64,000 nt of DNA from Streptomyces sp. SCSIO 75703. GTDB lineage: Bacteria > Actinomycetota > Actinomycetes > Streptomycetales > Streptomycetaceae. Of the stretch, positions 1 through 64,000 are shown one piece after another. A program made the position numbers and the translations under genes. Positions within the stretch are counted from its first letter, which is position 1; the number at the start of each line of letters is the position of its first letter. Where the stretch lies: the NCBI RefSeq assembly GCF_036607905.1, contig NZ_CP144555.1, positions 1 through 64,000 on the forward strand, written 5' to 3'. A model generated the notes under the pieces. It was not told where the DNA came from. It did not search any database and saw only the letters and a list, made by a program, of their open reading frames with translations.

Positions 1-36
1 GGCGGTACGCGGGGCGGTACGCGGGGCGGTACGCAG
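1..36. repeat. 12-bp tandem repeat, 3 copies
   Basis: The window opens inside a tandem repeat of GGCGGTACGCGG, two perfect copies and a third with one change. The array may extend upstream of the window. No function is visible. Confidence 0.7.
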
Positions 37-56
37 GAGCCGGGCCGGGACGGTGA

Positions 57-197
57 CCGTGCCCGTACCGGGTGCTGGTGCTGCCGGCCGGGAGGACCCG
101 GCGCCCCGGGGGCGAGCCGGTGCGGGTGGTCGTCCGCCGGTACCTGGGCGGCTTCCGCCGCGCGTTCGGGAACACGCCGGGGACGTACTCCCGTTGA
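57..197 (+). pseudogene. possible 3' remnant of an AraC-family regulator
   Basis: Reading in frame to a TGA at 195-197 gives a C-terminus containing FRRAFGNTPGTYSR, the typical end of an AraC-type second helix-turn-helix (F-x-R-x-F, then TP-x-x-Y/R). The same frame has a stop at 54-56 and the residues just before the motif do not look like the rest of the HTH, so this is either a frameshifted relic or the tail of a gene whose frame was broken in the repeats at 1-36. Called from a short motif only. Confidence 0.3.
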
Positions 198-293
198 TGC
201 GGGGATCGCCGGTGCCGTCCGGACGGTGCCGGTAGGGTCGAGGGCGCCACGGCCGGCCGGGGAGCAACAAAAAAGAGGGGCGGGAGGACAGGC

Positions 294-986
294 GTGTTGG
301 ACAGCGGGAGCGGCACGGACCGGACCGAGGACGTGCGGCGGTGGCTGCGGGGGCTGGAGGTGTTCGCGGGGCCGCTGGCCGACTTCGACCCCGCCCGTGT
401 TCCGGACGACCCCGTCGACCTGTTCCTGCACTGGCTGCGGGAGGCGGTCGCGGCGGGAGTGCCCGACGCGCACGCGATGACCTTGTCGACCGTGGGCGAG
501 GACGGCTGTCCCGACGCACGGGTCCTCCTGCTCAAGAACGTCGACGGCGACGGCTGGCAGTTCGCCGCCCACGCCCACAGCCCCAAGGGCCGCCAGCTCG
601 CCGCACGCCCCCGCGCCGCCCTCACCTTCTACTGGCCCCTCCAGGGACGCCAGGTACGCCTGCGCGGCACCGTGGAGGCCGCCGGGGCCGAGCCGAGCGC
701 CGCCGACCTGCTGGCCCGGTCACCGACGGCGCGGGCCGAGGCGCTGCTGGGCCGCCAGAGCGACCCTCTGACGGATGTACGCGACCGCGAGCGGGCCCTG
801 CGGGAGGCGGTGGCCCGCCTCGATGCGGACCCCGCCCTGATCAGCCCCGCCTGGACGCTCTACACCCTCGCCCCGCTCCAGGCCGAGTTCTGGCAGGCGG
901 ACCGGGGACGCCTGCACGACCGGCTGCGCTACGAACGCCCCGACACCACGAGCGGAAAGTGGCAGCACCACCGGCTGTGGCCGTGA
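294..986 (+). CDS. PNPOx-fold flavoprotein, PdxH (pyridoxamine 5'-phosphate oxidase)-like
   Basis: A 230-residue PdxH-like protein, expected to use FMN to oxidise pyridoxamine or pyridoxine 5'-phosphate to pyridoxal 5'-phosphate in the cytosol. Visible blocks in family order: DPVDLFLHWLREAV (about 39-52), AMTLSTV (61-67), RVLLLK (76-81), SPKGRQLA (96-103), ALTFYW (109-114), RQVRLRG (119-125), EFWQ (about 198), RLHDRLRY (206-213) and the C-terminal RLWP. The length fits PdxH. The usual PPxWGG segment before EFWQ is replaced by ISPAWTLYTLAP, so a paralog acting on another substrate (compare PhzG-type oxidases) is possible. GTG start chosen because GGGAGGA lies 5 bases upstream; a TTG follows directly. 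It stands alone on the plus strand. Confidence 0.8.
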   Translation: MLDSGSGTDRTEDVRRWLRGLEVFAGPLADFDPARVPDDPVDLFLHWLREAVAAGVPDAHAMTLSTVGEDGCPDARVLLLKNVDGDGWQFAAHAHSPKGRQLAARPRAALTFYWPLQGRQVRLRGTVEAAGAEPSAADLLARSPTARAEALLGRQSDPLTDVRDRERALREAVARLDADPALISPAWTLYTLAPLQAEFWQADRGRLHDRLRYERPDTTSGKWQHHRLWP

Positions 987-1031
987 GCGCGCGGCACCCA
1001 CTCCCCCGGCGCGTGGGGGCTGCCCCGGCGG

Positions 1032-1499
1032 TCAGCGCAGGGGGATGTCGCTGCCGTGGTCGGCTTCGGGGCGGGGACCGAGGATCCTGCGGTCGCTCTC
1101 GGCGATCGGGACGTCGTTGATGCTGGCCTCGCGGCGTTCCATCAGCCCGTGCGCGTCGAACTGCCAGAGTTCGTTGCCGTAGCTGCGCCACCACTGGCCG
1201 GCCGCGTCGTGCCACTCGTACTGGAAACGGACCGCGATACGGTTTCCGTCGAAGGACCACAGGCTCTTGCGCAGGGCGTAGTCGAGTTCCCGTTCCCACT
1301 TGGCGGTCAGGAAGCGGACGATCTCCTCACGGCCCGTCACGAACAGGTCCCGGTTACGCCAGACCGAATCGGGTGTGTAGGCGCAGGCCACACGGTGGGG
1401 GTCCCGGGTGTTCCACGCGTCCTCGGCCGCTTGCACCTTGCGGCGTGCGCTCTCTTCGGTGAACGGTGGAAACGGCGGTCGCGGCTCGCTCACGGGCAC
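1032..1499 (-). CDS. DUF1348 / SnoaL-like (NTF2-fold) protein
   Basis: A 155-residue single-domain protein of the DUF1348 family (NTF2-like cone fold). Hallmarks are [18 protein letters not shown] near the N-terminus, [34 protein letters not shown] and the late GNELWQFD with [11 protein letters not shown]. The biochemical role of the family is not established. The gene is divergent from the TetR gene at 1586, and the 86-base space between them holds two similar palindromes, so it is a likely target of that regulator. Start is GTG at 1499 or GTG at 1493; a GGAGGGGGAAG stretch upstream can serve either. Confidence 0.8.
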
Positions 1500-1513
1500 C
1501 CTTCCCCCTCCAG

Positions 1514-1529
1514 GAGAACGGTCGTTCTC
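1514..1529. promoter_or_regulatory. candidate TetR operator, copy 1
   Basis: A perfect 7-bp inverted repeat GAGAACG-GT-CGTTCTC just upstream of the DUF1348 start codon. A second related site lies at 1550-1565. Arm length, spacing and position between a TetR gene and its divergent neighbour are typical of TetR operators; binding is inferred. Confidence 0.6.
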
Positions 1530-1549
1530 GAATGGTGTCGACTACCGTA

Positions 1550-1565
1550 GGCAACGATCGTTCTC
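1550..1565. promoter_or_regulatory. candidate TetR operator, copy 2
   Basis: GGCAACGATCGTTCTC, whose core AACGATCGTT is palindromic and whose right half CGTTCTC is identical to that of the site at 1514-1529. It ends 20 bases before the regulator's start codon, so repressor bound here would block its own gene. Confidence 0.6.
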
Positions 1566-1585
1566 AACGTCAAGGAGACCCCCGC

Positions 1586-2146
1586 GTGCCGGCCCCGATC
1601 AGCGAAGAGCGGATCTCCCGTGACCGTGAAGCACTCCTTCAGGCCGCCGAGGCGCTCTTCTACGAGCGGGGCATCCAGGCGGTCGGCATGGACGCCGTCC
1701 GCGCGGCCTCGGGCGTGCCGCTGAAGCGGATCTACGCGCTCTTCGCGTCGAAGGAGGACCTGGTGGTCGCGGTGCTGCGGCACCGCGACCACCGGTGGCT
1801 GGCGAGCCTCGTGGAGTTCGTGGAACGGCACGAGGACCCCCGCGAACGGGTCCTGGCCCTCTTCGACTGGCTGGAACGGTGGTTCGCGCAGCCCGGTTTC
1901 CGCGGCTGCGCCTGGATCAACGCCTACGGCGAACTGGGTACCGCCTCCCCCGCGGTCCTCGCCGAAGTACGCTCACACAAAAGGGCCTTCCACCACCTGA
2001 TCACCCGCTGGGTCGGCGCCGTCACCGACGCCCCAGCCGGCCCGGTGTGCCTCCTGGCCGAGGGGGCCATCGTCACAGCATCCCTGACAGGAGACACCGA
2101 AGCCGCCCGGACCGGCCGAGCAGCCGCCGAGACACTCATCAACTGA
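1586..2146 (+). CDS. TetR-family transcriptional regulator
   Basis: A 186-residue TetR repressor. The N-terminal DNA-binding domain (about residues 12-60) reads REALLQAAEALFYERGIQAV, then DAVRAASGVPLKRIYALFASKEDLVVAVL, the classic helix-turn-helix followed by the Y-x-x-F-x-S/K-K-E/D signature. The remainder is the helical ligand-binding and dimer domain with RGCAWINAYGEL in the middle. Start is GTG at 1586, preceded by AAGGAG eight bases upstream; longer in-frame reading runs through the operator sites and is unlikely. Divergent from the DUF1348 gene, which it probably controls along with itself. The effector cannot be told. Confidence 0.85.
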   Translation: MPAPISEERISRDREALLQAAEALFYERGIQAVGMDAVRAASGVPLKRIYALFASKEDLVVAVLRHRDHRWLASLVEFVERHEDPRERVLALFDWLERWFAQPGFRGCAWINAYGELGTASPAVLAEVRSHKRAFHHLITRWVGAVTDAPAGPVCLLAEGAIVTASLTGDTEAARTGRAAAETLIN

Positions 2147-2149
2147 CCC

Positions 2150-3110
2150 CCCTCCCCCCACAACCGCACACGACGACGGTGCGCAACTCCCCACACAACA
2201 GCACCCAACAGCACCCGGCGACACCCGGCGACGCCCGGCAGCACCCGGCGACGCTCGGCAGCACCCGGCGGCACCCGGCGGCACCCGGCGACGCTCGGTG
2301 GGCTCGGCGGCGCCCGGCGACGGTGTACAGCGGCGCGCCGCAGCCATGTTCGGCGGGGCCCGGCAACGCCCCGCGGCGCCCGGCGGGGCGCGGCGACGCC
2401 CGGCGGGGCGCGGCGACGCCCGGCGGGCTCGGTGGGCTCGGCGGCGTTCCGTGGGGCCCGGCGGCAGCCGGCGACGCTCGACAGCGGCCGGTGGCGGTGT
2501 ACAGCGGCGCGCCGCAGCGGGGCTCGGCGGGGCCCGGTGGGGCGCGGCGACGCCCGGTGGGGCTCGGTGGGCTCGGCGACGCTCGACAGCGCCCGGCGGC
2601 GTTCGGTGGGGCCCGGCGGCGCCCGGCGGGGCGCGGCGGCACCCGGCGGGGCTCGGTGGGGCTCGGTGGGGCTCGGTGGGGCCCGGCGACGCTCGACAGC
2701 GCCCGGCGACGCTCGGTGGGCTCGGCGGCGTTCCGTGGGGCCCGGCGGCAGCCGGCGACGCTCGACAGCGGCCGGTGGCGGTGTACAGCGGCGCGCAGCA
2801 GCGGGGCGCGGCGGGCGCGGCGACGCCCGGCGGGGCTCGGTAGGGCTCGGTGGCGTTCGACAGCGGCCGGCGACGGTGTGCAGCGGCACGCAGCAGCGAT
2901 GTTCGGCGGGGCTCGGCGACGCTCGACAGCGCCCGGCGGCGTTCGGCGGTGCCCGGAGGGGCGCGGCGACGCCCGGAGGGGCGCGGCGGCACCCGGCGAC
3001 GCTCGACAGCGGCCGGCGGCGGCGCCCGGTGGCGTTCGGTGGGGCTCGGTGGCGCGCAGCAGCGGTGTTCGGCGGCGCCTTGGACCAGGAGACGGGGGCG
3101 GCCGGGGCCC
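2150..3110. repeat. GC-rich degenerate repeat tract with an 82-bp direct repeat
   Basis: Almost entirely built from shuffled short words (GGCGACGCCCGGCG, CTCGGTGGGGCCCGG, GACGCTCGACAGCG, CGGTGTACAGCGGCGCGC). An 82-bp block at 2431-2512 recurs without change at 2715-2796. Stop codons are rare in several frames on both strands, so long ORFs appear in parallel, but all encode arginine/alanine/glycine/proline-rich low-complexity strings with no family resemblance. I see no gene. Expansion by slippage or unequal crossing-over is the simplest origin. From about 3120 it grades into GGTTCCGGTTCCGG-type hexamer repeats. Confidence 0.85.
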
Positions 3111-3218
3111 GCGGCGGTCTTCAGGCCCCGGCCGGTCCCGGTCCCGGTCCCGGCTTCGGCTTCGGAACCGGTTCCGGTTCCGGTTCCGGTTTTGCGGGCG
3201 GGTTTCTTCGCGGTTCGG

Positions 3219-3599
3219 TCAGCAGCCGCTGCCGATACGCAGGGAGGTCATCTTGTCGTTGAAGTGCGAGGCCACGGCCGCTTCGGACTTGCCCGCCGCG
3301 ATGGTGAACATGCAGCCGACGTAGTTGGAGTGCTCGTACACGCTGACCGTTTTGCCGGTACGGTTCCAGTACGAGGTCATGCGGTCGTTCATGTAGTCAC
3401 CGACGTTGGGATTCGACGAGGTGTAGTGCCGGAAGTCACCCCGGTAACTGGACTGCTCCCAGACACAGAAGGACCCGGACGGACACTGCCCGGAGTCAGC
3501 CGCCACCGGATGCGCAGTCATGGTGGCGGTGGCGGCAGTGAACGCCAGAACGGCCGCGGCGGCCCGCAGACGCGTGGAGAAACCCCTGAATCGGACCAT
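3219..3599 (-). CDS. secreted peptidase inhibitor family I36 (beta/gamma-crystallin-like)
   Basis: A 126-residue exported protein. A Sec signal peptide fills residues 1-33 (MVRFRGFSTRLR charged start, AAAAVLAF hydrophobic core, cleavage after HPVAA). The mature part has two crystallin-like halves, CPSGSFCVWEQSSYRGDFRHY and VSVYEHSNYVGCMFTI, with four cysteines suited to disulfides. This is the pattern of the Streptomyces metalloproteinase inhibitor SMPI family (I36). Start is ATG at 3599, seven bases after CGGAG; in-frame codons further upstream would place charged sequence ahead of the signal peptide. It lies alone between a repeat tract and the insertion-sequence array. Confidence 0.75.
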   Translation of the reverse strand: MVRFRGFSTRLRAAAAVLAFTAATATMTAHPVAADSGQCPSGSFCVWEQSSYRGDFRHYTSSNPNVGDYMNDRMTSYWNRTGKTVSVYEHSNYVGCMFTIAAGKSEAAVASHFNDKMTSLRIGSGC

Positions 3600-3810
3600 G
3601 CTTTTCTCCGTTTCGTTTTCCGTGGTCGACCACATGAAGCCAACCGGGAGCAGCGTAGGAATACCGCCGGCCGACCGGCAATACGCCCTCGGAACGACCC
3701 ATTCGACGCACAAAGGTTTCCCCCCTTGATTTCCGGGGCCCCTTCACATTCCCGGAAAGCAGAGGCAGTCAACACGAACAGGTGACACCCCAGCGCCCGA
3801 CGGCGCCCCC

Positions 3811-3909
3811 CAGTACCTCCCAGTACCTGGCGAGGCCTCACGGTGCCTCCCGGTGCCTGGCGAGGCCTGGCGGTGCCTCCCGGTGCCTGGCGAGGCCCGG
3901 CGGTGCCTA
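3811..3909. repeat. 30-bp tandem repeat, three copies plus 9 bp
   Basis: Units start at 3811, 3841 and 3871 with a partial fourth at 3901. Each is itself built from two halves (CGGTGCCTCC and CGGTGCCTGG) followed by CGAGGCCTGG. The partial fourth copy is interrupted exactly where the left end of the IS5-type element begins, so that element inserted into the minisatellite or at its edge. Confidence 0.85.
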
Positions 3910-3977
3910 GGAACTGTCCGGCCGATCATGAGACTTGCTAATCTCCCAGTCGCCTGGAAGGGGTTGCTGCAGTGGTG

Positions 3978-4193
3978 ATGGCTCGTGAGGCTGCCGTGGC
4001 AATGGTGCAGAAGATCATGGACGCGGACTACGCCGACGATGCCGAGGCCGCCGACGCGCTGGAGGCGTTGGGCAGGCTCCTCGGCTGTCCAAGTGGCCGT
4101 ATCGGCGACTTGATCTTCTGGCCGAGTGGGCCGGAGCCCACAGCCGCTGAAGTGGTCGAACAGGCTCTGGAGCACCGGCCTTTCATGCTGTGA
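3978..4193 (+). CDS. small Im9/colicin-immunity-like ('e9imm') protein, IS passenger
   Basis: A 71-residue acidic protein resembling the Colicin_Pyocin (E9 immunity, Im9-like) family: EAAVAMVQKIMDADYADDAEAADALEALGRLLGCPSG, then IGDLIFWPSGPEPTAAEVVEQAL, the spacing of a four-helix Im protein with its acidic binding helix. Immunity proteins of this fold bind and block colicin-type DNases; that role here is inferred. An alternative GTG start lies at 3972, with AAGGGG upstream. It sits inside the inverted repeats of the IS5-type element, convergent to and 5 bases from the transposase stop. No toxin gene is nearby. Confidence 0.6.
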   Translation: MAREAAVAMVQKIMDADYADDAEAADALEALGRLLGCPSGRIGDLIFWPSGPEPTAAEVVEQALEHRPFML

Positions 4194-4198
4194 CGGCA

Positions 4199-5139
4199 TC
4201 AAACCCGTAGCCAGATGATCACCGCTGCCACGGTGACCGTGCCGAGGAAGACATAGCCGCGCTTGTCATACCGGGTCGCGACGGCACGGGAAATCTTCAG
4301 CCTGTTGATGGCCCGCTCGACGGTGTTGCGCTTCTTGTACCGCTCTTCGTCGAAGCCTGGGGCAGTCCGCCTCGTGATCCTTTGCGAGGCGGGCGGCCCG
4401 GCTGTCGGTCTTCTCCGGGATGGCGTGCCGGACGCCGCACCGCCGCAGGTACTCACGACAGGGACTGTTGCTGTAGGCCTTGTCGGCCGCGACGCTGTCG
4501 GGTTTCTTGCGGGGCCTGCCCGGTCCGAGCCGCGGGACCCGGATCTTCCCCAGCACCGGGATGAACTGTGTGCAGTCGGCCCGCTGCCCCGGCGTGACGA
4601 TCAGGGAAAACGGACGGCAGCGGCTGTCCGCGCTCAGATGGGCCTTGCCGGTGAAACCGCCGCGCGAACGACCCAGGCCTTCGCCTCCCGCGCCACCTCC
4701 GCCAGCCGGCCGACAGGCTCTGCCACGGAATTTCGTCCTGATGTTCCAGCCCCTCGCCCCCCTTTGAGGCGGCGAGGGCCGGCGGCGGGTCGGTGCGGGC
4801 ACCAGCCGCATGCTGATGCGCTCGGACGATGGTGGAGTCCACCGAGATGTCCCAGTCGATCTCCCCTGCCGCGTCGACCGCGGCTTGAACCTGCTGCAGC
4901 AGCCGTTCCCAGGTTCCGTCAGCGGACCAGAGCCGATGGCGCTCGTAGACCGTCTTCCACGGACCGAACCACTCCGGCAAATCACGCCAGTGCACCCCGG
5001 TCCGTACCCGGTACAGAATCCCGTTGATCACCTGCCGGTGATCACGCCACCGCCCACACCGCCCGTTGCTCACCGGCAGGAACGGCCGCAGCCGCTCCCA
5101 CTCGGCATCCGAAAGACCGCCTCGCTCACCCTGCCCCAC
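4199..5139 (-). pseudogene. IS5-family transposase, two frame breaks
   Basis: The N-terminal part (GTG at 5139) is a clear IS5/DUF4096-type start: LSDAEWERLRPFLP, GILYRVRTGVHWRDLP, then WDISVDSTIVRAHQHAAGAR, which carries the first catalytic Asp. After an A3G6 run at 4757-4765 the homology continues in a second frame (LGRSRGGFTGKAHLSAD, ADKAYSNSPC with the second Asp, IPEKTDSRAARL). Near 4350-4388 it moves to a third frame (PGFDEERYKKRNTVERAINRLK with the catalytic Glu, ending VAAVIIWLRV). The second break matches a net loss of two bases relative to family members and looks like decay; the first could be decay or programmed slippage. Confidence 0.75.
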
Positions 5140-5195
5140 ACACAGGGCAACGATCCGATCAGGCGACCGTCACATGATCGGCCGGACAGCTCCTA

Positions 5196-6318
5196 GTGAC
5201 CTGAGTCGGAGATTCGTCGTTGGTTCGGTATGAGTCGTCCGGGTCCGAAGATTCCGCCGCTGTCGGTGACTGATGCCCAACGAGCCGCGCTGGAGGGCTG
5301 GGTCCGTCGTCGCACGACGGCCCAGGCTCTGGCCTTGCGGTCGCGGATCGTGCTGGAGTGCGCCGAGGGGTACTCGATCATGGAGGTGTCCCGCCGGCTG
5401 AGGGTCAGTCCGGACACGGTCCGCACCTGGCGGCGCCGCTTCCTCGAACGAGGCCTGGACGGCCTGTGTGACGACCCGCGTCCGGGCGTCCCGCGCAAGA
5501 TCACTGACGCGGACGCCGAGCGGGTCATCGTCAAGACGCTTGAGGAGAAGCCGAAGAACGCCACCCATTGGTCGACCAGATCGATGGCGGCCGCCACCGG
5601 GATGTCGCAGTCGACGATCTCGCGGATCTGGCGGGCGTTCGCCCTGGCCCCGCACCGCTCACAGACCTTCAAGCTGTCCACCGACCCGCTGTTCGTCGAC
5701 AAGGTCCGCGACGTCGTCGGCCTCTACCTCGACCCGCCGGAGAAGGCCCTGGTCCTCTGCGTGGACGAGAAGTCCCAGATCCAGGCCCTGGACCGCTCCC
5801 AGCCCGTCCTGCCGATGATGCCCGGCGTCCCTGAACGCCGCAGCCACGACTACGTCCGAGCGGGCACGACCACCCTGTTCGCCGCCTTGGAAGTGGCGAC
5901 CGGAAAAGTCATCGGCTCGCTCCACCGCCGCCACCGGTCCGTCGAGTTCAAGAAGTTCCTCACCAAACTCGACAAGGAAGTCCCCGCCGGCCTTCAGGTC
6001 CACCTGATCCTCGACAACTACGCGACGCACAAGACGCCCGAGATCAAGAAGTGGCTGCTGGCCCACCCGCGCTTCCACCTGCACTTCACACCTACCAGCG
6101 CGTCGTGGCTGAACCTGGTCGAGCGGTGGTTCGCCGAACTCACACAGAAGAAGCTCAAGCGCGGAGTACACCGCTCCGTCCAGGCTCTCGAACGCGACAT
6201 CCGGGCCTGGCTGGCCGACTGGAACGACCAACCCAGGCCCTTCATCTGGACCAAAACGGCCGACGAAATCCTCGACAAAGTCGCCGCCTACTGCCACCGA
6301 ATCTCTGACTCAGGTCAC
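5196..6318. mobile_element. IS630-family insertion sequence
   Basis: Ends match as GTGACCTGAGTCGGAGATTC at 5196 and GTGACCTGAGTCAGAGATTC read inward from 6318, one mismatch in 21 bases. It is flanked by TA on both sides (5194-5195 and 6319-6320), the target duplication known for IS630. It abuts the IS5-type element with no extra base: the left TA is the same TA that flanks that element. The encoded transposase is full length, so this copy may be active. Confidence 0.85.
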
Positions 6319-6321
6319 TAG
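5230..6321 (+). CDS. IS630-family transposase, intact
   Basis: A 363-residue DDE transposase. The N-terminal winged/homeo-like HTH region holds LRSRIVLECAEGYSIMEVSRRLRVSPDTVRTWRRRF (about 36-71). The catalytic core has LCVDEKSQ (first Asp, about 177), LILDNYATHKTP (second Asp, about 262) and TSASWLNLVERWFAELTQKKLKRG with the third acidic residue. The stop codon TAG at 6319-6321 is not element DNA: its TA is the duplicated target and its G is the neighbouring base, so the reading frame is closed by the insertion site. It ends convergently on the IS481 transposase within one CTAG. Confidence 0.9.
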   Translation: MSRPGPKIPPLSVTDAQRAALEGWVRRRTTAQALALRSRIVLECAEGYSIMEVSRRLRVSPDTVRTWRRRFLERGLDGLCDDPRPGVPRKITDADAERVIVKTLEEKPKNATHWSTRSMAAATGMSQSTISRIWRAFALAPHRSQTFKLSTDPLFVDKVRDVVGLYLDPPEKALVLCVDEKSQIQALDRSQPVLPMMPGVPERRSHDYVRAGTTTLFAALEVATGKVIGSLHRRHRSVEFKKFLTKLDKEVPAGLQVHLILDNYATHKTPEIKKWLLAHPRFHLHFTPTSASWLNLVERWFAELTQKKLKRGVHRSVQALERDIRAWLADWNDQPRPFIWTKTADEILDKVAAYCHRISDSGH

Positions 6322-7274
6322 GTGTATTGACCCGCAGCGTTGTTGACACGGCTGATGGGCGGGTGTCCGTCCAGTGCGGTGTGGCAGCGGTGGTGGTTGT
6401 AGGTGTGGAGGAAGTCTGCCAGGGCTTCGGTCCGTTCGGTGTTTGAGGTGTAGGGCCGCAGGTAGGCCCATTCGTCGAGCAGGGTGCGGTTGAAGCGTTC
6501 GACCTTGCCGTTGGTCTGCGGCCGGTAGGCCCGGGTCAGCTTGCCGGTCGCGCCGAGCTCGGCCAGGACTGCCTTCCAGGCCAGGCCCTTGCGGTAGGCC
6601 CAGGCGTTGTCGGTCAGCACCCGCTCGATCCGGGTGATGCCCTGGCTGTGGAAGAACGTGGCCGCGCGGGTGAGGAAGCCCGCGCAGGTCGCGGTCTTCT
6701 CGTCGCCGTGGATCTCGCTGTAGGCGAGGCGGGTGTGGTCGTCGACGGCGGAGTGGACGTAGTCGAAGCCCATGTTGTTGCGGGTGGCCCGGCCGGCCTG
6801 GCGGCCCAGCGCTTTGTGACCGCCGCCGTCGGGGATCCGGCCGAGTTTCTTCACGTCGACGTGGATGAGTTCCCCGGGACGCTCGCGTTCGTAGCGGCGG
6901 ATCAGCGTGCCGGTGGGGCGGTCGAGCCAGGCCAGGCGGTTGAGCCGGTGGCGGGTCAGGATCCGGTGGACGGTCGAGGCGGGCAGGCCCAGGATCGGGC
7001 CGATCCTGGCCGGCCCGAGCTTGCGGCTCTGTCGCAGGTCGCAGACGCGGGTTTCGACCGAGGCCGCGGTCCGGTGCGGCGTCGTGTGAGGCCGGCTCGA
7101 CCGGTCGTGCAGGCCCGCCTCGCCTTCAGCCCGCCACCTGCGGATCCATTTGTGAGCCGTGGCCCGGGAGATACCCATCTCGGCGGCCACGTGAGCGACC
7201 GGACGGCCTGAGCAGACACGTTCGACCAGCAGTCTTCTACCGAAGACGGTCAGCCGGGCATTACGGTGGGGCAC
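6318..7274 (-). CDS. IS481-family transposase
   Basis: A 318-residue transposase with an N-terminal HTH (PHRNARLTVFGRRLLVERVCSG, then VAHVAAEMGISRATAHKWIRRWRAEG, about 1-55) and an rve integrase core: ELIHVDVKKLGRIPDGG (first Asp), RVLTDNAWAYRKG (second Asp) and TNGKVERFNRTLLDEW (Glu). Start is GTG at 7274, the usual PHRNA start of the family, preceded by GGAGGT at four bases; the frame stays open upstream to 7358 but only through the element's end. Its stop TAG (6318-6320, complement) lies in the CTAG shared with IS630, so again the target site supplies the stop. Confidence 0.88.
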   Translation of the reverse strand: MPHRNARLTVFGRRLLVERVCSGRPVAHVAAEMGISRATAHKWIRRWRAEGEAGLHDRSSRPHTTPHRTAASVETRVCDLRQSRKLGPARIGPILGLPASTVHRILTRHRLNRLAWLDRPTGTLIRRYERERPGELIHVDVKKLGRIPDGGGHKALGRQAGRATRNNMGFDYVHSAVDDHTRLAYSEIHGDEKTATCAGFLTRAATFFHSQGITRIERVLTDNAWAYRKGLAWKAVLAELGATGKLTRAYRPQTNGKVERFNRTLLDEWAYLRPYTSNTERTEALADFLHTYNHHRCHTALDGHPPISRVNNAAGQYT

Positions 7275-7377
7275 GAAGACCTCCGTGCGGTGAGTTCCTA
7301 GACAGCTCCCACCACACCGGAGGTCTTCGCCATGTTCAAGATCCAGCAGTGTCAACAACGCTCGTGATCAATACACC
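6321..7377. mobile_element. IS481-family insertion sequence
   Basis: Ends read GGTGTATTGA at 6321 and, inward from 7377, the same ten bases, followed after a 5-base divergent stretch by AGCGTTGTTGACAC on both sides. A CTAG lies at each junction (6318-6321 and 7377-7380), in line with the CTAG preference documented for Bordetella IS481. The element abuts IS630 and carries an intact minus-strand transposase. Confidence 0.8.
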
Positions 7378-7380
7378 TAG

Positions 7381-7706
7381 CGGGGCCAGTCGTCGCCCCG
7401 GAGCCGGACCCGCACCGGGTACGAGACCGGTGCGGACGAATCCCCGGCCCGAGCCCAGACGCGGAGCCGGGTGTGGACGGGCCCCCGGTCCAGGCAGCGG
7501 GTCCAGGCGCGCGGGCGCTGCGAGTGCGGGTCTGGGCGCGGGACCGGATACGGGGTCTGGGCCGGGTGCGGGTGCGGGGTCGGGGGTGGCCGGTGGCTTC
7601 GCGCGCACCGCCATGCGGAGTACACCGGCCGGGTCTTCGGAGTGTTCTTCGCCGGGCGGGCGGCGCCGTGACGCCGTCGGGGCGAGGCGCGGGGTTTTCT
7701 CGGCTC
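7381..7706. other. intergenic, no gene seen
   Basis: Very GC-rich sequence dominated by GGGTCNGGG/CCCGGNCC words between the IS481 right end and the DUF981 gene. Open frames exist on both strands but give only low-complexity arginine/proline/glycine strings. No promoter or hairpin stands out. Confidence 0.6.
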
Positions 7707-8426
7707 ATGAACGAGCTGATGCTGGCGGCCCAAGACGGTCTGAAGATCGACTGGACCCGGATGCCGACCTACAACACCATCATGTCCGTCGCCGCCGGAG
7801 CCGGGCTGCTGCTGGTCGTGGCCCTCGGATACCGGCTGCTGAACGGCCACGGCATCGTCTCCGAGAGCTGGGCACTCGCCTTCGGCGTGCTCGGGATCAT
7901 CCTCTTCGCCACCGGCCTGCACATGACCCTCACCTGGCCCCTGGCCGGCCAGGGCTTCCCCTTCGACAACATCATCTTCGGCGAGCCCTCCCTCGCCTTC
8001 GGCACCCTGCTGCTGGCCGCGGCGTTCTACCTCTGGAAACGGGGCCGGCAATGGGAGGAAACACCCGACCGGCCCCGGACCACCGCCATGCTCAGCGGCC
8101 CCGTCTCCCTGTTCGTCTTCGCCATGGGCCTGGCCTGCCTCGCCATCGCCGCAGCCGGCTGGAAGTACACCCTCTTCGCCGCCCCGCCCGAGGAACCCAT
8201 CTCCGGGGAATTCGCCGACCACCCCCAGCTCGAAGCCAGCTTCATCTCGGGCCTCTACGTACTGGTCGGCCTCGGCGCACTCTTCTACCCCGCCCTGCTC
8301 CGACGCCGTAGCAACACCACCGCCTGGATCGTAGGCACCTGCTGGACCCTCAGCGGACTGGCATTCCTCGCCTTCGGCGCACTCAACTACTTCACCCACA
8401 TCGGACTCATCATCAACACCATGTGA
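7707..8426 (+). CDS. DUF981 family multi-pass membrane protein
   Basis: A 239-residue integral membrane protein of the DUF981 type. After a short soluble start (MNELMLAAQDGLKIDWTRMPTYN) come hydrophobic segments around residues 24-43, 53-73, 88-108, 132-152, 178-198 and 208-231, giving about six spans. Typical features are GLHMTLTWPL and FDNIIFGEPSLAFGTLLL. The function of the family is unknown. ATG at 7707 is the natural start, though its ribosome site is weak (CGCGGGG). It is the first gene past the IS array and no partner gene is visible. Confidence 0.7.
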   Translation: MNELMLAAQDGLKIDWTRMPTYNTIMSVAAGAGLLLVVALGYRLLNGHGIVSESWALAFGVLGIILFATGLHMTLTWPLAGQGFPFDNIIFGEPSLAFGTLLLAAAFYLWKRGRQWEETPDRPRTTAMLSGPVSLFVFAMGLACLAIAAAGWKYTLFAAPPEEPISGEFADHPQLEASFISGLYVLVGLGALFYPALLRRRSNTTAWIVGTCWTLSGLAFLAFGALNYFTHIGLIINTM

Positions 8427-8473
8427 AACCCCGGAGGAAAACACAAAACAGACCACAACTCCACAGGCCAGCC

Positions 8474-8718
8474 CAGCCAGTCGGGTCAGCGGGCCACCCG
8501 GCCACCCGGTCGAGCCAGCCAGTCGGGTCAGCGGGCCACCCGGCCACCCGGTCGAGCCAGCCGGTCGGGTAAGCGGGTCAGCCGGTCAGCCGGTCAGCCG
8601 GTCAGCCGGTCAGCCGGTCAGCCGGTCAGCCGGTCAGCCGGTCAGCCGGTCAGCCGGTCAGCCGGTCAGCGGAGGGTAGTCGGTCAGCCGAGGGTAGTCG
8701 GTCAGCCGAGGGTAGTCG
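8474..8718. repeat. compound minisatellite: 42-bp x2, 8-bp x12, 18-bp x3
   Basis: Three tandem families lie end to end. A 42-bp unit repeats at 8474 and 8516; GGTCAGCC repeats with period 8 from 8576 to 8671 (twelve units, the last with one change); GAGGGTAGTCGGTCAGCC repeats with period 18 from 8672. The 8-bp word GGTCAGCC lies inside the 18-bp unit and related words occur in the 42-bp unit, so the three arrays look derived from one another. The array starts about 50 bp after the DUF981 stop codon. Confidence 0.9.
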
Positions 8719-8719
8719 G

Positions 8720-9768
8720 GGTCCTGCCGCGGGAATGACCCGCCCCCAGGCAGCGCCTGGCCCCGGCCCTACCGGCCGACGGACAGGTACGGCCGACGAC
8801 GAGGAGACCTCGCCCGTATCGACAGGCACGGTCACAGTGCGCAGGCCCACACAGGCCGGACCCTCCAGGGCCACCGGCACAACCAGACACAGACACCGCC
8901 GGAAGAACGCGCCGAGCCCAGCCACCCGCCACATACAACCGACCACCCCGAACACCCGGCCACGCGAACCGCCGCCACAGCCCACCAGACCCCCACCCAG
9001 CCTCAGCACCCACCACACCCCAAACCCGGCACATCAATGAGTGAGTGGACGAGTGCGCGCCTACCTTGCCCAGAACCACAACACGGCAGGCACGAGCATC
9101 GCTGAAACACACCGACGACACCCCCGGGCCTGGACAGCAAGAGAGCGGGCAGTACGGCAGAACCACGTGACCGACGAAAACGCGGGCGAACGCACCGCGC
9201 ACGACAACAACGTCGACAGGTCCCCCACATGAAGCCGGAACCGGCCCACCCATCACGACACCACAGCCCACGGCAAACCGAGCCAGACACAGCATCAACA
9301 CCCTCACCGACCACCAGCACCCGCCACCCCGGGACCTCCCCCACCCTCACAGCGTCAGTCCCGCCCAGCTCCCAGCCGCCGGTGACATACGTGAAAGCAG
9401 ACCGGATGCCCCACAACCACACCAGACCCTCCAGCAGGCACACCGGCGGAACAGGCAACAACCACACCAGCACCACAAGCACCCCACGGGCCTCCGGCAC
9501 TGCGAGCAGACGAGTCCGGTCCAGGCGCGGCAGGGTGGCAAAGCCGGCGGGCAAGACGAGGTCGTGTCCGAGAACCGGCCGCTGTCCCCCTCCCTCCCCC
9601 GCTCCGGCACTGCCCTCAGCCCCTTCCACCCGTTCCAGAAGCGCGGGGACGCCATCGGCATCCCCGTAACAGTCGTGCGTCTGCGTCCGATTCACCACCC
9701 GGGCATGGAAGCGCCCCATGGCAGCCGGGGTGGACGCCTCTGTTCCCGACCCACCGGACAGGCCCTGG
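8720..9768. other. 1-kb stretch without a recognisable gene
   Basis: Composition shifts to CA-rich on the plus strand (many CAC and ACC words), unlike neighbouring genes, and codon-position GC bias is not evident. Several ORFs of 60-240 codons are open on both strands but none resembles a family. One minus-strand stretch near 9420-9520 encodes a hydrophobic run, not enough to call a protein. Possibly decayed DNA. Confidence 0.55.
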
Positions 9769-11067
9769 CTAGTCGTGGTGGGTGGCCGTGCGGCGGAGGG
9801 TGTGGACGGCGGCGCCGGCGAGCAGGACGGCGGTACCGCCCAGGAGGGCGGGGACGGGCAGGGCGAAGGCCAGGGCGAGGCAGCCTGTCAGACCCAGGGC
9901 GGGAACGACGCGGGGCGGGCGGCCTTCGGCGGGAGTCAGGGTCCAGGCGGCGGCGTTGGCGATGGCGTAGTAGACGAGCACGCCGAAGGAGGAGAAACCG
10001 ATGGCCGCGTGCACGTCGGTGGTCGCGGCCACGACGGCGACGACGGCGCCGACGAGGAGTTCGGCCCGGTGCGGCACCTTGTACCTCGGGTGGACGGCGG
10101 CCAGCGCGTGCGGCAGGTGACGGTCGCGGGCCATGGCCAGGACGGTGCGGGAGACGCCCAGGACCAGCGTGAGCAGGGCACCGAGCGCGGCGAGAGCTGC
10201 ACCGGCACGGACGACGGGGACGAGCGGGCCGGCGCCGGCCGCTCTCGCCACCTCCGTCAGCGGCGCCGGGGCGGCGGCGAGGCCGTGCGGGCCGAGGACC
10301 AGCAGGGCGCAGACGGCGACCAGGGCGTAGACGGCGAGGGTGATGCCGAGGGCGAGGGGGATGGCGCGCGGGATGGTCACGGCCGGGTCGCGGACCTCTT
10401 CGCCGAGAGTGGCGATCCGGGCGTAGCCGGCGAAGGCGAAGAAGAGCAGGGCCGCCGCCTGCAGGACGCCCTTGGCGGTGGTGTCGGCGGTCAGGGCGAG
10501 GCGGGCCGGGTCGGCGGTGGCGGAGGTGAGACAGACGGCCGCGACGGCGGCGAGGACCGCGAGGACGCACGCCACGATGATGCGAGTGAGCAGCGCGGAC
10601 TTCTGAACGCCGGTGTAGTTGAGGGCGGTGAGGGCCACGACGGCGGCGACGGCGAGCACGTGGGCATGGCCGGGCAGAAGGTAGGCGCCGACGGTCAGGG
10701 CCATGGCCGCGCAGGAAGCGGTCTTGCCGACGATGAACGCCCAGCCGGCCAGGTACCCCCAGAAATCGCCCAGGCGTTCGCGGCCGTAGACGTAGGTGCC
10801 GCCGGAGGCCGGGTGGCGGGCGGCGAGACGGGCGGAGGAGGTGGCGTTGCAGTAGGCGATGACAGCGGCGAGGGCAAGGGCGGGAAGAAGGCCGGAACCG
10901 GCGGCACGGGCGGCCGGGGCGAGGGAAGCGAAAATACCGGCGCCGAGCATCGACCCGAGCCCGATCAGAACCGCGTCCGGCACGCCCAGGCGCCGCCGGA
11001 GCACGTCCGGTGTCCCCAAGGGCGGTGTCCCGGGATGCGGCGTCCCGGAAGGGGGTGTGGTACTCAC
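9769..11067 (-). CDS. APC-superfamily amino acid permease
   Basis: A 432-residue inner-membrane transporter of the amino acid/polyamine/organocation superfamily, with about twelve hydrophobic spans. The first span carries the family signature GLGSMLGAGIFASLAPAA (about 36-53), where unwound helix 1 binds substrate. FFAFAGYARIATLGEEVRDPAVTIPRAIPLAL marks helix 6 and its following loop, and SRTVLAMARDRHLP precedes the later helices. The substrate is not evident. Start GTG at 11067 follows GAGGAGA at seven bases. Flanked by non-coding DNA on both sides, so it is monocistronic. Confidence 0.85.
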   Translation of the reverse strand: MSTTPPSGTPHPGTPPLGTPDVLRRRLGVPDAVLIGLGSMLGAGIFASLAPAARAAGSGLLPALALAAVIAYCNATSSARLAARHPASGGTYVYGRERLGDFWGYLAGWAFIVGKTASCAAMALTVGAYLLPGHAHVLAVAAVVALTALNYTGVQKSALLTRIIVACVLAVLAAVAAVCLTSATADPARLALTADTTAKGVLQAAALLFFAFAGYARIATLGEEVRDPAVTIPRAIPLALGITLAVYALVAVCALLVLGPHGLAAAPAPLTEVARAAGAGPLVPVVRAGAALAALGALLTLVLGVSRTVLAMARDRHLPHALAAVHPRYKVPHRAELLVGAVVAVVAATTDVHAAIGFSSFGVLVYYAIANAAAWTLTPAEGRPPRVVPALGLTGCLALAFALPVPALLGGTAVLLAGAAVHTLRRTATHHD

Positions 11068-11841
11068 GGTCGGTTCTCCTCACGGGCCGTGCACGCGGAC
11101 ACATTCCGCAGGCTGCGCGCAGGGAGGATAGGCGCTCCGGGTGAACATCAGGAGGGACACGCCCCCTGGAGGGTGAGGGAGAGAGCATCCCGCCCCCAGC
11201 GGGGGATACCCGGGGAAGACCGGTCCCGCCACACCACCACAGCACCACACCGTCACACCGGCCCGGCTGCTACGGGGCCGGCGGCTGCGGGGCCGGACGC
11301 CCCTCTCACTCCCCAACGAGGCACGGCCAGTCGGGCCGCAGACGACAGACACACAGCCCCGCACACGCACCAGCGGCAGGCCACAGCCGCGGGCAGACAG
11401 CAGACGACAGGCCGCAGCTACGGGCAGGCGGACGGCGGGCCCGCGGGCAGCAGACACAGGCAGCAGGTAGCCCTCGCGTTCCCCGAAGAGGCGGGGCCGG
11501 TCGGGTGAAGGCGGGTCCGTAGGAGCACAGGTCAGCCGGACCTACCCTTCCCAGCCGCCCCACACCAGGCCCCACTCCCCTGCCCCGTAAGGAGTCCGGG
11601 CCCGAGGACAGCCGGGACCGAGGACGGCCGGACGCGAGGACAGCCGGACGCGAGGGCTGTTGTCCGGCCAGTGGCCGGTGCGGTGTCCCCCTGTGGGTGG
11701 ACCCGGGCGGGGGTGAGCGGCACCTGAGGATGACGGGCCGCCCGCTTGCCGGAGGACATCGCGCCGTTTACGCAACCCCCGCCCCCGGGCGCCGTCTTGG
11801 GGATTGTCGTGATCAACGGTGAGCGGTACGGAGGTGGACGT
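11068..11841. other. intergenic, no gene seen; short GGACGCGAGGACAGCC repeats
   Basis: About 770 bases between the permease and the TPR gene. Near 11590-11660 the words GAGGACAGCCGGGACC and GGACGCGAGGACAGCC recur, suggesting a decayed short tandem repeat. Otherwise no family-like ORF, RNA gene or clear operator is seen. Promoters for the two divergent flanking genes must lie here. Confidence 0.5.
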
Positions 11842-13155
11842 ATGCCGGGCCGGGCGGACCAGACGGCAGACAAGTCGGAAGCCGGACAGGCCAACCGACT
11901 GGAAACGGGACAGGCCAGTCGAGCGGAAACAGGGCAGGAGGGCCAGGCAGGAGCAAGGCAGGAGAACCAGGCGGCGGACATGGCGGAGGCCGGACAGGCC
12001 GGCCGGGTGGAAGCGGGGCCGGGGGGCAGGGGGAAGGCGTCGGCCGCGGAGTACCAGGGGGCGCTGGGGTCGCTGTCGGTCAACGCGCCGCTGCCGGAGG
12101 TCCTGGCCCGGGGGCTCAAAGAGCTGCGGGCGGCGGAGGAGGCCGGAGACCTGCGGGAGACCGCGCGGTGCGGCCTCGCGGTCGCCGAGGCGTACCGGCG
12201 CCTGGGCCGGACGGAACAGGCCGACCGGGCGTGGAAGGCCAGTTACCGTGCCGCCCGCGCGGCGCGGCACGCCGGTGCGATGGCGTGGGCGTTGTGGAGC
12301 GGCGGGACGCTGGCGCGGCAGCGGGGGGCGTTCCGGCTGGCGTACCGGCTGCTGCGGCTGGCGGCCCAGTGGGGTGAGCGCGGCGGGGACGTCGTGGTGC
12401 GGGGGTATGCGCTGGCCGGGCTCGCGGAGACGGGGCGGATCCAGGGGGATTACGCGGCGGTGGAGGAGTTGCACGAGCAGTTGCTGGCGGAGGCGCGGCG
12501 CCGGGGAGAGGCCCGGCACACCGTGTGGGCGCTGGAGGGGATCGCCCAGATGCACCGCAACACGGGTGACTACGACCGGGCGCTGACCTTGTTCGAGGAG
12601 GCGGCGCAGATCGCCGAGCGGGCGGAGGACCTGCGGGGCTGGGCATGGGCGTTGCGGGGGGTGGCCGACGTGGTGTCGGTGCGGGACGGGGAGGTGGAGC
12701 GTGCGCTGTCGCTGTTGTCACGAGCGGAGGAGGCGTGTCGTTCCATGAATCTGCGGGGGGCTCTCGCCTTCAATCACAAGATGCGCGGCAATGTCCTGTA
12801 CCGGGCGGGCCGGTACGAGGAGGCCCGTGGATGGTACGAGCGGGCGTGGGAGGAGTTCGAGGACATGGCGGAGCCGCGCGGTACGGCGTTGTCCCGGCTC
12901 GGTCTGGTCAAATCGCTGTCCCGGCTCGGGCGTGAGCGGGCGCGGACAGCGGCGGACCTGGTGGAACTGGGCGGCGTACTGGAGAGAATCGGACTACGGC
13001 ACGCAGGGGAAATGGTGCAAAAAGCGGCAGCCGAGCTGGGAGTGGACCCGTTACCGCAGACACGGCCACGCCCACGGGAGCGGGCGCGGGCAGAGAAGCT
13101 CTCAGGACCGCAGGCACCAGCACCAACGGTGGCGGATGCGGCGGGGCTGCTGTGA
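11842..13155 (+). CDS. tetratricopeptide-repeat protein
   Basis: A 437-residue soluble protein. Residues 10-70 are a low-complexity segment of recurring E-A/T-G-Q-A words. From about 100 on there are helical TPR-type hairpins of 34-40 residues: ARCGLAVAEAYRRLGRTEQADRAW, RGYALAGLAETGRIQGDYAAVEEL, TVWALEGIAQMHRNTGDYDRALTLFEEAA, FNHKMRGNVLYRAGRYEEARGWYERAW. It is expected to be a protein-binding scaffold. Start ATG at 11842 follows GGAGG at seven bases; the frame extends upstream without a ribosome site. Its stop overlaps the start of the polyprenyl synthetase gene by four bases (GTGA), so the two are translationally coupled and probably act together. Confidence 0.75.
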   Translation: MPGRADQTADKSEAGQANRLETGQASRAETGQEGQAGARQENQAADMAEAGQAGRVEAGPGGRGKASAAEYQGALGSLSVNAPLPEVLARGLKELRAAEEAGDLRETARCGLAVAEAYRRLGRTEQADRAWKASYRAARAARHAGAMAWALWSGGTLARQRGAFRLAYRLLRLAAQWGERGGDVVVRGYALAGLAETGRIQGDYAAVEELHEQLLAEARRRGEARHTVWALEGIAQMHRNTGDYDRALTLFEEAAQIAERAEDLRGWAWALRGVADVVSVRDGEVERALSLLSRAEEACRSMNLRGALAFNHKMRGNVLYRAGRYEEARGWYERAWEEFEDMAEPRGTALSRLGLVKSLSRLGRERARTAADLVELGGVLERIGLRHAGEMVQKAAAELGVDPLPQTRPRPRERARAEKLSGPQAPAPTVADAAGLL

Positions 13156-14477
13156 ACAAAACAGTGAAGGCATCCACGGTGCCGCCCACACCCCCAGACC
13201 CGAAAGCCACGGACACGGCAACTATGGCAGGCCCGACCGCAGACGCTGCGGCCGCAGGAACCGTAGCGAGCGCCGCCCCGGGCACGGCATCGGGAACGGT
13301 GACGGGGCCGGCCCCGGATACAGCGGACGCGGCCCCGGATACTACGGTCGCGGGCACGGCGCCGGGGGTGGCCTCGGGGACGGTGGCAGGCGCAGCCCCG
13401 GATGCTGCGGGGGCAACCCCGGGAGCTGCGGGCACGGTGGCGGGGCCGGGTGGTGCGGTGGGGGTTCTGGCCCGGTGCCGGGAGGTGGCGCGTCCGGGGC
13501 TGGTGGAAGCGGTGGGGCAACTGGATCCGTGGACCGGTGAGATGGCGGCGTATGCCCTGGGCTGGCGCGACACGAGCGGGGCCGCCGACCCCTCCGCGTC
13601 GGAGGGCAAAGGTCTGCGGCAGGCGCTGGCGGTGCTGTCGGCCGAGGCCGTGGGTGCGCGAGGCCGGGTGGCCATCCCGGCAGCGGTCGCAGTGGAACTG
13701 GTCCACGCCTTCTCCCTGGTACACGACGACATCATGGACGGTGACCCCGTACGCCGGCGGCGGGCAGCGGTGTGGTGTTCCTACGGTGTGGGGCCGGCGG
13801 TACTGGCCGGGGACGCGCTGCACGCGCTGGCGGTCCGCACTCTCGCCGAAACACCGGGAGAGCGGGCATCCGCCGCGGTACGGCGGCTGTCCGTGGCACT
13901 GACCTCGCTCGTACGGGGCCAGGCAGACGATCTGCGGTTCGCATGCCTGCCATGGCAGGGACCCGGCGCGGTGGGACCGGCCGCCTACCGGGTGATGGCC
14001 GAGCAGAAAACCGGTTCACTCCTCGGATGTGCCGCGGCACTCGGTGCCGAACTGGGCGGAGCCCCCACGGCGACGGTAGAGGCGTTCGACCGTGCCGGAC
14101 GCCATCTGGGAGTGGCGTTCCAAGTCGTGGACGACCTGCTGGGAGTGTGGGGAGACCCAAAGGTCACCGGCAAACCGGTGCACGGAGACCTACGGCACCG
14201 CAAGAAGACCTACCCGGTACTCGCCGCACTCACCGGCGACAGCCCCGCCGCCCGGGAACTGGCAGCACTGCTGGACAGTACGGAACCCCTGCAAGGAGAG
14301 AACGCCTCACGCGCGGCAGCCCTGACAGAAGAAGCAGGAGGGCGAGCCGCCGCCCGCAAACAGACACGGAAACAACTCCAAGCAGCCCGTACCTGTCTGA
14401 CCGGGATCCGACTGGCCCCCATACCGGCAACACAATGGGAAACCCTCATCACGTACCTCCTCGACCGCACCTCATGA
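13152..14477 (+). CDS. polyprenyl (GGPP-type) synthetase with long disordered N-terminal extension
   Basis: A 441-residue trans-isoprenyl diphosphate synthase. The catalytic domain spans about 104-440, with the first aspartate-rich motif DDIMDGD at 192-198, the second DDLLGVWGD at 327-335, and GKPVHGDLRHRKKTYP after it, typical of bacterial short-chain (geranylgeranyl-like) synthases that join isopentenyl diphosphate to allylic diphosphates. Chain length is not determined. Residues 1-100 are an Ala/Thr/Pro/Gly/Val-rich segment with no fold, built from repeats like AGTAPGVASGTV. Such tails are described on polyprenyl transferases packaged by family 2 encapsulins, but no shell gene lies in this window. 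GTG start overlaps the TPR stop. Confidence 0.85.
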   Translation: MNKTVKASTVPPTPPDPKATDTATMAGPTADAAAAGTVASAAPGTASGTVTGPAPDTADAAPDTTVAGTAPGVASGTVAGAAPDAAGATPGAAGTVAGPGGAVGVLARCREVARPGLVEAVGQLDPWTGEMAAYALGWRDTSGAADPSASEGKGLRQALAVLSAEAVGARGRVAIPAAVAVELVHAFSLVHDDIMDGDPVRRRRAAVWCSYGVGPAVLAGDALHALAVRTLAETPGERASAAVRRLSVALTSLVRGQADDLRFACLPWQGPGAVGPAAYRVMAEQKTGSLLGCAAALGAELGGAPTATVEAFDRAGRHLGVAFQVVDDLLGVWGDPKVTGKPVHGDLRHRKKTYPVLAALTGDSPAARELAALLDSTEPLQGENASRAAALTEEAGGRAAARKQTRKQLQAARTCLTGIRLAPIPATQWETLITYLLDRTS

Positions 14478-14899
14478 ACAAACAGACCCACAAACAGCAC
14501 GACCAAAGAGACCGCCCGACAACGAAACACGCACCCGCATCACAAACAACAGGACACCACCAAAAAAAGGGGAGGTACGGGCGAGAGCACACCAATAAAA
14601 AGTCCGAAGAAGGGAATACGGACGACAGGGCACGGAAGAAGGGATACTGAGGACAAGGCCCCGACGAGAAGGCGGACGGGGTGCGCATGCAGAAACACAG
14701 AGGAAAAACAGGGAGATCCGGAAGAGGGAAGAAAAGGGGCCCCGGTCCGACTCCGACACCACCGGTCGCCCCCTCCACGGCTCTGACACTGAGCTTTTCC
14801 AACCTGCCGCCCAGGTTGTTCAGTTGGGCTGACAGACAGGTGAAGCCCCTGGTAGATGGGTTTTCGACCAAGAAGTCCGTCTCCATCAGAGGGTTTCGT
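14478..14899. other. A/C-rich intergenic stretch, no gene seen
   Basis: The first 170 bases after the synthetase stop are unusually rich in A and C on the plus strand (CACAAACAG, ACCAAAGAG), then purine-rich (GAAGAAGGGATACTGAGGAC). No hairpin with a T-run is obvious. From about 14780 the sequence resembles the leader that precedes IS5-type transposase genes. Confidence 0.5.
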
Positions 14900-15176
14900 G
14901 TGCTTGTCCACCCGCCCGGCATCGACGTGTCCCGCTCTGCCCTGCGCTGCCTGTCCGCCAAGCTCCGCCAACACCGCCGGGAGCCCGGTACCCGCTCTGC
15001 GGCGCCTGAGCTCCGGCCGACAGGCCCTGCTCACTCTCGCCCACCTTCGCCACGGCCACCCGTATGCCCAGCTCGTGGCCGAGTTCGGCGACGTCGGAAC
15101 CACGCATGACCCACGAGGCATCTCGCGCCGCTGCGGCGCTCACTTGCCGGTTCGGCGCAGTGGATCTGACCGCTGA
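14900..15176 (+). pseudogene. fossil IS5-family transposase, N-terminal part, frameshifted
   Basis: From GTG at 14900 the frame reads GIDVSRSALRCLSAKLRQHRREPGTR. Homology then jumps frame to LRRLSSGRQALLTLAHLRHGHPYAQLVAEFG, the N-terminal HTH region of a common Streptomyces IS5-type (DDE_Tnp_4) transposase. Nothing of the DDE core follows; the sequence breaks off about 110 bases before the acetyltransferase gene. It is a truncated, shifted remnant. Confidence 0.6.
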
Positions 15177-15291
15177 GGCGGAACTGTCCCGGAGCCCTGG
15201 GGCGCTGTCGCCCGACTGCGTGATGCACGGGGCCGGTAGCCTGTGGACGGACAGGACGCTATCTGACACTACATCAGGGAAACTCGAGGCT

Positions 15292-15825
15292 TTGGACGAA
15301 TTCACATATCGCGTGGCAGAAAGCGAGAGGGACAAGTCCGCCGTCATCAGGGGGGAGTTCGTCTCGGACACCGTCTTCGAGGTGGTCAGCTCCGGAAGCG
15401 GGTTCACCTTGCGGCCTGTCAAGCTGGACCCGCCGGTTCACAAGGTCTTCCCCGCCGACGAGCCCGAGCGCGATGAGGTCTCGCAGGGCAATCGCCGGTT
15501 TGTCGCGCTGGATCGTGATCGCGTGTGCGGCTATGTCGACACGGAGTACGAGCCCTGGAACCGTCGCCTGACCATTGCCGATATCGAGGTGGCGAGACCG
15601 TACCAGGGCCGGGGAATCGGACGCACCCTGATGAGCCACGCCATCGACTGGGCCCGGGAACGCGGCGCCGGGCATGTCTGGCTGGAAGTGACGAACACCA
15701 ACGCTCCGGCCATCCGCGTCTACCAGCGGATGGGTTTCACCTTCTGCGGCCTCGACACTTCTCTTTACAGCGGTACCACGTCCAATGGGGAGACGGCCCT
15801 GTACATGAGCCTCTTCCTGGACTGA
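15292..15825 (+). CDS. GNAT acetyltransferase, streptothricin N-acetyltransferase (SatA)-like
   Basis: A protein of about 177 residues closely following the streptothricin acetyltransferase pattern: FVSDTVFEVVSSGSGFTLRPV with DPPVHKVFP early, then GYVDTEYEPWNRRLTIADIEV, the acetyl-CoA loop RPYQGRGIGRTLM, the GAGHVWLEVTNTNAPAIRVYQRMGF segment and a C-terminus YSGTTSNGETALYMSLFLD. It is expected to acetylate the beta-lysine amine of streptothricin or a similar antibiotic. The start is uncertain: TTG at 15292 gives the family-like length, but the frame is open much further upstream. Flanked by IS5-type and IS3-type fossils, which suggests arrival with mobile DNA. Confidence 0.75.
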   Translation: MDEFTYRVAESERDKSAVIRGEFVSDTVFEVVSSGSGFTLRPVKLDPPVHKVFPADEPERDEVSQGNRRFVALDRDRVCGYVDTEYEPWNRRLTIADIEVARPYQGRGIGRTLMSHAIDWARERGAGHVWLEVTNTNAPAIRVYQRMGFTFCGLDTSLYSGTTSNGETALYMSLFLD

Positions 15826-15904
15826 TCCACCGGCCAGCAGCGCGTCCAGGGCTTGAACATCAAGACACGGAATCCCTCTGAACTGGGACGATGTGAACCG
15901 TCCC

Positions 15905-16043
15905 GTGTCGATCCACCCGGGGTGGCCAACTCGACCTGGGAGAATATCTTCTTGGGCCGCTACGGCTTGCTCAACTCGGTTTTGAACAGACCGACCGCGC
16001 TCACCATCAGAGCATTGCCATACGCCTCGCCGACCGAGGCCGC
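15905..16043 (-). pseudogene. fossil IS3-family transposase, C-terminal fragment
   Basis: One minus-strand frame reads ASVGEAYGNALMVSAVGLFKTELSKP, an in-frame stop, then RPKKIFSQVELATPGWID. This matches the conserved end of the IS3-family integrase core (G-x-x-Y-D-N-A-L-A-E-S, then the FKTEL and the V-x-LAT-x-E-W/Y-V/I-D region). The catalytic Glu position reads M-V instead of A-E, and a stop interrupts it. No other part of the element is recognised. Confidence 0.5.
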
Positions 16044-16448
16044 GATCGGCCTCGATCACGGCCAGGTATGCCTCGGCTCGGCGGATCGGCGTCATGCCCT
16101 ACCGGACCACGACAACAGCCCGTGGCCAGGGCACCGCATCCCACGCCTGCAACGCTGTGACGCGCTGGTCTCTCGACAACGCCGAACTCTTCCCCTGCAG
16201 ATTGGGCACCGGGTGAACAAACCCGCCTCAACGGTAAGGCTCACACTGCCGGCCACACGATGGAAGGACACCAGCAACAGAAGCACGAACACGACGGCCT
16301 GCGCCCCGACGTGCAACACCACCACGTCTCGCAACGGACAGGGAACCTGTCTCATGATGAAAAGCCAGTACAGGCCAGGGCCGAGCGGCAGGCAGGGGTT
16401 CAGGTTCAGGGGCTCGCCGGGAGCGGCCTCCCCTGGACAGCGCGGCGC
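16044..16448. other. intergenic, no gene seen
   Basis: Mixed-composition DNA between the IS3 fossil and the CGGGTGA array. A few open frames but no family resemblance; possibly further decayed transposon sequence. Confidence 0.4.
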
Positions 16449-16511
16449 CGGGTGACGGGTGACGGGTGACGGGTGACGGGTGACGGGTGACGGGTGACGG
16501 GTGACGGGTGA
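16449..16511. repeat. 7-bp tandem repeat CGGGTGA, nine copies
   Basis: Nine perfect head-to-tail copies of CGGGTGA. Shortly after, at about 16588-16635, comes a run of CCCCCR words. Both lie in the space downstream of the serine protease gene. Confidence 0.95.
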
Positions 16512-16730
16512 GCATGCCGCCGGCGCCGGACCCGCAAAAGAGCCCGGACACCGCCATCCCCCGGCCGGGCACACCCCCCGACACCACCACCGGCACCCTC
16601 CACCCCCACCCCCGCCCCCGCCCCCGCCCCCGCGGGCAGCACCGCACGAGGCGGACAGCCGTCCGCGAACACACCCCGGGGCCCCCGCCACCATCGGGCG
16701 AGGGCCCCGGCACGCCGGACGAAGAGGCGC

Positions 16731-17447
16731 TCAGACCCCGGCGACGGACTGGATCCAGGACCGGTACGCGGTCACGTTGGTGTAGGCGGTGGTCGTCTGC
16801 CGGTCACTGGTGGAAGCGACACCGACCTGCACCCCGCCCGCCATCATCGGACCGCCGGAATCACCCCCGGCCGTGATGCCGTTACCTCGGTAGGCACAGA
16901 TCGCCGAACCCCCGTAGGCATCCGCACAGCCGCTGGTCACCGTCACATCGGCTACCTTCAAATAGCGCGACTGGCAATTGATCTCGGAACCACACCGCGA
17001 CGTGGCACCCCAGCCGTAGACCTGGACACTCTGCCCCACCCGCACCGTGCCCGGCTGCCCCAGACTCGCATACGTCCCCGGCACCGAACGGTCCAGGCGC
17101 ACCAGGGCCAGGTCCGCACTGTGCGTATAGACCTGCACCCCGCTGGCAACCGTGCCGCCACTGTACTGATCCAGACTGCCGATACGGAAAGACAGCCCAC
17201 CACCCGACACACAGTGCTTCGCGGTCAGGACCCATACCGGCGCGATAATCGTCGCCGAACACGTCTCCTGACCGTTCGAATACAACCGGGCCGCCCACGG
17301 ACCACTGGAGGCGTAACCCCCACCAATGATCGGCTCCGGACCGGCCCCGCCTGGAGGCACCGGCGCCGCGACCGCAGCCGGAGTGAACAAGGCCAGCACG
17401 GACACCACTGCCGCCACGAAAACGGACACGACTCTCGACATACGCAA
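16731..17447 (-). CDS. secreted trypsin-like serine protease (S1 family)
   Basis: A 238-residue exported chymotrypsin-fold protease. A Sec signal peptide covers about 1-28 (MRMSRVVSVF, hydrophobic VAAVVSVLALF, cleavage near AVAA), followed by a short propeptide ending before IIGGGYASSGPW, the trypsin-type mature N-terminus. The catalytic triad is visible as His in LTAKHC, Asp in SADLALVRLD and Ser in GITAGGDSGGPMM. Cysteines in ETCSATII, KHCVSG, SRCGSEINC, SGCADAYGG and AICAY can form the usual disulfides. An alternative ATG lies two codons into the gene. Monocistronic. Confidence 0.9.
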   Translation of the reverse strand: MRMSRVVSVFVAAVVSVLALFTPAAVAAPVPPGGAGPEPIIGGGYASSGPWAARLYSNGQETCSATIIAPVWVLTAKHCVSGGGLSFRIGSLDQYSGGTVASGVQVYTHSADLALVRLDRSVPGTYASLGQPGTVRVGQSVQVYGWGATSRCGSEINCQSRYLKVADVTVTSGCADAYGGSAICAYRGNGITAGGDSGGPMMAGGVQVGVASTSDRQTTTAYTNVTAYRSWIQSVAGV

Positions 17448-18022
17448 GGGCTCCTCGATCCGGGAAACACGTCACTCAGACGCGGACACCAACAACACGG
17501 AGAAACGCCCCGGCCCACAAAGGCCACGGCCACAACGAAAGCCAGGACAGGACACCACCCACCCGGACCCCGTCATGAACATGACCATACGAGAAAGACC
17601 CGTCCCCCAACCCCTACCAACCAACCCCCACCACCGTGCTATCCCCCACCCACCAGCCACCACACACACCAAAACAAGCCACCCCCAAAACCAACACCCA
17701 CGACAACACCCCACCCCGCACCCCACCCTTGCCGGCCCCTTCGGCCGCCTGATGCGGGCCGTGCCCCCCGCGCGTATCGTGGGCGACGAGGTCGCGTTGT
17801 GCCGAGGTCCGCGGCATTCATCCCCTCGCTCATGCCGCGGAGCCGTACACGCGGTGCGGTCGCGTACCGGCGCCGACCGCGTCAGGGACCCCAGGATGTC
17901 GATGCGCGCGTCCGGCCCGCCCTGCCGAATCGTCAACGTATTCGCCGACGGGCTGTCGACGCGCTCCACGGGGCGGCTCGAAGCACGAGGTGAGCAGAAG
18001 ACAGGCGAAGGAGCCACCGCAC
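17448..18022. other. intergenic, no confident gene
   Basis: The part next to the protease (17460-17730) is CA-rich on the plus strand. From about 17735 composition returns to coding-like GC, and minus-strand frames are open, but no family is recognisable. The ribosome site AAGGAG at 18007-18012 for the dehydrogenase gene lies at the end. Confidence 0.45.
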
Positions 18023-19087
18023 ATGAAGGCTGCACGCTACTACGACCGGGGCGACATCAGGATCGAGAACATCGCCGAGCCCGTGGTCCGGCCGGGCACG
18101 GTGGGTATCGATGTCGCCTACTGCGGAATCTGCGGCACAGACCTGCACGAATACCTCGACGGGCCGATCTTCGTCCCGGCGGCCGGTCACCCTCACCCGG
18201 TCTCGGGTGAGGCGGCACCCGTGACCCTCGGCCACGAGATGTCCGGCGTCGTGTACGCGGTGGGCGACGGCGTCGAGGGCCTGAAGCCGGGCGACCACGT
18301 CGTCGTCGAGCCCTACATCCTGCATGACGACGTCGACACCAGTGAGAACAATCCGACGTACCACATGTCACCCGACATGAACTTCATCGGACTGGGCGGT
18401 CGCGGCGGCGGTCTCGCGGAGAAGATCGTCGTCGAGCGACGCTGGGTTCACCCGGTCGGAGACATTCCGCTGGACCAGGCGGCCCTCATCGAGCCGCTGT
18501 CGGTGGGCTACCACGCGTTCCAGCGGTCGGGAGCGAAGGCGGGCGACTTCGCCCTGGTCGGCGGCGCCGGCCCCATCGGGCTGCTCACCTGTGCGGTGCT
18601 CAAGGCCATGGGCATCAAGGTCGCGGTCTCCGAACTCAGTTCGTTGCGCCGGCAGAAGGCGCTGGACTCCAAGGTCGCCGACCATGCCATCGATCCCGCC
18701 GTCACCGATGTCGCCGAGGAGGTACGCCGCCTGACCGGTGGCAAGGGGGCGGACGTCGCGTTCGAGGCGACATCCGTCAACGCGGTTCTCGACACGTTGT
18801 TCGACGCCGTGAAGCCGGGTGGTGTCATCACCGTGATCTCGATCTGGGGCAAGCCCGCTTCGCTCGACATGCAGAAGCTCGTCCTCAAGGAGGTCGACCT
18901 GCGCGGCACGATCGCCTACGTCAATTCCCACCCGCAGACCATCAAGCTGGTCCAGGAGGGACGTATCGATCTGTCGCAGTTCATCACCAAGACCATCAAG
19001 CTGGACGACCTCGTCAGCGAGGGCTTCGAAACCCTGATCCATCGCAATGAGACGGCCGTCAAGATCCTTGTGGACCCCCACGCCTGA
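18023..19087 (+). CDS. zinc-dependent MDR alcohol dehydrogenase, 2,3-butanediol dehydrogenase-like
   Basis: A 354-residue medium-chain dehydrogenase. The catalytic zinc site shows CGICGTD (Cys34) and LGHEMSGVV (His-Glu, about 72-73). The EPYILHDDVDTSENN region replaces the usual four-cysteine structural zinc lobe, as in (R,R)-butanediol dehydrogenases. The Rossmann NAD motif is VGGAGPIGLL (about 180-189), followed by DVAFEATSVNAVL. The likely reaction is NAD-linked interconversion of 2,3-butanediol and acetoin or a similar secondary alcohol; sorbitol-type polyols remain possible. ATG at 18023 follows AAGGAG at ten bases. No acetoin operon is visible nearby. Confidence 0.85.
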   Translation: MKAARYYDRGDIRIENIAEPVVRPGTVGIDVAYCGICGTDLHEYLDGPIFVPAAGHPHPVSGEAAPVTLGHEMSGVVYAVGDGVEGLKPGDHVVVEPYILHDDVDTSENNPTYHMSPDMNFIGLGGRGGGLAEKIVVERRWVHPVGDIPLDQAALIEPLSVGYHAFQRSGAKAGDFALVGGAGPIGLLTCAVLKAMGIKVAVSELSSLRRQKALDSKVADHAIDPAVTDVAEEVRRLTGGKGADVAFEATSVNAVLDTLFDAVKPGGVITVISIWGKPASLDMQKLVLKEVDLRGTIAYVNSHPQTIKLVQEGRIDLSQFITKTIKLDDLVSEGFETLIHRNETAVKILVDPHA

Positions 19088-19176
19088 GAACCGGCGAAGC
19101 CGGCCCGCCCGGTGACGCCGCACGCCGCTGGTGGCCGGCCCCGCCCTCTCGTTCGCCCCGAATCCGCCGGATGGCG

Positions 19177-20166
19177 TCAGGGCCGCGCCCGATTGCCGCG
19201 TGGTTTGAGGGTGCTGTGGGGAAGCTCGGGCGCGGGCAGGCGCGCACCGGGGTAGCCGGAGACGACGCCGAAGCGGTCCGAGCCGCGCTGCCATTCCTCA
19301 CGGGCCGCGACGATCTCCTCGTGGCTGCGGCCGATCAGGTTCCACCACATGACGATCTCCTCGCCGAAGGGTGTGCCGCCCAGGAGAAGCAGCCGGGCCG
19401 GGGCGTCGGCGCTGTTGGTGAGGGTGAGGGAAGCGGCGCCGGGGGCGAGGTACCCGAGTTCGCTCCAGGGCACAGCGGTGCCCTGGAGACGGACGGTGCC
19501 CTGGTCGACGAGGACGCCGTGCTCGAAGGCGACGTCGACGTCGAGGGTCACGGTCGCGTGCGGTGCCAGGCGCAGTTCGGCGCCGAGCAGCGGACTGTAC
19601 GTGGGCACCGGGGAGGACGTCCCGGCGAGGGTGCCGAGGAACACGCGGGCTTCGCCGCCCGCCAGAGTGACGGGCTCGGGCACGTGGTGCCGAAAGTCGC
19701 GGTCCGTGTGCCGGTGCCGTTCCGGCAGGGCGATCCACAGCTGCACGCCGTGCAGCACGGTGGTGCCTTCGGTGGAGACCTCGGTGTGGCTGATGCCGTG
19801 CCCTGCGGTCATCAGGTTCAGTTCACCAGGTCGGACCATGGTGTGACTGCCAAGGCTGTCTCGGTGCTCGATCTCTCCGCTGAACAGCCAGCTCGCGGTC
19901 TGCAGCCCGGTGTGCGGGTGGGGTGCGACGTCCATGCCGCCGGTCGTGGAGACGTCGTCGGGGCCGTAGTGGTCCACGAAGCACCAGGCGCCGATCAGCG
20001 TCCGTTCCCGCTGCGGCAGGGTACGGCGCACCGTCATCGCCCGGGGGCCACCGAGCGGCACCTCGCGAGCGGGCAGCACTCGCACGGCGCCCTGGACGGG
20101 TACGCGGCCGCCGCTCGCCCCCTCACCCGTTCCGCCGCCCGTCTCCGCGCTCGTCTCGTCACTCAT
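19177..20166 (-). CDS. pirin family protein (bicupin)
   Basis: A 329-residue bicupin. The pirin signature is complete: FVDHYGPDD, MDVAPHPHTGLQTASWLFSGEIEHRDSLGS with the metal histidines, PGELNLMTAGHGISHTE with the third His and Glu, then the second cupin and a C-terminal IVMWWNLIGRSHEEI, typical of YhhW/pirin proteins. Some relatives oxidise quercetin and others act as regulators; which applies cannot be told. Residues 1-30 are a Gly/Glu/Thr-rich tail. ATG at 20166 follows GGAGGGGG. It is divergent from the AhpD-like gene across 123 bases, a pairing that suggests an oxidative-stress response. Confidence 0.85.
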   Translation of the reverse strand: MSDETSAETGGGTGEGASGGRVPVQGAVRVLPAREVPLGGPRAMTVRRTLPQRERTLIGAWCFVDHYGPDDVSTTGGMDVAPHPHTGLQTASWLFSGEIEHRDSLGSHTMVRPGELNLMTAGHGISHTEVSTEGTTVLHGVQLWIALPERHRHTDRDFRHHVPEPVTLAGGEARVFLGTLAGTSSPVPTYSPLLGAELRLAPHATVTLDVDVAFEHGVLVDQGTVRLQGTAVPWSELGYLAPGAASLTLTNSADAPARLLLLGGTPFGEEIVMWWNLIGRSHEEIVAAREEWQRGSDRFGVVSGYPGARLPAPELPHSTLKPRGNRARP

Positions 20167-20289
20167 CACAGCCCCCTCCGGGATCTGACTTGGGATCTCC
20201 AGCCAAATATGATTGAATCTTAAACTACATGAGTTCCGGGTAGCCGTTCCGGTCAGGTCGGCGACCTTCAGCGAAGGAGGGGCAGATCG

Positions 20290-20796
20290 GTGAGTGACAC
20301 GACAACCCAGGGGCAGGATGCCCGGCGGGTCTACATCGACAAGGCGTCGCCCGCGTCGTACCGGGCGTTCCGGAAGGCCGCGGAGGCGGTGCACACGGAA
20401 GCCGTCGCAGCCGGCCTGGAACCCGTCCTGCTGGAGCTGGTCAACATCCGCGTCTCCCAGCTCAACGGCTGCGCCTTCTGCCTCAACGCCCATACCCGGG
20501 CGGCTCTGCGCGCCGGGGAGTCCCCGATGCGCCTGGGAGTCCTGCCGGGCTGGCGCGACACGGAAGTGTTCACCGTACGGGAGCGAGCGGCGCTCGACCT
20601 GGCCGAGGCGGTCACACACGTGCAGGACGCCACCGCGCAGGAGTCGGCGTACGCGGCGGCCCGCGAGACCTTCACCGAAGCGGAGATCTCGGCCGTACTC
20701 TGGGCCGCGATCACCATCAACGCCTTCAACCGCGTCTCCGTCCTCAGCAAGCACCCCGTACGCCCGACCGCCACGCCGCCGTCGGCGTCCCGCTGA
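20290..20796 (+). CDS. carboxymuconolactone decarboxylase / AhpD-like peroxidase
   Basis: A 168-residue CMD-family protein with the AhpD redox centre: LLELVNIRVSQLNGCAFCLNAHTRAALRAGES contains the Glu, the CxxC pair and the His of the proton relay. These enzymes reduce alkyl hydroperoxides through the CxxC disulfide. The next helices, RERAALDLAEAVTHV and FTEAEISAVLWAAITINAFNRVSVL, are standard. GTG at 20290 follows GGAGG. It is divergent from pirin and followed after 69 bases by a small acetyltransferase in the same direction. Confidence 0.85.
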   Translation: MSDTTTQGQDARRVYIDKASPASYRAFRKAAEAVHTEAVAAGLEPVLLELVNIRVSQLNGCAFCLNAHTRAALRAGESPMRLGVLPGWRDTEVFTVRERAALDLAEAVTHVQDATAQESAYAAARETFTEAEISAVLWAAITINAFNRVSVLSKHPVRPTATPPSASR

Positions 20797-20865
20797 CCAC
20801 ACGCGCCTCTCCGGACATACCTTACGCAGGGTCCGGCGCCGGCCCCCATGCCCGAAAGGCTCACG

Positions 20866-21174
20866 ATGACCATCGAGATCACCGACTCCCCCGACACCCG
20901 TCGCTACGAGGCCCGCGTGGACGGGCGGCTCGCCGGGTTCGCCGAGTACCTGCGGACCAACGAGAGCGGGCTCGTCGTCTTCACCCACACCGAGGTCGCC
21001 CCGGAGTTCAACGGACAGGGCGTCGGCTCGGCGCTTGCCCGTGCGGGCCTGGACGCCGCGCGGGCGGACGGCCTGCGCGTGCTCGCCGTGTGCCCGTTCA
21101 TCACCGCCTGGATGGCCCGGCACCCCGACTACCAGGACCTGGCCTACCAGAGCCGCAGCAAGGTCGAGGACTGA
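20866..21174 (+). CDS. small GNAT-type N-acetyltransferase (YjdJ-like)
   Basis: A 102-residue minimal acetyltransferase-fold protein: YEARVDGRLAGFAEYLRTNESGLVVFTHTEVAPEFNGQGVGSALARAGLDAARADGLRVLAVCPFITAWMARHPDYQDL. The pyrophosphate loop is NGQGVGSALA, and the conserved CPF/Y-x-x-x-W/Y-x-x-x-HP-x-Y ending is typical of this short family. The substrate is unknown. ATG at 20866 chosen over 20848 because AAGG precedes it and the family starts there. Probably co-transcribed with the AhpD-like gene. Confidence 0.8.
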   Translation: MTIEITDSPDTRRYEARVDGRLAGFAEYLRTNESGLVVFTHTEVAPEFNGQGVGSALARAGLDAARADGLRVLAVCPFITAWMARHPDYQDLAYQSRSKVED

Positions 21175-21582
<408 letters not shown>

Positions 21583-22506
21583 ATGCTGCCTGTGGTCGAA
21601 ACGGCCGATGAGTGGGACGCCGTCGTCCCCGATGAGAGCCTGATGCGTCCTGGGGCGGAAGACCTCTGTGCACGTCTCGGGCTCTCCGGCGCCTCACTGG
21701 TTCGCTTCCCCGATGGGTCCCAGCCGGTCTACGCGGTCGGGGACGACCACGTGCTCAAGCTCTTCCCCGGATTCGCTGCTCGGCGCGGAATCGCCGAGGG
21801 CCGTGTCCTTGCCCATGTTCAGGGGCGACTGCCGGTGCCCACACCCGTGGTGCGGGCATCCGGCTCGTACGAGAACGGCTGGCAGTACGTTCTGATGTCC
21901 AGGCTCCCCGGCGAGAACCTCGCCCACTCCTGGGGGCACGTGCCCGGGAGTCATCGTGACCGGCTCGTAGCCGAGATCGGTGAGTCCCTCGCGTCGTTGC
22001 ACTCCCTCAGCACCGATCCGCTGCGGGACGTCCTCGGGCCCGAGGACTGGGGCAGCTTTCTCGACCGCCAGAGAGCCGGTGCGGTGGAACGGCAGCGCGC
22101 CCATGGACTGCCGGCGGCCTGGCTGGAGCAGATCCCGGACTTCCTCGCGTCGGTTCCCTTGCCACGAGCCCCGCAGCCTTCCCTGTTGCACACCGAGGTC
22201 ATGCAGCAGCACTTCCTGGTCGACCCCGACGGCTGGCGTCTGACCGGTCTGTTCGACTTCGAACCGGCGATGATCGGTGACCGCGCCTACGACTTCGTCG
22301 GTGTCGGCCTGTTCGTCACCCGCGGTGATCCGGCCCTGTTGTCTCGGCTCACCGAGGCATACGGCTACGGCTTCGAGCCGCGTGAACTCATGGCCTTCAC
22401 GTTGCTCCACGTATACAGCCACCTTCCCTGGTACCTGAGAGAACTGCCCTCACCTGCCGAAGGGGCTCTGCCCTCGCTCGCGGACGCCTGGTTCGGCACG
22501 GTGTGA
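21583..22506 (+). CDS. aminoglycoside phosphotransferase (APH) fold kinase
   Basis: A 307-residue APH/choline-kinase-fold protein. The N-lobe has the nucleotide lysine in YAVGDDHVLKLFPG, then RLPVPTPVVRASG and VLMSRLPGENL (hinge). The C-lobe has LHTEVMQQHFLV where the catalytic HGD loop is expected and LFDFEPAMIGDRAYDF, the magnesium-binding equivalent of DFG. In this subgroup the loop reads H-T-E, so a Glu stands where the usual catalytic Asp is. It could inactivate a hygromycin-type antibiotic or phosphorylate a metabolite. ATG at 21583 gives the normal domain start. Monocistronic. Confidence 0.7.
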   Translation: MLPVVETADEWDAVVPDESLMRPGAEDLCARLGLSGASLVRFPDGSQPVYAVGDDHVLKLFPGFAARRGIAEGRVLAHVQGRLPVPTPVVRASGSYENGWQYVLMSRLPGENLAHSWGHVPGSHRDRLVAEIGESLASLHSLSTDPLRDVLGPEDWGSFLDRQRAGAVERQRAHGLPAAWLEQIPDFLASVPLPRAPQPSLLHTEVMQQHFLVDPDGWRLTGLFDFEPAMIGDRAYDFVGVGLFVTRGDPALLSRLTEAYGYGFEPRELMAFTLLHVYSHLPWYLRELPSPAEGALPSLADAWFGTV

Positions 22507-22519
22507 GAGACGAGGCGGG

Positions 22520-22995
22520 CCCACTCGTTCCCGGGGGCCCGCCTCGACGACCTTGCGGGCCAGGCGGTGCCGGATCCGTGGGCAACGACCATCGGCGCAG
22601 GTGGCGGTAGTCGTGGCCCTCGCCCCCGTGCAGCTTGCCGGGCCGTCGGTCTCGGGGCCGCGTCGGGACCGGATGAGCGGGATGCCGCGAGCCGGCGGGA
22701 TGAGGGCCTGGCCGGCATGCACGCCGGCCGCGGAGAGGCCGACAGACAGAACCGGCCCCGGCGGTCGACGATGCGGTGGATTTTCGCTGGGTGAACCGCC
22801 GGAAGGCGGTCACCCCCGACGAGCCGAAGCCCGACGGCAGTTGGTTCCCTGTGCAGCCCGACATGACCACAAGGGTGATCGCGGCCCGCGTCTCTCGGTT
22901 CCCTCTCCGACGATGCCCTCCACCCTGCGGGCGGACCGGCAGCGGCGGCACCACCCGCTGGAACCTTGTCCACAGGTCGTCCGGCACCATCCGCT
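22520..22995 (-). pseudogene. fossil IS5-family transposase with internal deletion
   Basis: From about 22990 the minus strand reads MVPDDLWTRFQRVVPP, then ITLVVMSGCTGNQLPSGFGSSGVTAFRRFTQ, the N-terminal third of an IS5/DUF4096 transposase. The DDE first-Asp region is missing. Later pieces in other frames (MHAGQALIPPARGIPLIRSRRGP, RPGKLHGGEGHDYRHLRRW, IRHRLARKVVE) are recognisable parts of the C-terminal catalytic domain. It is an internally deleted, multiply shifted remnant. Confidence 0.65.
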
Positions 22996-23054
22996 CGACA
23001 GTGCGGCACTCATCGCCCGAGACTCCCGCAAGGTCATGCCCAGTGAAATGGCGT

Positions 23055-23492
23055 CTAAAAGCGTCCCGTGATGCCTCGGGCCGCGAGGTTCTCCGTTGCT
23101 CCCGGGCACATGTGCTCCAAGGCCCGTGCCCCCGTGACGAGTTCGAGGTTCGGCAGCAGATCCAGGTCGACCAGGGAGCGCACGTCGAACAGGTCGTCCT
23201 CGCCGTCCCATACCGGAGCGCACTCCATGTACACCCGGAGCCCGCCGTCGAACGTCAACTCGTCCACTGTGGCAAGGAGTTCCTCTGGTATGTCCAGCGC
23301 CTCGAAGTAAGCCCTGGCCTCGTCGAGGATCGTGAACTCGAGTTCGTTCTCGCCCACGTAGTCGTCCAGGTCCTCGACACCGCGTTCTCGCATGTGGTGC
23401 TCAAGGCTGAACGCGGGGGTCAGTGTCCGGTCCTGGTACATGAGCTTCTCGACGACAACGAGCTTGAGGAAGAAGTCTTGGAAGGTGGCCAT
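23055..23492 (-). CDS. DUF6892-like protein
   Basis: A 145-residue acidic protein: FQDFFLKLVVVEKLMYQDRTLTPAFSLEHHMRERGVEDLDDYV, then LDEARAYFEALDIPEELLATVDELTFDGGLRVYMECAPVWDGEDDLFDVRSLVDLDLLPNLELV. I recognise this pattern as a DUF6892-type domain, found in polymorphic and immunity-like neighbourhoods; the function is unknown. GC content is lower than in neighbouring genes. It is wedged between an IS5-type fossil, which begins about 60 bases past its stop, and an IS110 fossil, so its last residues (ENLAARGITGRF) may have been altered by the insertion. Confidence 0.6.
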   Translation of the reverse strand: MATFQDFFLKLVVVEKLMYQDRTLTPAFSLEHHMRERGVEDLDDYVGENELEFTILDEARAYFEALDIPEELLATVDELTFDGGLRVYMECAPVWDGEDDLFDVRSLVDLDLLPNLELVTGARALEHMCPGATENLAARGITGRF

Positions 23493-23611
23493 GGCCCACG
23501 TATATCAGCGGGGTCCGACATCGATACGCGTAGCCGGTTCCGGCGATCGTGGCTCAGGCTCTGGCCGGCGTCGGGGCGAACCGGCCCGACGCAGCCGGAA
23601 GGTGACGGGTC

Positions 23612-24101
23612 GGCAAGTCCGATCCGGTCGACGCCTACGCAACCGCCCGCGCCCTGCTGCCGGTCGGCCGGGCATCGGTCATATCCAGGGACGACGCCGT
23701 CAGCGGCATGCGTGCTCTCCACAACACCGCCTGTTCCGCCGTCAAGGCCCGCACCGCCACCCTGGACCAGATCGCGCACACCCTCGTCAGCACCCGGGAC
23801 GACGACCGAGTCAAGGGGCCGGGCGCTGACTCGACAGACCGCCGGCGAGCGGACGGACAAGGAGATCATCCGCCTGCGCGAGCGGGGCATCGCCCTGGGA
23901 GATCTTCCACTGCCTCGCCACACCGGTCAGGATCCCGGATGTCTCCGGCCTCTGGCCTGCGGGCCCGGCCAAGAGCTCGCCCTCACCACCGTCGCCGAGC
24001 GCTTCGACGTCTGGCCGGCGGTGATCTGCTGCTTCGAAGACGGCACACGCCGCGACGACGGCCTCGCCGGCGCCTGCCGGGACTGCCTCACCGCGCCCTG
24101 A
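23612..24101 (+). pseudogene. fossil IS110-family transposase with large internal deletion
   Basis: The piece GKSDPVDAYATARALLPVGR, then RALHNTACSAVKARTATLDQIAHTLVS (from 23612), corresponds to the N-terminal DEDD domain of IS110. Directly after it, in shifted frames, come RQTAGERTDKEIIR (about 23830), EIFHCLATPVRIPDVSGLW (about 23899) and LTTVAERFDVWPAVI..GTRRDDGLAGACRDCLTA, the C-terminal end of the same family. The roughly 200 residues between, including the serine active site, are gone. Confidence 0.6.
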
Positions 24102-24499
24102 ACGGTTCGGGAGCGGGTTCGCTCCTACATGGCGGTGACTTGAAGGCCCCGGCCAGGAAAGCCCGATCTCCTCCCTCTGGAAGCCCCTGATGCTCTCCTG
24201 GCCAGCCGCCCCTCACGCGGCGGGCACCTCCTGGTACCGGTCCCATCTCGCCGCGCGGCGCCTCGGCGCCCGGATCGTGCCGCGCGGCGTAGAACCGGCT
24301 GGCCGGGACGCCCGTACCCCGCTGACCTGCATGTTCACCGCGATCGGCGCGGCGCCGTGGTCCGGTGCGACGCGCGGGGAAAATGAGTCGAGCGCGGAGA
24401 GCGTGCCTGTTACGGTGGTCCGCATGAGCATCTGAGCGCCCTTTTCCGCCTGCGTCCGAGGCCGTGCCCGGCAGGTTCCTTCGTGGTGATGGGGTATGC

Positions 24500-26236
24500 A
24501 TGCTCGCTGCTCACTCTTCGTCGTTCGCCGACTCCTCGGCCCATCTGCGCGTCGACGGCGTGTCCAAGTCGTTCGGGATCCATCGGGTGCTCACCGACAT
24601 CTCCTTCGTGGTCGCCGCGGGCGACCGGGTGGGGCTGATCGGGGAGAACGGCTCCGGGAAGTCCACGCTGCTGCACATCGTCGCCGGGCGTACGCCCGCG
24701 GACGCCGGTGGGGTGCAGGCCGTCGCCCCGGGCGGGGGCGTGCCGCGGATCGGGCTGCTGCACCAGGAGCCGCCCTTCGCCGCCTCCGCTTCGGTCGCCG
24801 AGGCGCTCGAGTCGGCGATCGCGCCGGCCCGCGCGGCCACGGACGCCGTGGACCGGCAGGCGCGTGCCCTGGCGAAGGCGCCGGACGATCCGGAGGTCGC
24901 CGACGCCTACGCGTGGGCGCTGGACGCCGCCGAACGGCTGGGGGCGTGGGAGATCGATGCCCGGGTGGACTCCATGCTGTCCGGGCTCGGGCTGGGCGGT
25001 CTCTCCCCCGAGCGGGCGACGGGCGCCCTCTCCGGCGGGCAGCGGGCCCGGCTGTCGCTCGCGTGGGTGCTGCTGAACGCTCCGGACGTGCTGCTGCTCG
25101 ACGAGCCGACGAACCACCTCGACGACCAGGCCACGGATCACCTGCACCGGGTGCTCAGGGCGTGGCGCGGGCCGGTGCTGTTCGCCAGCCATGACCGGGA
25201 CTTCCTCGACGAGACCGTCACGTCCTTGATCGACCTCGATCCGGCTCCGCGGCCTCACGCCGCGACGGGCGCCCTCGTCCAGGACGGCACGGGTACCGGG
25301 ATCGGGGTGACCCGGTACACCGGCAGCTACACGGAGTACCTGGCCTCGCGGGCCATGGCGCGCTCCCGGTGGGAGCAGCAGTACCGGGACGAGCAGGCGG
25401 AGTTGTCACGGCTGCGTGCCGCCGTGCGGGACAACCAGAGCGTGGGGCACGTGGACTGGAAGCCGCGTACGGAAGTGCGGATGGCGCAGAAGTTCTACGC
25501 GGACCGCAACGCGAAGGTCGTGTCCCGACGGGTGAACGACGCCCGTGCCCGGCTGGACGGCCTGGAGCGGCGGCAGGTCCGCAGGCCCCCGGCCGAGTTG
25601 CGCTTCGCCGGACTTCCCGAGCGCGCCGCCGGGGCGGGCCCGGACGACCCGTCCGGACCCGTGCTGACGGCGACGCGACTGGAGGTCGCCGGGCGGTTGT
25701 CGCCGGTGGACCTGGCGGTGAGCCATGGGGAGAAGTGGCTGGTCACCGGCCCCAACGGGGTCGGTAAATCCACGCTCTTGCATGTGCTCGCGGGGCGGGC
25801 GGAGCCGACGCGCGGTCGGGTGCACATCCACCCGTCGATGCGGGTCGGTCTGCTGGACCAGATGGTCGTGCTGCCCGATCCGCACGGGCGCGGACCGGAT
25901 CGCACCGCGTCCGAGGTCTACGTCGACACCGTGGGCAGCGGGCGGGCCGAGGCCGTGCCGCTGTCGGCCTTCGGGCTGCTCGCCGGGCGGGACGAGAACC
26001 GGCCCGTCGCCCGGCTCAGCGTCGGGCAGCAGCGTCGCCTCGCCCTGGCCATCCTGCTCGCCGACCCGCCCGAGGTTCTGCTGCTGGACGAACCGACGAA
26101 CCACCTCTCCCTGGTGCTGGTGAACGCCCTCGAGGACGCTCTCGCGGACTATCCCGGGACCGTCGTCATCGCCTCTCACGACCGCTGGCTCCGCCGTGGC
26201 TGGCAGGGCCGTCGGCTCGCTCTCGCCACGCGGTGA
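24500..26236 (+). CDS. ABC-F ATPase (ribosomal-protection / antibiotic-resistance type)
   Basis: A 578-residue protein with two nucleotide-binding domains and no membrane spans. Domain 1 has Walker A GENGSGKST (about 52-60), LSGGQRARLSLAW and Walker B VLLLDEPTNHLDD. A charged linker with RSRWEQQYRDEQAELSRLRAAVRDNQSVGHVDWKPRTE follows. Domain 2 has GPNGVGKST, LSVGQQRRLALA and VLLLDEPTNHLS. ABC-F proteins of this Streptomyces subgroup (TlrC, VarM, OleB-like) dislodge macrolides, lincosamides or streptogramins from the ribosome; which drug is unknown. ATG at 24500 has only a weak ribosome site. A three-codon ORF (ATGAGCATCTGA) lies at 24424; ABC-F genes are often attenuated by leaders, but no terminator stem is clear here. 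Confidence 0.85.
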   Translation: MLAAHSSSFADSSAHLRVDGVSKSFGIHRVLTDISFVVAAGDRVGLIGENGSGKSTLLHIVAGRTPADAGGVQAVAPGGGVPRIGLLHQEPPFAASASVAEALESAIAPARAATDAVDRQARALAKAPDDPEVADAYAWALDAAERLGAWEIDARVDSMLSGLGLGGLSPERATGALSGGQRARLSLAWVLLNAPDVLLLDEPTNHLDDQATDHLHRVLRAWRGPVLFASHDRDFLDETVTSLIDLDPAPRPHAATGALVQDGTGTGIGVTRYTGSYTEYLASRAMARSRWEQQYRDEQAELSRLRAAVRDNQSVGHVDWKPRTEVRMAQKFYADRNAKVVSRRVNDARARLDGLERRQVRRPPAELRFAGLPERAAGAGPDDPSGPVLTATRLEVAGRLSPVDLAVSHGEKWLVTGPNGVGKSTLLHVLAGRAEPTRGRVHIHPSMRVGLLDQMVVLPDPHGRGPDRTASEVYVDTVGSGRAEAVPLSAFGLLAGRDENRPVARLSVGQQRRLALAILLADPPEVLLLDEPTNHLSLVLVNALEDALADYPGTVVIASHDRWLRRGWQGRRLALATR

Positions 26237-26265
26237 GGAGGCGGCTTCCCCGGCGGACGTGCGGT

Positions 26266-26784
26266 TCAGAAGGGCAGGCCCCGCAGGTCGATGCCGAGGG
26301 CGGGTGGGGGTGCTTCGGTCAGGTCGTAGGTCAGGGTGTCCAACGGCCGGAGCCGGGGGCCGTCGGGCTGCCGGAAGGTGACCGGCACGGTCATCCGGCG
26401 CCAGCCGGGCCTGGTGGCGGGCGGGGTCCGTTCGGAGCGGCACAGGAGCAGCGCCGTCTCGGTCCCGGCGGCCCGCGCGTGTTCGACCGCGACGCTGAGC
26501 ATGGTGCTCGCGATGCCCCCACCCCTGTGAGCGGGGTGCACCCGGGGTGCCCCCAGTCCGGCGACCAGGCGTCGCGCGCCGTCGAAGGTCATCTCCCGGA
26601 GCAGCCACCCCATGGACGCCACCGGCGGGCTCCCGGAAGGCCGCCTGCTGCCCGCTGAGCAGTCCGGCCTCTCTGTCCGGCGCCAGATGCCAGACGGGAT
26701 CGTCGGCGACGGCCGTCGCCTCGCCGATGCCAGGGCGCTGAGGCCGTCCCCCGCCGGCGATCTCCTCCCTCGTCGGGTGAACAA
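26266..26784 (-). pseudogene. GNAT acetyltransferase, N-terminally decayed
   Basis: The C-terminal part is well preserved: REMTFDGARRLVAGLGAPRVHPAHRGGGIASTMLSVAVEHARAAGTETALLLCRSE, then RRMTVPVTFRQPDGPRLRPLDTLTYDL and the end IDLRGLPF. Upstream of about residue 60 the frame holds only arginine/serine-rich nonsense, and the expected piece (VADDPVWHLAPDREAGLL) is found in another frame near 26660-26720. The tyrosine-bearing piece after LLLCRSE is also missing. Likely non-functional. Confidence 0.55.
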
Positions 26785-26808
26785 CGCCCGGCGGCGTCGA
26801 GGGCGGGC

Positions 26809-27348
26809 TCAGGCCGAGGGCGAGGCCGGGGGCCGTGTGCCGAGCCACTGCTCGGCGTCCCAGGCCCGGAACCGCTCCACCTCGGTGAATCCCAGCTTGG
26901 CGGCGAGGCGCATCGAGCGGGCGTTCGCGGTCTGGGTGGTGAGTACCACCGACTCACCGGGAAGGACGCCGTCGAACCAGTCCAGTGCCGCCCCGCACGA
27001 TTCGGCGGCGTACCCGTGTCCCCAGGCCCGTGGCAGGAACAGGTATCCGAGGTCGGCTTTCCCCACGGCGGCCGGGTGATGGTGCTGGGACGCTCTCCGG
27101 AGCAGTATGTGGCCGATCATCGCTCCGTCGAGTTCGACGACGAAACTCCCGGGCCACAGTTCGGGCACCTCGGGCACCTCGCGCTCCACTTCGGCACGCC
27201 GCCGGGGACCACCGAGGTAGGTGTGCGCCTCCGGCGAAGTCAGCAACTCGACGAACGCCGGACGGTCCCGGGCCTCGGGCTCACGGAGCAGGAGCCGCTC
27301 GGTCCCGACGGGGACGGGCGGCCAGGCGACGGGTCCGAGTGCGTCCAT
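26809..27348 (-). CDS. GNAT N-acetyltransferase (RimJ/RimL-type)
   Basis: A 179-residue acetyltransferase: TERLLLREPEARDRPAFVELLTSPEAHTYLGG is the usual RimJ/L start, GSFVVELDGAMIGHILL the first core strand, and LGYLFLPRAWGHGYAAESCGAALDWFDG holds the acetyl-CoA pyrophosphate loop (R-x-x-G-x-G/A). ARSMRLAAKLGFTEVERFRAWDAEQWLG closes the domain. The substrate is unknown. ATG at 27348 or 27360; neither has a strong ribosome site. Upstream in the same direction, after a 143-base gap, is the alpha/beta hydrolase. Confidence 0.8.
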   Translation of the reverse strand: MDALGPVAWPPVPVGTERLLLREPEARDRPAFVELLTSPEAHTYLGGPRRRAEVEREVPEVPELWPGSFVVELDGAMIGHILLRRASQHHHPAAVGKADLGYLFLPRAWGHGYAAESCGAALDWFDGVLPGESVVLTTQTANARSMRLAAKLGFTEVERFRAWDAEQWLGTRPPASPSA

Positions 27349-27491
27349 GAAGCAAGCCAACCAGCGGGGGCGGCAGTGATCAAGGCGGCCCGGGGCATCA
27401 CCGGCCCTGTCCTGACCTGATGCCCGACAGTGGTCCCGGGTGCCCTCCGGCGCACCGCTCGGGCGTCACGCCTCCCCGTCCCGTCGGGGCG

Positions 27492-28313
27492 TCAGGGCGT
27501 TTCCCTCGCCAACGTGTCCAGCAGGGAGGCGAGTTGTCCCGGGGCCTGGAGGTGGGCCATGTGGGACTGGCCGGGGAGGGTGTGGATCGTGGCGTGGCGC
27601 GGGGTGTGGTGGCGGACGGTGTCGAAGGAGGTGCCGTAGGGGGCCGTGCCCTGGCTGTGCTCGCCGATGACGAGGTCGACGTGCCCCGCCCGCCGCGCCA
27701 GGGCCACGCCCTGCGGCAGCACGGCCGCGTTGAGCGCGACCAGTTCGGCGTACGCCGGCCGGCTCAGGTCACGCAGCGCGGACCAGCCTCGCGGGTCGGC
27801 GCGCATCGCCTCGACGTGCGCCGCGTCGAGGCCCGCGACCTTCCGGCTGACGATCTCGACGGTGGCGTCCCGGTCCCCCGACTCCTCGGCGGCCTTCAGC
27901 TCGGGCAGCGCGTGACTGCCGAAGGGCGGCATGACCGGTTCGTAGGCCATCACTTGGCGCAGGGGGCGTGCGTCGGCGGCGAGCAGGGCGATCAGGCCGC
28001 CGTAGCTCCAGCCGAAGAGCGCCGGAGCGCCGGGGAAGGCGTCGAGGACCGTACCGAGGTCGTCGACCTCCGTGCGCAGCGAGTACGTGCCGGTCAGGGG
28101 CCCCGAGGGGACGCGGCCCCGGCGGTTGACGACCGCCACCGAGGGCCAGGCGGTGATCGCGGAGGCGACGCGGCGCCAGGCGTGTGCGTCGCTCATCGCC
28201 CCGGGCACGATGACCAGACCGGGTGCGCCCGGGTCTCCGTAGACGTCGACGGTGACCCAGCTGTCGCCGCCGACCGGCAGCTTCTTCCGTGTCGTGCGTT
28301 CCATCGGACCCAT
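27492..28313 (-). CDS. alpha/beta hydrolase
   Basis: A 273-residue alpha/beta hydrolase with an intact triad. The nucleophile elbow is LFGWSYGGL (Ser about 103), the acid is in HVDLVIGEHSQG or the following loop, and the His is in LPGQSHMAHLQAPGQLA. The oxyanion region is VIVPGAMSDAHAWRRVA. The substrate cannot be told. A second ATG lies three codons in (28304). No operon partner is evident. Confidence 0.75.
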   Translation of the reverse strand: MGPMERTTRKKLPVGGDSWVTVDVYGDPGAPGLVIVPGAMSDAHAWRRVASAITAWPSVAVVNRRGRVPSGPLTGTYSLRTEVDDLGTVLDAFPGAPALFGWSYGGLIALLAADARPLRQVMAYEPVMPPFGSHALPELKAAEESGDRDATVEIVSRKVAGLDAAHVEAMRADPRGWSALRDLSRPAYAELVALNAAVLPQGVALARRAGHVDLVIGEHSQGTAPYGTSFDTVRHHTPRHATIHTLPGQSHMAHLQAPGQLASLLDTLARETP

Positions 28314-28399
28314 TGTGGAGCAAGCGCTCGGCGAGGCAAGCGTGCCTCTCAGGCGGGCGGTGCCCAGGACCGCACGGTCACCATCCGCCCACGAGGACG

Positions 28400-28870
28400 T
28401 TCACGCTGCCGCATGAGGTGGCTGCCCCGGGACGTCGATCCGTGTCCTCACTCGGGACCGGGCCTCCCCCCTCCAGCCTCTTCCCCTCCGGTCCCTTCCT
28501 TCCCGTCACTCCCCCTCCGGCCTCTGCGTGGTCCTCGGCAGCGAGGCGGGTTCTTCGAGGAGGCGGTGCGCAGTGTGCCGGGCCCTGCCGGCGGGGAGTC
28601 ACCGGCGGGCTGTCGCCGGCTTCGCGGAACCGCGCGGCTGGAGCGAGCTGCGCTGTCCGTCCGGCTCGGCGGGGCGGCCCGGGGCCGGGAGCCGGCCGCC
28701 GGGGCCGACGCGGCGGCGTGGTGCGCGCTGGTGCGGTCCGTCGTGCACGGGCCGGCGGTGCGGGGCGGCCTCGGTCGTCGCGCGGGGAGTTGCCTTCATC
28801 GGCGCGGCTCGCGCACGCGTCGGTCCGCCGGTGCCTCGCCCCTGCGGGCTGCTGGCGGGTGGTCCGGCGA
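28400..28870 (+). other. about 0.5 kb without a clear gene; possible TetR C-terminal relic
   Basis: Between the hydrolase and the terminator of the catabolic block there is no intact gene. One plus-strand frame near 28640-28790 reads LERAALSVRLGGAARGREPAAGADAAAWCALVRSVVHG, which resembles the C-terminal ligand domain of TetR regulators (A-x-P-x-x-D-x-x-A-x-x-x-x-x-V-x-H/Q-G). The DNA-binding half is not found. Confidence 0.3.
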
Positions 28871-28876
28871 TGGCAG

Positions 28877-28916
28877 GGCGCCCGACCCCTGGGGTTCTCG
28901 TCAGGGGCCGGGCGCC
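28877..28916 (-). terminator. hairpin terminator after the 20-kb minus-strand block
   Basis: GGCGCCCGACCCCT at 28877-28890 pairs with AGGGGCCGGGCGCC at 28903-28916 (13 of 14 pairs) across a 12-base loop. It lies 20 bases past the stop of the last gene of the block. There is no strong T-run, as is common in Streptomyces terminators. Confidence 0.7.
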
Positions 28917-28936
28917 TCGTCTCGGGTGGGCTCGGG

Positions 28937-29068
28937 TCAGATCAGGTCCTGCCCGTTACGGCGGGCCTCCGCCCACTCGCGGAAGAAGCCGCGGCTGATC
29001 ACGAACAGCACGACCGCCACCAGTACGGGCCACATCAGGATGTAGACGCTCAGGAGTACGGTGTTCAC
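28937..29068 (-). CDS. 43-aa single-span partner of a sodium:solute symporter
   Basis: A tiny membrane protein. After the initiator come NTVLLSVYILMWP and VLVAVVLFVISRGFF (one span of about 25 residues), then a charged tail REWAEARRNGQDLI. Start GTG at 29068 follows GAGGAGGAATC, a strong ribosome site, and the gap to the symporter stop is only 16 bases. Small subunits of this look accompany some SSS-family symporters. Its role, probably stability or gating of the transporter, is inferred. Confidence 0.7.
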   Translation of the reverse strand: MNTVLLSVYILMWPVLVAVVLFVISRGFFREWAEARRNGQDLI

Positions 29069-29084
29069 GATTCCTCCTCGGGGT

Positions 29085-30824
29085 TCACTTGGTTCCGGCG
29101 GGTTCGGGGTCGTTTCCGGTGCCTCCCGGCCGGCCGGGGACACCGGCGTCGCCGTCGTCACCCGGTTCGGCAGCGGCGGCCGGCGCCGTGTCGTCGTCGA
29201 AGTCGCCGGTGCGCTGGGCGATGACGGCGAAGTCGAACTCCTCGCGCCGGCGCACCGACATGGCCCAGCACAGGATGGTGGAGACCGAGTAGGCGACCAG
29301 CGAGCCGCTGAGCGTCGCGTACTCGTGGAGCGAGCCGATGGCGAAGGGCGCGGTGACCACGGCCGCCGCGACACCCGCGATCTTCGCCGGGCGGGGGCCG
29401 AAGAAGCCGAAGATCATCAGGCCGATGACGACACCGACACCGACGATCGACAGCAGGTCCACGACGAAGCCGAGCACGCCGTCCAGGGGCAGCCAGCCGA
29501 AGCGGACCGGCAGGAACACCGAGAGCGCCGCGAGCACCGAGGTGGTGAACGCGCGGCCGGTGACCTTCCCCCAGTAGAAGCTGGCGAGGACGGGGAAGAC
29601 GAGCGCGCCCCAGAGCGCGCCGACGAAGACCAGCAGGTCGAGGATGTTCAACTGAAGGCTGGCGAAGGCCACGGCCACCGCGGTGGCCAGCACCATGGTG
29701 ATGCGGCCGACGAGCAGCATGGTCTTCGGGTTCGCCTTCTCCTTGCCGGCGACGTTCTGGCCGTAGACGTCGGCCATCATGATCGAGGAGAGGGCCGCGA
29801 GGTCCGAGTCGGCGGTGGAGGAGAGCGCGCCGATGATCATGATGAAGAACAGGGCGAGCAGGACGGGCGGCAGGTACTCGGAGGCCATGCCCGGGATGAT
29901 GTTGTTCGGGTCGCCGCCGGTCGGCTCGAAGCCGAGGTAGAGGGCGAGGACGCCGAGCATGCCGACGCCGATGACCATGGCGCCGTAGCCGACGGTCGCG
30001 GTGATGAAGGTCGGCTTGATGAGGCTCTCCTTCACCGCGAAGAGCCGCTGGGCGATGGTCTGGTTGCCGATCGCGTAGGCGAGGACGGCCGCGATGTAGG
30101 GGGCGCCCTGCTCCATGAAGGCGACGCTGGAGAAGAAGTTGCCCTGCTCGGCGGTGAGGTTGCTCGCTCCGGTCTCGAAGGCCGCGGGGAAGTCGGCGGC
30201 GAAGAAGATGAACGGGACGATGATGGCCACCGCGCCGAGCATCGCCACGACCTGGACGAAGTCGGTGAGCACGGAGGCGCGGAAGCCGGACCACAGGGTG
30301 TAGAGCAGCACGCCCGCCGCGACGGCGAAGACGCCCTGGGTGAAGTTGAAGGGTGACAACAGGGAGATCAGCACGCCGCCGGCGATGAAGTTGGACATCA
30401 GGCTGATCAGGCTGCCGACGATGTTGGAGCCGGCGAGCATCAACTGGCTGGAGCGGCCGTGGCGGACGTAGAGGACTTCGGCCAGGGTGTGTGCCTTGGG
30501 GGCGATGGCCCGGATGCGTTTGCCGAAGGGGTAGATGAAGAGGATCATCAACGCGCCCCACAGTCCGTAATGGATGGGGCCGGAGATCCCGTAGGTGTAA
30601 CCGGACGTCGCGGAGGCGTACATCGAGGCCGCCCAGATCCACGTCGCCGTCATGCTGGCCGCGGAGATTCCGAAGCCCAGGTTGTTGCCGGCGGTCATGT
30701 AGCCGTCGGCGTTCTCCTCCTTCTTGCCGATACGGGTCGAGATGAGGAAGGTTCCTCCATAGAAGAGGACCAGCAGACCCACTACCACCAGAACGTTGAA
30801 TTGCGCTGTGTCCATTTCGACCAC
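29085..30824 (-). CDS. sodium:solute symporter (SSS family)
   Basis: A 579-residue transporter with about 13 spans. Features: VVVGLLVLFYGGTFLISTRIGKKEENADGYMTAGNNLGFGISAASMTATWIWAASM at the N-terminus, the sodium-site segment ADSDLAALSSIMMADVYGQNVAG (about 345-370), and a long acidic Asp/Ala/Pro-rich cytosolic tail at the end. It resembles the urea/solute-symporter branch more than the proline carriers. GTG at 30824 chosen since GGAGG lies eight bases upstream; ATG at 30815 is the alternative. It has its own 5' region of about 500 bases with an inverted repeat, and probably imports the substrate or an intermediate of the catabolic block. Confidence 0.85.
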   Translation of the reverse strand: MVEMDTAQFNVLVVVGLLVLFYGGTFLISTRIGKKEENADGYMTAGNNLGFGISAASMTATWIWAASMYASATSGYTYGISGPIHYGLWGALMILFIYPFGKRIRAIAPKAHTLAEVLYVRHGRSSQLMLAGSNIVGSLISLMSNFIAGGVLISLLSPFNFTQGVFAVAAGVLLYTLWSGFRASVLTDFVQVVAMLGAVAIIVPFIFFAADFPAAFETGASNLTAEQGNFFSSVAFMEQGAPYIAAVLAYAIGNQTIAQRLFAVKESLIKPTFITATVGYGAMVIGVGMLGVLALYLGFEPTGGDPNNIIPGMASEYLPPVLLALFFIMIIGALSSTADSDLAALSSIMMADVYGQNVAGKEKANPKTMLLVGRITMVLATAVAVAFASLQLNILDLLVFVGALWGALVFPVLASFYWGKVTGRAFTTSVLAALSVFLPVRFGWLPLDGVLGFVVDLLSIVGVGVVIGLMIFGFFGPRPAKIAGVAAAVVTAPFAIGSLHEYATLSGSLVAYSVSTILCWAMSVRRREEFDFAVIAQRTGDFDDDTAPAAAAEPGDDGDAGVPGRPGGTGNDPEPAGTK

Positions 30825-30973
30825 ACACGCCACCTCCTTCCGACTCGTGGAGCCCGGCACCAGCCGCGACGCTGCGTGTCGACCGACAGGCGGGCGGATC
30901 GTCCCGCGCGGCGCGCTGCGGGAAGGGCTCCGGCCTGACAGCTCTTCGCTGCACAGGGGACGTTCACAAAGAG

Positions 30974-30992
30974 GCGGGCTCTTTGAGCCCGC
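30974..30992. promoter_or_regulatory. perfect inverted repeat upstream of the symporter gene
   Basis: GCGGGCTC-TTT-GAGCCCGC, an 8-bp perfect stem with a 3-base loop, 150 bases ahead of the symporter start. On the minus strand it is followed by CTCTTTGTGAAC rather than a T-run, so it could be an operator or a leader hairpin. Confidence 0.45.
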
Positions 30993-31059
30993 AAACATTT
31001 GGCACCGTAACAGCACTTTCACGCCAGGATGCCGGATGGCGATCAGGATGACCTGAGGC

Positions 31060-31260
31060 TGTCACCTGGATTTTCGTCTGGGTTGCGCAATTTGACGACT
31101 ATCTGGTGGAACGGTTTGCCCGGATTGCAGCCTTTCGCACGGCCTCTTCACCAAATCTCTTTACTCGTTGCGATTGCGACGCAACACGTTTTGTTACGGC
31201 AAAGAGATCAAGAAAGTGCCGCAATATGCCGTAAAACCGGCCTCACGCGCGATTTCGATG
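31060..31260. promoter_or_regulatory. AT-richer control region with TTGCG/CGCAA palindromes
   Basis: The only clearly AT-enriched stretch in this part of the window. It contains TTGCGCAA (31084-31091) and GTTGCG-N7-CGCAAC (near 31168), plus two CCGCAATATGCCG / TTACGGCAA words further on. It lies between the CitE-like gene and the symporter gene, both transcribed away on the minus strand, and probably holds the symporter promoter. The IclR protein of the block is a candidate ligand; that is inference. Confidence 0.4.
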
Positions 31261-31340
31261 CCTACCGGGACGAAAGGCCGGACCCGGGCGCCGTCCCGGA
31301 GGAGCGGGGCACCGGGTCCCGCGGCCTTGAGGTCAGCCCG

Positions 31341-32186
31341 TCACCTACGGAGCGTCATCGGGTCCGGCACGGCGGCGAGGACGCGCCGCGCCCCGCGCAC
31401 CACCGCCTCGTCGATCATGCGGCCGGACTCGTCCAGGGTCGCGCCCGCGCCCGCCGCCTCGAACCGTGCCACCAGCGCGCGGGCCCGCTCGATCTCCGCG
31501 GGGCTCGGGGTGAACACCTCCTCGACGACCGGGATCTGTGCCGGATGAATGCAGGAACGGCCGCCGAATCCCAGGCGTTTGAGCGCCCGGGTCGAGGTGC
31601 GCAGCCCGTCGAGGTCGTGGAAGTCGGTGCTGACGGGGGCGAGGGGCGGGTCCAGTCCGGCCGCGGCACAGGCCAGGACGAGCTGGGTCCGCGGCCAGAG
31701 CAGTTCCCGTTCGTCGGCCCCGGGGGCGATGCCGGTGTCGGCGCACAGGTCGGCCTCGCCCAGGTGCATGCGGCTCACCCGGGGCCCGCGAGCGATCAGG
31801 GGCGCGGACAGCAGGGCGGACGCGCTCTCCAGGAGGGGGCACAGGGCGATCCACGGGGCCGCCGTCAGCTCCCCGGCGACGGCGGCGAGGTCGCCGACGC
31901 GTTCCGTCTTGGCGACCATCAGCCCGCTCACCGCCGGGAGCGCCACCGCCCGCGCGTCGGCGAGTCCGGGCCTGCCCGGGTTGATCCGGACCCAGACCCT
32001 CGGTCCCGGGCGCTCCCCGGCGGGCGCGAGGCCCGCCAGCCACTCGGCGCAGATGCCCCGGGCGCGTTCCTTGGCGGCCGGGGCGACCGCGTCCTCCAGG
32101 TCGACGATCACCCCGTCGGCTCCCCGGTTTAGCGCCTTCGCCAGCATGTCCGGGCGGTCGGCCGGCACGTAGAGGGCGGATCTCAC
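31341..32186 (-). CDS. CitE-like CoA-ester lyase (HpcH/HpaI aldolase family)
   Basis: A 281-residue TIM-barrel lyase: RSALYVPADRPDMLAKALNRGADGVIVDLEDAVAPAAKERAR at the start, VWVRINPG next, then the metal site PLLESASAL with SRMHLGEADLCADTG (Glu and Asp ligands), and RSCIHPAQIPVVEEVFTPS near the end, all typical of citrate lyase beta-like, citramalyl-CoA or malyl-CoA lyases. The expected reaction is retro-aldol cleavage of a 3-hydroxyacyl-CoA to acetyl-CoA plus a 2-oxoacid. GTG at 32186 follows AAGGAGA. It lies 76 bases after the amidohydrolase gene in the same direction. Confidence 0.85.
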   Translation of the reverse strand: MRSALYVPADRPDMLAKALNRGADGVIVDLEDAVAPAAKERARGICAEWLAGLAPAGERPGPRVWVRINPGRPGLADARAVALPAVSGLMVAKTERVGDLAAVAGELTAAPWIALCPLLESASALLSAPLIARGPRVSRMHLGEADLCADTGIAPGADERELLWPRTQLVLACAAAGLDPPLAPVSTDFHDLDGLRTSTRALKRLGFGGRSCIHPAQIPVVEEVFTPSPAEIERARALVARFEAAGAGATLDESGRMIDEAVVRGARRVLAAVPDPMTLRR

Positions 32187-32262
32187 GTGAGTTCTCCTTC
32201 CTCGCGCGGCGGCCGGGCCGGGACGTCCCGGCCCGGCCGCCGCGGTGGGTGTGGGCGCCCGC

Positions 32263-33729
32263 TCAGCCGCCGGTCGGGCGGTGCAGGTAGGAGCCGAGGG
32301 GGTCACCGCAGACCTTGCCGTCGGCGTAGATGTGGTGGCCGCGCAGGAAGGTGTCGGTGACGCGGGCGGTGAGTTCGAAGCCCTCGAAGGGCGTGTACTC
32401 CTGCGTGGACTCCGAGTCGGCCGCCCGTACGGTCCAGGTGTGGCCGGGGTCGACGAGGGCGATGTCCGCGTCGTAGCCGGCGGCGATGCGGCCCTTGGTG
32501 GGCAGGCCGTAGCGCCGGGCCGGGTTCCAGGCGGTCAGCGCGGCGACGCGGCCGAGGGAGAGTCCGCGCCGGGTGCCCTCGGTCACCATCCCCGCGAGAA
32601 GGTACTCGGCGCCGCCGAAGCCGGACTTGGCGAGGAACACGTCGTCCGCGGGGTCGCCGAACTTGGCCTCCTCGCGGCAGCAGGCGTGGTCGGAGACGAC
32701 CCAGTCGACGGTGCCGTCCAGGACGTACTCCCACAACGCCTCGACGTCCTCGCGCGGGCGCAGCGGCGGGTTGACCTTGCCGCCGATCCCGTGGGCGGTG
32801 TCGATGTCGGCGAGGAGGTGGCCGACGGTGACCTCGCGGCGGAAGTCGATGTGCGGGAAGGCCCGGCCCATGCGCACGGCCGCGTCGACGGCCTTGCGGG
32901 AGGTGAGGTGGAGCAGGTTGATGGTGGGCAGGCCGGTCTCGTGGGCGAGGTAGGAGGCGATGGAGACGGCGAGGCCCTCGGAGTGCTGGGGGCGGGAGGC
33001 GCTGTAGGCGGCGAGGCCGCTCAGTTCACCGGCCTCCTCGACGAGCCTGGTGTACGCGGTCATGATCTCGGCGGTCTCGCAGTGCAGGGAGAGGGAGATC
33101 TGGTCCGCGAGGGCGGGGAACTCCTCGCGGGCCGCCTGGACGCCGCGCATCACGAACTCGAAGTGGGCGTAGTCGTAGCGTTCGCCCTCGGGGGTCATGA
33201 GGAAGGAGCTCTGGTCGGCGGAGCGGCCGTGCAGTCCGTGGCCGCCGTAGAACATGAACACCTTGAACGAGGTGACGCCGTGGTCGCGGACGAGCGCGGG
33301 TATCTCGTCGATGTGCGCCGTGGACATGGGGGCGAGGTGGTAGGCGTAGTCGACGTGGGCGCGGCCCGCGGTGCGTTCGCGTACCTCGGGGAAGAAGTCG
33401 GCGTAGGAGCCGCCCTTGTTGAGGTAGTAGCGGCCGGTGCGCATGTAGCTGAGGACCGAGGTGACGCCGCCCTGGGCGCAGGCGCGGCTCTCGGTGGCGG
33501 CGTCCTCGTCGAGGGGGTTGTAGATGCCCCAGTGCTGGTGGGCGTCGACGACGCCGGGGAAGGCGAGCTTTCCGCCGCCGTCGACGACGCGGGCGGCGCG
33601 GGCGAGGTCGGCTCCGGGCGCGACGAGGACGATCCTGCCGTCGCGTACGGCGATGTCGGCGTCCCGCGGTTCGTCGTGTTCGTCGGTGACGACACGGACG
33701 TTGGTCAGCACGAGGTCGTAGTCAGTCAC
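32263..33729 (-). CDS. dihydroorotase/hydantoinase-type cyclic amidohydrolase
   Basis: A 488-residue member of the amidohydrolase superfamily. Metal ligands are visible in order: FPGVVDAHQHWG (H-x-H, about 63-65), TSFKVFMFYGG (carbamylated Lys, about 155), SLHCETAE (His), LLHLTSRKA (His) and WVVSDHACC (Asp). These enzymes hydrolyse cyclic amides such as hydantoins, dihydropyrimidines or imides. The sequence HQHWG and the insert RTGRYYLNKGGSYADFF set it apart from textbook dihydroorotase. Its start overlaps the MmgE/PrpD stop by eight bases. It is the presumed ring-opening enzyme of the block. Confidence 0.82.
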   Translation of the reverse strand: MTDYDLVLTNVRVVTDEHDEPRDADIAVRDGRIVLVAPGADLARAARVVDGGGKLAFPGVVDAHQHWGIYNPLDEDAATESRACAQGGVTSVLSYMRTGRYYLNKGGSYADFFPEVRERTAGRAHVDYAYHLAPMSTAHIDEIPALVRDHGVTSFKVFMFYGGHGLHGRSADQSSFLMTPEGERYDYAHFEFVMRGVQAAREEFPALADQISLSLHCETAEIMTAYTRLVEEAGELSGLAAYSASRPQHSEGLAVSIASYLAHETGLPTINLLHLTSRKAVDAAVRMGRAFPHIDFRREVTVGHLLADIDTAHGIGGKVNPPLRPREDVEALWEYVLDGTVDWVVSDHACCREEAKFGDPADDVFLAKSGFGGAEYLLAGMVTEGTRRGLSLGRVAALTAWNPARRYGLPTKGRIAAGYDADIALVDPGHTWTVRAADSESTQEYTPFEGFELTARVTDTFLRGHHIYADGKVCGDPLGSYLHRPTGG

Positions 33730-35158
33730 GGGGGCCTCCAGCGGTGTTCGTCAGCTCGGCCAGGGGGCGGAGCAGGTCGGGGATGCGGTCGCTCTCGCCG
33801 AGGCGCAGGGCACGGTCCATGACCAGGGTGGCGTCGGCGTCGGCCAGGCGTCCCGCGGTGTTGTCGCGGAACTTGAGTTCCAGTTCGGCGTCGGACAGGG
33901 GGCGTTCGCTGCCGCCGCGGTTGGCGAGCACCTCCTGCCGCCAGACGCGGCCGTCGGTGTCGTGGGCGGTGAGCACGGCGGGGAACTGCTCGGGGAAGAC
34001 GGCGGTCGCCGTCTCGTCGGCCACCACCTCGACCTTGGCCATCAGCGCGCGGCGGGCCGGGTCGTGGGCCAGCTCGTCGGTGAAGTCGTCCAGTCCGAGG
34101 CCGAGTCCCCCGCCGCCGAGGAGTCCGGCGGCCACCATGTAGGGGCCGGAGAACTGGGCCTGGTAGCCGGTCTCGGGGGCGCGTTTGTGCTCGATGGGCT
34201 GTCCGATGGTGCGGATCACGGGGGCGGGCACGCCGAGTACGAGACGTTCCACCCGGCCGGGGTCCAGGCCCTGTTCGCGCAGGGCCATGGCGGCGTCGGC
34301 GGCGGTGTGGGTGAAGTGGTTGGCCGGATAGGGCTTGAAGAAGATGCCGGGGACGGCCCATGTGGTGCCCAGTCCCCCGGTGACGGCCGCCGGGTCGTAC
34401 ACGCCGTGCAGGAACGCCTCGAAGAAGCCGAAGCGCCCTTCCAGGACGGTGGGCGGTCCGGTGAAGCCGCGGCGCACCAACTGGGCGGCGGTGACGGCCG
34501 ACTGGGCGGCGAGTCCGCAGTGCAGGCGTTTGACGGTGCCGCCGGTCCGGTTGGCCTCGATGATGCCGCCGGCCATGGAGGCGGCGATGCCGAGCACGCT
34601 CTCCACCCCGTCCTCGTCGAGGCCGAGGAGGAGTCCGGCGGCGACGGCGCCGCCGAGGGCGCCGCAGATCGAGGTGGCGTGCTGGCCGTGTTCGAAGAAG
34701 GTGGAGTTGCCGGCGGCGCGGTCGTAGCCGGCCATGCCGAGCCGTACGCACACCTCCAGTCCGACGGCGACGGCGTGGACGGTGCGGGCGCCGTCGGCTC
34801 CGGACGTCTCGGCGGCGGCGAGCACGGCGGGGACGACGCAGGCGCTGGGGTGCAGGACGGAGGGCAGGTGGGTGTCGTCGTAGTCGAGGGAGTGGGCGAG
34901 CACCCCGTTGGCGAGGGCGGCGAGGGGTGCGGGGACGGGCGGGCCGCCGCCGATCACGGTGGCCTGGGCCGCCCCGCCCTGTTCCCGTACGTGCGCGACG
35001 ATGGCCGCGGAGGTGGGCAGGCGGTGGGCGGCCACGCACAGGCCCAGGATGTCGGCGATCCGCCGGCGGACGCTGTCGGCGACCTCGGCGGGGAGCGTGT
35101 CGTACCCGGTGCCGGTGGCGAACGCGGCGAGCTGCCGGGCGAGGGTGTGCTCAGCCAT
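33722..35158 (-). CDS. MmgE/PrpD family protein (2-methylcitrate dehydratase-like)
   Basis: A 478-residue MmgE/PrpD protein. Family blocks: ANGVLAHSLDYDDTHLPSVLHPSACVVPAVLA (about 80-111), EVCVRLGMAG, HGQHATSICGALGGAVAAGLLLGLDE, RTGGTVKRLHCGLAAQSAVTAAQLVRRGFTGPPTVLEGRFGFFEAF and FFKPYPANHFTHTAADAAMAL. Relatives dehydrate 2-methylcitrate or decarboxylate cis-aconitate; here it probably hydrates, dehydrates or isomerises a branched dicarboxylate or its CoA ester. ATG at 35158 overlaps the cyclase stop by eight bases, and its own stop overlaps the amidohydrolase start, so translation is coupled at both ends. Confidence 0.85.
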   Translation of the reverse strand: MAEHTLARQLAAFATGTGYDTLPAEVADSVRRRIADILGLCVAAHRLPTSAAIVAHVREQGGAAQATVIGGGPPVPAPLAALANGVLAHSLDYDDTHLPSVLHPSACVVPAVLAAAETSGADGARTVHAVAVGLEVCVRLGMAGYDRAAGNSTFFEHGQHATSICGALGGAVAAGLLLGLDEDGVESVLGIAASMAGGIIEANRTGGTVKRLHCGLAAQSAVTAAQLVRRGFTGPPTVLEGRFGFFEAFLHGVYDPAAVTGGLGTTWAVPGIFFKPYPANHFTHTAADAAMALREQGLDPGRVERLVLGVPAPVIRTIGQPIEHKRAPETGYQAQFSGPYMVAAGLLGGGGLGLGLDDFTDELAHDPARRALMAKVEVVADETATAVFPEQFPAVLTAHDTDGRVWRQEVLANRGGSERPLSDAELELKFRDNTAGRLADADATLVMDRALRLGESDRIPDLLRPLAELTNTAGGPRD

Positions 35159-36035
35159 GGTCCTCGACCTCCGCCGGGGTGCCGGTGACGGCGAGGGGGC
35201 GGACCGGGGAGCCGGTCGCGCCGAAGAGGGGCAGCGGGGAGAGGACGAAGGTGAACTCGTGGACACGTTCGGCGGCGATCTCCTCCAGGTCCAGCGTCTC
35301 GATGATGTAGATGCCGGCTTCGACGAGCAGCACGCGGTGGGCGGGGAGGGTGGCGTGTCCGGCGCCGGGGGCGAGGCGTTCGAAGGCGATGGTGTCGGCC
35401 CCGGCGGCGTGCACCCCGCGGGCGGCGAGCCACCGGGCGCCGGCCTCGCCGACGCCGGGGACGCCGCTGTCGTGGCCGATGTAGGTGTCGCGGTCGGGGG
35501 CGTCGAAGCGGCGGCCCCAGCCGCTGCGGACGAGGACGACGTCGCCGCGTCCGACCGGGGTGCCCTGGAGCCGTTCGGTGGCCTCCAGGTCGGCGACGGT
35601 GATCTCGTAGCCGGGTTCGCAGACCTCGGTGCCGAGGGCGGCGGGCACGTCGAGGAGGACGCCGCGGCAGACCATGGGGGCGATGGTGTGCACGCCGTGG
35701 TCGGGGTAGACCCCGCCGCGCACCGCGGCGCGGGCGTCCGCCCCGCCGTGCAGCTTGCCGTCGTGGGAGACGTGGGCGAGGGCGTCGATGTGGGTGCCGA
35801 CGTGGGTGCCCATGACGAGCATGTCGTTGGCGGCGGAGCCGCCGTCGGCGCGGATGCGGTCGCCGTGGCGGCGCGGCAGGGTGTGCCAGTAGGCGGGGTG
35901 GTTGGGCGACTGGGGCATGCCGGTGTAGAGGCGCCGGCCGAGGTCCAGGACGCGCACCCCGCGGCGTACCTCCGCCAGGAGCGGGTCCCGGGCCCGGGTC
36001 GGGGAGGGGCCGGTGATCGATGCGGTGCTGCTCAT
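35151..36035 (-). CDS. cyclase-family hydrolase (kynurenine formamidase-like fold)
   Basis: A 294-residue member of the putative-cyclase family. The metal motif HxGTHxDxPxH appears as HVGTHIDALAHVS (about 117-129), with Leu in place of Pro. VRSGWGRRFDAPDRDTYIGHDSGVPGVGEAGARWLAARGVHAAGADTIAFE and PAHRVLLVEAGIYIIETLDLEEI are standard for the fold. Family members hydrolyse N-formyl-amides, cyclic amides or lactones using Zn or Mn. ATG at 36035 has AAGGA eleven bases upstream. It lies between the CoA-transferase and PrpD genes, overlapping the latter. Confidence 0.82.
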   Translation of the reverse strand: MSSTASITGPSPTRARDPLLAEVRRGVRVLDLGRRLYTGMPQSPNHPAYWHTLPRRHGDRIRADGGSAANDMLVMGTHVGTHIDALAHVSHDGKLHGGADARAAVRGGVYPDHGVHTIAPMVCRGVLLDVPAALGTEVCEPGYEITVADLEATERLQGTPVGRGDVVLVRSGWGRRFDAPDRDTYIGHDSGVPGVGEAGARWLAARGVHAAGADTIAFERLAPGAGHATLPAHRVLLVEAGIYIIETLDLEEIAAERVHEFTFVLSPLPLFGATGSPVRPLAVTGTPAEVEDHG

Positions 36036-36088
36036 GTGGGTGCCGTCCTTCGCTGGGTGGTTCGGTGCGCTGGGTGCCGCTCGGGGGG

Positions 36089-37321
36089 TCAGGAGACGAC
36101 CCGGTCCTCCCGGAGTCCGGCCAGCTCGCGGGGGTCGACGCCCAGTTCGCCGACGAGGATGTCGTCGGTGTCGGCGCCGCGGGCGCGGCCGGTGAACCGG
36201 ATGCGGCCGGGGGTGTGGGACATCCGCCACATGACGTTGTGCATGAGCAGCGGTCCGAAGTCCTCGTCGTCGACGGTGACGAGCATGTCGGTGGCCCGGA
36301 TGTGCGGGTCCTCGACGATGTCGCGGGCGTCGTAGACGGGCGCCACCGCGGCGCCGGCCTCGGTGAACTCGGCGATGACCTTCTCGCGGGTGCGCTCGGC
36401 GATCCAGCCGCCGACGAGGTCGTCGAGGAGGTCGGCGTGGGCGGCGCGGCCCTGGCCGGTGGCGAACCACTCCTCCTCGGTGATCTCGGGGTGTCCCACG
36501 AGGTGCAGGACGCGTTCGGCGATGCGCTGGGCGCTGGTGGAGACGGCCACCCAGTGGCCGTCTCCGGTGCGGTAGGTGTTGCGGGGGGCGTTGTTGGTGG
36601 AGCGGTTGCCGTGGCGGCGGCCGACGGTGCCGAGCTGGTCGTAGACGGTCGGCGAGGGGCCGACGGCGGCCATGATCGGTTCGATGAGGCTCATGTCGAC
36701 GACCTGGCCGCGGCGTCGCGGGTCGCGGTCGCGGTGGTAGAGGGCCATGACCGTGGCCGAGGAGGCGGCGATGCCGCAGATGGTGTCGGCGAGGCCGAAG
36801 GCGGGGAGGGTGGGCGGGCCGTCCGGTTCGCCGGTCAGGTGGGCGAAGCCGCTCATCGCCTCGGCGAGGGTGCCGAAGCCGGCGCGGGAGGCGTACGGGC
36901 CGCTCTGGCCGAAGCCGGTGACGCGGACGAGGACGAGTCCCGGGTTGATCTCGTGGAGGACGTCGGGGCCCAGGCCCCAGCGTTCCAGGGTGCCGGGGCG
37001 GAAGTTCTCGATCAGGACGTCGGCCCCGCGCACCATCCGGCGCAGGAGACCGGCTCCGCGCGGGTCGGAGAGACTGAGGCCGACGGTGCGCTTGTTGCGG
37101 GAGAGTTCCTTCCACCAGAGGGGGATGCCGTTCTTGGACTCGCCGTGGCCGCGCATCCCGTCCCCGGCGACGGGATGCTCGATCTTGACGACGTCGGCGC
37201 CGAAGTCGCCGAGGAGCTGGGCGCACAGCGGTCCGGCGAGGATGGTGGAGGCGTCGATGACACGGAGCCCTTCGAGGGGGCCGGGGGCGGGGTCGGGGGC
37301 CTGCGGCGCCGGTGGTGTCAT
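36089..37321 (-). CDS. class III CoA-transferase (CaiB/BaiF family)
   Basis: A 410-residue family III CoA-transferase. Signature blocks: LEGLRVIDASTILAGPLCAQLLGDFGADVVKIEHPVAGDGMRG (about 18-60), LIENFRPGTLERWGLG, VRVTGFGQSGPYASRAGFG and GQVVDMSLIEPIMAAVGP with the catalytic Asp (about 220). DPHIRATDM is near the C-terminus. It would move CoA from a donor such as succinyl-CoA to the pathway's carboxylate. ATG at 37321 overlaps the IclR stop by four bases (ATGA). Together with PrpD and the CitE-like lyase it resembles itaconate/citramalate-type degradation modules. Confidence 0.85.
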   Translation of the reverse strand: MTPPAPQAPDPAPGPLEGLRVIDASTILAGPLCAQLLGDFGADVVKIEHPVAGDGMRGHGESKNGIPLWWKELSRNKRTVGLSLSDPRGAGLLRRMVRGADVLIENFRPGTLERWGLGPDVLHEINPGLVLVRVTGFGQSGPYASRAGFGTLAEAMSGFAHLTGEPDGPPTLPAFGLADTICGIAASSATVMALYHRDRDPRRRGQVVDMSLIEPIMAAVGPSPTVYDQLGTVGRRHGNRSTNNAPRNTYRTGDGHWVAVSTSAQRIAERVLHLVGHPEITEEEWFATGQGRAAHADLLDDLVGGWIAERTREKVIAEFTEAGAAVAPVYDARDIVEDPHIRATDMLVTVDDEDFGPLLMHNVMWRMSHTPGRIRFTGRARGADTDDILVGELGVDPRELAGLREDRVVS

Positions 37322-38133
37322 GGCGTGTCCTTTCGTTTCGGGGCGGGGTCGCGCACCGCCCCGAGGTCGGCGGAGATGTCGGCGGCGGCCGCGGCCACCT
37401 GTTCGCCGAGCCGGCCGCTGCTGGTCTCGTCGAACATCGCCTTCGTCCCGCAGATGGAGACCGATCCGATGACCTGGCCCATCGGGCCGTGCACGCAGGC
37501 CGCCACGCTGGCCGCCTCGACCTGCCGTTCGCCGACGCTGACCGCGTAGCCCGCCTTGCGGATGGCGCCGATCTCGTCGCGCAGGGTCGTCGCCGAGGTG
37601 ATGGTGGCGTCGGTGACGCCGTCCAGGCGGTGGTGGGCGATGTAGTCCTCCACCTCGGTGTCGGGCAGGGCGGCGAGGATCGCCTTGGAGGAGGAGCCGG
37701 CGTGCAGGGGGTGGCTGGTGCCGAGGGCCACCGACATCCGGATCTCCTGGCGGGAGAGGACCTGGTCGATGTAGACGCGGGACCAGCCCTGGCGCAGGGA
37801 GAGGGTCGTGGTCTGGCCGGTCAGCTCGGACAGGGCCACCAGGTGGCGGTGGGCGATGGCGGGCACGTCCAGTTCGCGCATGGCCGCCAGTCCGATGCCG
37901 AGGGCGCCGGGGCCCATCCGGTACGCCTTGGTGGCGTCGTCGAAGGCGAGGAAGTTCTCCGCGACGAGTTCGCGCAGGATGCGGTGGACCACGGCCTTGG
38001 GCAGTCCGGTCTCCCGGGCGATCACGGAGACTCCCTGGGCGTGCGGGCCGCGCGCGATGGCGTCGATCACGCAGAGCGCCCTGGAGATCCCGGAGCGGCT
38101 GGGAGTGGCGGTGTCGGCGGGGTCGATGGTCAT
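37318..38133 (-). CDS. IclR-family transcriptional regulator
   Basis: A 271-residue IclR regulator. The winged helix is SGISRALCVIDAIARGPHAQGVSVIARETGLPKAVVHRILRELVAENFLAFDDATKAYRMG (about 14-74). The effector domain holds LRQGWSRVYIDQVLS, HPLHAGSSSKAILAALPDTEVEDYI, YAVSVGERQVEAASVAACVHGPMGQVIGSVSI. ATG at 38133 chosen for the GAGG seven bases upstream; GTG at 38190 is in frame but lacks a site. It sits in the middle of the block, coupled to the CoA-transferase gene, and most likely senses the substrate or an intermediate. Confidence 0.88.
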   Translation of the reverse strand: MTIDPADTATPSRSGISRALCVIDAIARGPHAQGVSVIARETGLPKAVVHRILRELVAENFLAFDDATKAYRMGPGALGIGLAAMRELDVPAIAHRHLVALSELTGQTTTLSLRQGWSRVYIDQVLSRQEIRMSVALGTSHPLHAGSSSKAILAALPDTEVEDYIAHHRLDGVTDATITSATTLRDEIGAIRKAGYAVSVGERQVEAASVAACVHGPMGQVIGSVSICGTKAMFDETSSGRLGEQVAAAAADISADLGAVRDPAPKRKDTP

Positions 38134-38205
38134 GGAAACCTCGGTCGGTCGGCCGGCCCGGGTGTGGGCCGGCGGGATGGGGTCGTTCACCGGGCGCCGG
38201 CGGCG

Positions 38206-39465
38206 TCAAGTGCCGCCGTGTGTCTCGGTGATGACCTCGATGTTGCCCCGGACGGCGTTGGAGTAGGGGCAGAGGGTGTGGGTGGTCTCCACGAGTTCCT
38301 CCAGGAGGGGCTGCGGGCACTCGGGTGCCTTGACGACGAGGCGGGCGGCGATGCCGTAGGTGCCGCCGGGCAGGGTGCCGAGGGTGACGGAGGCGGTGAC
38401 CGCGAGGGGGCCGACGGTGGCGCGGCGGCGGCGTGCGGCGACGGTGAGGGCGCTGCTGAAGCAGGCCGCGTATCCGGCGGCGAAGAGTTCCTCGGGGTCG
38501 GTGCCGGTGCTGTCCCCGGCGCGTTCGGCGGGGCGGGTCAGCGGCAGGTCGAGGGTGCCGGTGCGGGAGGTGGCGTGTCCGGCGCGTCCGCCGCTCACGT
38601 CGACGGTGGCGGTGTAGAGCGGTGTGAAGACGGCCGGGGTGGGCGTGGTGTGGGCCAGGACGTGGGCGGCCACGGCGTCGGCGAACGCGTCCGGCTGTTC
38701 CTGGGCGACGAAGTCGGTGCCGCCGTCGATGCGGACGAGGGGCGCGTCGGGGAAGGCGGCGGTGACGACGTCGTTCATGCGGTCGAGGACGTCTTCGCTG
38801 CCGTGCAGCAGCAGGGTGGGCAGTCCGGCGAGGGGCGCGGTGTCGAGGTGGTGGGCGAAGACGGCGCGGTAGGCGACGCCGTAGTCGGGGCCGACGCTGA
38901 GGTATTCGGTGACCTGGCGGGTGCAGGAGGCGGCGGGAATGGTGGGGTAGAGGCCGCGGACGCGGTCCCAGACGACCCTGAGGTGGCTGCCGTCCAGGGC
39001 GGGGGTGTAGCCGGGGGCGTAGCCCTCGGCCTTCTCCCGGCGTTCGTGCGCGGAGTAGAGCGGGATGCCCTGGAAGGTCAGGCTCCGCACGCGCTCGCGC
39101 CGGCGCAGGGCGGCCTCGGCGCAGATGATCGCGCCTGTGTGCTGGCCGAGGAGGTGGACCGCGCCGAGGCCGAGGGCGTCGACGGTCTGCCAGAGGGCGT
39201 CGGCGTACTGGGGGATGGTCCACGGCTCGGGTGCGGGGTCGGACATGCCGAAGCCGGGGATGTCGAGGGCGACGGTGTGCAGTCCGTGGGCCGCGAGCGC
39301 GGCCAGGGCCTCCTCGTAGGTGGCGGAGGAGAGCGGCGACTGGTGGACGACGACCAGGGCGGGGCCCGCGGGGTCGCCGGAGCGGCGGTAATGGACCTGG
39401 CCCCAGGGCAGGTCGAGGTAGCCGCGCCGGGAGGTGCCCCTGAGGTGGGTGGCGGGGGTGGTCAC
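38206..39465 (-). CDS. alpha/beta-hydrolase-like domain fused to an Ohr/OsmC peroxidase domain
   Basis: A 419-residue two-domain protein in one uninterrupted frame. Residues 10-275 are an alpha/beta-hydrolase fold (PALVVVHQSPLSSATYEEAL, ALDIPGFGMSDP, LLLHGSEDVL), but the nucleophile elbow reads GQHTG (107-111), with His where Ser is expected, and the usual catalytic-His strand reads IDGGTDFVAQEQPDAF without a His. Residues 281-412 are a complete Ohr domain (YTATVDVSGGRAGHATS, DLPLTRP, DPEELFAAGYAACFSSAL with Cys335, HTLCPYSNAVRGNIEV with Cys399), expected to reduce organic hydroperoxides. GTG start overlaps the M20 stop (GTGA). I know of no described fusion like it. Confidence 0.8.
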   Translation of the reverse strand: MTTPATHLRGTSRRGYLDLPWGQVHYRRSGDPAGPALVVVHQSPLSSATYEEALAALAAHGLHTVALDIPGFGMSDPAPEPWTIPQYADALWQTVDALGLGAVHLLGQHTGAIICAEAALRRRERVRSLTFQGIPLYSAHERREKAEGYAPGYTPALDGSHLRVVWDRVRGLYPTIPAASCTRQVTEYLSVGPDYGVAYRAVFAHHLDTAPLAGLPTLLLHGSEDVLDRMNDVVTAAFPDAPLVRIDGGTDFVAQEQPDAFADAVAAHVLAHTTPTPAVFTPLYTATVDVSGGRAGHATSRTGTLDLPLTRPAERAGDSTGTDPEELFAAGYAACFSSALTVAARRRRATVGPLAVTASVTLGTLPGGTYGIAARLVVKAPECPQPLLEELVETTHTLCPYSNAVRGNIEVITETHGGT

Positions 39466-40823
39466 TCGGCCACCGCCAGGGCGGCCATGACGGCGACCAC
39501 GTGTTTGATGCCCATGCGGTAGTCCTCCAGGCGGATGTGTTCGTTGGGGCCGTCGATGCCGGCGTCGGCCCGGGAGACGCCGACGCCGACGATGGGTATC
39601 CCGGTGAGGACGCCCTGGTTGCCGATCCACTGGGTGTACGGCTCGACGAGCGGTTCGGCGCCGTAGGCGGTGCGGGCGGTGTCGGCGACGAGGGCCACGA
39701 ACGGGTCGGTGTGGTCGGTGTGGTGGGGGCGGCTCATGGCCATCACGTCGACGGTGATGTCCTCGAAGCCCTTCTCCGCCAGGTGGGCGCGGACCGCCGC
39801 GAGCACCCGTTCGGGGTCCTGGCCGGGGACGAGGCGGATCTCGACCTTGGCGACGGCCGTGGCGGGGATGCCGAGGGTCACGTCGTCGGTGGTGTCGCCG
39901 CCCTCGATGCCGGCGAGGGTGAGGGTGGGGACGGTGCGCAGCGCGACGGCGGCCTCGGTGTCGGTGAGTCCGCCGGTGAAGGCGTCGACGCCGGCGCGCC
40001 GTCTGAGGAAGTCCCCGTCGAACGGCATCCGCTCCAGCAGGGCGCGTTCGGCGTCGGTGGGGACGCGGGCGTCGTCGGCGAATCCGTCGACGGCGGGGGT
40101 GCCGTCGGGGTGCGTGAGGGTGGCCAGGGCCGCGGTGAGCCGGGTCGTGGCGGAGGGCAGCAGTACCGTGTTCTGGCTGGTCAGGTCGCGGGTGAGGGTG
40201 CGGGAGGTGAGCCGGAGGTACAGGACGCCCTTCTCGCCGAGCTTGAGCAGGGGGCGGCCGTCGCCGTCGGTCCAGGAGTTCTCCCACAGGGCGGCGTCCG
40301 CGGCCAGCCGCTCGGCGTGCGCCGCGACGACGCCGCCCAGGCCGGGGCTGTGCAGCCACTGCTTGCCCTCCATGATGTACCGGCTGGTGACCGGGGGTTG
40401 CTGGCCCGACAGGCGCCAGGCCGCCGCGGCGTGCAAGCGGGACATGAGGGCGCCCTTGTCGTCGGCGACGCCGCGGGCGTAGAGGCGGCCGTCGTGGATC
40501 TCGGCCGCGTAGGGCGGGCTGATCCACTCGGCGTCGTCGCCGGTCGGTTCGACCTCGACGTCGTAGTGGTTGAAGTGGAGCAGGCGCCGTTCGCCGCCGG
40601 GGATCTCGGCGAGGACGTAGGGGTGGGACTGTTCCCAGGGGACGATGTCGGCGGTGCCACCCCAGCGTTCGACGGAGTGCTTGAGGAAGTCGGCGGTGGC
40701 GGCCATCCGTTCGGGTTCCTGGCGTCTGCTGCGCAGCCGGCACAGTTCCTGGAGTTCGGTGACGAAGGTGTCGAAGTGCTGGTCGACCGCGTCGAGGGCG
40801 GCTTGCAGGTCGGGCTGGGGCAC
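39462..40823 (-). CDS. M20-family peptidase-like protein with altered active site
   Basis: A 453-residue M20 metallopeptidase-fold protein. Ligands of the first metal are present in LLHFNHYDVEVEP (His86, Asp88) and the bridging Asp in YARGVADDKGALMSR (Asp121). The normally invariant EGxEExGS reads MEGKQWLHSPG (152-161), so the catalytic Glu is Gln and the next metal-binding Glu is Trp. The lid domain follows (EGGDTTDDVTLGIPATAVAKVEIRLVPGQDPERVLAAVRAHL), then GPNEHIRLEDYRMGIKHVVAVM with the last His. It could be a hydrolase with a shifted mechanism or a binding protein. It lies 58 bases after the SDR gene. Confidence 0.8.
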   Translation of the reverse strand: MPQPDLQAALDAVDQHFDTFVTELQELCRLRSRRQEPERMAATADFLKHSVERWGGTADIVPWEQSHPYVLAEIPGGERRLLHFNHYDVEVEPTGDDAEWISPPYAAEIHDGRLYARGVADDKGALMSRLHAAAAWRLSGQQPPVTSRYIMEGKQWLHSPGLGGVVAAHAERLAADAALWENSWTDGDGRPLLKLGEKGVLYLRLTSRTLTRDLTSQNTVLLPSATTRLTAALATLTHPDGTPAVDGFADDARVPTDAERALLERMPFDGDFLRRRAGVDAFTGGLTDTEAAVALRTVPTLTLAGIEGGDTTDDVTLGIPATAVAKVEIRLVPGQDPERVLAAVRAHLAEKGFEDITVDVMAMSRPHHTDHTDPFVALVADTARTAYGAEPLVEPYTQWIGNQGVLTGIPIVGVGVSRADAGIDGPNEHIRLEDYRMGIKHVVAVMAALAVAE

Positions 40824-40881
40824 GGGGTGCTCCCCTCTCGCGTGGACGGGACGGCTGGGGGACGGGGGGTGGCCTGGGCGG

Positions 40882-41649
40882 TCAGTGGATGACGACCCCG
40901 CCGTCGACGAAGACGGTCTGGCCGGTCGTCATGGCGGCGGCCGGGCTGAGCAGGTGGGCGACGGTCAGGGCGACGTCGCGCGGGCCGGCCATCCGGCCGA
41001 GCGGGATGCTCGCCATCTTGTCGGTCATGTACGCGTCGTCGGCGCGGACGTCCCGGGTCATGTCGGTCGGCACGATGGTGGGGCCGACGGCGTTGACGCG
41101 GATGCCGTCCGGCGCCCACTCCAGTGCGAGCACGCGGGCCATGTGCATGACGCCGGCCTTGCTGACGCAGTAGGCGAGGGTGTCGAGGACGGCGATGTGG
41201 CCGTTGGTCGAGCCGATGTTGACGACGCTGGCGGCCTCGGCGGAGCGCAGGGCGGGGTAGGCGGCCTGGGACATGCGGAAGGTGCCGGTGAGGTTGACGT
41301 CGATGACGCGGCGGAAGTCCTCCTCGCTGGTGGTGGCCGCCGGTCCCCTGGCGACGACGCCGGCGTTGTTGACGAGGTGGTCCAGGCGTCCGTGGACCGC
41401 GAGGACCTCCTCGACGGTGCGCCGGCAGGAGTCGCCGGAGGTGATGTCGAGGTGGTGGCGGGTGTGCGGGCCGCCGGCGGGCGGGGCGTCGGCGTCCCAG
41501 CGGTCGTGGGGCAGCAGGTCGGCGGCGGCGACGGTGGCGCCGAGTTCGGCCAGGCGGGCGGCGATGGCGGCGCCGATGCCGCGGGCGGCCCCGGTCACCA
41601 GGGCCACCCTGCCGTCGAACCGTACGGGGTCGGTGGTGTGGGTGCTCAT
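40882..41649 (-). CDS. short-chain dehydrogenase/reductase (SDR)
   Basis: A 255-residue classical SDR: the NAD(P) motif is ALVTGAARGIGAAIA (TGxxxGIG, about 18-25), DITSGDS binds adenine, HLVNNAGVV is the NNAG motif, and the catalytic residues are Ser in NIGSTNGH and Tyr/Lys in AYCVSKAGVMHMARVLALEW. RVNAVGPTIVPTDMTR and TTGQTVFVDGGVV close the fold. Acidic AADLL after strand 2 favours NAD. ATG at 41649 overlaps the permease stop by four bases (ATGA), which ties it firmly to the transporter operon. Confidence 0.88.
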   Translation of the reverse strand: MSTHTTDPVRFDGRVALVTGAARGIGAAIAARLAELGATVAAADLLPHDRWDADAPPAGGPHTRHHLDITSGDSCRRTVEEVLAVHGRLDHLVNNAGVVARGPAATTSEEDFRRVIDVNLTGTFRMSQAAYPALRSAEAASVVNIGSTNGHIAVLDTLAYCVSKAGVMHMARVLALEWAPDGIRVNAVGPTIVPTDMTRDVRADDAYMTDKMASIPLGRMAGPRDVALTVAHLLSPAAAMTTGQTVFVDGGVVIH

Positions 41650-42542
41650 GCGCCGATCACCGTGTTGTCCTCGGCCCAGAAGGCGAAGCGCTTCTGGGCG
41701 GCGCGGATGATGAAGTGGGCGATGAGTCCGAGCACCGACAGGACGACGAGCACCGCGAACATGCCGGCGATGTCGAAGTTGTAGTTGGTCTGGAGCAGCA
41801 GGTAGCCCAGTCCCTCCTTGGCGCCGATGAACTCGCCGACGACCGCGCCGAGGATGGCGAAGACGATGCCGATGTCGAGGCCGGCGAAGACGAACGGCAG
41901 GGCGCTGGGCAGCCGTACCCGGCGGAAGACGTCGAACTTGCCGGCGCCGAAGACGGTGAGCATCTGCACGCGGTCGGCGTCGGCGGAGCGCAGGCCCTCG
42001 ATCACGTTGACCAGCATCGGGAAGAAGGAGATGACCGCGGCCATCACGACCTTGCTGGTCATGCCGAAGCCGAACCACACCACGAAGAGCGGGGCGAGGG
42101 CCACCTTCGGGACGGTCTGGAAGGCCACGATGTACGGCATGAGCGTCTTCTCGACCAGCCGGATCTGGGAGATCAGGGTGCCGAGCAGCAGCGCCGCGCC
42201 GACGCCGAGGACGAAGCCGTACAGCGACTCCAGCAGGGTCACCTTCATATGGGTCCAGAACAGCGCGTCCGACAACTGCGTCATCAGCGCCTCGGCGATC
42301 CTGGAGGGCCGCGGCAGTACGTACTCGTCGACGCCGAGGACGGGGACGAGGTACTGCCACAGCAGCAGGACGACCACGAACACCCCGGGGACGAGCACCC
42401 ACTCGGGGTGGTCGCGCAGGTCCCGGCGGCGGGCGGGCCCGGCCTTCGGGGGTGCGGGCGGGGCGGTGCCGGGAGGGGTGCCGTCCGGCTCGGTGCCGGC
42501 TTCCTCCGGGCCCTTCTCGGTCGGCGTCATGAGCGGCCCCAT
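41646..42542 (-). CDS. ABC importer permease (SsuC/TauC-like)
   Basis: A 298-residue inner-membrane permease of the nitrate/taurine/aliphatic-sulfonate class. A cytosolic Pro/Gly-rich start (about 1-35) is followed by about six spans, with the EAA coupling loop NVIEGLRSADADRVQMLTVFGAGKFDVFRRVRLPSALPFVFAGL (about 175-220). The start ATG at 42542 shares a base with the ATPase stop (TGATG), a coupling arrangement. It pairs with the ATPase and lipoprotein genes upstream. Confidence 0.85.
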   Translation of the reverse strand: MGPLMTPTEKGPEEAGTEPDGTPPGTAPPAPPKAGPARRRDLRDHPEWVLVPGVFVVVLLLWQYLVPVLGVDEYVLPRPSRIAEALMTQLSDALFWTHMKVTLLESLYGFVLGVGAALLLGTLISQIRLVEKTLMPYIVAFQTVPKVALAPLFVVWFGFGMTSKVVMAAVISFFPMLVNVIEGLRSADADRVQMLTVFGAGKFDVFRRVRLPSALPFVFAGLDIGIVFAILGAVVGEFIGAKEGLGYLLLQTNYNFDIAGMFAVLVVLSVLGLIAHFIIRAAQKRFAFWAEDNTVIGA

Positions 42543-43372
42543 CAGTCGATCACGCCTTGGGCGTTGAAGAAGGTGCGGATCCGTTCCACGTGGACGCCGG
42601 CCCGGTCGGAGGCCATGACGCTCAGGTCGCGGGGGCGGTCCAGGTCGATGTCGATCACCTCGGCGATGCGGCCGGGGCGGGGGCTGAGCACGACGACCCG
42701 GTCGGAGAGGAACACCGCCTCGGGGATGGAGTGGGTGACGAGGACGACGGTCTTGCCGCTCTCCCGCCAGATGCGCAGCAGTTCCAGGTTCATGTACTCG
42801 CGTGTCATGGCGTCCAGCGCGCCGAACGGCTCGTCCATGAGGAGGACCGCCGGGTCGTGGACCAGGGCCCGGCAGATGCCGGCCCGTTGCTGCATCCCGC
42901 CGCTCAGCTCGTCGGGGTACTTCTCCTCGAACCCGCCGAGCCCGACCATCTGGAGGAGCTGGTCGGCCCGTTCGCGGTAGACGGTCCGGTCCAGGCGCTG
43001 GACCTCGACCGGGACCATCACGTTCTGGCGGATGGTGCGCCAGGGCAGGAGGGTGGCGGCCTGGAAGACCATGCCGATCTCGGGCAGCGGACCGTCCACG
43101 TCGCGGCCGGCGACCCGGACGGTGCCCTCGCTGCGCGGGATGAGCCCGGCGAGGATCTTCAGCAGGGTGGTCTTGCCGCACCCGGAGGGCCCGACGACGG
43201 AGACGAACTCGCCGCGTCTGACCTTGAGGTTGATGTCGCAGAGCGCGTGGGTCGGTGCGGACTTGCGCGGGCGGTAGACCTTGTGCAGCCCGCTCAGCTC
43301 GATCCAGCTCTCGTCGTCGGCTTCCGCGGCGGCCGTCGCGCGGGGGCGGCGCCCGAGGGTCTTGATGGCCAT
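42542..43372 (-). CDS. ABC importer ATPase (SsuB/TauB-like)
   Basis: A 276-residue ATPase: Walker A GPSGCGKTT (about 61-69), Q-loop VFQAATLLPW, signature LSGGMQQRAGICRAL, Walker B VLLMDEPFGALD and switch His in VLVTHSIPEAVFLSDRV. These match the nitrate/sulfonate/taurine import family. A basic, alanine-rich N-terminus of about 20 residues precedes the domain. It energises uptake through the permease encoded next. Confidence 0.9.
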   Translation of the reverse strand: MAIKTLGRRPRATAAAEADDESWIELSGLHKVYRPRKSAPTHALCDINLKVRRGEFVSVVGPSGCGKTTLLKILAGLIPRSEGTVRVAGRDVDGPLPEIGMVFQAATLLPWRTIRQNVMVPVEVQRLDRTVYRERADQLLQMVGLGGFEEKYPDELSGGMQQRAGICRALVHDPAVLLMDEPFGALDAMTREYMNLELLRIWRESGKTVVLVTHSIPEAVFLSDRVVVLSPRPGRIAEVIDIDLDRPRDLSVMASDRAGVHVERIRTFFNAQGVID

Positions 43373-43412
43373 CGTGGCCTCCTTGCCTTCCTGCTCCTGG
43401 CGTCGCCGCCGG

Positions 43413-44540
43413 TTACTTGGTGGCGCTCTCGGCCTTGCCGATGACGGCGGCGGCGTCGAAGTCGTTGGCGTCCTTCAGCAGGCTGTCGTTCCACAGGGCG
43501 TCGAGGTCGGGGTCCTTGGTGATGGTCCCGGCGGACTTCATGTAGTCGGCCGTCTTCGTCCACGCCTCGTCGCCGATGGCGCCCCAGTCCGTGAAGGAGG
43601 CGGGTTCGCCGGTGGCGGGGGTGGCCGTCGCGACCCAGGTCTTGAGGATCTCGGTGTCGTTCTCGATCCGGTCCTCGGCCTTCTGGCCGGAGAGGATGGC
43701 CGGGAAGACGGCGTACCCGTCGCGCATGGCCGCCTCCGGGTTGACGGCGGAGAAGAGCATCCCCTTGTAGGAGGCCCGCAGGAAGCGGGTGATCTCGTCC
43801 TTCTTGCTGCGCAGGGTGTCCTCGCGGACCACGTAGGTCAGGGAGCGGATGCCGTCGAAGCGCTCCCCGTTCTCCAGGTAGGAGAAGGTCTTCCCGGTGA
43901 GTTCGAGGGTGGTGTACGCCTGGGTGTAGAGGGCCAGGGCGTCCACCTTGCCGCTCTCCAGCGCAGACAGGGCCTGGCTGCCGACGCCGACCGGGACCAG
44001 GTCGACGTCCTTGTCGGGGTCGAGTCCGGCGTCCTCGGCGAAGGCGCGGGCGTACGGGGCGGAGCCGGACGCCAGGCTGATGACGCCGATCTTCCTGCCC
44101 TTGAGGTCCGCGGCGGTCTTGACCGCGCTGTCCGGCTTGGTGGCGATACGCCAGGGCCAGTTCTGCACGAGGCCGCCGACGGCGACGACGGGTACGCCCT
44201 TCTCGCGGGCGGCGAGGATGGCGCTGGCGTCGGAGGGGCTGATGTCGGCGCTGCCGGACGCGACCGCCTGGACCGCGGCGACCGAGCCGTCGGCGTTGAT
44301 GGTCTCGACCTTGAGGTTCTCCTCTTCGAGGAAGCCTTCCCGTTTGGCGACGGAGTAGGTGGCGACCTCCTCTTTGGGGCCGGTGACGGCGGAGGCGATG
44401 GCCAGTTGGATCGTGGCGGCCTTCTTCCCCGAGCCGGAGTCGGCCGACCCCGCGGAGTCGGAGGAGCCGCCGCAGGCGGAGAGGGCGATCATGGCGGACA
44501 GCGTCAGGGTGCCTGCGCCGGCTCTCAGGGCGTGCTTCAT
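43413..44540 (-). CDS. ABC importer substrate-binding lipoprotein (SsuA/NMT1-like)
   Basis: A 375-residue lipoprotein. The signal peptide MKHALRAGAGTLTLSAMIALSAC ends in a lipobox (LSAC, Cys23), followed by a Gly/Ser linker. The binding-protein body is of the NMT1/SsuA type: LAIASAVTGPKEEVATYSVAKREGFLEEENLKVETINADGS, GSADISPSDASAILAAREKGVPVVAVGG, ADLKGRKIGVISLASGSAPYARAFAEDAGLDP and SALESGKVDALALYTQAYTTLE. The ligand is unknown but should be the substrate of the pathway; the family binds sulfonates, nitrate, pyrimidines and aromatic acids. It lies 40 bases before the ATPase gene. Confidence 0.85.
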   Translation of the reverse strand: MKHALRAGAGTLTLSAMIALSACGGSSDSAGSADSGSGKKAATIQLAIASAVTGPKEEVATYSVAKREGFLEEENLKVETINADGSVAAVQAVASGSADISPSDASAILAAREKGVPVVAVGGLVQNWPWRIATKPDSAVKTAADLKGRKIGVISLASGSAPYARAFAEDAGLDPDKDVDLVPVGVGSQALSALESGKVDALALYTQAYTTLELTGKTFSYLENGERFDGIRSLTYVVREDTLRSKKDEITRFLRASYKGMLFSAVNPEAAMRDGYAVFPAILSGQKAEDRIENDTEILKTWVATATPATGEPASFTDWGAIGDEAWTKTADYMKSAGTITKDPDLDALWNDSLLKDANDFDAAAVIGKAESATK

Positions 44541-44572
44541 GGTGCGTACCTCTGCTGTTCGGTGGGAGGCGG

Positions 44573-44974
44573 TCAGCCGCTGACGGGGGTGCTGACCCCG
44601 CTGTCCGCGAGGTCGTTGTAGACGTGCTGTTCGGTGATGAGGCCGTCGCGCAGGACGAAGACGTCGGCGTAGCGCACGCCCTCGAAGGGACGGCCGTTCG
44701 GGTCCTCGCCGTAGAGGGTGCCGAGCGAGGTGACGGTGGCGTGGCCGTCGGGGGTGGTGCCGACGTGGTAGTGGTCGCGGCGTTTGCGCACCCACCGGTA
44801 CCGGCCTCGCTGGCCGGCGGCCATCTCGGGCAGCGAGCCGTAGACGGCGCCGCCGGGGAAGACGATGCGGGCGTGGGGCGAGAGCATGCGCTGGGCCTCG
44901 TCGAGCCGTCGGTCCTCGCAGAGCTGGAGGAAGAGGTCGACGGTGTCGGCGTGCGGGAGCCGGGGGGTGGTCAT
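44573..44974 (-). CDS. SnoaL/NTF2-like protein
   Basis: A 133-residue NTF2-fold protein: ADTVDLFLQLCEDRRLDEAQRMLSPHARIVFPGGAVYGSLPEMAAGQRGRYRWVRKRRDHYHVG, then TVTSLGTLYGEDPNGRPFEGVRYADVFVLRDGLITEQHVYNDLADSG. Such proteins are isomerases, hydratases or dehydratases of small hydrophobic ligands, or plain binders. ATG at 44974 overlaps the stop of the upstream small gene by four bases (ATGA). It follows methyltransferase and unknown genes and precedes the importer. Confidence 0.75.
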   Translation of the reverse strand: MTTPRLPHADTVDLFLQLCEDRRLDEAQRMLSPHARIVFPGGAVYGSLPEMAAGQRGRYRWVRKRRDHYHVGTTPDGHATVTSLGTLYGEDPNGRPFEGVRYADVFVLRDGLITEQHVYNDLADSGVSTPVSG

Positions 44975-45282
44975 CGGGCGGTCTCCCGCAGGGTGGACTC
45001 CCACTGGTCGCGCAGCGGGTGCTCGGCGGGCCCGCTCTCGGTGATGACGCGGACGAGGCGGGCGAGGACGGCGTCGCGCTGGTGGTCGAGGACGCGCTGT
45101 TCCTCCTCGGTGGGCTCCAGCGCGTCGAGTTCGCCGGCGGTCAGGACGCCGTGGCGGACCAGGAGCGCCTCCATGGCGTGCAGCCGCTGGTGGGTGACGT
45201 GCAGTTCGGTGCTGGTCTGGAGCACGAGGTCGAACAGCTTGCCGATGTTGCGGTCGCGGAAGTAGTCGAACTCTTCGGACAC
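44971..45282 (-). CDS. 103-aa helical protein of unknown function
   Basis: Not recognised. The sequence is acidic and probably all-helical: EEFDYFRDRNIGKLFDLVLQTSTELHVTHQRLHAMEALLVRHGVLTAGELDALEPTEEEQRVLDHQRDAVLARLVRVITESG. The piece RLHAMEALLVRHGVLTAGELDAL has the look of the helix-turn before the core of nitrile-hydratase-like subunits, but no metal motif follows. GTG at 45282 lies eight bases after the methyltransferase stop, and its stop overlaps the NTF2-like start. The tight packing suggests a subunit or accessory factor for one of those neighbours. Confidence 0.65.
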   Translation of the reverse strand: MSEEFDYFRDRNIGKLFDLVLQTSTELHVTHQRLHAMEALLVRHGVLTAGELDALEPTEEEQRVLDHQRDAVLARLVRVITESGPAEHPLRDQWESTLRETAR

Positions 45283-45290
45283 GGCGGGCC

Positions 45291-46367
45291 TCAGTTCTGC
45301 GGCTTGGTGGCGGTCAGGACGGCCCAGGGGAAGTGCCATTCGCGGCGTTCCCCCCAGCCGTCGGGACGGACGCCGTCGCGGCGTTCGTCGAACGGGGTCC
45401 AGCCGGCGCCGGTCAGGCCGGCCTCGGCGCAGACCGCCGGGAGGTCGGTGGCGAACAGGTCGCGGAAGAACGGTTCGTTGTTGCGTTCGGCGTGCTCGTG
45501 GATGGTGGCGTCGCGGAAGGCGTCGCCGGTGGGATGGAACTCCAGGAAGCTCATGGTGCCGCCGGGCTTGAGCAGCCGGGCCGCCTCGGCGACGGTCTCG
45601 CGGACCGCTTCGGCGGGCATCTCGTGCAGCACCATGGTGCCGGTGACGACGTCGCAGGAGCCGGCCTCCAGTCCGGTGTCGCGGCCGTCGCCCTGGACGT
45701 AGCGGATGGCGGCGCCGTCGGCCTCGGCCTCGGCGTGCGCGAGGCGCAGCCCGGGGGCGGCGAGGTCGATGCCGATGATCTCGGCCGCCGGGTACCGGTC
45801 GGCGAGCGGGCGGGTGCTCTTGCCGAAGCCGCAGCCGATGTCGACGACGCGGGACGCCTCGGGGACCTCGGGCAGCGCGGTCTCGGTGAAGAGCCGGTGG
45901 AACTTGTAGCCGTCGTTGTCGCGGAGCATCACGATCCGCGCGCCCAGCTCGTACACGTAGGCGCTCAGGTCGTCGGAGTGGAAGCTGCCGGGCTGGATGT
46001 GGATGTCGTAGTCGGTGTACCAGCCGGGCAGTGCGGTCTCGGGGGCGAGCCGCAGGTCGCCCCGGGGATGGTCCGGGAGGTCGTCGAGCTGGCGGCGCAG
46101 GGTCTCGGCGCGGCCGAGGACGGCCTCGCCGACGGTCTTCCACAGCATCTTCTGCTGGACGCGCTCCAGGTGGCTGTACCAGGGGTACAGGCTGAGCCGG
46201 TGGAGTCGTTCCACGGCGTCGTCGATGTCGTCGGCGGCGGGGCCGGTGGCGTGGTACTCGTCGGCGAGGGCCGGGTAGACGGTGTCGGACCAGCGCTTGC
46301 GCAGGGTGAGGACGAAGTCCACGGCGGAGCGTTCGTCGAGCGTGAGCCGCTTCTCGATGTCGATCAC
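45291..46367 (-). CDS. SAM-dependent methyltransferase
   Basis: A 358-residue class I methyltransferase. The Rossmann core starts at about 170: SRVVDIGCGFGKSTRPLADRYPAAEIIGIDLAAPGLRLA (motif I and acidic loop), YVQGDGRDTGLEAGSCDVVTGTMVLHEMPAEAV, then EAARLLKPGGTMSFLEFHPTG. The first 165 residues form a helical cap (TLRKRWSDTVYPALADEYHATG, PWYSHLERVQQKMLWKTVGEAVLGRAETL), probably for substrate recognition. GTG at 46367 follows GGAGA. A methyltransferase in a breakdown operon may protect, activate or demethylate substrate with a cofactor; the acceptor is unknown. Confidence 0.8.
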   Translation of the reverse strand: MIDIEKRLTLDERSAVDFVLTLRKRWSDTVYPALADEYHATGPAADDIDDAVERLHRLSLYPWYSHLERVQQKMLWKTVGEAVLGRAETLRRQLDDLPDHPRGDLRLAPETALPGWYTDYDIHIQPGSFHSDDLSAYVYELGARIVMLRDNDGYKFHRLFTETALPEVPEASRVVDIGCGFGKSTRPLADRYPAAEIIGIDLAAPGLRLAHAEAEADGAAIRYVQGDGRDTGLEAGSCDVVTGTMVLHEMPAEAVRETVAEAARLLKPGGTMSFLEFHPTGDAFRDATIHEHAERNNEPFFRDLFATDLPAVCAEAGLTGAGWTPFDERRDGVRPDGWGERREWHFPWAVLTATKPQN

Positions 46368-46692
46368 GTGTCTCTCCTGTTCGGGCAGGTCTGCGGTCGT
46401 GCGGGAGCGGGGCCCCGGGGCGGGGACGGGTGCGTGTCCGGGCGGTGGGGGCCGGTGCGGGGTACGACCGGAGGCGCCGGGGGCGGTGCCGCGGGGGCGG
46501 GGCGGCGGCGCCGGGCGGACGAGCGGTCCTGGGGACGGGGGTGCGTCGAGGAACGCCCGGGTGGGGAGAGGGGCCGGCGGACCGGCGGGCCCGTCGCCCT
46601 GCCGGGGAGTGGGGCGTACGGCGGACGGGCGGGGTGACGGTGTGGTGGGGCCCGGCCCTTGACGGCCGGCGGGTGGCGCGGGGTGGCGCGGG
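46368..46692. other. 325-base gap inside the catabolic block, nothing recognised
   Basis: Strongly G/C-skewed sequence between the flavoprotein and methyltransferase genes. No ORF with family likeness and no convincing hairpin. Its length leaves room for a separate promoter for the methyltransferase-importer part of the block. Confidence 0.5.
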
Positions 46693-48723
46693 TCAGAGGG
46701 TGCGGGCGAGGAGTTCGGCGCCGGTGACGGCGTCGGTCAGGAAGGTTCCGGCGAGCCGGCCTTCGTACACGGCCTCCAGCGCGGTGCGCGGGGCGTTGGC
46801 GTCGCCGACGACGTGGACGCGCGGGGCGCCGTCCACGGCGTCCAGCTCTCGGTAGAGCCGGTCGTCGGCCACCGGCAGTGCCACGTCCACGACGGCCGTG
46901 ACGCCGGTGAGTTCTTCGGTGTGGCCGCCGAGCGCGTCCCGCAGGACGACGGTGGCCCCGTGTGCGGTGTGCACGTCCCGCATGAGGTGGGAGCGGGTCC
47001 CCAGTTCGCCGAGGCGCCGGGTGAGCGCCAGCCGGGAGTACGTGGTGATCTTGGCGGCGAAGGAGGCGGTCGGCGACAGGACGTGGACGCGGGCACCGGC
47101 GTGGGCGAGGGCCTCGGCGAGGGAGGCGGCGGTCCACGTGCCCTGGTCGTCACGGACGAGGACCGTGCCGCGCAGCGGGGAGGCCTCGTCGCCGAGTGCT
47201 GCGACCGTCTCCAGGACGTCGAACACGGGTGGTCCGCCCGGCAGTTCGCGCTTGCGAGGTCGGGCGCCGGTCGCCACGACGACGTCGTCGTAACCGTCGA
47301 GCCGGCCGCCGGGCAGCAGGTCGGCCGCGCCGACCCGCTCGCCGAGCCGCAGGTCGACGGTGCTGTCGGCGAGTTCGCGGGCCAGGTCGGTGATCATCAG
47401 GGCGAGCCGTTCCCGGCCGGGCACGGTGGCGGCGACGGCGATCCCTCCGCCGAGGGCCGCTCCGGCCTCCGCGAGGGTGACCTCGTGTCCGGCGCGGCGG
47501 GCGGAGAGGGCGGCTTCCATGCCGGCGGGTCCGGCGCCGACGACCAGGACACGCCGGGTGGCGGCGGGGCGGGCCGAGCGGAGCCGTGCCCAGGCGCCTT
47601 CGTCGCCGACCTCCGGGTTGACGACGCAGGCGATCGGCAGGCTGGCCTCCAGGCGTCCGACGCATCCCTGGTTGCAGGCGACGCAGGCGCGGACCTCGTG
47701 GGCGCGTCCTTCCTCGGCGCGGCGGACCAGGTGGGGGTCGGCGATGTGCGGGCGGGCGAGCCCGACGAGGTCCGCCTCGCCGGAGGCGACGAGGCCGGCG
47801 GCCTCGGGGAGGCTGTCCAGCCGGCACACGGCGAGCACGGGGAGGCCGGGGACCTCCTTCTTGAACAGGGCGGCGTGGTGCCGGAACGGGGCGTGCCGGA
47901 AGCTCATGTCCGCCATCTGCGTGGCGAGGGAGTAGCTGCCGTGGTAGGCGGCGTGGCTGGCGTGGACGTAGAGCAGGGGGAACTCCTGCCGCAGCCGGTC
48001 GACGATCTCGACCATGTCGGGCGGGGTGAGTCCGCCGGGCAGGAACTCGTCGGTGCTGACGCGGATGCCGAGGGGCAGACCGGGCGCCTGGGCCACGACC
48101 TCGGCCAGTACCTCGCGGGCGAGGCGGAGCCGTGCGTCGGCGCTGCCGCCGTAGGCGTCGGCGCGGGTGTTGGTGAAGGGGGACAGGAACTGTTCGATCA
48201 GGTGGCCGTGGCCGAGGTGGATCTCGACGCCGTCGTAGCCGGCCTGGCGCATGCGCCGTGCCGCGGCGCCGAAGGAGCGGACGACCAGGGCGATGTCCGA
48301 GCGGCCCATGGCGTGCGGGATGTGGGTGCCGGCGGCCCACGGCGTGGTCCCGGGCGACCAGGCGGCGGTGCGGGTGGCGTCGCCGTTGGCCTGGCGTCCG
48401 GTGTGCAGCAGTTGGGCGAAGAGCCGGGTGCCGTGGGCCTGGACGGCGTCGGCGACGGCCGCGTAGGCGGGGATGGAGTCGTCGTCGAAGCTGCCGAGGC
48501 TGATGTGGCGGCCGGCGCTGGTGGGGTGGACGCGGATGCCCTCGGTGATGATGAGGCCCACCCCGCCCCTGGCCCGCTCGGCGTGGTAGGCGGCGTGACG
48601 TTCCGTCGGATGGTTCTCGTGGCCGAAATTCGTGGTGTGGCCGGGGACGAAGACCCGGTTCCGCAGGCGGACGGGGCCGAGGTCGACCGGCGAGAGCAGG
48701 ACCGTGATGTCCGAGCTTGTCAC
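46693..48723 (-). CDS. Old Yellow Enzyme-type Fe-S flavoprotein (dienoyl-CoA reductase / TMADH family)
   Basis: A 676-residue three-part oxidoreductase. Residues 10-335 form the FMN TIM barrel (LRNRVFVPGHTTNFG, YHAERARGGVGLIITEGIRV, QLLHTGRQ, AGYDGVEIHLGHGHLIEQFLSPFTNTRADAYGG). CVACNQGCVGRLEASLPIACVVNP (Cys347, 350, 354, 366) holds a 4Fe-4S cluster. From 392 a pyridine-nucleotide/FAD domain begins with VLVVGAGPAGMEAAL. Relatives reduce enoates or oxidatively demethylate amines. GTG at 48723 has GGGGGGAA upstream. It is the first gene of the block and probably performs the entry redox step. Confidence 0.85.
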   Translation of the reverse strand: MTSSDITVLLSPVDLGPVRLRNRVFVPGHTTNFGHENHPTERHAAYHAERARGGVGLIITEGIRVHPTSAGRHISLGSFDDDSIPAYAAVADAVQAHGTRLFAQLLHTGRQANGDATRTAAWSPGTTPWAAGTHIPHAMGRSDIALVVRSFGAAARRMRQAGYDGVEIHLGHGHLIEQFLSPFTNTRADAYGGSADARLRLAREVLAEVVAQAPGLPLGIRVSTDEFLPGGLTPPDMVEIVDRLRQEFPLLYVHASHAAYHGSYSLATQMADMSFRHAPFRHHAALFKKEVPGLPVLAVCRLDSLPEAAGLVASGEADLVGLARPHIADPHLVRRAEEGRAHEVRACVACNQGCVGRLEASLPIACVVNPEVGDEGAWARLRSARPAATRRVLVVGAGPAGMEAALSARRAGHEVTLAEAGAALGGGIAVAATVPGRERLALMITDLARELADSTVDLRLGERVGAADLLPGGRLDGYDDVVVATGARPRKRELPGGPPVFDVLETVAALGDEASPLRGTVLVRDDQGTWTAASLAEALAHAGARVHVLSPTASFAAKITTYSRLALTRRLGELGTRSHLMRDVHTAHGATVVLRDALGGHTEELTGVTAVVDVALPVADDRLYRELDAVDGAPRVHVVGDANAPRTALEAVYEGRLAGTFLTDAVTGAELLARTL

Positions 48724-48829
48724 GTGTGTTCCCCCCATTCGAGGGCCTGAGCCCGGCACGGCGTTCCGTTGGCCGGTACGCCGTTCGATTGGCTGGAACA
48801 GTAGGAAGGCCGCGCGAGCCCGTCAATCA

Positions 48830-48843
48830 TTACTTCACAGTAA
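48830..48843. promoter_or_regulatory. candidate operator TTACT-N4-AGTAA
   Basis: A perfect 5-bp inverted repeat TTACTTCACAGTAA in an AT-rich patch about 107 bases upstream of the flavoprotein start, between it and the broken MerR-type gene. Either the IclR protein of the block or the former MerR regulator could be the ligand. Confidence 0.4.
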
Positions 48844-49068
48844 CTTCGAATCTCGACATCCTGCCGATTCCCGGCACCCCACCCACCACGTTCCGGCCAG
48901 GGAAAACGGGGGGGCAGCGTTCCGTGCAACGGGCGCCCGGAGGCGCGGCATGCCCGGGGCCGGGGGCCGTGCGAGGCGGCCTGCGGGGGCGGGGCGGGCC
49001 GGGGGCGTGAACCGGCCCCGGCGGGCGGGTGTTGACCTTCGGGCAGGCCGAAGGCCCACGATGGCCGG

Positions 49069-49606
49069 GTGCCGACATCCGAACTGATGCCGATCGGGGT
49101 CGTCGCCCGGCAGACCGGGCTGACCGCCGGAGCGCTGCGCTTCTACGCCGACTCGGGACCTCTCCCTCACGGACGCCGGGGCGGTCCGGGCGAGGGCCGC
49201 CGTGGTCACGTCGTCCCTGGTCGGCGCGGTGTCGCCGCCGGTCGCGGTGCTGAAGGGGCCCGCACTGGCCGACGCCGTCGAGCAGGTGCTCACCGCGACG
49301 GCGCGCGAGCCCGGCATGCCGGTGCTCGGGGGCCTGCGCATCGAGGCGTCCGGGGAGGCGGTCACGCCGACGGCGACGGACCGCTACCGGCTCTCCACCC
49401 GGAGCCTGGTACCGGTGGAGGCGGCGGCCGTCTCCTGGGGAGCCGCCGTCGACGGCGGCACGGGAGGCGGGAGGCTGACCGCGGGGTCGTGGCGTCACGC
49501 CGGGGCCGTCCCCGGTCTCCGCCGGGGCGGACGGCGCGCAGACCGGTGGTCCCCTCCCCGCTCGGCGGGGACCACCGGCGACCGGGAGCGGTGTCGGCTC
49601 AGTTGA
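49069..49606 (+). pseudogene. broken MerR regulator with beta-clamp-like C-terminal domain
   Basis: GTG at 49069 starts PTSELMPIGVVARQTGLTAGALRFYADSG, a normal MerR helix-turn-helix, but the wing and linker helices are missing. Homology resumes in another frame with LKGPALADAVEQVLTATAREPGMPVLGGLRIEASGEAVTPTATDRYRLSTRSLVP, which resembles the DNA-polymerase beta-clamp-like sensor domain found on a Streptomyces class of MerR proteins. After that the sequence degenerates. An internal deletion plus frameshift has destroyed the gene. It is divergent from the catabolic block and may once have regulated it. Confidence 0.6.
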
Positions 49607-50942
49607 CCTTCAGGACCGCCGTGTTGTTCGAGGCGTCCGGATCATAGGTGAAGTCGCCGAACTCGGGGTGGATGCTCACCGCGCCGGTCACGCCGGGGAT
49701 CACGGAATCGATGCGCAGCGAGAAGTCGTACGAGCGCTCCGTGTCCTCCAGCACCCAGTAGCGCAGGGAGCAGTCGTAGCGCGGGGCGCCCGTCTGCCGG
49801 GGATGGTAGGCGCCGGAGAGGGTGCGCGGGGAGCAGCCGGCCGGGACACCGGTGACCGTGGTGCCCTCGGGGACGATCAGCCGGACGTGGGCGACCGGGT
49901 CGCCGGAGCCGAGGTGGCCGAGCCAGCCGGGGCCGTTGTTCTTGAAGGTGAGCCGGGCCCTGACGGTCTCGCCCGCCTGTCCGGAGACCGCGTCACCGGT
50001 GACCGAGAAGTCGGCGGTGTTGTCGGCCGCGATCAGCAGCGCCAGGTAGTTGTCCTCGCCGCGCAGGTCCTCGGCGCCGTCGGCCGGGTCGACGCTGATG
50101 TCGATGCGCTCCTGGAGGGCGTGCCGGGCGAGGGTCACCTTCAGCGGCTCGGGCAGTTCGAAGGTGTCGCCCGGCGCGAGTTCCCGGTCGAAGGCGCACT
50201 CGGCGCGGGTCATCGGCGCGTAGTCGTCGTCGCTCGTGCGGGAGTACGTGCAGGCGTCGTACCGGGTCAGTTCCTCCAGCCCGTAGGAGGCCATCATGGT
50301 CACGGTGAAGCCGTGCGCGGTCGTGTCGCCGTGGTTGGCCAGTGCGAAGGGGAGGGTCTTCTCCTCGCCGGGCTGGGCGTGCCGGATCGGGGCGATGTCG
50401 GTGATCGCCAGGTCGGGTCCGCTGGCGACGGTGAGCGTGGTGTCGAAGCTGCCGTGCGGTGCGACGAGCGTGCCGGAGGGGCCGCCGGTGGCCGTCGCCT
50501 CGTAGGTGATGCGGCCCTGTGCCCCGGCCGTCGCGCCGTCGGCCGCGCGGACCATGAGGCGGATCTGCTCGGTGTAGTCGGGCCCGATGACGGGCACCTC
50601 GGGCACGTCGCACACGGCGGTCGTCCCGCTCGGCGCGCAGTTCTCCGGCCAGGTCACCTCGGCGACGCCGGCGAGGCCGGAGATGTCGACGGTGACCTGG
50701 CCGTCGGTGACCGTGAAGTTGTCGTTGTCGTGGTAGAGGCCGATGTCGAGCGGGCGGGTCTGCGGTCCGCCCCCGTCCGCGCCGAGCGGCAGGGTCTGCT
50801 GGTAGGGCGGGTTGATCCACAACTGGTCGGTCTGCGGCTCGTCCGCGAACGCGGGTTGGGCGAGCGAGGCCGTGAGCAGTGCGGCCACGGCGACGACACC
50901 GGCTCCGCGGCGCGGCGAACGCCCGGCAGAGGCAGGTCTCAT
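49599..50942 (-). CDS. secreted multi-domain beta-sandwich protein of unknown function
   Basis: A 447-residue exported protein. The signal peptide MRPASAGRSPRRGAGVVAVAALLTASLAQPAFA precedes a mature start DEPQTDQLWINPPYQQTLPLG. The rest is beta-rich, with recurring Ig/DUF11-like strands: SGPDLAITDIAPIRHAQPGEEKTLPFALANHGDTTAHGFTVTM and TADFSVTGDAVSGQAGETVRARLTFKNNGPGWLGHLGSGDPVAHVRLIVPEGTTVTGVPAGC. It ends VSIHPEFGDFTYDPDASNNTAVLKVN. No LPxTG or membrane anchor, so it is probably released or loosely wall-bound. ATG at 50942 follows GGGGGGAACC. Confidence 0.75.
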   Translation of the reverse strand: MRPASAGRSPRRGAGVVAVAALLTASLAQPAFADEPQTDQLWINPPYQQTLPLGADGGGPQTRPLDIGLYHDNDNFTVTDGQVTVDISGLAGVAEVTWPENCAPSGTTAVCDVPEVPVIGPDYTEQIRLMVRAADGATAGAQGRITYEATATGGPSGTLVAPHGSFDTTLTVASGPDLAITDIAPIRHAQPGEEKTLPFALANHGDTTAHGFTVTMMASYGLEELTRYDACTYSRTSDDDYAPMTRAECAFDRELAPGDTFELPEPLKVTLARHALQERIDISVDPADGAEDLRGEDNYLALLIAADNTADFSVTGDAVSGQAGETVRARLTFKNNGPGWLGHLGSGDPVAHVRLIVPEGTTVTGVPAGCSPRTLSGAYHPRQTGAPRYDCSLRYWVLEDTERSYDFSLRIDSVIPGVTGAVSIHPEFGDFTYDPDASNNTAVLKVN

Positions 50943-51133
50943 GGTTCCCCCCAGGGGTGTGAGCGGATGGTGGGCGCACCGGGGTTCCCGAGTGCCCCGG
51001 TTACATGATCGACGAGAGGTCCGGAAGGTTGTACTGCCTTTTCCGGCAAGGGAGTTGCCGCCCGTGACCCGATGGCGCGGGCTCTGCGGGCGCGGGGGTC
51101 GACCTCGGCCGGGTGTGTGCGGGATCATGCGGC

Positions 51134-51991
51134 ATGCGAGCCGGCGGATGGCACCAGGACGATGACGTCGACGTGTTCCTCGGCAGGGCCGAGGGGTTCC
51201 TGCGGGCGCGGCCGGTGTGGCACATCCCGCAGTTGACGGCGCTGGCGCGGCTGCGCTCACCTCTGGCGGCCCTGTACGGCGACGGCCCGCACGTCTTCGG
51301 CCGGCTGGAGCGGGCGGGCGAGGTCCGGGCGACGTTCCACCGGCTCTCGTCGAGGGGGCTCGCGCTCACGCCGCTGGGCGCCCGGGAGGCCGACGGCCTC
51401 GCCGCCCACCTCGTGACCCGGGGACAGGCCCCGCCCTATGTCAGCGCCGACCAGGACACCGCCCTGGCCTTCGCCGACGCCTGGCGGCGGCACACGGGCG
51501 CGAGGGCCACGCTCCGGGTCCGGCTGCGGCTGCACCGTCTCGGCACGCTCACCCCGCCCGAGCCCTTCCCCGCGGGCTGGGCGCGTCCGGCGGAGGACGG
51601 CGACCTCCAGCGGGTCGTGCGCTGGTGCCGGGAGTTCGCGGCCGACGTCGGGGAGTCCGAGGCGTTCACCACGGCGTCGTGGGCCCGCACCCGGTTCGCC
51701 GACAAGCGGTACACCTTCTGGGAGACGCCGGAGGGGACGCCCGCCTCCATGGCGGGCCGGAACCCGACGGTTGCCGGGCAGGCCCAGGTGGACCCCGTCT
51801 ACACCCCGGCCGGCCGGCGCGGGCACGGATACGCGGCCGCCGTGACCGTCGAGGTGAGCCGCGCCGCGCTGGCCTCGGGCGCCCAAGGGGTCGTGCTGTT
51901 CGCCGACGCGGCGAACCCGACGAGCAACGCCCTCTACCAGCGCGTCGGGTTCCGTCCCGTCACCGACTGGGCCGTGTACGACTTCACGTAG
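51134..51991 (+). CDS. GNAT N-acetyltransferase, two-part
   Basis: A 285-residue protein. The C-terminal half is a GNAT domain: PAEDGDLQRVVRWCREFAADVGESE, RYTFWETPEGTPASMAGRNPTVAGQAQVDPVYTPAGRRGHGYAAAVTVEVSRAALASGAQGVVLFADAANPTSNALYQRVGFRPVTDW, with the acetyl-CoA loop R-x-G-H-G-Y-A. The N-terminal half (VDVFLGRAEGFLRARPVWHIPQLTALARLR) is the degenerate GNAT-like half seen in tandem-type acetyltransferases. The substrate is unknown. ATG at 51134 is the likeliest of several in-frame starts. Confidence 0.75.
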   Translation: MRAGGWHQDDDVDVFLGRAEGFLRARPVWHIPQLTALARLRSPLAALYGDGPHVFGRLERAGEVRATFHRLSSRGLALTPLGAREADGLAAHLVTRGQAPPYVSADQDTALAFADAWRRHTGARATLRVRLRLHRLGTLTPPEPFPAGWARPAEDGDLQRVVRWCREFAADVGESEAFTTASWARTRFADKRYTFWETPEGTPASMAGRNPTVAGQAQVDPVYTPAGRRGHGYAAAVTVEVSRAALASGAQGVVLFADAANPTSNALYQRVGFRPVTDWAVYDFT

Positions 51992-52058
51992 GCCACACCG
52001 AGCGCACGGGGGCCGCGGCTCCCGGGTCCGTCACCGCTCCCCCGCCCTCGCCCCGCCC

Positions 52059-53000
52059 TCACCCGGCCGTCGACCGGGAAAAGCCCGCCCAGGTGGCGAT
52101 GGCGAATCCGTCGCCCTGGCGCCGGACTTCGGCACCCGCGTGGCCGGGCCAGTGGGCCGGGATGACGAGTTCGCGCTGCTCGGCGGCGCGGGAGAGGTAG
52201 GCGCGGCGGGTCCGGGCCGCGAGGGCGGGGTCCTCGCAGAAGCGACTGCTCCACTCGGGGTGGAGCACCTGGACGGGGCTGTGCAGCATGTCGCCGACGA
52301 AGACGGCGCGGTCGGTGCCGGAGCGGAGCGTGAGGACGCAGGATCCTGGGGTGTGGCCCGGTGCCGCCTCCAGTGTGAGGTTGCGGTCGATGCGGTGGCT
52401 GCCCTCCCACACCACCGCCTGCCCCGACCGGTGCACGGGCTCGACGCTCTCGCGGAACGCCAGCTCGGCCTCCTCCCGGCGCAGCCGCTCGGACGCGTCG
52501 CGCGGTGGCCTGCGCAGGCCGCCCTTGGCCGGGTCGAAGTACACGTCGTCGAGGCGCGGGAGGAGGTACGTGGCCTGGGGGAAGGTCGGCATCCAACGGC
52601 CGTCGCGCCACCGGGTGTTCCAGCCGACGTGGTCGTGGTGGAGGTGGGTGTTCACCACGATGTCGACGTCCTCGGGGGCCACACCGGCCGCGCGCAGCCG
52701 GTCGAGGAAGGGGGTGTCCAGCCCGGCGAACCCGGGGAGTCGCGGCCGGTCGCGGCCGTTGCCGATGCCGGTGTCGACCAGGACGGTCTGGCCCTCGCTG
52801 CGCAGTACCCAGGTCTGGACGCGGCAGCGGCAGGCGTCGTCGTCCGGTGTCCAGAAGTCGGGGGCGAGCCACCACTCGTTGCGCCGCCAGGTCTCCTCGT
52901 CGCTGTCCGGGACGACGCGGCGGGCGGTGCGGACGGGGCCCGCCCACTCGACGACGCGGGTGATCTCGACGTCGCCGAGGACGATGGTGTCCGGGTGCAC
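52059..53000 (-). CDS. MBL-fold metallo-hydrolase
   Basis: A 313-residue metallo-beta-lactamase-fold enzyme. The di-metal motif is VVNTHLHHDHVGWN (H-x-H-x-D-H, about 118-123). Further ligands are in EAAPGHTPGSCVLTL (His), VFVGDMLHSPVQ (Asp) and VIPAHWPGHAG (His). The pattern resembles lactonase or arylsulfatase-like MBL proteins of Streptomyces; the substrate is not known. GTG at 53000 follows AGGAGG. It is upstream of no same-strand partner and 175 bases from a TetR gene in the same direction. Confidence 0.85.
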   Translation of the reverse strand: MHPDTIVLGDVEITRVVEWAGPVRTARRVVPDSDEETWRRNEWWLAPDFWTPDDDACRCRVQTWVLRSEGQTVLVDTGIGNGRDRPRLPGFAGLDTPFLDRLRAAGVAPEDVDIVVNTHLHHDHVGWNTRWRDGRWMPTFPQATYLLPRLDDVYFDPAKGGLRRPPRDASERLRREEAELAFRESVEPVHRSGQAVVWEGSHRIDRNLTLEAAPGHTPGSCVLTLRSGTDRAVFVGDMLHSPVQVLHPEWSSRFCEDPALAARTRRAYLSRAAEQRELVIPAHWPGHAGAEVRRQGDGFAIATWAGFSRSTAG

Positions 53001-53175
53001 TGCGGGGTCCTCCTGTCGGTACGGGCTCGGTACGGCTTCGGTACGGACGCGGCGCGGCCGGCTCGGCGAGGACTCCTCGCTGTCCCGCCGAGTCGGTGCG
53101 GGCCCCGCCGGACCGGCGCGGTACGGGTGCGCGCGGCGGATGCTCCCGCGGACGCCCGGTGCGCGCCGTTTTCTG

Positions 53176-55568
<2,393 letters not shown>

Positions 55569-55592
55569 GGCAGCCTGGGCGGCACGGCCCCG

Positions 55593-55790
55593 TCAGGTCA
55601 CCAGTCCGCGCCGGGAGGCGTAGTCGTAGGCGGCGGCCCGGACACGGTCACGGTCGCGCGGGCCCGGTTCGGCGAGCGCGCGGCCCGGTTCGGCGAGCGC
55701 GCGGGAGACGAGCGCCTTCACGTTCTCCTGGCCGAGGAACAGGGTCGCGGCGATCTCGCTGTGGGCGAGGCCGGCCGCGAAGGGCGCAGG
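55593..55790 (-). pseudogene. LuxR-type HTH fragment
   Basis: The minus strand encodes AGLAHSEIAATLFLGQENVKALVSRALAEPG, then RDRDRVRAAAYDYASRRGLVT, the C-terminal helix-turn-helix of a NarL/LuxR response regulator. Nothing of the receiver domain is found upstream. The segment encoding RALAEPG is duplicated in tandem (21 bp, about 55665-55706), which would insert seven residues just after the recognition helix. A relic. Confidence 0.55.
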
Positions 55791-55979
55791 GCCTTCGTTC
55801 GCGCGGGGTCGGCGGCACGACACCGATGGTGTCCTGCGCCGGTCCGGGGGCGGAATGGCGGTGGTTTGCCGGGTGGTTCGGGGGTCGGTTAGGTTGCCCC
55901 GGTCGGTCCGCGTCCGGTCCGGCCGCCCGACTCCCCCGTGCCCGTCGCGGGGTGGGCCCGTCCCTGGGAGCCGCCTGAC

Positions 55980-56858
55980 ATGTCCGCCGACCGGTCCCCC
56001 GTCCGCCGGTCCGCCGCACTGCTCGCGGTCGCCGTCGTCCTGACCGGGTGCACGGCCGCCGGGGGGTCGTCCGGCGCCGCCGACGGCACCCCCCGGGGCG
56101 CGTCCGGGGTGACGCCCCCGCCGGCGCACGCCGGGTTCGACTACCAGCTCGGCGGCGCCTATCCCCCGCCCGAGGGCGTGGAGGTCGTGGTGCGCGACCA
56201 CACGGCCTCGCCCGCGCCCGGTCTGTACAACGTCTGTTACGTCAACGCCTTCCAGGCCCAGCCGGGCGCGGCGGACACCTGGGAGCCCGACCTGCTGCTC
56301 CGCGAGGGCGGCGAGGGCGGCAGGGTCGTGATGGACGAGGACTGGGACGAGGCGCTGCTCGACATCGGCGACGCGGGCAAGCGCGAGCGGATCGCCGAAA
56401 GGGTCGGCGGCTGGATCGACGCGTGCGCCGACAAGGGCTTCGACGCGGTGGAGCCCGACAACTACGACAGCTACACCCGCGCCCCGAAGGGGCTCCTCGG
56501 CGCGGGCGACGCGAAGGCGTTCCTCACCCTGCTCGCCGCCCGCGCCCACGGCCGCGGGCTGGCGATCGCCCAGAAGAACACCGTCGAACTCGCCCCCGTC
56601 CGTGAGGAGGTGGGCGTCGACTTCGCCGTGGCGGAGGAGTGCGGCCGCCACGACGAATGCGGCGACTACACCGACGCGTTCGGCGACCGCGTCCTGGTCG
56701 TCGAGTACGACGCGGCCGGACTGGAGCGGGCCTGCGGCCGGTGGGGCCACGAACTGTCCGTCGTACGGCGGGACGTGGGCGTGACGCCCGAGGGCGCGCC
56801 GGGCCACGTACGGGAGACGTGCGGGGGCCCGGGTCCGCTTCCGCCGGCGGGCGGGTGA
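55980..56858 (+). CDS. GH114-like (endo-alpha-1,4-polygalactosaminidase family) lipoprotein
   Basis: A 292-residue surface lipoprotein. The signal peptide MSADRSPVRRSAALLAVAVVLTGC ends in an LTGC lipobox, followed by a Gly/Ser linker. The TIM-barrel glycosidase body is GH114-like: FDYQLGGAYPPPEGVEVVVRD, GLYNVCYVNAFQAQPGA, VVMDEDWDEALLDIG, GGWIDACADKGFDAVEPDNYDSY (acidic catalytic candidates), GLAIAQKNTVEL and VDFAVAEECGRHDEC. It would cut galactosaminoglycan-type polysaccharides outside the cell. ATG at 55980 with GGGAG ten bases upstream. Confidence 0.8.
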   Translation: MSADRSPVRRSAALLAVAVVLTGCTAAGGSSGAADGTPRGASGVTPPPAHAGFDYQLGGAYPPPEGVEVVVRDHTASPAPGLYNVCYVNAFQAQPGAADTWEPDLLLREGGEGGRVVMDEDWDEALLDIGDAGKRERIAERVGGWIDACADKGFDAVEPDNYDSYTRAPKGLLGAGDAKAFLTLLAARAHGRGLAIAQKNTVELAPVREEVGVDFAVAEECGRHDECGDYTDAFGDRVLVVEYDAAGLERACGRWGHELSVVRRDVGVTPEGAPGHVRETCGGPGPLPPAGG

Positions 56859-57051
56859 CCTGGCGTTCCGGGACAACCGGGTCACCCGGCACGACGCGGT
56901 GCGCGACCACCGCGCGCACCGCCGGGTCGCCGAACGCGTCGCCACCGCGGGCGACCGCCCCTTGCGAGCCCTCCGGCCCGCGGCCGCAGCCGTCCGGCGC
57001 GTGGCCGTGCGGGGTCCGTCACCCACGCGGCCACGCGCCGGGGCGTCCCCG

Positions 57052-58953
57052 CTACAGGGTGCGCTCCAGCCGGTCGGCGACCAGCGACACGAACCGGGCC
57101 GGCTCCTTGGGCCGGCCGCCCTCGGCGAGCACGGCGAGGGTGTGCAGGAGGTCGGCGGTCTCGGTCAGCTCGGCGCGGTCCTCGCGTTCGGCGTAGGCGC
57201 GGTTGAGAGCCTTCACGAGCTGGTGCTCGGGGTTGAGTTCCAGGATGCGCTTGGCGTGCGGCACCTCCTGGCCCATCGCGCGGTACATGTTCTCCAGCGC
57301 GGGCGTGAGTTCGTCGGCGTCGGAGACGACACAGGCCGGGGAGACCGTGAGACGGGAGGAGAGACGGACCTCCTTGACCTCGTCGGCGAGGTGCTCCGTC
57401 ATCCAGCCGAGCAGGGCCGCGTACGCCTCGCCCTGCTTGCCCTTCTCCTCGTCGGCCGCGCCGTCGTCGCCGCCGTCGCCGAGGTCGATCTCGCCCTTGG
57501 CGATGGACCGCAGCCGCTTTCCCTCGTACTCGCCGACCGCGTCGACCCACACCTCGTCGACGGGGTCGGTGAGCAGCAGGACCTCGACGCCCTTGGCGCG
57601 GAAGGTCTCCATGTGGGGGGAGTTCTCGATGGCCTCGCGGGACTCGCCGGTCATGAAGTAGACGGCGTCCTGGCCCTCCTTCATCCGCTCCGTGTAGGCG
57701 CGCAGTCCGGTCGGCGCCTCGAGGTCGTGGGTACTGGCGAAGGAGGCGGCGGCGAGCAGGGCGTCGCGGTTCTCCGGGTCGGTGACCAGGCCCTCCTTGA
57801 GGACCGCGCCGAACTCGCGCCAGAAGGTGGCGTAGCGCTCGGGGGCGGTCTCCCTCATCTCCTTGACGGTGGAGAGGACCTTCTTCGTCAGCCGCCGCCG
57901 CATCATGCGGATGTGCCGGTCCTGCTGGAGGATCTCGCGGGAGACGTTGAGGGAGAGGTCCTGCGCGTCGACGACGCCCTTGACGAAGCGCAGGTAGGGC
58001 GGGAGCAGTTCCTCGCAGTCGTCCATGATCAAGACGCGCTTGACGTAGAGCTGCACGCCGCGCTGGTGGCCCTGGGTGAAGAGGTCGTGCGGCGCGTGCG
58101 AGGGCAGGAACAGCAGCGCCTGGTACTCGAAGGTGCCCTCCGCCTGGAGGCGGATCGTCTCCAGCGGTTCGCGCCAGTCGTGCCCGATGTGCTGGTACAG
58201 CTCGCGGTACTCGTCCTCGGACACCTCCTCGCGCGGGCGGGCCCACAGCGCCTTCATCGAGTTGAGCGTCTCGGGCTCGGGCGTGTCCTCGCCGTCGCGC
58301 GGCTCGGGGACGAGGCGGATGGGCCAGGTGATGAAGTCCGAGTACCGCTTGACGATCTCCCGCACCGTCCGGGGAGCGGCGTAGTCGTGGAGCTGGTTCT
58401 CGGCGTCGGCCGGCTTGAGGTGCAGGGTGACGGCGGTGCCCTGGGGCGCGTCGGCGACGGTCTCCAGGGTGTACGTGCCCTCGCCGCGCGAGGACCAGCG
58501 GGTGCCCTCGCTCTCGCCCGCGCGCCGGGTGAGGAGGGTGACCTCGTCCGCCACCATGAACCCGGAGTAGAAGCCGACGCCGAACTGGCCGATGAGCCCG
58601 TCGGCCCCGGCGGCGTCGTCGGCCTCGCGCAGTTCCCGCAGGAAGGCGGCGGTGCCCGAGTTGGCGATGGTGCCGATGAGCCGCCTGACCTCTTCCTGCG
58701 ACATGCCGATGCCGTTGTCCCGCACGGTGAGCGTACGGGCCTCGGCGTCGAGGTCGATCTCGATGTGGAGGTCGCTCGTGTCGGCGTCGAGGGTGTCGTC
58801 GCGGAGCACGGCCAGACGCAGCTTGTCGAGCGCGTCGGAGGCGTTGGAGACGAGCTCCCTGAGGAAGACGTCCTTGTTCGAGTAGACCGAATGGATCATC
58901 AGCTGGAGGAGCTGACGGGCCTCTACCTGGAACTCAAACGTTTCGGTCGGCAT
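57052..58953 (-). CDS. htpG: molecular chaperone HtpG (bacterial Hsp90)
   Basis: A 633-residue Hsp90, full family length. The GHKL ATPase domain contains [25 protein letters not shown] (about 22-46), [29 protein letters not shown] and the TDP-type lid residues. The middle domain has [42 protein letters not shown] with the catalytic Arg. The C-terminal dimer domain follows an Asp/Gly/Glu-rich linker ([15 protein letters not shown], about 480-495). It folds client proteins in the cytosol, ATP-driven. No heat-shock operator was recognised in the short region upstream of 58953. Confidence 0.97.
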
Positions 58954-59068
58954 GGTGGGTGATTACCTCACAGGTCCACGGCTTCTGCACTGGCCAGGTC
59001 ACTCTAGGACAGGCCGGGCGCGCGGCGGAGGCGATCGGGGATCTGCCGCCCCGGGCGGGGCCGGGACG

Positions 59069-59160
59069 GCGCGGGGCGCGGGTCCGACGCGGCGCGGGGC
59101 GCGGGTCCGAGGAAGCGCGGGGCGCGGGTCCGAGGAAGCGCGGGGCGCGGGTCCGAGGAG
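59069..59160. repeat. 23-bp tandem repeat, four copies
   Basis: Units of GCGCGGGGCGCGGGTCCGA plus GGAA start at 59069, 59092, 59115 and 59138, with a partial fifth ending at the stop codon of the small protein gene at 59172. It fills the space between htpG and that gene. Confidence 0.9.
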
Positions 59161-59171
59161 GCGCGGGAGAC

Positions 59172-59387
59172 TCAGTACGTCCACTCGTGCGGGCCTCCGC
59201 CACGCCATTCGATCCAGGGTGCCGACTCGACGTCGGAGGTCTCGACGTCCTCCAGTCCGGCGCGGCGCAGGAACTCGGCGATGTCGAGGAGCGTGTAGGC
59301 CAGGCCGACGAAGGAGCCGTCGAACCGGATGCGGCGTCCTCCGTCCTCGCCGGGCGGGTAGACGACGACGGGCTGGTCTTGGAGCAT
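59172..59387 (-). CDS. conserved 71-aa actinomycete protein
   Basis: A small acidic protein: MLQDQPVVVYPPGEDGGRRIRFDGSFVGLAYTLLDIAEFLRRAGLEDVETSDVESAPWIEWRGGGPHEWTY. I recognise the pattern from uncharacterised Streptomyces proteins of this size, with a beta-hairpin start (RRIRFDGSFVG), a central helix (LLDIAEFLRRAGL) and the tail IEWRGGGP; no function is known. ATG at 59387 is the usual start. The stop is immediately preceded on the genome by the 23-bp repeat. Confidence 0.7.
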   Translation of the reverse strand: MLQDQPVVVYPPGEDGGRRIRFDGSFVGLAYTLLDIAEFLRRAGLEDVETSDVESAPWIEWRGGGPHEWTY

Positions 59388-59459
59388 GTCCTCAGGATGT
59401 GGGGCGGGAGCGCCGGGCGCACGCCGTGCCACCCGCGGGGCGTGCTCGCGCGCGGTGGT

Positions 59460-60443
59460 TCAGTCGCCGTCCTGGCCGGGCTGTCGGCGCCCGGAGCCGG
59501 CGGAGAGGTGTTCCAGTGCCTCGACCAGTTCCTGGCAGGCGCGTTCGACGGAGCGCCGGGTGTTGTGCTGTTCGGTGATGACGGCGGAGAGCAGGAGCGC
59601 CGTCAGGCCGATGGCCCCGTTGAACGCCTGGAGCTTGAGCATCACCTGGTCCGGGGAGAGCCGCCCGAAGGCCCCGGCGCCGTCGCTGGCGGTGACGGTC
59701 ACCAGGACGGAGGCGAGCAGGGCGCAGGGCATGCTGCCGGCGAGTTCGAAGCGCAACGCGGCCCAGATGAGCAGCGGGAACACCAGGAACATCAGACCGA
59801 TGGAGCTGCGGGTGACCAGGGGTATGAGGACACACAGGACGAGCGCGAGGCCGACCGCCTCCCGCCAGCGCCGGGTCGGCGGCGGCCAGCGTGCCCGGTA
59901 CAGCAGGAGCAGCATCGGCGTGACGATGACGACGCCCATGGCGTCCCCCGCCCACCAGGCGAGCCACACGGTCCAGAAGTGGGCGGTGTCGAGGTGGTCG
60001 GTGGAGTGGATGACGCCGACGCCGACGGCGGAGCTGATCACCATGGCGGTGAGCGCACCGAGGAAGACCAGGGCCAGTCCGTCGCGGACGCGGCTGAGGT
60101 CGAGCCGGAAGCCGACGGCGCGCAGCAGGACGTAGGCGCAGGCGGGGGCGGCCGTGTTCCCGGCGACGATGCCGACGGCCGTGGGGCGCAGTGTGGTGAG
60201 GGACATGACGACCAGGAGGGAGCCGAGGGCGATGCCGGGCAGGCAGCGGGGGCCGCGCAGGAGCAGGCAGGCGACGGCGACGCCGGTGGGCGGCCACAGC
60301 GGGGTGACCACGGCCCCCTCCACGACGAGCCGGAGCAACAGGCCGAGGCGTCCCGCCCCGTAGTAGCAGCCCGCGACGAGCAGCGTCTCCACGAGGAGAG
60401 CGACCGGCCGCGGCCAACCGTGTATGCGCACCACAGCAGCCAT
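59460..60443 (-). CDS. MASE1-domain membrane sensor protein
   Basis: A 327-residue integral membrane protein consisting almost wholly of a MASE1 sensor: LGLLLRLVVEGAVVTPLWPPTGVAVACLLLRG (the conserved WPP-TG-A loop), PGIALGSLLVVM, GNTAAPACAYVLL, HFWTVWLAWWAGDAMGVVIVTPMLLLL and TRSSIGLMFLVFPLLIWAALRF. About eight spans, then a short cytosolic helix (ITEQHNTRRSVERACQELVEALEHLSA). Usually MASE1 is fused to a phosphatase, kinase or GGDEF domain; here none follows. The PP2C gene 57 bases upstream in the same direction may supply it. Confidence 0.82.
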   Translation of the reverse strand: MAAVVRIHGWPRPVALLVETLLVAGCYYGAGRLGLLLRLVVEGAVVTPLWPPTGVAVACLLLRGPRCLPGIALGSLLVVMSLTTLRPTAVGIVAGNTAAPACAYVLLRAVGFRLDLSRVRDGLALVFLGALTAMVISSAVGVGVIHSTDHLDTAHFWTVWLAWWAGDAMGVVIVTPMLLLLYRARWPPPTRRWREAVGLALVLCVLIPLVTRSSIGLMFLVFPLLIWAALRFELAGSMPCALLASVLVTVTASDGAGAFGRLSPDQVMLKLQAFNGAIGLTALLLSAVITEQHNTRRSVERACQELVEALEHLSAGSGRRQPGQDGD

Positions 60444-60500
60444 GAGACACCGGTACGGTCCGGTCGGCCACGCGAGAAGGGATGCGGGCCGCCCTCCGGG

Positions 60501-61436
60501 CTACTGCGCGTCCCCCGAAGCGGTGTCGTCCGGTGCGGTGCCGTCCGGCCGGCGGGCGGGCGCGGAGGGGCCTGACGGCCCCTGGCCGGCAGGGGCCGGG
60601 TGGCGGCAGTCGCCGCCGTCGTGGCCGTCGTGGCCGATGACGAGGACGGCGGCGTCGTCCTCGTGACCGACCGTCGTGGCGTTCTCGATGACGGAGGACG
60701 CGAGGGTGCCCGCCTCCACGCCGGCGACGGCGGCGGCGCCGGCGAGCCGCACGACGCGGTCGAGGCCGTCGTCGATGTTCAGTGACGGTCCCTCGACCAC
60801 GCCGTCGGTGAGCAGGACGATGACGCCGCCGGTGGTCAGCCGGTGCCGTGTCACGGGGTACTCGGCGCCTTCCATGACGCCGAGGGGAGGCCCGCCCTCG
60901 TCGCCGGAGACGCCGGCCGCGCCGTCGGCGGTGGCCCAGACACAGGGGACGTGTCCGGCACGGGCGCCGTGCAGGATGCCGGTGGCGGGGTCGAAGCGCA
61001 GGAAGGTGCAGGTGGCGAACAAGTCACCGCCGAGGGCGAGCAGCAGGTCGTTGGTGCGGGCGAGGAGGTCGCCGGGCTCGCTGGTGACCGAGGCGAGGGC
61101 GCGCAGGCCGACCCGGATCTGCCCCATGAAGGCGGCGGCGTCGATGGTGTGCCCCTGGACGTCGCCGACGGAGAGCCCGAGGGAGCCGTCGGCCAGGGTG
61201 AAGGCGTCGTACCAGTCGCCGCCGACGTTGAGGCCGGCGCAGGCGGGCGAGTAGCGGGCGGCCAGCCGGAAGCCGGGCACGCAGGGCAGGGCGGCGGGGA
61301 GCATGCCGCGTTGCAGGGCGATGGCCAGCTCCACCTGGGTCCGTTGCAGCTCCGCCAGCTCGCGCGCCTCGGCCGTCAGCGAGGCGAGCCTGGCCAGCAG
61401 CTCGTCGGCTTCTTGTACGGGGTGCTTGCGGAACAT
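60501..61436 (-). CDS. SpoIIE-type PP2C serine/threonine phosphatase
   Basis: A 311-residue protein. Residues 8-45 form a coiled coil (EADELLARLASLTAEARELAELQRTQVELAIALQRGMLP), the usual signalling helix before such domains. The PP2C metal motifs follow: FRLAARYSPACAGLNVGGDWYDAF, LSVGDVQGHTIDAAAFMGQIR, GVIVLLTDGVVEG and HEDDAAVLVIG. A Pro/Gly/Asp-rich tail ends the protein. Such phosphatases dephosphorylate anti-anti-sigma factors. No sensor domain is present, but the next gene is a bare MASE1 membrane protein. Confidence 0.87.
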   Translation of the reverse strand: MFRKHPVQEADELLARLASLTAEARELAELQRTQVELAIALQRGMLPAALPCVPGFRLAARYSPACAGLNVGGDWYDAFTLADGSLGLSVGDVQGHTIDAAAFMGQIRVGLRALASVTSEPGDLLARTNDLLLALGGDLFATCTFLRFDPATGILHGARAGHVPCVWATADGAAGVSGDEGGPPLGVMEGAEYPVTRHRLTTGGVIVLLTDGVVEGPSLNIDDGLDRVVRLAGAAAVAGVEAGTLASSVIENATTVGHEDDAAVLVIGHDGHDGGDCRHPAPAGQGPSGPSAPARRPDGTAPDDTASGDAQ

Positions 61437-61631
61437 GCGACCGCTCCCGGGGGGTCGGCCGCGCCTCGGGCGGTCGGCCGGCGCAGGATGCCTGGCGGGG
61501 TTCTGGGCGGGGTGGGGCAGGGGTGCGGGGCCCGGCGGGCCGGTGCCGCCGGGCCCGTCTCGCCGGCCCCTTGTCGCCGGTCCCTCCGGCGACGCGGGCA
61601 GGGGCGGTGACGACAGGGGGCGGCCCCTGGT

Positions 61632-62126
61632 TCAGCCATGTGGGGCGGGCTTCCGCGCGCGGGCCCGGGACGCCTCGATCTCCGCGTACGCCCCGTCGCG
61701 GCCCTCCCAGTGGGAGCCCTCGACGGACTTGCCGGGTTCGAGGTCCTTGTAGACGTCGAAGAAGTGCGTGATCTCCAGACGGTCGAAGTCCGGGATGTCG
61801 TCGATGTCCTGCACGGCCGCGTGACGCGGGTCGCCCGCGGGCACGCACAGCACCTTCTCGTCCGGGCCGTTCTCGTCGCGCATGAGGTACATGCCGACCG
61901 CCCTGCACCGGATGACGCAGCCGGGAAAGGTCGGCTCGCCGGTCAGCACCATCGCGTCCAGGGGTTCGCCGTCGCGGCCGAGGGTGCCGTCGACGTAGCC
62001 GTAGTCCGCCGGGTACTGGGTGGACGTGAAGAGCATCCGGTCCAGCCGGATGCGGTGCCGGGTGTGGTCCATCTCGTACTTGTTGCGGGACCCCTGGGGG
62101 ATCTCCACGATCACGTCGAACTCCAC
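61632..62126 (-). CDS. ppa: inorganic pyrophosphatase, family I
   Basis: A 164-residue soluble pyrophosphatase hydrolysing PPi to two phosphates with Mg. Active-site blocks are intact: FDVIVEIPQGSRNKYEMDHTRHRIRLDRML (Glu, Lys, Arg ligands), YPADYGYVDGTLGRDGEPLDAMVL (Asp-x4-Asp), RAVGMYLMRDENGPDEKVLCVPAGDPRH (third Asp and Lys) and ITHFFDVYKDLEPGKSVEGSHWEGRDGA. GTG at 62126 matches the family start and follows AGGAG. Divergent from the paralog at 62485. Confidence 0.95.
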   Translation of the reverse strand: MEFDVIVEIPQGSRNKYEMDHTRHRIRLDRMLFTSTQYPADYGYVDGTLGRDGEPLDAMVLTGEPTFPGCVIRCRAVGMYLMRDENGPDEKVLCVPAGDPRHAAVQDIDDIPDFDRLEITHFFDVYKDLEPGKSVEGSHWEGRDGAYAEIEASRARARKPAPHG

Positions 62127-62484
62127 CGTGTGCTCCTCGTCCGGTCGCGTCGGCCGCGCCGGGGACCGGCGCTGCGGGCCGCGGTGGCGGCATTCCGTCG
62201 GCGGCGCGTCCGGCGCCCTCACAGTCTCGCCCCCGTGCCGCCGTACCGGCGGCCCGACCGGGGGCCCGGCTCGGCCGTCCGGGTGAACGGATGCCCTGGC
62301 GCCCGGCGCGGCGCAGGGCCGGCGCCGGGTGGGGCCGGGGGCCGGGCGGCGTGGTTGGGCCGGTCCGGGGAAGGGCACACTGGGAGTGACGAGGGCGATG
62401 GGGCCCGCCGCGACCGCACGAGCGAGACGGCACCGTGCTGATGGCCTCTGCGTGGATGACGGACGACCACGGGAGGTGCCCGCG

Positions 62485-62976
62485 GTGGAGGTGACGGTGG
62501 TGGTGGGGGCGACGGTCGGAGCGCCCTTCGCCCCGGCGGACGGATCGGACGGCTACACCCAGGTGTCGGCGGGATCGACCCGGGTGACGGGGTACCCGGT
62601 CGGCGCCGGCCACATAGACGACACGCTCACCGAGGACGGCGAGCCGACGGCCGCCCTGGTGCTGATGGAGGAGCCCGCGCTGCCGGGCCGCACGGTGCGC
62701 GCCCGGCCGGTCGCGCTGGTCCACGCCCTGGTGGACGGACGGCCGCGGGCCGAGGTGATGTGCGTGCCTGCGCACGATCCCAACTTCGCCGAGCTGACCG
62801 GTCCGGTGGCGCTGCGCGAGTGGCACGCGGACGAGGAGACCCTCGCCGTCGTCCTGCACCGGCTGGACCCCGACCACCATTGGCGGGTGGCGCACTGCGA
62901 GGGCCCGGTGGCGGCCGAGGAGTTCCTCGACGAGGCCCGGGACGCCTACGAGCGGCTGACCGGCCGCCCGGAGTGA
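62485..62976 (+). CDS. pyrophosphatase-like paralog lacking catalytic residues
   Basis: A 163-residue protein of the same length as the Ppa encoded divergently 358 bases away, and alignable over most of it: YPVGAGHIDDTLTEDGEPTAALVLMEEPALPGRTVRARPVALVHALVDGRPRAEVMCVPAHDPNF mirrors the Ppa core. The metal and substrate residues are replaced: DGEPLDAM reads DGEPTAAL, DENGPDEKV reads DGRPRAEV, and the GSRNKYE loop reads GATVGAPFAP. It therefore should not cleave pyrophosphate. A regulatory or binding role, or a different substrate, is possible. GTG at 62485 with GGGAGG eight bases upstream; codon bias is normal, so it looks maintained. Confidence 0.72.
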   Translation: MEVTVVVGATVGAPFAPADGSDGYTQVSAGSTRVTGYPVGAGHIDDTLTEDGEPTAALVLMEEPALPGRTVRARPVALVHALVDGRPRAEVMCVPAHDPNFAELTGPVALREWHADEETLAVVLHRLDPDHHWRVAHCEGPVAAEEFLDEARDAYERLTGRPE

Positions 62977-63444
62977 CCGCCGCCGGTGCGGCCGGGCCCG
63001 GTGGCCGGGTTCCGGGCGCGGTCGGCGACGCACACGGCGAGGGTGTAGCCCGTACCGGTGTGGGTGACCGTCCCCGGCCCCGGTCCCGGGCGCGTGCCCG
63101 GACGGCGGCACGCCGCCCGGGATTGCACGTGTCGCGCACCGGGGAACAATGGGCGTACGGCGGTGCCGCGGCTCGCCGGGACACACCGCGCGGACCGCGC
63201 GACACGCGGGCGGTGCCCTCACCGGCGTCGACCGAACCGGGCGACACGCCGCGGGACACGCCGGGCGAGTCCGTGGTGCGGTGCCGTACGGCGGTCGGCG
63301 TGGCGCGCGGCCCGGGAGACCGTCCCGGGTGTGCCTGGTCGGGTGGACGCCGCGGCGCGGCCGAGAGGGCCCGGCCCGGCGTCGACGCCGACGCGGGTTC
63401 CCCGGCACCGGGCGACGCGGCGACACGTAGGGCGAGGACGACGT
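62977..63444. other. intergenic, no gene seen
   Basis: 468 bases of CG-rich sequence with many CGGGCGACACGCC-like words between the pyrophosphatase paralog and the GAF-domain gene. Frames are open on both strands but encode arginine/proline-rich strings only. Confidence 0.5.
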
Positions 63445-64000
63445 ATGACGAAGAGGGAGTCCGGGCAGCCGGAGGGGCCGGTGTCACCGTCCTCGCCGGA
63501 GGTCGCCGCGGCCCGTCTGCGCCTGCTCGCCGAGGCGACCCGGGCGCTCGCGTCGAGCCTGGACGCGGCTCAGTCGCTGCGCCGGCTGGCCCGCCTGGTC
63601 GTACCGCACCTGGCCGACGCCTGCGTCGTCGACGTCATCGAGGGCGACGGACTGCGGCGGCTCACCGTCACGGACCGCGATCCGGAGCGGGCGCTGCGCG
63701 TGCTGCCGGGCGGCTTCCTCCCCGGCCCGGACGACTCCTCCGCCCCGCTGGCGCGGGTGCTGCGGGGCGGGGGGCCGCTCGTGGTGAGCGACTTCCCCGC
63801 CCCCGATCCGGCCGACTCGCTCCAGGCCGCGCAGTGGGCGCTGTACCGCACGCTGGGCGCCGGGTCCGCGCTGATCGTGCCCATGCGCGTGCGGCAGCAG
63901 ACGCTCGGCGCGCTCACCTTCGTGCGGCACGCCCCGGCGGCGCCCTTCGACGAGCAGGAACAGGCGCTCGCCGCCGACCTGGGGCACCGGGCGGGCCTCG
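63445..64000 (+). CDS. GAF-domain protein, N-terminal part (runs off the window)
   Basis: ATG at 63445 follows CGAGGA and opens a frame to the window end (185 codons seen). After a short tail comes a helix (AARLRLLAEATRALASSLDAAQSLRRLARLVVPHLAD), then a GAF domain: CVVDVIEGDGLRRLTVTDRDPERALRVLP, APLARVLRGGGPLVVSDF, YRTLGAGSALIVPMRVRQQTLGALTFVRHAPAAPFDEQEQALAADLGHRAGL. This is the usual N-terminal arrangement of Streptomyces GAF-PP2C phosphatases or GAF-histidine kinases. The output domain is not in the window. 3' partial. Confidence 0.75.
   Translation, partial: MTKRESGQPEGPVSPSSPEVAAARLRLLAEATRALASSLDAAQSLRRLARLVVPHLADACVVDVIEGDGLRRLTVTDRDPERALRVLPGGFLPGPDDSSAPLARVLRGGGPLVVSDFPAPDPADSLQAAQWALYRTLGAGSALIVPMRVRQQTLGALTFVRHAPAAPFDEQEQALAADLGHRAGL

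Follow-up and report, generated by a model that had tools for sequence, protein, structure and literature searches.

Two transposase genes of different IS families converge tail to tail on a single CTAG in the 64-kb stretch of Streptomyces DNA analyzed here (the window), raising the question of whether their stop codons belong to the elements or to the target DNA. A sequence-only reading of this stretch had favored the target. At 6318-6321 the sequence CTAG reads TAG on each strand, and the open reading frames and the bases agree that the IS630 transposase gene (plus strand) stops at TAG 6319-6321 and the IS481 transposase gene (minus strand) at TAG 6320-6318. As that reading held, both stops lie within one palindromic CTAG, which is outside either element, and neither frame has a stop of its own. 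The features of the locus are as follows.

3907-3910: CTAG, left border of the IS5-type element
3911-5192, minus strand: IS5-type (DUF4096 / DDE_Tnp_1_2) element, its transposase split into two frames (4453-5139 and 4199-4456)
5193-5196: CTAG common to the IS5-type element and IS630
5197-6317, plus strand: IS630 element, 1121 bp, terminal repeats TGACCTGAGTCGGAGATTCG / CGAATCTCTGACTCAGGTCA (TGACC..GGTCA)
5230-6321, plus strand: IS630 transposase gene, 363 aa, its final three bases (TAG) in the target CTAG, beyond the element
6318-6321, both strands: CTAG, target duplication giving the stop codon of both transposases
6318-7358, minus strand: IS481 transposase gene, 346 aa, with TAG and the final two bases of codon ACC outside the element
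6323-7375, minus strand: IS481 element, 1053 bp, ends TGTATTGATCAC / CGGGTCAATACA (transposase orientation)
7377-7380: CTAG, outer border of IS481, within NCTAGN at 7376-7381

The IS630 transposase matches NCBIfam NF033545 (275.6 bits; cut-off 100) and Pfam DDE_3 and ends in ...ISDSGH, while the IS481 transposase matches NCBIfam NF033577 (335.4 bits; cut-off 224) and LZ_Tnp_IS481 and ends in ...AAGQYT. The terminal inverted repeats of the IS630 element agree at 19 of 22 bases, and the element is bordered by CTAG on either side (5193-5196 and 6318-6321). The IS481 element has the TG..CA ends of its family. The description of the shared CTAG as a duplicated target stands for the borders of both elements; the IS481 duplication, however, is 6 bp (NCTAGN) and not CTAG alone. 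At the window IS481 site, which is common to IS630, the two hexamers match incompletely (GCTAGG versus CCTAGT). By eye, the hexamers still differ (GCTAGG versus CCTAGG, in transposase orientation) when the IS630 insert is ignored and the 6322 side is set against 7376-7381; a point change or an exchange by recombination among copies would account for this remaining difference. Because this 6-bp duplication is imperfect, the order of insertion at the locus is not fixed. For IS630, the palindromic nature of CTAG makes 2-bp and 4-bp duplications indistinguishable; a 4-bp duplication fits copies L003 (CTAC/CTAC) and L134 (GTAG/GTAG), and a TA-only duplication or later mutation fits L093 (CTAG/CTAA) and L122 (TTAG/CTAG). 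Under either length, the G of the IS630 TAG is host DNA.

CTAG is scarce in the window: shuffles of the 64 kb predict 64.5 ± 6.8 occurrences, and there are 7. Of these, four mark IS borders (3907, 5193, 6318, and 7377), and another (7298) is internal to IS481. This scarcity, the concentration at IS borders and the recurrence of the same arrangement in relatives (below) argue that the stop geometry is not a product of chance. A stop codon is present in just two of the 16 palindromic tetramers, CTAG and TTAA, and CTAG, being palindromic, therefore provides one in either insertion orientation.

IS630 and IS481 are part of a longer chain, which runs CTAG 3907, IS5-type element, CTAG 5193, IS630, CTAG 6318, IS481, CTAG 7377. 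The IS5-type element has inverted ends GAACTGTCCGGCCG / GAGCTGTCCGGCCG, and its transposase frame closes within the element, at a TGA (4199-4201) that the target does not supply. Beyond the split transposase, this element also holds a 73-aa open reading frame (3972-4193), a possible passenger gene. Elsewhere in the neighborhood, an 8-mer, GGTCAGCC, forms a tandem array at 8568-8671, and short, degenerate repeats of the CCCGGCGACGCTCGG type, seen by eye, extend over almost 1 kb at about 2160-3060. Positions 1-8434 of the window recur base for base, in inverted orientation, in the right arm of the assembly, where window base 1 corresponds to 6808706 of 6885934. From the assembled sequence, this resembles a terminal inverted repeat with about 77 kb missing from its left copy. 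As a consequence of this repeat, the three-IS cluster occurs twice in the assembly.

To learn whether the stops are a property of the site or of the elements, the sequence-only reading had proposed comparing the C-termini of other genomic copies. The comparison bore out its expectation: copies at CTAG stop at the border, and both copies at CTAC (L003 and L017) read through. Three near-identical IS630 copies are present in the genome, none with its own stop. The intact ones are of two kinds, the window copy with its mirror, which lie at CTAG, and L003, which lies between CTAC and CTAC, shares 1103 of 1121 bases with the window copy and has a frame that is 35 residues longer. A broken IS630 copy (L004/L005) ends at TAG.

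The IS481 copies provide the cleanest comparison. There are 11 full, near-identical copies, including the mirror of the window copy, and thus 10 independent sites; none of the 11 has its own stop. When these ten sites were scored without a bonus for TA at the border, the 6-bp duplication was perfect at nine, reading NCTAGN at eight sites and TCTACC at the remaining one. Wherever the site is CTAG, as it is at nine of the ten, the copy ends with the border TAG. By contrast, the frame of the copy at TCTACC (L017) comprises 440 rather than 346 residues, as it runs on for a further 94 to a TGA. Since the L017 element is identical to the window IS481 (1053/1053 bp), the site alone makes the difference in length. 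The 95-residue L017 stretch that begins at the variable last codon matches UvrA positions 854-941 of 943 (113.4 bits); as a fragment, this match falls under the whole-protein cut-off. By eye, the left flank of L017 continues the UvrA-like gene, indicating that the element inserted in frame in that gene. The last residue of the IS481 copies varies between T, S, I and N, since host DNA makes up two-thirds of the codon that precedes the stop. The five IS481 copies compared with the window copy were all identical to it over 1053/1053 bp, an identity that suggests recent activity.

A short repeat that starts with CTAGGGYCTTTCGTTGGGATC occurs at 47 places in the genome at up to 2 mismatches (control, 0), for example at G000:C1:2031899 (L374). 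Three of the ten independent IS481 sites (L012, L013, and L018) lie exactly at the CTAG of this repeat and a fourth, L019, resembles the repeat start; the repeat may be a landing hot spot for IS481.

The same question was put to relatives of both elements. Each of the two transposases was searched in 246 genus-level genomes, with E values up to 1e-120 and 8 candidates scored per genome, and in 396 phylum-level genomes, with E values up to 1e-60 and 5 candidates scored per genome. To these we added further loci, among them the best 80 of 300 from one search and 12 of 570 plasmid records, the fetched matches being part of those listed. Once duplicates were removed, a C-terminus and candidate ends were available for 147 IS630 and 184 IS481 copies, and the ends were confident for 135 and 164, respectively; the 12 and 20 copies with unsure ends were left out. 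Also set aside, for IS630 and IS481 respectively, were copies that were partial (13 and 6), lacked a C-terminus (12 and 8), duplicated another (9 and 24) or had no ends (5 and 3). Of the copies whose ends were confident, 102 of 135 IS630 (101 TAG, 1 TAA) and 153 of 164 IS481 (149 TAG, 4 TAA) have their stop within the target duplication. CTAA targets give TAA (L062, L187, and L277). This arrangement persists down to 45% protein identity for IS630 and 40% for IS481. The target-supplied stop is thus real and widespread in relatives of both elements.

An own stop inside the element was called by machine in 29 IS630 and 7 IS481 copies. By eye, four of the IS630 calls are doubtful, three of them (L056, L161, and L398) because nonsense or frame changes interrupt what otherwise looks target-ended and one (L404) because its ends are misplaced; one IS481 call (L248) has doubtful ends. 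Own stops inside the terminal repeat had been named beforehand as the finding that would speak against target-supplied stops: they are absent from the closest copies and present in other lineages. These comprise a 1.41-kb sister clade of IS630 and several distant IS481 and IS630 elements, and include one genome in which a TGA lies inside the terminal repeat (L055 and L097). The 16 copies of the 1.41-kb clade have their own stop 27-35 bases inside, with 15 of the 16 at CTAG and one at GTAG. In the 12 plasmid records, eight copies end in the duplication by machine call and L404 does so by eye, L396 (ISRj1) and L402 have their own stop, and L398 is broken.

Readthrough was called by machine in four IS630 and four IS481 copies, the real off-target cases being L003 and L017 only. 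In L042 the frame is lost, in L373 the duplication is altered (CTTAGC/CCCAGC), in L316 no duplication is clear, and the ends of L214, L226, and L192 were misplaced. Very long IS481 frames in genome G516 are not extensions either, as all five stop in the duplication and owe their length to upstream sequence. The prediction that insertion elsewhere would extend the C-terminus is correct for CTAC, where 35 and 94 residues are gained, but such events are rare, as the targets are nearly always CTAG or CTAA. From the reading frames, the extended transposases would be made as proteins.

Because CTAG serves both as target and as stop, it might be chosen for the stop. Perfect duplications are CTAG in 126 of 128 IS630 copies (with one CTAC and one GTAG) and in 136 of 142 IS481 copies (with 3 of 142 at CTAA, also a stop); the end-finder gave a bonus for TA at the border and for a matching duplication, so these CTAG shares lean upward. 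In this tally, which is limited to perfect duplications with TA at the border and in which the shares lean upward in both stop classes, CTAG is the target of 99 of 100 IS630 and 132 of 137 IS481 copies without their own stop, and of 27 of 28 IS630 and 4 of 5 IS481 copies with a machine-called own stop. The preference for CTAG showed no difference between copies with and without their own stop (31/33 versus 231/237, Fisher p = 0.25). Selection for targets that provide a stop was therefore dropped as the explanation of target choice; as own-stop lineages mostly still use CTAG, target choice is independent of the need for a stop.

Quick trees, computed without the C-terminal columns, indicate that the source of the stop has changed repeatedly. 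IS630, with 139 rows thinned by identity to 64, shows at least seven changes, five of them forced by starred branches, and IS481, with 62 rows of 162, at least three, two of them so forced; the trees are unrooted with long deep branches, such that only the numbers of changes are claimed, and odd IS630 rows had their label set by hand or were omitted.

Taken together, these data make it almost certain that both transposases are encoded by target-terminated genes, whereby the frame runs off the end of the element and the host CTAG supplies the stop. Each reading frame crosses the terminal repeat and leaves the element without a stop, the transposase inserts almost only at CTAG and duplicates it, and the adjoining host bases complete the gene, which ends CA|C TAG in the case of IS630 and A|NC TAG in that of IS481. 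Because insertion duplicates CTAG, a new CTAG-targeting element that enters the stop codon of a resident would leave that stop intact, and repeated duplication of CTAG could build a chain of IS5-type, IS630 and IS481 elements. The chain in the window probably formed in this way, by successive insertions.

Shared borders of this kind recur in the genomes surveyed. The end of a second IS630 or IS481 element lies exactly past the shared CTAG at 13 of 579 flanks (10 of 260 IS630 and 3 of 319 IS481 flanks) compared to 16 of 18528 control positions, where one chain can be counted from both sides. Tandem IS630 copies with one common CTAG were found in genomes G158 and G165. Ends like those of the IS5-type element (GGGTGTCC and similar) start immediately beyond the CTAG (or CTAA, TTAG) of the border at 9 of 259 IS630 flanks, eight on the transposase 3' side (L032, L049, L055, L088, L093, L096, L116, and L149) and one (L001) on the opposite, 5' side (p = 0.04, an unplanned test).

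Other explanations were weighed against target termination. The frames could simply run off the elements to the first outside stop, with no link to target choice, and own-stop elements of both families do also use CTAG, so that the link is not needed for an element to survive. Yet 255 of the 299 confident copies stop exactly at the target TAR codon, with protein identities to those of the window as low as 40-45% and including copies on Pseudomonadota plasmids, making a chance stop very improbable. This evidence concerns the position of the stop. An error of assembly that mis-joined an IS cluster is more improbable still: the three-element cluster does appear twice, inverted and near both contig ends, but a terminal inverted repeat predicts just this base identity between 1-8434 and the right arm, and nine other IS481 sites each have a matching duplication.

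More can be said for a version in which target termination is itself under selection, whereby off-CTAG copies would carry an extended, weaker transposase and this feedback would keep the lineage CTAG-specific. Off-CTAG stopless copies are indeed few (1 of 100 IS630 and 1 of 137 IS481 with a perfect duplication and no own stop). However, the equal CTAG specificity of own-stop copies noted above speaks against it. Given the symmetry of the palindrome, CTAC and GTAG should be equally frequent if readthrough were harmless; copies without their own stop include two at CTAC and none at GTAG, which is contrary to purging, although the numbers are tiny. In a structure model of the IS481 transposase (mean pLDDT 73.4, 25 sequences), the last seven residues (340-346) fall below pLDDT 50, and an extension may thus be tolerated. 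We consider such selection unlikely. A related idea, to which we give slightly less credence, is that target termination acts as a quality check, in which a correct landing at CTAG would yield a short, fully active transposase and a misplaced one a host-fused protein. If so, translation would report the accuracy of insertion and would help to hold unrelated IS families on one stackable landing site where they are mutually harmless.

That a target can make the stop is already known for both families from the sources cited here. The title of Fournier, Paulus and Otten (1993, J Bacteriol 175:3151) states that the ORF1 stop codon of IS870 can form only with CTAG as the target. A copy of IS870 on an Agrobacterium fabrum plasmid, annotated as IS630-like, ends CCA|C TAG between CTAG and CTAG. 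Like the window IS630, to which it has 44.6% protein identity, it has no own stop and takes its TAG from CTAG; unlike it, it resides on an alphaproteobacterial plasmid. A preference of IS630 for the TA in CTAG is stated in the title of Tenzen and Ohtsubo (1991). In the IS481 family, passages of PMC2516522 describe a target-made transposase stop for ISLxc2 / ISLxx4 of Leifsonia xyli, which differ from the window IS481 in species and sequence, and those passages contain no off-target extended copies. ISRe46 / TnRErm46 of Rhodococcus equi targets CTAG, and the TAG of its right NCTAGN is the UAG stop of the transposase, while at the left end CTAG makes a stop for some target genes (passages of PMC6794481); unlike the window IS481, TnRErm46 is a 6.9-kb transposon with cargo genes and not a simple IS. 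The Bordetella pertussis IS481 shares with the window element its 6-bp NCTAGN target, with CCTAAC also used; the passage of PMC3053399 that describes this does not say where the stop lies.

No description of a target-made stop in a Streptomyces IS630 element was found in the paper listings and selected passages searched, which lay mostly outside subscription journals. As far as these searches reach, what is new is that one CTAG serves as the stop of two convergent transposases from different families, that base-identical copies occur with and without readthrough, and that a count separates target choice from the source of the stop. For annotation, an IS boundary placed at the stop codon will err by the duplicated bases. 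The genome also holds a natural experiment, in which one IS481 sequence has a normal transposase frame at CTAG and a UvrA-tailed frame at CTAC. Stop source and target choice evolve separately in IS630 and IS481, and CTAG remains the main target.
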